Of a stretch of DNA of 24,028 bases, positions 1 through 24,028 are shown one piece after another (the first letter of the stretch is position 1; the number at the start of each line of letters is the position of its first letter). The translations under genes and the position numbers were made by a program. The notes under the pieces are model-generated. The model was not told the origin of the DNA, searched no databases, and worked only from the letters and a program-made list of their open reading frames with translations. This DNA comes from a virus, in the IMG/VR virus record IMGVR_UViG_3300027969_004654, positions 1-24,028 of that record, one strand, 5' to 3'.

Positions 1-3000
1 AGTTATTTCAGTATTAAGGTAATTCTCAATCTTTTCAACCTCTTCATAGAATTCTTCAGTAATTACATCATCTTTCTTTAGTTTTAGCTTATCTTCTATG
101 CAACCTAACGAAAAGTATAAAGAATCAGTATCAGAATATACCCAACTTTCATCTAATACCTTTTCATCTAGTACATTAAAGTTAATTTTTAAGTAATCTT
201 GCAGAATTTTACCTGCTTGCTTAATAATAGCTTGACCAGTTAAGGTAACTGACGATGCAATATCATCATCTCCTATAGGAGCTTGTTTATTACCCATATA
301 TCCATAACAACTATTAACAAGAACCTTAATAACCATTTGCTTAGTATTAAGTCTCTCTACTTCATACTGTAATTCGGTATAAGCAGGTGTATTTTTAGGA
401 GTAGTACTTAATTGCGTCTTGGCTTTAAACAATAACTCCTTTACTAGTACGCGTTCATTGTAATAGTAGTCAAGAAACTCAGGAATAATACCTCTCTTCT
501 TTTGACTAAAGAGAAATCCAGCTTTAGTTACCGCACACTGCTCTTGCTTAATATAAGTACTAAAAGCCGTAGGAGATAACTCAAAACACTTACCAGATAC
601 ATGATATATATTGATATTACCATTATTAGTCTTCTCTATCTTACCAATCTTCGTTTCAGGCGATAGATTTAATGAAATCATCACATTCGGGTATAGAGAG
701 TTAGCATCAAACGATACAACACTTGTTTTAAAGCCTTTTTTAGGAGTAGCGACATAAGCACCAGGATTCTGGCCGGCTTTTTCTGATCGAATGAAAGTTG
801 AAATAATCTCACCTCGAGCTCGCGCTTTAATTGCAAGAGCTCCGTTAATAACCGATAGAGTACCCATAGCTCCTTCAAGAGTAGTTAAGCCTACAACTGA
901 TAACATACGAAGTAAGGATATATACTGCAGTTTATCTTCCAACTTAATAACAAGATTAACGTCTTGTATGTTATAATCGACAAACGTCTGCCAGTCTGTA
1001 TCGGATAGAGTAGCTAAATCAATATTACCGTAATCTATCTTACGTTGACCTAATTCTAACTCACCAATTGCATCAAGTTTATAGGATTCACGCAATTTAA
1101 GACAAAAACGTCGATAAATATCAAGATAATCAATTACAGATATACCATCTAAGAAATATCTCTTCTGTTCTCTACCAAACTTACCCATAAACGTACGATA
1201 ATGTACTTTACCTAACGGAGATAACATATTAACATGCTCTTCACCAAGAATACGTTCACATCTATTAACAATATACGGAATATCGAAGCCAGAACAGTTG
1301 TGAGTATGTATGCCTTTACATAAAAATGTATGTGTCTCTGTAGTAATATCATACATTTGTACATTATTACCTGTTTTTAGTACTGGCTTGAGTCTTACTA
1401 CAACTTTATCATCCTTTGAATACCAAGAGATATTATTAGATGCTGTATTTTTTATTTGCCTATAATTTAATTGTAATAATCTAGTTTTACGTTCTTGCTG
1501 AAATAAATTTAATGTTTCGATGTGTTGTTTGTTTAAGGTATTTGCAGCAATACGTAATATTGTTGTATCTGTATTTACACTTGATTGAATACCGTTCCAC
1601 AATAAGAGTTCTTGTAAATCATTTAAAAAGCTATATTTTACACAATCATAATTACATAAGAGCACAGCATCTGCAGTAATGGAACCATCACCATCTATCA
1701 TACCACTAAGAAATAACATAAACTGGTTATATGAAAAGCGGGATATTAACTCAATATTAGGCTGTTTGGTTAAACTTTCATTATAAATTATTTCAAAAAG
1801 TATGCCTAATTTATTATTATTATGGACTTGTTTACTATATGCTTGAAACTCTTTACCATTAAAGACAGTATTACATTCTAGTGAAAGACTTAAATCTGTA
1901 TTGTGTTCTTTATTATAAATCTCTGTATAACTATCTACAACATTCTTATACTTGTTAGTGTAACGAAATGTATTTTCAGTTTTGGAAAATGTTCCATCTG
2001 TAAAAATAAAACCTAATAATTTTAAAATATCAGGACTAATAATTTCATCTATATTAATATCAAAACTACTATTTATTCGTTTTGTTTTTGTAAAATTAAA
2101 TGTATATACATTAAGGTTAGTAGATACAATATATTTTTTAAGCCGTTCACTATTTTCAATTAAATCGCGATAAGTTAAATCTTTATTTTTATTGTTATTA
2201 AGATATTTTGTAAAATATACATAATGTGTATCTTGAAGCTTTATTATTTCTTTAACACTTAGCGTTTGTAAATTTTTTGTTAACACATTATAGCAACTAT
2301 ATTTTCCTTTTTCTAAGGTATATACCATAAATTTATGATCTATAGAACATCTTATTTGATCTCCATGCTCTGTAGTAAGTTTATATTCATCTTTATTACC
2401 TGTATTCATAAAATTATTTATACAAATACCATGAGTTTTAAGTGGTTTACTCTCGTAATTATTTGATAAATCTTTAATCTTAATAATTCTATCTTTGAGC
2501 CAGATATGCTGATTTTCTTCGAGACAGTTCCAACCAGTTATTACATCAGGATAATCGTCAGCTAAATACTCTATAAACTTAGTAAACAGTTCTCGCTCAG
2601 TTTTACAATGAACATAAGTAACATTATCTGCTTTATTCACATAAGGCTTTAAACCAAACGTAAAATATTGCTTATTTAGCGTATCATAGCAGGTAATAAC
2701 ATTAACTACATGAGTCGGATCGTCAATATTTGGAAAGCTACCAACAGAATAAGTCTCAATGTCAATATAGGTAATTTTAAGCGGTAATTTGGTAAATTCA
2801 GGCGTTTCATTTACATTACAAAAAGTATCAATTAGATATTGCTGCTCAGCCGGGAGATTTTCATACAATCTCTTAATACCTGAGCTAGTAACGAATTTAT
2901 ATCTATCATACGCAGTATTAAATGACTTCTTACGCACCTTAGTACCAAAGATTGACGTTTTTTCACCTCTCGGATCATCAACATACAAATAAGGAGTACA

Positions 3001-3093
3001 AGAAACCGTATTTAAGACTCTCTTACCATCTTCATCCCAAGTAAATAACTTAATAGCCTGCTCATTACTATTATAAATTGCATTTCTATACAT
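1..3093 (-). CDS. 43: Family B DNA polymerase (T4 gp43-like), intein-containing, C-terminus beyond the left edge
   Basis: Replicative DNA polymerase with 3'-5' proofreading. From the ATG at 3093 there are 1031 uninterrupted codons and no stop before base 1, so the gene is partial; about 621 residues remain after removing the intein. Exo I is seen as YIDIETYS (D111, E113). Exo II is GWN/CSGFD, split by the intein after N189. Exo III is YNIQD. Motif A (FDANSLYPN) lies near 680-718, motif B (KVLVNSCYGYMG) near 300-335, and motif C (YSDTDS) near 120-145. The thumb and the clamp-binding C-terminus are therefore missing. All catalytic carboxylates visible in the window are intact, so once spliced the protein should be active. 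It is the last gene of the long minus-strand series, 43 bases after the glycosyltransferase stop. A TATAAT lies 9 nt before the start but no good -35 was found. Confidence 0.97.
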   Translation of the reverse strand, partial: MYRNAIYNSNEQAIKLFTWDEDGKRVLNTVSCTPYLYVDDPRGEKTSIFGTKVRKKSFNTAYDRYKFVTSSGIKRLYENLPAEQQYLIDTFCNVNETPEFTKLPLKITYIDIETYSVGSFPNIDDPTHVVNVITCYDTLNKQYFTFGLKPYVNKADNVTYVHCKTERELFTKFIEYLADDYPDVITGWNCLEENQHIWLKDRIIKIKDLSNNYESKPLKTHGICINNFMNTGNKDEYKLTTEHGDQIRCSIDHKFMVYTLEKGKYSCYNVLTKNLQTLSVKEIIKLQDTHYVYFTKYLNNNKNKDLTYRDLIENSERLKKYIVSTNLNVYTFNFTKTKRINSSFDINIDEIISPDILKLLGFIFTDGTFSKTENTFRYTNKYKNVVDSYTEIYNKEHNTDLSLSLECNTVFNGKEFQAYSKQVHNNNKLGILFEIIYNESLTKQPNIELISRFSYNQFMLFLSGMIDGDGSITADAVLLCNYDCVKYSFLNDLQELLLWNGIQSSVNTDTTILRIAANTLNKQHIETLNLFQQERKTRLLQLNYRQIKNTASNNISWYSKDDKVVVRLKPVLKTGNNVQMYDITTETHTFLCKGIHTHNCSGFDIPYIVNRCERILGEEHVNMLSPLGKVHYRTFMGKFGREQKRYFLDGISVIDYLDIYRRFCLKLRESYKLDAIGELELGQRKIDYGNIDLATLSDTDWQTFVDYNIQDVNLVIKLEDKLQYISLLRMLSVVGLTTLEGAMGTLSVINGALAIKARARGEIISTFIRSEKAGQNPGAYVATPKKGFKTSVVSFDANSLYPNVMISLNLSPETKIGKIEKTNNGNINIYHVSGKCFELSPTAFSTYIKQEQCAVTKAGFLFSQKKRGIIPEFLDYYYNERVLVKELLFKAKTQLSTTPKNTPAYTELQYEVERLNTKQMVIKVLVNSCYGYMGNKQAPIGDDDIASSVTLTGQAIIKQAGKILQDYLKINFNVLDEKVLDESWVYSDTDSLYFSLGCIEDKLKLKKDDVITEEFYEEVEKIENYLNTEIT
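1297..2526 (-). mobile_element. Intein with LAGLIDADG homing endonuclease, inserted in polymerase Exo II
   Basis: A 410-residue in-frame insertion (polymerase codons 190-599) that separates GWN from CSGFDIPYI, so precise removal restores an Exo II motif. Splicing residues are complete: Cys1 (CLEENQHIW), a block B with SIDH (His64), a C-terminal block MYDITTETHTFLC then KGIHTHN with penultimate His409 and Asn410, and Cys as the first C-extein residue. Two dodecapeptide endonuclease motifs are present, LLGFIFTDGT (170-179) and LSGMIDGDGS (273-282), both with acidic residues, so the homing nuclease looks intact. The segment reads as more AT-rich than the flanking polymerase, as expected of an acquired element. 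A group I intron is excluded because the segment is fully open in frame and has protein-splicing motifs. Confidence 0.96.
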
Positions 3094-3136
3094 ATATTAT
3101 CTATTATAGTATAGTTCATTTGCAAACTAATAGTTT

Positions 3137-4369
3137 TTACTTATTCCATCTAGATAAAAATGGTCGATTTGGTGAGCCGTAAGGTGTATTAAGTGCTTCA
3201 AGATGGCATCCAATGTTTTCCGGATTTTCGAGAATGCGAGTAGATCCCATAGCATTTAAGTTTTCAATATTTGCTTTATATTGCTTACGGTTTTTATAAT
3301 TTAAAATAAGATCTATTTTAAATTTTAATTCCTCAGTAGTTTTAAATCTTAAATCTGCAGGCGCAGTAGAATATGTTACCAGATCTTGACATAAACAAGG
3401 TATTCCGAGTAAAGCTGCTTCAATAAATTTAATATCAGATTTTGATTTGTTAAAGTTATTGTCTTGAAGTGGTGCAATCATTAATTGCGCTTGAAGACCT
3501 GCAATAAACTTCGGATAATCAATTAAAGTTTGCCATTGATGAAATTCAATATCTCCATTTTGTACATACGGTAATAAAACAGGAGGAAATGACCCAACAA
3601 AAACCCATTTATATTTATGTCTTGTATCTATAACAAGCTGAACTATTTGCTCAAAGTCATCTTTACCACCTACTTTATTATCAACATCATAATGAGCACC
3701 AGAACCGGTGTATAAAATTCGAGGACGCTTTACATGACGTTCATAATCGTCCCAAACTCGTCGCTTATTATATAAATATCCCATCCAAGTAAAAGGAACA
3801 AAGTTTGGTAATACAGTTATTTCTTTTTTACCAGTTCTTTCTTGATAAAGCTTTTTCATAAACTCACAGGTTACTGTGACTTCATCACACATATTAATTA
3901 TATCAATACAATTCTGACGTATTTCATCAGTATCAAATGCAAATTTGAATTTATTATAATCAGGAATGTCTTCTCTAAATACTACATCATCTACTTCATA
4001 AATAATTTTAAAGTTATGAGTCTTTTTAACGTCGGTTAAAAATTGCATAAACTCTTTTTGAGAATTACTTGCTTGTCGTTGAACTTTCACACAAGTTAAA
4101 TTTTGATACCATCTTGGATCAAGAACCATTCCAGTTAATGAAGAAGAACAACCTCGACCTGTAGCATTGATTAATTGCTCAGGCCATAAAATTCGCCAAT
4201 GACCGCAACCTGAATAATCTGCTAAATAGTTAATGTATCTCGGTAAAGCAAGTTCGGGTGGATCTTCTTGTCGAGATGCAGCTGGTACAAAGTTAGCACC
4301 GGTATGACCTCCTCTCATATGATTAAAGGGTAGAGCAAAAGGTGCAGGAAACGGATTTACGTTATACAT
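3137..4369 (-). CDS. GT-B fold glycosyltransferase (GT4-like)
   Basis: A 410-residue protein likely to transfer a sugar from a nucleotide-sugar donor; acceptor unknown (phage DNA base, virion protein or host surface glycan). The C-terminal half holds the group 1 transferase donor-site signature KSDIKFIEAALLGIPC (310-325), preceded by a Rossmann strand KWVFVGSFP (254-262). The N-terminal half has YEVDDV (124-129), common in phage GT-B transferases that read a minus-strand 'D-D' loop. No signal peptide or membrane segment is visible, so it acts in the cytoplasm. It lies between a lipoprotein gene and the DNA polymerase gene on the same strand. The 62-base stretch before its start contains only AT-rich sequence, including TATAAT immediately upstream of the ATG; no Shine-Dalgarno site. 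The family call is good, the substrate is not determinable. Confidence 0.8.
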   Translation of the reverse strand: MYNVNPFPAPFALPFNHMRGGHTGANFVPAASRQEDPPELALPRYINYLADYSGCGHWRILWPEQLINATGRGCSSSLTGMVLDPRWYQNLTCVKVQRQASNSQKEFMQFLTDVKKTHNFKIIYEVDDVVFREDIPDYNKFKFAFDTDEIRQNCIDIINMCDEVTVTCEFMKKLYQERTGKKEITVLPNFVPFTWMGYLYNKRRVWDDYERHVKRPRILYTGSGAHYDVDNKVGGKDDFEQIVQLVIDTRHKYKWVFVGSFPPVLLPYVQNGDIEFHQWQTLIDYPKFIAGLQAQLMIAPLQDNNFNKSKSDIKFIEAALLGIPCLCQDLVTYSTAPADLRFKTTEELKFKIDLILNYKNRKQYKANIENLNAMGSTRILENPENIGCHLEALNTPYGSPNRPFLSRWNK

Positions 4370-4431
4370 ACATTATATAATATATAATGATACCTAAATC
4401 TACTAATTATATGTTATATAATTAACTATAT

Positions 4432-5163
4432 TTACTCATGTACATTAGAGCCTTCATGTGTAACGTATTTTTTATTTACATTTTTTAGCATATTATTTTT
4501 AACATAGACTTGAGTTTTTCCATCTATGTTTAAAAATGTAGGTACTTTTTCAATAGTACAATTTTTAACAATAGCTTTACCATTGTTTGTTGATGTACTT
4601 TCACCTATTCTAATAGCTGTTATACCTCCTGTTATATAGCAGCCTTCGACAATTAGCCCTACAGCTCCATTAACTTGACAACTCTTATCACCTTTGGAAT
4701 TATTATAAAATTTACAATTTATAATTTTAAAATTATAACTTTTATCTTTAAGATTAGAAACAAAATCTTCACTAATACCTGTAAACAGTATATCCTCAAT
4801 TGTTACATTAGGTGTTTGAACAATTATACCTCCAGGTACATCTCGAACATAGCCGTTTTTTAAAATGCAATCAGTTATTTGAATTTTAATAGGTGTATTA
4901 GATTCATCTTGACTATTTGATGATTTTTTTAATTTAGAGCCGTCTAAACAACCACCTTGTAAGTCAATTATATTTCCTGTAATTTTTATTTTACCATTAG
5001 TTGCTTCTTTAATATCATCAATACTATTCCAAACTGGTGTCCCAGTTAGTTTAATAGTGTATCTAGGTACAAAATTAGGAGGCTTTACACCGTCTTTTGG
5101 ACCTGCACTAACGCATGAACTTAGTAACATCACACATAAAAATAACAATAGTTGTTTAATCAT
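4432..5163 (-). CDS. Lipoprotein with right-handed beta-helix repeats
   Basis: A 243-residue protein beginning with a lipoprotein signal peptide: MIK, a hydrophobic stretch, then lipobox LSSC with the lipidated Cys at 17. The mature part is a ladder of short Ile/Val/Asn/Gly-rich turns (for example ITGNIIDLQGGCLDGS, FKIINCKFYNN, LIVEGCYITGG, AIVKNCTIEKV, VYVKNNMLKNV) typical of pectate-lyase-like parallel beta-helices. Regular Cys at the turn position (NC, GC) suggests stacking positions. No catalytic residue of a known polysaccharide lyase can be assigned. It should be anchored in a host membrane, so it is more likely a host-surface modifier (for instance receptor masking or exclusion of other phages) than a tail spike. 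It lies 8 bases downstream of a second small lipoprotein gene and is probably co-transcribed with it. Confidence 0.72.
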   Translation of the reverse strand: MIKQLLLFLCVMLLSSCVSAGPKDGVKPPNFVPRYTIKLTGTPVWNSIDDIKEATNGKIKITGNIIDLQGGCLDGSKLKKSSNSQDESNTPIKIQITDCILKNGYVRDVPGGIIVQTPNVTIEDILFTGISEDFVSNLKDKSYNFKIINCKFYNNSKGDKSCQVNGAVGLIVEGCYITGGITAIRIGESTSTNNGKAIVKNCTIEKVPTFLNIDGKTQVYVKNNMLKNVNKKYVTHEGSNVHE

Positions 5164-5171
5164 ATTTTTGC

Positions 5172-5393
5172 TTATTTTTTGCTTATTTTTTCGATTTTAA
5201 ATGATCCTGTAACAGTCTTAATTTTATTATCTGAAATAAAACTAACATCATCTACACCTATATGATAAGCTTTAACAAAATATGTATTTTCTACCTTTCC
5301 ACTGCTATTATAATCGGTAATTAAATATCCTTGATCTACAGGTGTTGCGCATGAAAAAATAAAAATAAAAGGTAGTAATAGAATTGATCTCAT
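5172..5393 (-). CDS. Small lipoprotein
   Basis: A 73-residue protein with a clear lipoprotein signal peptide: Arg at position 3, a hydrophobic core ILLLPFIFIF, and a Cys at 15 followed by Ala-Thr-Pro. The mature 59 residues (QGYLITDYNSSGKVENTYFV and onward) have alternating hydrophobic/polar residues suggesting a small beta-sheet domain; I do not recognise the family. It sits between the papain-like protease gene and the beta-helix lipoprotein, same strand, which suggests the three act together at the host envelope. Phage-encoded small lipoproteins in other systems block receptors (superinfection immunity); that role here is inference only. Confidence 0.7.
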   Translation of the reverse strand: MRSILLLPFIFIFSCATPVDQGYLITDYNSSGKVENTYFVKAYHIGVDDVSFISDNKIKTVTGSFKIEKISKK

Positions 5394-5420
5394 TTATATT
5401 ATTTACTCTTAAAAATTATA

Positions 5421-6062
5421 TTACTCGACCAAAGCGCAAGCTATTCCTCCACGATTTAATAACTTTTCTAAATTACCTATTTCAATATAGCAGTTACCTG
5501 ACACGCCCCATTCTGATCCCCAAGAGTTTCTTATCCATATTCGGTTATGCAGACCATCAAAGCGAAACGCTAAAACAGCATGATATCCTATTAAATTACC
5601 TCCGAGTGTAATTTGTCCATCTTTTTCTGTTGTATTCATTTTTTCATACCATGGAATACTCATTACAATAGGACTTATCGTATTTAGATACAGCGTTACT
5701 TCTTCTGATTTACACGTCCAATATTTTCTCTTAATAATTTTTTTATCGATGAGATAATCAACAGCGTGATTTAGTTGGCAGCCTTCTAGATCATCAGGCG
5801 TTTTTCCTAATTTACGAGCAGCTTTGTATATTTCAAGAGGCTGACACGGAGTCTGTGAAATGGGCTCTGCGTTAAGTAAACCTGTCAAAGCCATATCAAC
5901 ACAAATGCCTTTATCTCCTTGATCTAAGACTCTACCTATCTTATAATTACGAAAAATAGTCTCTTTTTTAGTGCTTGTAGTTAACGGAAAACCTAGTTGA
6001 TCGTCTGGTATTTTAAACGGTAAAGCACCATAAGATTTCTTTAAAGGAGTGTTACTAGACAT
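5421..6062 (-). CDS. Papain-like (C1 family) cysteine protease
   Basis: A 213-residue protein with the full papain catalytic set: oxyanion-hole Gln48 and nucleophile Cys54 in DQGDKGICVDMA, catalytic His161 in GYHAVLAF, and Asn179 in IRNSWGSEWG, the last being the most diagnostic motif of the family. There is no long inhibitory propeptide and no signal peptide, so if active it should work in the cytoplasm or on virion proteins unless the first 40 residues act as a short pro-segment. The usual Cys-Trp after the nucleophile is Cys-Val here. It is 32 bases downstream of gene 46 and 27 bases upstream of the small lipoprotein. TATAAT lies 7 nt before the ATG. Papain-like enzymes are uncommon in T4-type phages; target unknown. 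Confidence 0.85.
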   Translation of the reverse strand: MSSNTPLKKSYGALPFKIPDDQLGFPLTTSTKKETIFRNYKIGRVLDQGDKGICVDMALTGLLNAEPISQTPCQPLEIYKAARKLGKTPDDLEGCQLNHAVDYLIDKKIIKRKYWTCKSEEVTLYLNTISPIVMSIPWYEKMNTTEKDGQITLGGNLIGYHAVLAFRFDGLHNRIWIRNSWGSEWGVSGNCYIEIGNLEKLLNRGGIACALVE

Positions 6063-6094
6063 ATTAATAATTATATCTAACGTGCAAAAATTGC

Positions 6095-7900
6095 TTAAAT
6101 TTCTGTATAAGGTATACGGGTGGTTATACCGTTGCTTTTCTCAAGAAAAATAATTTCACCAGTTACTTGTTTAATAGATTCTTTTCTATGTGAGATAATA
6201 ATAACACATTCGTCTAATTCATCGATTCGATTTTTTAGCACATCTGTAACTAATTCAATACCTTTTTCATCAAAAGATGAATCAAATAATTCATCATATA
6301 TTGCAATATTATAACTCACTCCGCCTTGCATTCGACGTAAATCTGAAAATGTAAATAAACAAGCTAAATCAATAGCTTTACGCTCTGCTCCGGAGAAATT
6401 AAAATAAGAACATATTTTATTTTTTTCGTTTAATATCTCTTCCTCAAAGTATTCATTGAACATACATATAGAGTTTGAGTCAAGTTTTTTAAGATAAAAT
6501 AATAATCTATTATTAAGCATATCGAGTAGCTTATTAACTATATATGATTTAACTCCTTCTTCACTGACAACATACTTTACGATATCTAAGTCACTAAGTC
6601 TTTTACTTAATTCGTCTTCTTTTACGATTAGCTCATTTACAGATACACTTTGTTCAGCAATAATATCGTTATAGTTTGTGCTATTGTCTGATAAATTTTC
6701 TATATCAGAATCTAACTCATTTAACCAACAGTCTAGCTGTTCAATACGTTCTTGTTTATGTTTTTTATCTAAAACTTTTAAACTGTTTTGATGAACGTTT
6801 TCTTTAAGAGATGCTAATTTAGTTTTAATAAGCGCCTTTTTATTAGCATATTCTTCCTGCAGTGTACTATCTCCTTTGATAGTTAATACTAAACTATCAA
6901 TATTAGCTTTAATGGCATCTTTTTCTGTCTGTATATAGTTTAAGTCATGTTCTTCTATACCTCTTAAACATATAGGGCAAGTTTCTTCAGATGTACCTAT
7001 TTTTTGATAGGTAAATTTTAAATCTGTAATACGCTGTTTATTAACGGCAATACTATCATTATACCTTTTAATATATTCCTCGCACTTGTTTAATTTTTCT
7101 TCATATAATACAATAGATTGCAAAATATCTGCAGTAGATACACTTTCAATACTGTTAATAATTTCTAGTAGCTGATTTTTTTCATTTATGTTATTAATTT
7201 TACGAGATTCATATAAATTAAGCTTTTCTTGTTGTGCACTAGCTATTTTAATCTGCTGATCATTGTAACTTTTAAGTGTTTTTTCTGCTTCAGTAAGTTT
7301 GGTAAAGTTTATTTCCTTTTCTCTTTTAATGTCAGTATACTCTGCGCGCAAAGCTGCAATCATATCACTAAAAACTTGGAGACCAAAAATATCTTCAATA
7401 AACTTACGTTTATCTATTTTACTCTTTGCCATAAACGGGATTGCATCATTAACCGTCATAATAACACAATTTTGAAAAATAGCAGGTGATGCACTTATTA
7501 CATCACATATAAACTTATTAGTATTACCTATACTATCTAAAGTTTTTTCTATACCGTTTTCAAATATTTCTATTTTTGATGGAAATAAGTTACGAATAAC
7601 TTTATATTTTTTTGTATCTGCAGAAGTAACAACCTCAAAATCTAACTCTACATGTGTTTTACCTCCAGTAATATTATTAGGTATTAGATCTTTTTTTAGT
7701 TCACGTAATGTTTCACCAAATATAGCAAAATATATTGATTCAGCAATAGATGATTTACCAATAGCATTACGTCTATCTGGCTTATCTTTATTATTACCTG
7801 TAATAATATGAAGTCCTTTTGAAAATTCTATACTAACTGGATCTTCTCCAATAGATAAAAAGTTTTTAACAGTAATTTTTTTAAAGTTTACGTATTTCAT
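6095..7900 (-). CDS. 46: Recombination endonuclease ATPase subunit gp46 (SbcC/Rad50 family)
   Basis: A 601-residue SMC-type ATPase that pairs with gp47 to resect DNA ends for recombination-dependent replication and host DNA degradation. Walker A is split: GNN at 35-37, then seven to eight extra residues, then NAIGKSS (45-51). A zinc hook CPIC (308-311) sits at the tip of the coiled coil (about 180-430). The ABC signature FSGAERKAIDLACLF is at 502-516, Walker B IAIYDELFD at 532-540, and the H-loop IIISHRK near 568. The order and length match T4 gp46 (about 560 residues). Its ATG overlaps the gene 47 stop (ATGA), indicating translational coupling and stoichiometric production. Confidence 0.96.
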   Translation of the reverse strand: MKYVNFKKITVKNFLSIGEDPVSIEFSKGLHIITGNNKDKPDRRNAIGKSSIAESIYFAIFGETLRELKKDLIPNNITGGKTHVELDFEVVTSADTKKYKVIRNLFPSKIEIFENGIEKTLDSIGNTNKFICDVISASPAIFQNCVIMTVNDAIPFMAKSKIDKRKFIEDIFGLQVFSDMIAALRAEYTDIKREKEINFTKLTEAEKTLKSYNDQQIKIASAQQEKLNLYESRKINNINEKNQLLEIINSIESVSTADILQSIVLYEEKLNKCEEYIKRYNDSIAVNKQRITDLKFTYQKIGTSEETCPICLRGIEEHDLNYIQTEKDAIKANIDSLVLTIKGDSTLQEEYANKKALIKTKLASLKENVHQNSLKVLDKKHKQERIEQLDCWLNELDSDIENLSDNSTNYNDIIAEQSVSVNELIVKEDELSKRLSDLDIVKYVVSEEGVKSYIVNKLLDMLNNRLLFYLKKLDSNSICMFNEYFEEEILNEKNKICSYFNFSGAERKAIDLACLFTFSDLRRMQGGVSYNIAIYDELFDSSFDEKGIELVTDVLKNRIDELDECVIIISHRKESIKQVTGEIIFLEKSNGITTRIPYTEI

Positions 7901-8952
7901 TCTTTACATTTCCGATACAAGTCGATAGTATAGTTTATTATAGCTTCTTTATTTTTAATATCTAGTAGATTAGTAAATTCAATAATGGCTTGCTCTATAT
8001 CAATGCCTGAAAGGTCTTGTTTTTCTTTATTATCATCTAATATTCTATTAAAATTAATATCGTAATCAACTGTTAGCGCTTGAGGAGATAGCAAATGTAA
8101 TTTTTTAATTAGAACATTCATATCATCTTGACAAATATTCAGATCTACTTTAAGTTTTACTATATTTTTATCAAATATTTTTTTAATCTTATCTGTAAAG
8201 CTACCTTCCTTTACTAGATCACTCAAATATATACGTTCATATAAAGGAGATACCTTATTTTCTATAAACACATATTCAAGAGTATCTAGATCTAGTATAT
8301 GATAACCTTTAGTATTGCCTGCGTCACCAAAATCCATTTGAAAGGGATTACCAGCATATAGTATTGTACCTGAATCATATTGTTTTTCATGTCGGTAATG
8401 AAAATGTCCTGATATTACTAACGGAGCTTTGTGTAGTAAATCTGGTATATTAAATCCACTCTCACAATCCTTAAAAGTATTCATTTTAAAACTAATAATT
8501 TCAAAATGTCCGAATATTACATCACTTTTTGGGATATCTTCTATAGCGGTATTCCAAGGACAAAAAGTTATAGTCCGATCAAACGCGTTTAATGCGTATA
8601 CACTTTCAAATATAGTAACATTTTTTCTATTTTTAAAGATAGATAGCGAGTTTACATCCGTTCTATGCTTGAAATAAATATCGTGATTGCCGGTAATAGC
8701 AATAAGGTTAAAATCTTTAAATATATCTAATATATCTGCTGATACTTGTAGAGTACTGACTGAAATCTCACTACGATTGTGATGCCAATCACCACAGAAG
8801 ATAATATCTGTAATTCTCTTACTATTTAGTTCTTCTTTTAACCAGTTAGCCCAGTTTATTGCTATTTCATGCCAAAAACTACTATTAGAATGAATACCTA
8901 AGTGTAAATCAGATATAATAGCTACTTTTGATTTATTCAGCGTTGTATTCAT
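7897..8952 (-). CDS. 47: Recombination endonuclease nuclease subunit gp47 (SbcD/Mre11 family)
   Basis: A metallophosphoesterase nuclease partner of gp46. Numbered from the ATG at 8952 (351 residues), the metal-binding motifs are SDLHLG (D15, H17), CGDWHHNR (D55), TGNHD (88-91), then GHFE and GHFHYR. The open frame continues upstream to 9015, but that extension lies wholly in gene 55 and adds 21 residues with no family counterpart; starting at 8952 puts the first catalytic motif near residue 15, as in T4 gp47. The start overlaps the end of gene 55 by 20 bases. No Shine-Dalgarno site is visible, so coupling to gene 55 translation is likely. Confidence 0.94.
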   Translation of the reverse strand: MNTTLNKSKVAIISDLHLGIHSNSSFWHEIAINWANWLKEELNSKRITDIIFCGDWHHNRSEISVSTLQVSADILDIFKDFNLIAITGNHDIYFKHRTDVNSLSIFKNRKNVTIFESVYALNAFDRTITFCPWNTAIEDIPKSDVIFGHFEIISFKMNTFKDCESGFNIPDLLHKAPLVISGHFHYRHEKQYDSGTILYAGNPFQMDFGDAGNTKGYHILDLDTLEYVFIENKVSPLYERIYLSDLVKEGSFTDKIKKIFDKNIVKLKVDLNICQDDMNVLIKKLHLLSPQALTVDYDINFNRILDDNKEKQDLSGIDIEQAIIEFTNLLDIKNKEAIINYTIDLYRKCKE

Positions 8953-9382
8953 CGTAATTATCAGAGTCGATTGGTTTAATGTAAATATGCTGACCGTGTG
9001 TAGTATACGGATCATTCATAGCACTTTCATAAAACTGCTCTTTATAATTTGTTAATGCTTCGTGATGTCTTTTTTCTTTTTTAATTCTATTAATAAATGC
9101 ATGAAAAGCGATTGTAGTAAAGTATGAGAAGGGATTAGAGTTAGCATCAAAACTATACTTTCTATATTTTAGAGCTGCATACATTTTTATTAAAGCATCT
9201 CCTATCATATCATCTTTATATGTATAGTTAATAAAAGATGGATTGTAACTTAGTCCATAGGCTATCTTTTTTATATTTTCTGCAAGGTCATCTGTTAATT
9301 TATCACATTCGTAATATACTCTCAATGATTCTTTAAAATCTTTCGGATCAACATAATTGTGCTTCTCTTTAACTTCCTTCAT
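8933..9382 (-). CDS. 55: Late-transcription sigma factor gp55
   Basis: A 149-residue minimal sigma factor that directs host RNA polymerase to late promoters with a TATAAATA -10 element; in T4 it works with the gp33 co-activator and the gp45 clamp. The region 2-like core is clear: YTYKDDMIGDALIKMYAALK (53-72), then NPFSYFTTIAFHAFINRIKK (83-102), very close to T4-type gp55 proteins. The C-terminal 35 residues are acidic/polar, where the clamp-binding tail sits in T4. Its presence is matched by TATAAATA elements before plus-strand genes at 11271 and 12500. A plausible promoter, TTGATT-16-TATCAT, ends 5 nt before the ATG. Confidence 0.93.
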   Translation of the reverse strand: MKEVKEKHNYVDPKDFKESLRVYYECDKLTDDLAENIKKIAYGLSYNPSFINYTYKDDMIGDALIKMYAALKYRKYSFDANSNPFSYFTTIAFHAFINRIKKEKRHHEALTNYKEQFYESAMNDPYTTHGQHIYIKPIDSDNYDEYNAE

Positions 9383-9387
9383 ACATA

Positions 9388-9415
9388 ATGATATTACCGA
9401 TATTAATTAAATCAA
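9388..9415 (-). promoter_or_regulatory. Putative sigma70-type promoter for gene 55
   Basis: Reading the minus strand: TTGATT at 9415-9410, a 16-nt spacer, TATCAT at 9393-9388, then 5 nt to the ATG at 9382. The -35 hexamer is the same as the one before the uvsY-like gene. It overlaps the stop codon region of uvsW. The -10 is only 4/6, so this is a moderate call. Confidence 0.4.
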
Positions 9416-10857
9416 GGTTGAATTATATATTTTATAGTATTTTTTATTTTTTCTAACCTATAAATTTCTTGTCTTTTTAGATTATGCTCTTTACCATACT
9501 TTAAATTATCAGCAATATCTAAAATTATTAACTTTTCTTTATTATTATGCTTTCTTAAACCTCTACCAATTGACTGAACTGTGCGTACAAAGGATTTACC
9601 TCCTGCGGCAAAAATAATATTATGAAGATTTTTAATATTCACACCAGTTGAGAATATAGCACTAATAGCAACACATATAATGTTGTTATTTTTTTCCATT
9701 ATTTGCTTTATTTTTTCTCTTTCATCAACTTCAACCGAGCCTCTTATAAAAAAGACCTGCTTATCAGCGAGATTTACTAATTTGTTATAAACTATCTCAC
9801 CGTGTTCAATAAAATTAACAAGTATTAATGTATTATTATTGAGTTTTTTACATAAAGTTAACAATAAGTTATTTCTAAACTCACTATTATGTAAAAAAGT
9901 CAATTCATCCCTGTAACTATTGTCAGTTAGATTAGGCGGTCTGCTGTTATATGTAATATCTAGTGTTTTGATCTCAACATTTACTAAAAACTCTTCTGTT
10001 CTTAGCTCATAACTTGATTTTTCGTATATTGTCGGACCAAATTTACCTAAAATAGACCATTTATCGACTTGTTCTTCAGGTAGAGTACCTGTAAAACCAT
10101 ACTTACTAAGGGTTTTTATCTTAGAAACTATCTTACTAATCTTATTATCTGCTTTAATGACGTGTGCTTCATCTACTATAAGTAAATCTACATACTTTAC
10201 CCATTCATTCCTATCAAATTGACTCTGAAGTATACCGATATTACAAATAATAACATTAGCCGACATATCTGGAGCATGTGCGCCGGTCCATTTTGTAAGA
10301 TTAAAAGTAATACCACATTTAATAAACTCATCATATGTCTGTGCTACTAAACCTAAGTCAGGTACAATGACTAAACACTTAAATAAGTTAGGTTTATTGC
10401 TGTTTTTATAGTGATTTTCAATAAGAGCAGCTGTTACAAATGTTTTTCCTGCACCAGTACCTAAGATACATAGTCCTCTTCCTAACTTCAAGGCTTTTAA
10501 CACAACTTCTTCTTGATAATCACGTAACTTATACTTAAAAGTATCAAGAAGAAGGGGATTACTGTTAGATATAGTGTCTAACACCTCCTGTAATTTACTT
10601 GTTATAATAAGATTAACAAGTTTTTGGGTTTCTATAAGGTATTTTCGTAACTCCCAGTAGATTCCAAACTCACAAATACCTGTTGGTGTGATTATATACT
10701 TACGTTGAGGTGCAAATCTATTAGTACGTCGTGCAAAATGTGCGTTTTTAACCTTAACACTGAAAAAGTTACGGATTTCTGCAAATAAATCAGTATTTTC
10801 CGTATAAATTCGCAATTTACCTGCAGAAACAGTGTAATCTAGTGTAATATCCGTCAT
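9412..10857 (-). CDS. uvsW: UvsW-like SF2 DNA/RNA helicase
   Basis: A 481-residue superfamily 2 helicase. In T4, UvsW unwinds branched recombination intermediates and R-loops, switching replication from origin-dependent to recombination-dependent. Motifs: LRDYQEEVV (Q-motif-like, 111-119), Walker A GTGAGKT (133-139), motif Ia VIVPDLGLVAQ, DEAH box VDEAH (228-232), motif III FTGTLPE (255-261), and motif VI QSIGRGLRKH near 435. The N-terminal ~110 residues correspond to the T4 DNA-binding region. It is somewhat shorter than T4 UvsW (587). Its ATG overlaps the uvsY-like stop by four bases (ATGA), so the two are translationally coupled, matching their shared role in recombination. Confidence 0.92.
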   Translation of the reverse strand: MTDITLDYTVSAGKLRIYTENTDLFAEIRNFFSVKVKNAHFARRTNRFAPQRKYIITPTGICEFGIYWELRKYLIETQKLVNLIITSKLQEVLDTISNSNPLLLDTFKYKLRDYQEEVVLKALKLGRGLCILGTGAGKTFVTAALIENHYKNSNKPNLFKCLVIVPDLGLVAQTYDEFIKCGITFNLTKWTGAHAPDMSANVIICNIGILQSQFDRNEWVKYVDLLIVDEAHVIKADNKISKIVSKIKTLSKYGFTGTLPEEQVDKWSILGKFGPTIYEKSSYELRTEEFLVNVEIKTLDITYNSRPPNLTDNSYRDELTFLHNSEFRNNLLLTLCKKLNNNTLILVNFIEHGEIVYNKLVNLADKQVFFIRGSVEVDEREKIKQIMEKNNNIICVAISAIFSTGVNIKNLHNIIFAAGGKSFVRTVQSIGRGLRKHNNKEKLIILDIADNLKYGKEHNLKRQEIYRLEKIKNTIKYIIQP

Positions 10858-11249
10858 AATTGCTCAAGTTTAGCTAGTTCAACAACGTTTTTTATCTCCC
10901 ACACCATGGATCCCATAATTTTTTCGACTTTTTCGAGGTATTCAATAATATAATCATACTCTTTTATCTTATCACTGTATGTTTCCATGTCTTTTGTGTT
11001 TTCTGCTGCGTATTCTGCTGTTTGTATAGTAATTTTAACGGGACTTTCATTTAAAATACGTTGTGCAAGCTCTTTTTTAAATGCTTTTTTATGTTTTATA
11101 AGCTTTTCTCGTTTAATCTTAGCATCAATTAGTCTAGCTACCCAAAAATGCTTACGAGAAGGCAGTTTTAACTGAATATCCTTGATATTAAAGTCAGTTA
11201 CCACTAAATCTTTATTAATCTCGTCTATATATTTGGCTAATAGTTCCAC
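10854..11249 (-). CDS. uvsY: UvsY-like recombination mediator
   Basis: A 131-residue, largely alpha-helical, charged protein. Length (T4 UvsY 137), helical character, a Trp/Lys-rich segment (HFWVARLIDAKIKREKLIKH) and its place directly before uvsW support a UvsY-type mediator that loads the UvsX recombinase on gp32-coated single-stranded DNA. Sequence similarity is not strong by eye, so this is partly contextual. The only in-frame start is a GTG at 11249; the nearby ATG at 11251 hits a stop at once. A TATACT element sits exactly 6 nt before that GTG, predicting a leaderless message. It heads the minus-strand recombination series. Confidence 0.7.
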   Translation of the reverse strand: MELLAKYIDEINKDLVVTDFNIKDIQLKLPSRKHFWVARLIDAKIKREKLIKHKKAFKKELAQRILNESPVKITIQTAEYAAENTKDMETYSDKIKEYDYIIEYLEKVEKIMGSMVWEIKNVVELAKLEQL

Positions 11250-11255
11250 ATATAC

Positions 11256-11283
11256 AGTATAAATATAAATATGACTAAATCAA
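11256..11283 (-). promoter_or_regulatory. Putative sigma70-type promoter for the uvsY-uvsW series
   Basis: Minus strand: TTGATT at 11283-11278, 16-nt spacer, TATACT at 11261-11256, 6 nt to the GTG start at 11249. The -35 lies inside codons 3-5 of the oppositely oriented gene at 11271 and the -10 overlaps that gene's late-type promoter. Confidence 0.55.
11258..11265 (+). promoter_or_regulatory. T4-type late promoter (TATAAATA)
   Basis: A perfect TATAAATA, the gp55-recognised late -10 element, with exactly 5 nt before the ATG at 11271. With T4 geometry (element at -13 to -6) the transcript would begin on the A of the ATG. It shares bases with the minus-strand -10 of the uvsY-like gene. Confidence 0.6.
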
Positions 11284-11543
11284 TAGGTAAATTTCAAGAA
11301 GCTTTTAACAAAGTAATAGAGGAGGACTCTTTTTCTGCAGGAGCTCTTGGAGGATCTGCGGGAGGATATAACCCCTCAGCAGGTAAAATTTCGTCAACTG
11401 ACTTTTATGCTCCAGGAGATGCGCGTATTGCAGCGCCGCCTGGCGTTATACAAAAACGAATCGGTGCAATAAAGTTAAAATCAAAACGAACACGTAAACA
11501 AACTAAAAGACGTACACAAAAGCGAGGAACAACAGCACTATGA
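11271..11543 (+). CDS. Small basic-tailed protein, possible internal head protein
   Basis: A 90-residue protein of no family I can name. It has three parts: an N-terminal segment GKFQEAFNKVIEED (6-19) resembling the capsid-targeting leaders of this region, a Gly/Ser/Ala-rich stretch, and a C-terminal tail (about 66-86) of almost only Lys, Arg, Thr and Gln. Such a tail suggests DNA or RNA binding; T4 internal head proteins are likewise small, basic and packaged with DNA. It is the first gene of the plus-strand series, driven by a perfect TATAAATA, and its stop overlaps the next start (ATGA). Role is inference. Confidence 0.72.
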   Translation: MTKSIGKFQEAFNKVIEEDSFSAGALGGSAGGYNPSAGKISSTDFYAPGDARIAAPPGVIQKRIGAIKLKSKRTRKQTKRRTQKRGTTAL

Positions 11544-11962
11544 CTGACTTAGGTCATTGGAACTATGCTAATATATTAACAGAATCGACTGAATTACCGT
11601 TCGGATTTGTGTATATTATTACAAACTGTGTTAATAATAAGAAGTATATTGGTAAGAAGCAATGTCAAACAGTGAAAAAGCGGGCTCCTCTTAAGGGAAA
11701 AACTAGGAAACGACGTGAAATAGTTGAGACAGACTGGAAGACATATACATCATCTTCAAATGATTTAAATAAAGACATAGAATTACACGGTAAATCTAAT
11801 TTTAAATTTGAAATATTACAGTGGTGTAACTCAAAGTGGATGTTATCATATATAGAAGCTAAACTTCAATTTGAACATGAAGTGCTTTTAGATAGCTCAT
11901 ACTATAATGGAATCATTAACTTACGCATCGGTAAAAAACCAGCAAGCTACGATTGTTTATAA
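11540..11962 (+). CDS. GIY-YIG nuclease-like protein
   Basis: A 140-residue protein with a GIY-YIG nuclease core: FVYIIT (23-28) and KKYIGKK (34-40) for the two motif strands, the basic KGKTRKRR (52-59), YTSSSNDL (69-76), the metal-binding Glu106 in YIEAKLQFE, and Asn123 in YYNGII. The KGKxRKRR plus WKxYxSSSxxL pattern matches a conserved, stand-alone nuclease found in many marine T4-like phages; I know of no proven function for it. The catalytic Arg after YIG is not obvious. It is not embedded in another gene, so a resident role (packaging or repair) is as likely as homing. Start ATG overlaps the preceding stop. AGGA lies 11 nt upstream. Confidence 0.85.
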   Translation: MTDLGHWNYANILTESTELPFGFVYIITNCVNNKKYIGKKQCQTVKKRAPLKGKTRKRREIVETDWKTYTSSSNDLNKDIELHGKSNFKFEILQWCNSKWMLSYIEAKLQFEHEVLLDSSYYNGIINLRIGKKPASYDCL

Positions 11963-12485
11963 TGTTAATAATAAGAAAATTAATTTACTTAATATAAACG
12001 ATATCATAAGAGATGCTTACTTTCAAGTAAATATAGATGCAAGTACGTATAATATACCAGATGATTATAAAAACGGTGATATAAAGAAGTTATTTTACAA
12101 TTATGTAATTTATGAATTATGTGAGATGTTAAAAGTTAAACATAATGGTTATAAGACAGTTATATATTATAATACACACTCTAAATTTAATAAAGAAATA
12201 GGTAAAGATTTTATTAAAGCTAGTAGCTATATTATTAATAATCTAATAAAAATGCTACCTCTTATTTTTATTAGAATTAATTATACTTTTCATACGTTTA
12301 TTCAAAAAGTAGAACAAAACGACACAGAGTGTTGTATTTTAATAGAGAATAGCATTAAAAAAACGTTAGATTTTGATATGTGTAAAATAACGTCTAAGAA
12401 ACTTAACTCCTTTATTACTAAAAATAAATTAACATTTTTAGGTGAAGGTTATTTTAAAAATAACTTCTATAAATTATTATTTTAA
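11907..12485 (+). CDS. Conserved-looking hypothetical protein
   Basis: A 192-residue Ile/Asn/Lys-rich protein that I cannot assign. No signal peptide or membrane helix; predicted mixed alpha/beta with several hydrophobic helices (YELCEMLKV, SYIINNLIKML). The ATG at 11907 overlaps the GIY-YIG gene by 56 bases; no later ATG, GTG or TTG lies near the end of that gene in this frame, so either the long overlap is real or a non-standard start after 11950 (near ATIVYNVNNKK, which reads like a natural N-terminus) is used. Confidence 0.65.
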   Translation: MESLTYASVKNQQATIVYNVNNKKINLLNINDIIRDAYFQVNIDASTYNIPDDYKNGDIKKLFYNYVIYELCEMLKVKHNGYKTVIYYNTHSKFNKEIGKDFIKASSYIINNLIKMLPLIFIRINYTFHTFIQKVEQNDTECCILIENSIKKTLDFDMCKITSKKLNSFITKNKLTFLGEGYFKNNFYKLLF

Positions 12486-12486
12486 G

Positions 12487-12494
12487 TATAAATA
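12487..12494 (+). promoter_or_regulatory. T4-type late promoter (TATAAATA)
   Basis: A second perfect TATAAATA, again exactly 5 nt before an ATG (12500). It starts just after the preceding gene's stop. Confidence 0.55.
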
Positions 12495-12499
12495 TTATT

Positions 12500-12910
12500 A
12501 TGAGAAAATTTTTAAGGGTGGTGGAATCTAATCTACCGTCAGAAGATCAGACTAATCATACTTTAACGTCTAATAGTATACTTATGGATATAACAGACAG
12601 TATACGAAATTTAAATTTAAAATATTTTATTAAACCGAGTAGACCTACTAAACCAGCAGCGACTGGAGATGTAGAAGAAACAGGTATTATATATGCTAAC
12701 AATACACCTAAGTTTAAGATTACTATAACACCTATTGTCTCAGAAGATGCAGAGGACTCTGATATTATAGGAGGCGGAATAAAAACAAGTACTAAATACG
12801 GTCCCGGTGCTCGTGTAGCTGCAGATAAACTAGCTCAAACTGCGACGCGTAGATTTTCTGATGTAGAAAAAGAATTAAATTCAAGAAAACCTAAAGCAAA
12901 TATAATTTAA
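12500..12910 (+). CDS. Hypothetical protein with capsid-leader-like N-terminus
   Basis: A 136-residue protein of unknown family. It begins MRKFLRVVES, matching the aromatic-hydrophobic-Glu leader shared by several neighbours. The rest is polar: a Pro/Lys segment (KPSRPTKPAATG), an acidic patch EDAEDSD, a Gly-rich turn IIGGGIK and a charged helical C-terminus. It is preceded by a perfect late-type promoter. Its TAA overlaps the next ATG (TAATG), so the two are coupled. Confidence 0.65.
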   Translation: MRKFLRVVESNLPSEDQTNHTLTSNSILMDITDSIRNLNLKYFIKPSRPTKPAATGDVEETGIIYANNTPKFKITITPIVSEDAEDSDIIGGGIKTSTKYGPGARVAADKLAQTATRRFSDVEKELNSRKPKANII

Positions 12911-13476
12911 TGAAAACTCTAAATCTAATAAACAAATATTTTAGAATTATAGAGCAAAGTAATCAACCTCTTGATGCAACAGAGCCAACTTCTCAGCAAC
13001 CTCAAGAAGGAGCACCTGCTTCTGAGCAACCTGAAGAAGAGGATAAAGGTATAGCTAGTGCTGGTGAACAATATTTAATTGTTTTAGCTATTAAAGCATT
13101 TGCACATACCCCTAAAAATGAAGAATTGCGGTGGCTAGATAAGATACAATCAACTTATCGTAATACAAATCCTAAAAAAATAGCAGCACACATAGCTCCA
13201 AGGGTTGGTCTTTCACAAAAAGAATTTTCAAAGTTATATGTAGCTCCTAAGCCAGATCAAGAAGTTAATCCGTTATCTGAAGAGGGTGAAAAGATGTTAA
13301 TTGATATCATTATGAGAGCATTTGAACATACTCCAGATGATAATGAATTATCTATAATAGATACAGTACGTCGAGAATATTTTAAGACAGCTCCAGAAGA
13401 AGTTACCTCAACAATACAAAAGTTACTTGATGGTGGTAAAGAAGAGCTTACAAATACTATCAATCAATATTATTAA
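12910..13476 (+). CDS. Hypothetical protein with a tandem ~48-residue repeat
   Basis: A 188-residue protein starting MKTLNLINKYFRIIEQ, a variant of the shared leader, followed by a Pro/Gln/Glu-rich linker (18-46). The remainder is an internal duplication: residues 52-99 (GEQYLIVLAIKAFAHTPKN and onward) align with 126-173 (GEKMLIDIIMRAFEHTPDD and onward), sharing GE, LI, AF, HTP, EL and a D at matching positions. Each copy looks like a small helical domain. Function unknown; duplication suggests two equivalent binding sites or a pseudo-symmetric structural part. Coupled to the gene upstream by TAATG. Confidence 0.7.
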   Translation: MKTLNLINKYFRIIEQSNQPLDATEPTSQQPQEGAPASEQPEEEDKGIASAGEQYLIVLAIKAFAHTPKNEELRWLDKIQSTYRNTNPKKIAAHIAPRVGLSQKEFSKLYVAPKPDQEVNPLSEEGEKMLIDIIMRAFEHTPDDNELSIIDTVRREYFKTAPEEVTSTIQKLLDGGKEELTNTINQYY

Positions 13477-13480
13477 AATT

Positions 13481-14818
13481 ATGAATCATAGACTTGAAGC
13501 TATATATGAAAGTATATATAATAATACTAACGAGTATAATACACCATCAACATTAGAGGAAGCATATAAAAATATATATAAGCAAGCTATAATACCAGAA
13601 AGATTAGAAGTTAGAGGTTATAAAAATAAAAAAGCTGTCGCACAAGCTATTACAAATAATAATCCCGATTTTAAAATTGGCTCTACTAGTCCTGATATTA
13701 GAATACAGCCAATAAATAAAGAATTAGCTAAGGATAAAGATAATTTAAAAAAATCTTTTATTGATAGTTTAGATGATATTAATTTAGTATTTATTGATAC
13801 CTTACAGCCTCGAGAGTCGGGTAATCCGTCTAGTAAATTTAACGCCTTCAAGGTTAAAGATGCAATATCGGCTAATGAATTTATAATAGTTATTTCTGGA
13901 GGTGCAGCTGCTAATAAAGGTATGGCGTTTGAGCGCGATATTCTTGAATCATTTAAAAAATACTTTAATGAATTAAATAAAGCTGAAACAGACGAAGACA
14001 AAGAATTAATTAAAAAACCTTCAATGATTGAAAAACTTGAGGATAATTTAGATGTTAAATTTGTAGGTGTAGATGAAAATGCAACATTTACAAGATCGGT
14101 AAAGCGTCCGTTAACAGTATCTGGCGCTAATGATAAAGGTAAAGAGATTGCTGATGTTACGTTAATTGATGAAGACGGTAATCCGTACTTTATATCTTTA
14201 AAGGATATTGGAGGTAAAACAGTAGGCAATGCTGGGGCCGCTAGAATGTTCGGTATTAAGGATAATAAAGTCGATTTTATAAACAAAGAGCGTGACGACA
14301 TAGGAGGTAAATTAATGAAAGCAGCTGGGGTACATATACCTGCTGTTGAAAGAGGTCTGTCTGATTATTATAATAAAACAGTATCTCCACCTGAGTTAGC
14401 TGAAGTGATTAATACAACTGATCAAGCTGATAAAGATGTACTTCATAAGTTTATTGAATCAGCGTTTGATTACGGCTATATTTATGTTAAGCGAAAAAAT
14501 ACAAAAGATGACTTAGAAATAGAAGATTTATCAGATGAAGATAAGTTAGTTGATTTTATTGGTGATATTACTAAAGTTCAAGTAAAATATCCGTTTTATC
14601 AATCTGATGCAAGAAACGATAGTAGAAAAAGTATTAGTATTATAATGACAACTGATAAAAATATCTATAGTTTTGATATAAGAAACAAAAGTGGTGATAT
14701 TTTACCTAGTGAGATTAACTTAGTAAAATTAGGTTCAAAGAAAGAATTAAAAGCTGCAGCAAGTAGTGCTGCAAAAACAGATACTGAGGATACTCAATTA
14801 ACCGATATGTTAAATTAA
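13481..14818 (+). CDS. PD-(D/E)XK nuclease-like protein
   Basis: A 445-residue protein (start chosen at 13481, 4 bases after the preceding stop; an open extension to 13427 lies inside that gene). A helix with GMAFERDILESF (148-159) carries Glu151, and a beta hairpin IADVTLIDEDGNPYFISLKD contains Asp225 and S239-x-K241. Together they match the alpha-beta-beta geometry of PD-(D/E)XK nucleases, E ... D-x13-(S)xK, with Ser in place of the usual Glu/Asp. That variant may still be catalytic or may be a degraded site. Not recognised as any named T4 gene. The N-terminus MNHRLEAIYESIY is weakly like the leaders of neighbours. Confidence 0.6.
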   Translation: MNHRLEAIYESIYNNTNEYNTPSTLEEAYKNIYKQAIIPERLEVRGYKNKKAVAQAITNNNPDFKIGSTSPDIRIQPINKELAKDKDNLKKSFIDSLDDINLVFIDTLQPRESGNPSSKFNAFKVKDAISANEFIIVISGGAAANKGMAFERDILESFKKYFNELNKAETDEDKELIKKPSMIEKLEDNLDVKFVGVDENATFTRSVKRPLTVSGANDKGKEIADVTLIDEDGNPYFISLKDIGGKTVGNAGAARMFGIKDNKVDFINKERDDIGGKLMKAAGVHIPAVERGLSDYYNKTVSPPELAEVINTTDQADKDVLHKFIESAFDYGYIYVKRKNTKDDLEIEDLSDEDKLVDFIGDITKVQVKYPFYQSDARNDSRKSISIIMTTDKNIYSFDIRNKSGDILPSEINLVKLGSKKELKAAASSAAKTDTEDTQLTDMLN

Positions 14819-14821
14819 TTT

Positions 14822-16123
14822 ATGTTAAAATTCAACCAATATTTTAAGCAACACGTTCAATTAGTCAACGAATTTTTTGATGCTATTGATGGCGCAGTCA
14901 AGCATATTGATCATCTAGAGGAAACTATATTAAATAAAGGTAAGCAGGGAGTAAGAGAGGCTTTAAACCAAATTGAAGCTTCAATTTCATATTTTGTAGA
15001 TGAAACTGATTATAAGATAAGTACTAAATTTGATGGCAGTCCTGCTATAGTAGCTGGAGTTGATATAAATGATAGATTTTTTGTAGCTTCAAAATCGGCT
15101 TTTAATAAAGAGGGTAAATTTAACTACACAAAAGAAGATATTCAACGAAATCATGGCCACGCACCGGGGTTAGTTGAAAAGTTAAGCTTAGCGTTAGAAT
15201 ATCTACCGTCATTAAATTTAAAAGGCATATATCAAATGGACTATATGTTTGATAATATAATTAAGCAAGTTGAAACACCTAAACTAATTGATGGTGTCAA
15301 AAATGAAAATCGATTTATAACGTTTCAACCTAATACTATTAAGTATGCTGTATCACCAGATAGTCCATATGGTACTCAAATTATAAATTCTAAAATTGGT
15401 GTAGCAATTCATATTGAGTATATGGTTCAAAATGGTATTCTTAAGGTTAAAAAATACACTTCTTCACCAGATGAGTTTACGCCGTCGAAGACTGTGTTTG
15501 TATTTAATATCTTGGCAAATAAGCCTAAAAATGGTGCTAGTAAGTTTGGTAAGATTTTACTAAGAGATGTGCAAAAGAAAAAGAATTTAGCTTTAAAATT
15601 AGCTAACTCTGTTGATTTTAGTGGGTTAGCTAATTACACAATACCTCTTAAAACATATATTAATACTGAAGTTAGGGCAGGTAGATTTCTTGAAGATCCT
15701 GCAATGTCTGCTACTGAATTTATTACTTATATGATGGGTAAACTCACTAAGGAAATGGAAAATCTTAAAAGTGATAAAGGTAAAATTAAAAAAGAAGAGA
15801 ACATGAAAAAAGTTATTTCTGAATTAAAAGCTTTAAAGCCGTCTATACGTAAAGCTTTTGAAATAACCTTAATAGTCGCTAATTTAAAAAATAATCTTAT
15901 TCGTATATTTAACGAAATTACTAAAAATGATCTACTCGGCACGTATATCGAGGAATCAGCCGGAGTATGGCAAACAACAGCACCTGAAGGTTATGCTTTG
16001 TCAAAAGTTAATAATACAGATGGTGAAACCAACGATATAAGTAAACTTGTTCAGCGTGTTGGAGGATTTGCGCAAGCAAATTTTGCAAGTCCGGCACCTG
16101 GTCGAGATAGGCCTCAAAAATAA
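14822..16123 (+). CDS. KxDG-motif protein, possible ligase-fold nucleotidyltransferase
   Basis: A 433-residue protein of a family seen in T4-like phages but usually left unnamed. Residues 65-80 read KISTKFDGSPAIVAGV, a good match to motif I of covalent nucleotidyltransferases (ATP-dependent DNA/RNA ligases, capping enzymes), where the Lys of KxDG (K69) takes AMP. Downstream segments could be motif III (GIYQMDYMF), IV (IHIEYMV) and V (LKVKKYT), though these are weaker than in true ligases. The helical, Lys-rich C-terminal third has no known counterpart. N-terminus MLKFNQYF resembles the shared leader. Fold assignment is inference from motif I; a structure prediction would settle it. Confidence 0.6.
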   Translation: MLKFNQYFKQHVQLVNEFFDAIDGAVKHIDHLEETILNKGKQGVREALNQIEASISYFVDETDYKISTKFDGSPAIVAGVDINDRFFVASKSAFNKEGKFNYTKEDIQRNHGHAPGLVEKLSLALEYLPSLNLKGIYQMDYMFDNIIKQVETPKLIDGVKNENRFITFQPNTIKYAVSPDSPYGTQIINSKIGVAIHIEYMVQNGILKVKKYTSSPDEFTPSKTVFVFNILANKPKNGASKFGKILLRDVQKKKNLALKLANSVDFSGLANYTIPLKTYINTEVRAGRFLEDPAMSATEFITYMMGKLTKEMENLKSDKGKIKKEENMKKVISELKALKPSIRKAFEITLIVANLKNNLIRIFNEITKNDLLGTYIEESAGVWQTTAPEGYALSKVNNTDGETNDISKLVQRVGGFAQANFASPAPGRDRPQK

Positions 16124-16125
16124 AT

Positions 16126-16674
16126 ATGAAATCTTTTAAAAAATACTTTTTAGAACAAGCAGAAGATTCTATAGCTATATTACCTGGAGGATTTAAACCA
16201 CCTACAAAAGGACACTTTAACGCTTTTAATTATTTGTTACAAGACGCTAATAGAGGTATTGTATGTATCGGTAATAAAGATAGAGAAGGTATTACTGCTG
16301 AAATGTCTAAAAAAATATGGCAAATATATTCTAAATACTTTAATAAACCTGTTGAGGTAGTAGTGTCGTCAAGTTCACCTGTTAAATCAGTTTATGATAT
16401 TGCTATAGCAAACCCTGATATAAAACTATATATAGGGGCAGGTTCTAAAGATGAAAAAGATAATAGATTTACAAGTTTTACAAAAAATATAGAAAAATAT
16501 CCTCTTGTAAATATTGTACATATACCAATGCAATCTGAAGGTATATCTGGAACATTAACAAGACAAAAAATTCAAACAAATATTGATGATGCGTTAGATT
16601 ATTTTTTACCTGACTCTGTTAAATCAAATAGAGAAGACGTTTTACAAATAAAAAATATTTTATTGAATAAATAA
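16126..16674 (+). CDS. HxGH-superfamily nucleotidylyltransferase (NMNAT/PPAT-like)
   Basis: A 182-residue enzyme of the cytidylyltransferase-like fold, which joins NMP to a phosphorylated small molecule. The first motif is GGFKPPTKGHFNAF (21-34): the usual HxGH reads TxGH, as in some nucleotidylyltransferases. The second motif ISGTLTR matches the ISxTxxR site. Substrate cannot be told (NMN, phosphopantetheine or other). It starts MKSFKKYFLE, which aligns residue for residue in length with the T4 capsid-targeting peptide MKTYQEFIAE, so the protein may be packaged into the head. It starts 2 bases after the upstream stop. Confidence 0.82.
   Translation: MKSFKKYFLEQAEDSIAILPGGFKPPTKGHFNAFNYLLQDANRGIVCIGNKDREGITAEMSKKIWQIYSKYFNKPVEVVVSSSSPVKSVYDIAIANPDIKLYIGAGSKDEKDNRFTSFTKNIEKYPLVNIVHIPMQSEGISGTLTRQKIQTNIDDALDYFLPDSVKSNREDVLQIKNILLNK
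16666..16673 (+). promoter_or_regulatory. Late-promoter-like element (AATAAATA)
   Basis: Seven of eight bases of TATAAATA, exactly 5 nt before the ATG at 16679, the same geometry as the two perfect elements. A second, overlapping AATAAATA runs to 16677. AT-rich background weakens the call. Confidence 0.35.
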
Positions 16675-16678
16675 ATAT

Positions 16679-17062
16679 ATGTTTACGAGTAAAGATCAGG
16701 CAAAATTATCTAATATATACACACTTATAGAGGAAATGAATCTAAGTCCTGTATTACAGGGTAATGAACTAGAAATATCTGCTGTAATACCTACTACAGA
16801 ACATGAAGAAGAAGCTGATAGTGCAGTTACTATGGCTGCTTCTGATTTGTATAAGATAGAACGAATAGTATCTGATTTACATTCAAAGATTGAAAGTCTA
16901 CCTGAAATAGAAGGTTGGGTAGCTGCTAAAATTACTTTAGCAGCTGATTATTTATCATCTGTTCATGATTGGATTACCCATGAAATGCAAGCTGATTGCG
17001 GATGTAAACAAGATAATTCAGCAGAAATGTTTTCCGTAGGATATGAAGATGAAAATATTTAA
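16679..17062 (+). CDS. Conserved small phage protein, probably virion-associated
   Basis: A 127-residue acidic helical protein. The core LPEIEGWVAAKITLAADYLSS (written here from about residue 74 to 94) followed by VHDWITHEM resembles a family of small structural/hypothetical proteins of marine T4-like phages; I cannot name a function. The N-terminus contains IYTLIEEM, again a hydrophobic-Glu leader pattern. A Cys cluster CGCK lies near the C-terminus. The end overlaps the next gene by up to 20 bases. Confidence 0.68.
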   Translation: MFTSKDQAKLSNIYTLIEEMNLSPVLQGNELEISAVIPTTEHEEEADSAVTMAASDLYKIERIVSDLHSKIESLPEIEGWVAAKITLAADYLSSVHDWITHEMQADCGCKQDNSAEMFSVGYEDENI

Positions 17063-17486
17063 AGATTTTTTTTTAGAAAAGCAAATATTAGGTCTTATTG
17101 AATTTTTTGATATTGAGGGTATCGGTAAAATTCCTGCTAAATTAGACTCTGGTAACGGCGCGTTTAATGTGTTACATGGAGATAATATACAGATTCAAGG
17201 TAAAAAAATATTCTTTAAAACTGTTAATAATAAAACTGTTGTTAAAGATATTAAAGATACCATAATGATTAATATCGGATCTGGGCATACTGAAGAAAGA
17301 CCAGTTGTTTATTTTAATGTAACTGTAGGTAGTAAGAACTTTAATGATGTTCCTTTTTCTATAGGTGATAGAACTACTAACATATATAAAATATTAGTAG
17401 GAAAAGACTTTATTGAAAATAATCTGGATGCTTTAATTGATGTTGGTCAAGAAAATATTGCAGATGATAATATACAGGCTAATTAA
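17049..17486 (+). CDS. Retropepsin-like domain protein with capsid-leader-like N-terminus
   Basis: A 145-residue protein. GIGKIPAKLDSGNGAFNVLHG (25-45) carries a D33-S-G triad and, with RPVVYFNVTVG and NIYKILVGKDFIENNL further on, matches the RimB/ATP-dependent zinc protease-like family of retropepsin-fold domains (typical form AKxDTGA ... RP ... LxGRD). The start at 17049 is preferred over 17043 because AGGA lies 8 nt upstream, one of the few Shine-Dalgarno-like sites here, and because it gives MKIFKDFFLE, a ten-residue leader parallel to MKSFKKYFLE of the nucleotidylyltransferase. Possible protease acting in prohead maturation or delivered to the host. Its TAA overlaps the convergent gene's stop. 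Confidence 0.7.
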   Translation: MKIFKDFFLEKQILGLIEFFDIEGIGKIPAKLDSGNGAFNVLHGDNIQIQGKKIFFKTVNNKTVVKDIKDTIMINIGSGHTEERPVVYFNVTVGSKNFNDVPFSIGDRTTNIYKILVGKDFIENNLDALIDVGQENIADDNIQAN

Positions 17487-18019
17487 GAAATAAACCAATC
17501 TGGAGATTTACGATGTGTCCAGGTAGCAAACTTTTTATCATGAATAATATATTTACGATATTGATCAATAGCTGAAAGTTTATTAAAGTCAGGTACCGTT
17601 AGACATATACTATCTGACTTAAAAGCAACTACATACGGCGTTAGCTCTGTTTTGGTTATGGTAGTATTATGAATATTATCTTTGCACCACTTAATAAATT
17701 GATGAGTAAAATGTTCAGCAGCAGTTGGCCATCTAAGCATTCTTTCAGTAAACATTTCTAAGGTATGATCAACAAGCCATCGAAAATTTTCGATAGATTC
17801 TCTAGCCCAAATAGAACATTGATGTTTAGCATAACCTTTACCTGACTTACGCGGTGTACCTTTTTGTGTTCTAGGAGTTGATGGATGATTTAATACATCT
17901 TGAGGAAAAGCATGAGCTAGCATAATAGCGCCTTCAATTTGCATTTTAGATCGCACGTGCTGATCGCAAAGATTATGCGCTGCAATAATAGGATTAGAAT
18001 CGGTTACAAAAATATTCAT
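17483..18019 (-). CDS. Conserved T4-type phage protein of unknown function
   Basis: A 178-residue protein with strongly patterned motifs: AAHNLCDQHVRSKMQIEGAIML (about 13-34), GYAKHQCSIWARESIENFRWL (about 62-82), and QYRKYIIHDKK then ATWTHRKSPDWF at the C-terminus. This His/Trp/Arg-rich set (DxHVxKM, HPCxxWARES, YRxYYxxxK, TWxxRxxPxWY) recurs in many tailed phages; I know of no assigned function. The conserved His, Cys, Glu and Arg suggest an enzyme. It is convergent with the retropepsin-like gene (stops overlap) and lies 11 bases after folE, likely co-transcribed with it. Confidence 0.75.
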   Translation of the reverse strand: MNIFVTDSNPIIAAHNLCDQHVRSKMQIEGAIMLAHAFPQDVLNHPSTPRTQKGTPRKSGKGYAKHQCSIWARESIENFRWLVDHTLEMFTERMLRWPTAAEHFTHQFIKWCKDNIHNTTITKTELTPYVVAFKSDSICLTVPDFNKLSAIDQYRKYIIHDKKFATWTHRKSPDWFIS

Positions 18020-18030
18020 TATATAGTATA

Positions 18031-18705
18031 TTAATTACGGGAAGACATATCGATAAATTTATAAAATTCATTTCTTGTCTTTTCATCATTCATAAAATCA
18101 CCTGATAGTTTACTTGTTACCATATAGCATCCATCATGCTTAATACCGCGATGACATGCACATGTATGTTGAGCCTTAATTACAACAGCAGCTCCTAAAT
18201 TGTCTTCACAAGCAAGGTTAATGGCATTATGTACTTGCGTTGTAAGGGCTTCTTGCAATTGTGGCCGTCTACCATAAAATTCAACAATTCGATTAAGCTT
18301 ACTTAAGCCAATTACTTTACCGCTACTTGAAGGAATATAAGCAACATGTACTACACCAGTAAAAGCAAGATGGTGATGAGAACAAAGAGATTTAAGCGGA
18401 ATATTACATTGAGCAATAATACCATCATAACCATCAGAAGGAAAAGCAGTAACAGATGGAGGCTGACTATAACAGCCTGATGCAATATCATTTACAAAAG
18501 CTTTTGCTACTCGCATAGGAGTATTAGCAGAGTTTGGATCATTACGCCAATCAAAACCTAATGCATCCATATATTTTTCATAAGCTGCAGCTGCTCGCTT
18601 AATAATAACTTGCTTTTCTTGCTCCGTACGAGGAGAATTACCATTTGCATTAGGTAATTTAAATACTTCACCAACCTGTATTGTATTAATATCTGTTTCT
18701 TCCAT
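18031..18705 (-). CDS. folE: GTP cyclohydrolase I (FolE)
   Basis: A 224-residue enzyme converting GTP to 7,8-dihydroneopterin triphosphate, the first step toward 7-deazaguanines (and folate). Zinc ligands are all present: Cys108 and His111 in SLCSHHH and Cys182 in HTCACHRG, with the same spacing to the following Arg as E. coli FolE. TPMRVAKAF (62-70), GKVIGLSKLNRIVEFY and RRPQLQEALT are also canonical. The frame is open to 19023, but that part is antisense to another gene; the ATG at 18705 gives the usual length. A promoter TTGTTA-16-TATAAT ends exactly 6 nt before it. With QueD and QueE nearby, a 7-deazaguanine role is favoured over folate. Confidence 0.96.
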   Translation of the reverse strand: MEETDINTIQVGEVFKLPNANGNSPRTEQEKQVIIKRAAAAYEKYMDALGFDWRNDPNSANTPMRVAKAFVNDIASGCYSQPPSVTAFPSDGYDGIIAQCNIPLKSLCSHHHLAFTGVVHVAYIPSSSGKVIGLSKLNRIVEFYGRRPQLQEALTTQVHNAINLACEDNLGAAVVIKAQHTCACHRGIKHDGCYMVTSKLSGDFMNDEKTRNEFYKFIDMSSRN

Positions 18706-18711
18706 AAGAAT

Positions 18712-18739
18712 ATTATAAGGTAGTTCATTTAAATAACAA
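18712..18739 (-). promoter_or_regulatory. Sigma70-type promoter for folE
   Basis: Minus strand: TTGTTA at 18739-18734, 16-nt spacer, perfect TATAAT at 18717-18712, 6 nt to the ATG at 18705. The predicted transcription start falls on the start codon. Confidence 0.6.
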
Positions 18740-18744
18740 TAGAG

Positions 18745-18752
18745 AATAAATA
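18745..18752 (+). promoter_or_regulatory. Late-promoter-like element (AATAAATA)
   Basis: Seven of eight matches to TATAAATA with exactly 5 nt before the ATG at 18758, back to back with the folE promoter in the 52-base divergent gap. Confidence 0.38.
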
Positions 18753-18757
18753 AAAAT

Positions 18758-19696
18758 ATGTTAAAGAGTCGTGAAGTATATTCAGAAAGTTTTGCAGGTA
18801 AAGTTGCACGTATGGCTGCAAAGGCAATTGCTCCAGAGTTAATGAATATTAAAGATAAATACGCTGCAACTATTAAAAAAGTATCCAGAGCTTTTAATGA
18901 ACCAAAGGCTGCATTAAAAGACTTATTTGAAAGTAACCCAGATAAATTTAGAAACTGTAAATTAGTAGAATTGGTAAAAGATAGTGCTGCAGGTGTAATT
19001 CCGGAAGCAGCTGCTCCATACATGGGACCGGGAAATTTTCCAGCTCCTGGAGTTCAGCAGGGGAGGTTGCCAGTTCCACCACCTGCGCGACCAAAGGCGG
19101 TGATTACCCCTGCAGCTGTGAATACCTCCGTAGCTCCAAAAAATAAAAAATATAAAGGATCTTATAAAGCAATTTTTGAAGGTAGTGTTAAAGAAGGTAA
19201 TGACGCTAATTCACCTCTACAGTACAGTAAGAATTTTTCCGTTACTATAAAGCCTAATAATCCTAGAAATGACGAAGATATAAAATATGTAGCAGATACG
19301 GTTATTTTTAAAGATGATGTAAAGTTTACTCAAGTTGATGATTCAAATAGTAATACAAATGACAAAGCTTATGAAGTATTATTTACCTCTGAAGTATTAA
19401 AAAATAAATTTAAATTAAATTCTAAACCTAATTTTAATAGTCTAGGTGATATTAAAAAAGGTGATCCATTAATGGGTTATAAGTTAAATTTTGATGGCAC
19501 AGTTACGGTCGCTGGATCGTCTAACCCGGTTAAAGACGACGAATATATTATTGTTAAAAATAATAATGGACGTCTACAAAGTGATGGTAAGCTGTATAAG
19601 GGTGGTAAAGTAATTGTCAGCAGTGTAAATATAAATTATAGTCAAAAAAATCTAATACTTGAATCAAAAAAGTTAGTTGACTTATTTTGTAAGTGA
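18758..19696 (+). CDS. Hypothetical protein with Pro/Ala-rich linker
   Basis: A 312-residue protein of no recognised family. The N-terminal ~85 residues are helical and basic (MLKSREVYSESFAGKVARMA then AKAIAPELM), with a start weakly like the shared leader. Residues about 87-130 form a Pro/Ala/Gly linker (PAPGVQQGRLPVPPPARP). The C-terminal ~180 residues are beta-rich, Asn/Lys/Asp-heavy and end LILESKKLVDLFCK. Domain layout suggests a structural or packaged protein. It is the only plus-strand gene between folE and queD, with a late-promoter-like element 5 nt upstream. Confidence 0.65.
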   Translation: MLKSREVYSESFAGKVARMAAKAIAPELMNIKDKYAATIKKVSRAFNEPKAALKDLFESNPDKFRNCKLVELVKDSAAGVIPEAAAPYMGPGNFPAPGVQQGRLPVPPPARPKAVITPAAVNTSVAPKNKKYKGSYKAIFEGSVKEGNDANSPLQYSKNFSVTIKPNNPRNDEDIKYVADTVIFKDDVKFTQVDDSNSNTNDKAYEVLFTSEVLKNKFKLNSKPNFNSLGDIKKGDPLMGYKLNFDGTVTVAGSSNPVKDDEYIIVKNNNGRLQSDGKLYKGGKVIVSSVNINYSQKNLILESKKLVDLFCK

Positions 19697-19724
19697 ATAA
19701 ATAAAATAAGATATAAGAAAATAG

Positions 19725-19753
19725 TTGATATTACTATTGAACTAAGATATAAT
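19725..19753 (+). promoter_or_regulatory. Sigma70-type promoter for queD
   Basis: TTGATA (19725-19730), 17-nt spacer, perfect TATAAT (19748-19753), 8 nt to the ATG at 19762, so the 5' leader would be about 0-2 nt. A 10-base direct repeat TAAGATATAA occurs at 19707-19716 and 19743-19752, the second copy overlapping the -10; it could be an operator or chance. Confidence 0.62.
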
Positions 19754-19761
19754 ATTCATAT

Positions 19762-20415
19762 ATGAGTAATTATACTAGTACAAAAATTATTGAGTTAGGA
19801 TCATGTGCATTTCGACAATGGAAAGCTAATCATTCTAGATGTCAATTTATTCATGGGTACCAACTTAAAGCTAAAATTTGGTTTGGTTGCAGTCATCTAG
19901 ACGATAAAAACTGGGCTGTTGATTTTGGAGGACTTAAAGAAATTAAGAAGCTACTTCAGGATCAATTTGATCACACAACTTGTGTAGCTCAAGATGATCC
20001 GGAATTACAATCCTTTATTGATCTTAATACAAAGGGTATTATTGACTTACGTATTATGCCAGATGGTGTTGGAATTGAACGGACTGCTGAATTTGTATAT
20101 AATCTTGTAGATAAACAAATTCGTGAACAAACGAATAACCGATGCTGGGTTATTCGTACAGAAGTTTTTGAACATGAAGACAATTCTGCTATTTATCAAC
20201 CACCAAGTAATAAAACGACTCAAACAGTAGCTACCTGGCAAGCAGATCTTACTGATATCACTGAAAGCTCTGGGTCTCTGGCGGTTGAACAGCTTGAGTT
20301 AGATCTAACAGTGACAGCAGATTCAACTCAAGCAGAGCAAAGAAAAGGTGCTAATGTAGGTAATAATACATCTGAAGGTAAATCAAACTGGTTCTCTGGT
20401 ACTTCGTGGGGCTAA
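19762..20415 (+). CDS. queD: QueD-like 6-carboxytetrahydropterin synthase with C-terminal extension
   Basis: A 217-residue member of the 6-pyruvoyltetrahydropterin synthase family, second step from GTP toward preQ0. Seen: KANHSRCQFIHGYQLKAKIW with His24, Cys27, His31; AVDFGGLK (52-59); FDHTTC with D70-H71; GIERTAEFVYNLV with a Glu; and TEVFEHED. The canonical HGH is HGY here (Tyr33), replacing one zinc ligand; I believe this variant is shared with other T4-like phage QueD proteins. Residues ~147-217 are a polar Ser/Thr/Gln/Gly-rich tail absent from bacterial QueD (about 120 residues). It has its own promoter and is followed by a strong terminator. Confidence 0.88.
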   Translation: MSNYTSTKIIELGSCAFRQWKANHSRCQFIHGYQLKAKIWFGCSHLDDKNWAVDFGGLKEIKKLLQDQFDHTTCVAQDDPELQSFIDLNTKGIIDLRIMPDGVGIERTAEFVYNLVDKQIREQTNNRCWVIRTEVFEHEDNSAIYQPPSNKTTQTVATWQADLTDITESSGSLAVEQLELDLTVTADSTQAEQRKGANVGNNTSEGKSNWFSGTSWG

Positions 20416-20424
20416 CATATTAAT

Positions 20425-20472
20425 TTACATAAAAAATGCGTAGATAACAAAATCTACGCATTTTTTATGTAA
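20425..20472. terminator. Bidirectional Rho-independent terminator
   Basis: A perfect 21-bp inverted repeat (20425-20445 and 20452-20472) with a 6-nt loop. The GC core GCGTAGAT is flanked by A6 on the left and T6 on the right, so each strand has a U-tract after the stem. It lies between the convergent queD and phoH genes and serves both. Confidence 0.93.
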
Positions 20473-20477
20473 TTATA

Positions 20478-21221
20478 TTAAGCTTTTTCTAGAACATTAA
20501 CAATAAATTTCAAAATTTTACTTCGAACAATCTCTGAATCACCAAATTTACATCTATAAATGTTGTTTTGTACACATTCTGGTGTATCAAATGCCGCTAA
20601 TATTTTATGAATACATGTTAGCTTACCAATATCTGATTGAAACGGGTCGCCACACAAGACATATCGGGTATTTTTACCAAAACGAGTTAAAATAGTAGTA
20701 ATTTCACTCAAAGTTAGGTTTTGAATTTCATCAACAATGACAAAAGTGTTATTAAATGTTAAACCTCTTACAAAGTTTACAGGAATTGCTTGAATAATAC
20801 CTGCAGATTTAAGCATTTCACAAGTACTATCACTTGTAACTTCCTTTACTTTTTCAATAAGAGGCATAGCATATGGTGAGAATTTATCATCTACTTCACC
20901 AGGAAGAGCACCAATACTACGGGAAGCTGACTCAATAACAGAACGAATATACATCACGTTTTCGATCTTTTTTTCCTTAATAAGTTCCAATGCTGCTAAA
21001 ACAGCTAGATATGTTTTAGCTGAACCAGCAGGTCCATCAATAAAAACCATGTTCGTATTATCTTGTTTTATACGTTCATAACACGCTAAATGTTTTTGAT
21101 TAAAATGAAATGGTCTTTTAATATGGAAATTACTCATCCAATTGTTAGAGATACACTCTTCGATGCTAGAAGTGTCCTTAGGACTATCATTTTTACGCGT
21201 ACGCGTAGACTTACGTGTCAT
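20478..21221 (-). CDS. phoH: PhoH-like P-loop ATPase
   Basis: A 247-residue protein of the PhoH family, common in marine phages. Walker A GPAGSAKT (63-70), Walker B FVIVDEIQN, and CGDPFQSD are characteristic; bacterial PhoH2 proteins have RNA helicase/RNase-linked activity, but the phage role is unknown. The first ~35 residues are a basic, Ser/Thr-rich tail (MTRKSTRTRK) not part of the ATPase fold. It converges with queD at the shared terminator and diverges from queE. A weak promoter TTGTAT-17-TATTAA can be drawn upstream. Confidence 0.92.
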   Translation of the reverse strand: MTRKSTRTRKNDSPKDTSSIEECISNNWMSNFHIKRPFHFNQKHLACYERIKQDNTNMVFIDGPAGSAKTYLAVLAALELIKEKKIENVMYIRSVIESASRSIGALPGEVDDKFSPYAMPLIEKVKEVTSDSTCEMLKSAGIIQAIPVNFVRGLTFNNTFVIVDEIQNLTLSEITTILTRFGKNTRYVLCGDPFQSDIGKLTCIHKILAAFDTPECVQNNIYRCKFGDSEIVRSKILKFIVNVLEKA

Positions 21222-21289
21222 ATAAAGCTATTTAATAATCAAAGATACAGTTTAATACAAGTGTTTTTATTCTTTTTTTTATTTTATAC

Positions 21290-21317
21290 TTGCACGTATT
21301 ACGAACTAATATATAAT
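21290..21317 (+). promoter_or_regulatory. Sigma70-type promoter for queE
   Basis: TTGCAC (21290-21295), 16-nt spacer, perfect TATAAT (21312-21317), exactly 6 nt to the ATG at 21324. It is the only recognised element in the 102-base phoH-queE gap, which also has a T-rich tract near 21264-21285. Confidence 0.65.
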
Positions 21318-21323
21318 AATATT

Positions 21324-22100
21324 ATGATTGATAACGAGAAAGAGAGTTTATTTTTATCTGATGATTTGTTATTTTACACTTTAGAAGGAGAAGGTGAATA
21401 TATTGGTAGACCTTCCGTTTTTATGAGATTATCTATGTGTAATTTAACTTGTAAAAATTTTGCGAGTGAGGATTCACCACATGGATGTGATTCATATATT
21501 TCGTGGAGTATTAAAAATAAAATGACTTTTAATGAAATCTTTACTCTTATGGAAAGTAAAGGATATATTGAGAAACTTAAAGCGGATTTTAAATTATGTA
21601 GTAGTGGATCTATTTTAAAAATTACCGGAGGTGAACCCTTAATTCAGGGTAAACAATTACTTAAATTTATAGAAGCATTTAAACAAAGATATAAGTTTGT
21701 ACCTACAATTGATTTCGAAACGAATGCTACAATACAGCCTAGTGATGAATGGTTAATATATAACGCAACTTTTACTACATCACCTAAGTTAACTACAAAT
21801 GGTGATGAAGAAGAAAAGACATACAAGCCTGAAGTACTAAAATGGCATGTAAAAAATAAATCTGGATTTAAATTTGTAATTAATAAATCAGAAGATATTG
21901 ATGAAATTTGGCGTAAATATGTTACAGATAAAGAAGGTATTAATATTCCGGTACATCGTATTTGGTTTATGCCTTGTTGTGGATCAAGAGAAGAACATAT
22001 TGAAAAAGCTCCTGCTGTAGCAGAATATGCAAAGGCTTTAAATGTTAATTTTTCACCTAGACTTCATTTATTGCTTTGGAATTTAGCACTTCGTGTTTGA
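21324..22100 (+). CDS. queE: QueE-like 7-carboxy-7-deazaguanine synthase (radical SAM)
   Basis: A 258-residue radical SAM enzyme that contracts the ring of 6-carboxytetrahydropterin to 7-carboxy-7-deazaguanine, third step of the pathway. LEGEGEYIGRPSVFMRLSMCNLTC starts the fold; the cluster cysteines are C39, C43 and C55, i.e. Cx3Cx11C rather than Cx3Cx2C, with DSPHGCDSY in the expanded loop. GGEP (102-105) binds SAM, and FETNAT follows. The frame is open upstream to 21090 but that part is antisense to phoH. Start at 21324 fits the family and the promoter, and predicts a leaderless message. Confidence 0.9.
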   Translation: MIDNEKESLFLSDDLLFYTLEGEGEYIGRPSVFMRLSMCNLTCKNFASEDSPHGCDSYISWSIKNKMTFNEIFTLMESKGYIEKLKADFKLCSSGSILKITGGEPLIQGKQLLKFIEAFKQRYKFVPTIDFETNATIQPSDEWLIYNATFTTSPKLTTNGDEEEKTYKPEVLKWHVKNKSGFKFVINKSEDIDEIWRKYVTDKEGINIPVHRIWFMPCCGSREEHIEKAPAVAEYAKALNVNFSPRLHLLLWNLALRV

Positions 22101-22116
22101 TTTTTTAAAAATAACA

Positions 22117-22124
22117 AATAAATA
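22117..22124 (+). promoter_or_regulatory. Late-promoter-like element (AATAAATA)
   Basis: Seven of eight bases of TATAAATA, 6 nt before the ATG at 22131; a TATAAAAT also directly abuts that ATG. Weak because the gap is AT-rich. Confidence 0.25.
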
Positions 22125-22130
22125 TAAAAT

Positions 22131-22487
22131 ATGAAATTAAGCGTAGTTTTTCTAGTTTTAAATCAACTGAAGGTAGATCATTGGCAGACAAAAAAGCATT
22201 CCGAGCATATTGCGTTAGGAGAAGCCTATGAAGCTTTAGATGGTTTATTTGACAGGTTTGTAGAGGTGTTTTATGGTAGAATGGGTGTTAACACTGATAA
22301 TAAGATTACATATTCTATCAAAGTAGATTCGTATAGTTCTGATTTAATTAAAAACTATACACAAATGAGAGATAATGTTATTATGTATTTACGTGACATT
22401 ACATCTGAATATGATATGCTTAAAAATATTCAAGATGAAATAGAAGCAGAATTCGATAAACTTATTTATAAATTAAATCAGCTTTAA
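22131..22487 (+). CDS. Small helical protein, ferritin/Dps-like pattern
   Basis: A 118-residue all-helical protein. Residues 17-45 show H17-W, H23, E25-H26, Y33, D37, D41, E45 in VDHWQTKKHSEHIALGEAYEALD and onward, the HW...EHxAxGxxYxxLxxxxD...E pattern of Dps/ferritin-like four-helix proteins and of an uncharacterised phage family with that look. A metal or DNA-protection role is possible but unproven; whether a full di-iron site exists cannot be judged. It begins 30 bases after queE and runs into the kinase gene 7 bases later. Confidence 0.65.
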   Translation: MKLSVVFLVLNQLKVDHWQTKKHSEHIALGEAYEALDGLFDRFVEVFYGRMGVNTDNKITYSIKVDSYSSDLIKNYTQMRDNVIMYLRDITSEYDMLKNIQDEIEAEFDKLIYKLNQL

Positions 22488-22494
22488 TGCCTAT

Positions 22495-23295
22495 ATGAGA
22501 ATAGCAATATCTGGAACAGCAAATACTGGTAAGACAACTTTAATACAGCAATTCTTATCAACATGGCCTCAATACAAAACTCCTCCTAAGTCTTATCGCG
22601 ATATTCTTGTAGAAAATAATCTCAATCACTCTACTCAATCAACAGTTAAGACACAGTTTACTATTCTTGACTTTATGGTTAAGCAATTAAAGTCATATAC
22701 TAAAGATGATAAAGTAATTTATGATAGATGTCCGCTAGATAATCTTGTATATAGTTTATGGTGCAGTGAAAAAGGTGTAGAAGGTTTTGATAAAGAGTTT
22801 ATAGAAATGACTGCATATTTGACGAGAGAGTCAATGCGAGATTTAGATATTATTTTTTTATTAAAACATGATAAAGCAATACCAATAGTAGATGATGGAG
22901 TACGTGATGTAGACGTTAACTTTATACAGGAAATTGACGCTTTATTCTGTGCAATGCATGATCAATATGCAAATAATATTCAGCTGGATAAATTCTTTCC
23001 TAAAGATGATTCACCTGCAATAATTGAATTACCTACAGATATGAATGAGCGTATCTCTCTTATTTTAGAGTATGTTAATACCGATGGAAATTTACCTAGC
23101 GATGAGCAATCAATCTTTAATCCAGAAAACTTATCTGTTCTTGAAAAACTCGTTGAACAACAAAAAGCAGCATTACAGCAAGATACTATTGAACGCGACT
23201 TATTTAATAAGTTTAGTATTAACGGTAAACAAACTTTATCTATTGAAGATGAAATAGTACAATTAGCTAAGATTAAAAATTTAAATAAAAAGTAA
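22495..23295 (+). CDS. P-loop kinase (AAA_28/NadR-kinase-like)
   Basis: A 266-residue ATPase/kinase. It opens with MRIAISGTANTGKTTLIQQF (Walker A 7-14), followed by VIYDRCPLDNLVY, the DRxxxD element of nucleoside-kinase-like P-loop enzymes, and DIIFLL as a second strand. This resembles the NadR ribosylnicotinamide-kinase and related phage nucleotide-kinase families; substrate uncertain. The last ~65 residues are a charged helical tail. With the nucleotidylyltransferase at 16126 it could make a NAD-type salvage pair, but they are 6 kb apart. No Shine-Dalgarno site. Confidence 0.75.
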   Translation: MRIAISGTANTGKTTLIQQFLSTWPQYKTPPKSYRDILVENNLNHSTQSTVKTQFTILDFMVKQLKSYTKDDKVIYDRCPLDNLVYSLWCSEKGVEGFDKEFIEMTAYLTRESMRDLDIIFLLKHDKAIPIVDDGVRDVDVNFIQEIDALFCAMHDQYANNIQLDKFFPKDDSPAIIELPTDMNERISLILEYVNTDGNLPSDEQSIFNPENLSVLEKLVEQQKAALQQDTIERDLFNKFSINGKQTLSIEDEIVQLAKIKNLNKK

Positions 23296-23307
23296 AGTTA
23301 TTCACCT

Positions 23308-24028
23308 ATGAAATGCTTTTTACTTTCTATTCTTTTTTTTACATCATGTCAAACGGCTCATGTGACTAGTTCTATGCCGACTTTGCTTGTACCTGTATAT
23401 GAATCCAGAGTCGGTACAGAAGCGATTAGAACGCATAAGACTGCTTCTATTTGTATGATATTAAACCCCGACTCTGGGCCAGGTTTAAAGATTAATTCCG
23501 AATATCAAAAACTGTTTAATTCTTCTACACCACGTGTTGCATATATTGACTTAAAAGCATTTCCTGGTGACGGAATTATTTCGGTAGCTACAGAACGTTG
23601 GAAAACTGTTGACGAGCTTCAAAAAGAACAATCTCTTTATAAATCCATTTATAAACATAACACTGACTGGTTCTTTGACGATGCTGATAAAGTACCTTCA
23701 TCTTTGATGAAGGAGATTAAAAGGTGGTCTGGTAAACTCATTTTGAATCCGGGTTATCCTTCTGCTATTCCTGCAGGTTTTTTGTCTATTCAGTGGGAAA
23801 ATAAAGATTATTTAAAATCTAATTCTATTAAAAATCCTGAAAGGAGTGGCGTAATTGCCTTAGAGATTTCTGAAAATAATTTAAAATCTGCTATTAACAA
23901 AAACAAAAATCTGGAGTATTTCTATGCCAGCGAATTATCTGACGATTGGCAAAAAGGGCAAACAGCGTATAACACGCTTCCTAAATATTGGAAGAAACTC
24001 GTTGAATATTTAGGAAGCGTGTTATACG
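23308..24028 (+). CDS. Spherulin-4-like lipoprotein, 3' end beyond the right edge
   Basis: An open frame of 240 codons with no stop in the window. It begins MKCFLLSILFFTSCQTAH, a lipoprotein signal with Cys14 as the lipidation site. The mature part has LLVPVYESRVG, then CMILNPDSGPG (49-59), VAYIDLKAF, DWFFDDADKVP and KLILNPGYP (143-151). The NPxSGPG and second NPG motifs are hallmarks of spherulation-specific family 4 proteins, TIM-barrel glycosidase-like surface proteins. In a phage, a lipid-anchored version would decorate or trim the host surface. The last 24 bases form one arm of a perfect inverted repeat, so the end of this reading should be treated with care. Confidence 0.72.
   Translation, partial: MKCFLLSILFFTSCQTAHVTSSMPTLLVPVYESRVGTEAIRTHKTASICMILNPDSGPGLKINSEYQKLFNSSTPRVAYIDLKAFPGDGIISVATERWKTVDELQKEQSLYKSIYKHNTDWFFDDADKVPSSLMKEIKRWSGKLILNPGYPSAIPAGFLSIQWENKDYLKSNSIKNPERSGVIALEISENNLKSAINKNKNLEYFYASELSDDWQKGQTAYNTLPKYWKKLVEYLGSVLY
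23966..24028. repeat. Perfect 24-bp inverted repeat at the window edge
   Basis: Arms 23966-23989 and 24005-24028 are exact reverse complements, with a 15-nt loop. The right arm ends on the last base given, so the repeat may continue. It lies within the reading frame of the spherulin-4-like gene. See findings for natural versus artefactual explanations. Confidence 0.92.

Follow-up and report, generated by a model that had tools for sequence, protein, structure and literature searches.

T4 late promoters (TATAAATA, gp55/gp33/gp45) have their boxes roughly one helical turn before the transcription start site (PMC2988020), and uvsW of T4 is read from a late promoter, its expression ending the use of R-loop origins (PMC3016281). 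In RB49, S-PM2 and Syn9, middle expression is proposed to come from early promoters that overlap late ones (reviewed in PMC2984593), and the conjugation switch of plasmid pLS20 is built on overlapping divergent promoters (PMC4207663). For a divergent overlap of an early with a late promoter of the kind described below we found no report in the open-access literature. Here we analyse such a junction in the 24-kb record of a T4-like phage (24,028 nucleotides, analysed over its whole length and hereafter called the window), where uvsY and a small gene encoding 90 amino acids are read away from each other. Comparison with relatives suggests, with a probability that we put at roughly 0.75, that two genuine divergent promoters are packed onto one TATA in a leaderless layout and that this explains the arrangement as a whole.

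The divergent uvsY junction

The part of the window to the left of 11.25 kb carries uvsY, uvsW, gp55, gp47 and gp46 on its minus strand (assignments by PHROGs), and the 90-aa gene begins on the plus strand just to the right of them (Table 1).

Table 1. Genes and predicted promoter elements at and around the junction, with positions in the window.
Feature	Position	Strand	Remarks
gp55-like late sigma factor	8933..9382	-	phrog_234, 1.4e-24
Predicted gp55 early promoter, TTGATT-16-TATCAT	9388..9415	-	5 nt before the ATG at 9382
uvsW-like helicase	9412..10857	-	phrog_16, 2e-75; overlaps the uvsY stop
uvsY-like recombination mediator	10854..11249	-	phrog_231, 9e-6 (weak), and alignment; GTG start
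Predicted uvsY -10 element, TATACT	11256..11261	-	6 nt before the GTG; TATAAT in most relatives
Predicted late promoter box, TATAAATA	11258..11265	+	gp55 type; ends 5 nt before the ATG of the 90-aa gene
Second TATAAATA	11264..11271	+	overlaps the first; runs into the start codon of the 90-aa gene
90-aa gene	11271..11543	+	ATG start; no known family
Predicted uvsY -35 element, TTGATT	11278..11283	-	sigma70-type early promoter; kept across relatives
GIY-YIG-type nuclease-like gene	11540..11962	+	follows the 90-aa gene; phrog_447 and several homing endonuclease families

A preliminary description of this stretch had placed the promoter elements within a span of 37 bp (11247–11283), and all of its element coordinates, the 21-bp spacing and the shared bases are correct to the base. 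The predicted uvsY early promoter reads TTGATT-16-TATACT-6 nt-GTG on the minus strand, with the GTG at 11249, and bases 11258–11261 are common to its -10 and to the plus-strand late box, while 21 bp lie between this GTG and the ATG of the 90-aa gene at 11271. In the 90-aa gene the uvsY -35 spans the whole of codon 4, with the two bases before it from codon 3 and the one after it from codon 5, and its coordinates confirm the earlier placement of this element inside codons 3–5. The junction thus has opposed predicted starts and common core elements, the arrangement of overlapping divergent promoters. The second TATAAATA, absent from the preliminary description, is confined to the window and its three closest relatives and, given its wrong distance from the start, is probably not the box in use.

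The 90-aa protein belongs to a conserved small family (FxxxFxKLLxED ... YAPGDARIPK ... basic tail). BLAST searches with it and with UvsY against cultured phages gave no match, so that they led to no cultured relative for which there are transcript data. Several plus-strand genes between 12500 and 17486 of the window have MKxFxxxF...E-like N-termini (MKSFKKYFLEQ, MKIFKDFFLEK), which presumably recall the capsid-targeting sequences of T4 internal head proteins, and the 90-aa family may have an N-terminus of this kind (FxxxFxKLLxED). The phrog_447 family matched by the following gene is labelled NAD synthetase, though the protein has GIY-YIG features.

In the window the uvsY promoter is imperfect, with hexamers that match at 4/6 and 5/6 positions. 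Sigma70-like sites are found there at chance level (29 against 30.1 expected, sd 5.8), so the window by itself is no proof, and it is this result of the promoter scan that speaks for a reading in which the elements are chance matches in AT-rich DNA and one promoter or neither is genuine. Such a reading is very improbable in view of the conservation of the junction, the persistence of the -35 where it is non-coding, the choice of codon within it and the class-specific genes downstream of the two promoter types, all of which argue against it and are set out below.

Conservation of the two promoters among relatives

Relatives were fetched with UvsW, with the 90-aa protein and with alignments of UvsY and of the 90-aa family, which gave 106 unique divergent uvsY/90-aa junctions from uncultured relatives. 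Because these junctions are mutually related we counted them as 36 clusters at 75% identity, a fairer unit though still not a fully independent one. An early promoter (score of at least 9/12, 3–9 nt from the uvsY start) is present in 21 of the 36 clusters, against 2.1 expected from dinucleotide shuffles, and at a score of at least 10/12 it is present in 11, against 0.34. The late box occurs in 26 of the 36 (2.6 expected) and the two promoters occur together in 16 of the 36 (0.19 expected); the canonical late box is missing from 10 clusters and the early score falls below 9 in 15, some of these being deep relatives.

Most junctions have the form TTGATT-16/17-TATAAT-6 nt-GTG/ATG with the fused core TATTTATAAT, and 68 of the 106 unique junctions have the register TATTTATNNT in common. 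The distance to the late gene is less constant, the box lying 7–9 nt before the start of the small gene in many relatives and 19–23 nt before it in two (L015 and L092). That the register of the overlap is kept although this distance varies would fit a regulatory switch, in which gp55 holoenzyme at the shared TATA would actively repress uvsY-uvsW as early expression gives way to late, with the overlap conserved on that account, a reading to which we return below.

Conservation of the -35 extends to junctions where the element is non-coding: it is retained in L015 and L016, in which the small gene starts after it, and at the non-coding -35 of L092 it is a perfect TTGACA. Among 38 distinct N-termini, counted without preselecting for AATCAA, 35 have TCA as the Ser codon within the -35, whereas TCA makes up 74 of the 340 other Ser codons of the same genes (22%). 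Coding constraint as the cause of the conserved -35 is excluded by these non-coding cases and by the codon choice. For the late box the informative bases are the TATT that precede the -10 and complete the box, as they are found at 5 of 5 uvsY promoters but at only 1 of 47 other early promoters of the same genomes (6 of 52 early promoters overall, five of these six belonging to uvsY). With TATT nearly absent from the other early promoters, an ordinary early promoter of these genomes does not contain the late box, and an origin of the box as a by-product of one is excluded. These comparisons indicate that each of the two promoters is under selection separately.

Probable leaderless layout and promoter classes

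Promoter-to-start distances were measured in 477 kb of the clade, comprising the window and four relatives (G001–G004; L095–L119), with crude ORF calls that add noise but, judging by the controls, are not the source of the distance peak. Of the 150 upstream occurrences of ATAAATA, 92 end 5–8 nt from a start codon (52 at 5 nt and 27 at 6 nt), the usual distance of the late box in the clade being 5–6 nt; the distance of TATAAT to the start codon peaks at 6 nt, with a range of 5–8 nt, and that of TTGA[CT] at 28–29 nt. The Shine-Dalgarno motifs GGAG, GAGG and AAGG show no peak before starts in the same 477 kb. When T4 was run through the same pipeline, ATAAATA was found at 5–8 nt in 0 of 17 cases, with a peak at 27–28 nt, and a strong Shine-Dalgarno peak appeared at 6–8 nt; S-PM2, run in the same way, gave no close boxes. 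Together these controls exclude a bias in the picking of start codons as the source of the pattern.

The -10 of a sigma70 promoter typically lies about 6 nt before +1. With this value for the early class and one helical turn for the late class, the box-to-start-site spacings of both place +1 at the start codon or next to it, and, given the lack of a Shine-Dalgarno signal, the mRNAs of the clade are probably leaderless in the early and late classes alike. For uvsY the predicted +1 would fall at or beside the GTG at 11249, making its message leaderless as well. Compared with the overlap, the leaderless layout has the wider reach and may be the greater surprise. Leaderless translation throughout a T4-like phage group, which the locking of promoter to start implies, would affect the annotation of gene starts and point to hosts able to translate leaderless messages. 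Pelagibacter phage HTVC008M (L121, L123, L124) is intermediate: 8 of its 25 ATAAATA boxes lie exactly 5 nt before a start, its genes in general have a strong Shine-Dalgarno peak, and its late messages are possibly leaderless.

The gene classes behind each promoter type were taken from the longest relative (G001, 154.6 kb). The genes directly behind late boxes include those for terminase, tail sheath, tail tube, tape measure and head-tail adaptor (5 of the 10 late-box genes tested had no family match), and the genes behind TTGA-N16/17-TATAAT include those for SSB, UvsX, a helicase, QueD, QueE and GTP cyclohydrolase; several of the genes tested had no family. These gene sets support the assignment of the two classes, the one as T4-type late promoters, with a TATAAATA-like box before structural genes and gp55 in the same phage, and the other as sigma70-type early promoters, with conserved TTGACA/TATAAT-like hexamers 16–18 apart. 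The QueD, QueE and GTP cyclohydrolase genes behind early promoters lie at L099:7403-9561 and L101:17654-18589 of this genome, and the window has a GTP cyclohydrolase gene of its own at 18031-19023; together these genes point to a 7-deazaguanine pathway, which may serve to modify DNA.

Occupancy of the shared TATA and comparison with known systems

Conservation and gene classes bear out the arrangement that the preliminary description had proposed, namely two opposed promoters whose -10s share four bases, one of sigma70 type leading to uvsY-uvsW and one of gp55 type leading to the small gene. In our preferred explanation, host sigma70-type RNA polymerase would read the minus-strand early promoter into the uvsY-uvsW recombination operon, and gp55 holoenzyme would read the plus-strand T4-type late promoter (TATAAATA-5 nt-ATG) into the small late gene and the genes behind it. 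Both predicted promoter classes abut their start codons and the start-to-start gap is only ~20–25 bp; if neither promoter can lie away from the start codon that it serves, such a gap has a single place for both -10s, the same TATA. From the known geometry, one polymerase at this TATA would exclude the other, while the two transcripts would not overlap. With both promoters conserved and four bases shared between them, joint occupancy is very unlikely, and known RNA polymerase footprints make mutually exclusive occupancy of the shared TATA likely. The earlier claim that RNA polymerase is unable to occupy both promoters is therefore supported by the geometry of the shared -10 bases and by the conservation of the two promoters.

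Whether the overlap has a function beyond this is less certain. The genome-wide locking of promoters to starts favours pure compaction, in which leaderless promoters abut their starts and a short divergent gap forces the overlap without any regulatory role. In the same direction, eight other early/late divergent pairs (G001–G004) are arranged back-to-back and do not overlap, at start-to-start gaps of 48–55 bp. This non-overlapping layout is only ~25–30 bp longer and is in use, yet the uvsY junction keeps its overlap across highly diverged relatives, and we give compaction alone a little less than an even chance. The exclusion may in addition help to turn uvsY-uvsW off as late transcription begins. 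Besides the constant register, the regulatory switch draws support from a count of 58 close divergent pairs, of which 13 join an early to a late promoter, against ~7 expected if the two were independent (an estimate from small numbers), and 0 join two early promoters. But early promoters may be silenced globally at the late stage, gp55 is outside the controlled unit and packing by itself accounts for the overlap, so that we hold the switch to be a possibility of a tentative kind.

The position of gp55 also bears on the negative feedback that had been proposed to act on it through the uvsY promoter, for which we find no support. Its own predicted early promoter (Table 1) is conserved, a TTGA(W)W-16-TATAAT-like promoter standing 5–9 nt before the gp55 ATG in most closer relatives. 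As gp55 has this promoter, occupation of the uvsY promoter would cost it read-through at most, and gp55 would stay outside the exclusion. For uvsW, by comparison, there is no adjacent promoter and no TAAATA 5–7 nt upstream in the window or its relatives, and hence no late promoter directly upstream of the kind that marks late expression of uvsW in T4.

The AT-rich junction might instead, or also, be a replication origin like oriF(uvsY) of T4 (PMC3016281), with the uvsY transcript as primer. The cumulative GC-skew minimum of the window lies at 11254, and in G002 and G004 it is likewise near the junction; but GC skew also flips with gene direction, and G001 and G003 have no global minimum at the junction, and we consider an origin at this site improbable.

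Set against T4 late promoters, the late promoter described here has the same 8-base box, a gp55 homologue in the same phage and structural genes downstream; it differs in that its box lies 5–6 nt from the start with no Shine-Dalgarno sequence, whereas in T4 the distance is 27–28 nt and a Shine-Dalgarno sequence is present. T4 uvsY likewise stands on a promoter with a sigma70-like -10. RB49, S-PM2 and Syn9, which are T4-type phages without MotA, also have early and late promoters at one place, but there the overlapping promoters serve the same gene, while those described here face away from each other, each towards a gene of its own. HTVC008M and S-PM2 have the same order of uvsY, uvsW, gp55, gp47 and gp46, although their uvsY stands behind late genes of its own strand and the divergent junction is absent. 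Opposed promoters that share DNA are also found in pLS20; in contrast to that system, nothing here points to a dedicated repressor or a looping protein, and the change of sigma factor itself would regulate. It is conceivable, though doubtful, that this is a large group of uncultured T4-like phages whose early and late transcripts are both essentially leaderless and free of Shine-Dalgarno sequences, and in which sigma exchange at a shared TATA is a repressor-less off-switch for uvsY-uvsW, with the timing of UvsW reversed relative to T4. If so, sigma-factor exchange alone, at one shared -10, would decide which of two operons is read. In T4, uvsW lies on the opposite strand under a late promoter and late UvsW ends origin-dependent replication, whereas here uvsW follows uvsY behind a predicted early promoter, the opposite of the T4 arrangement.
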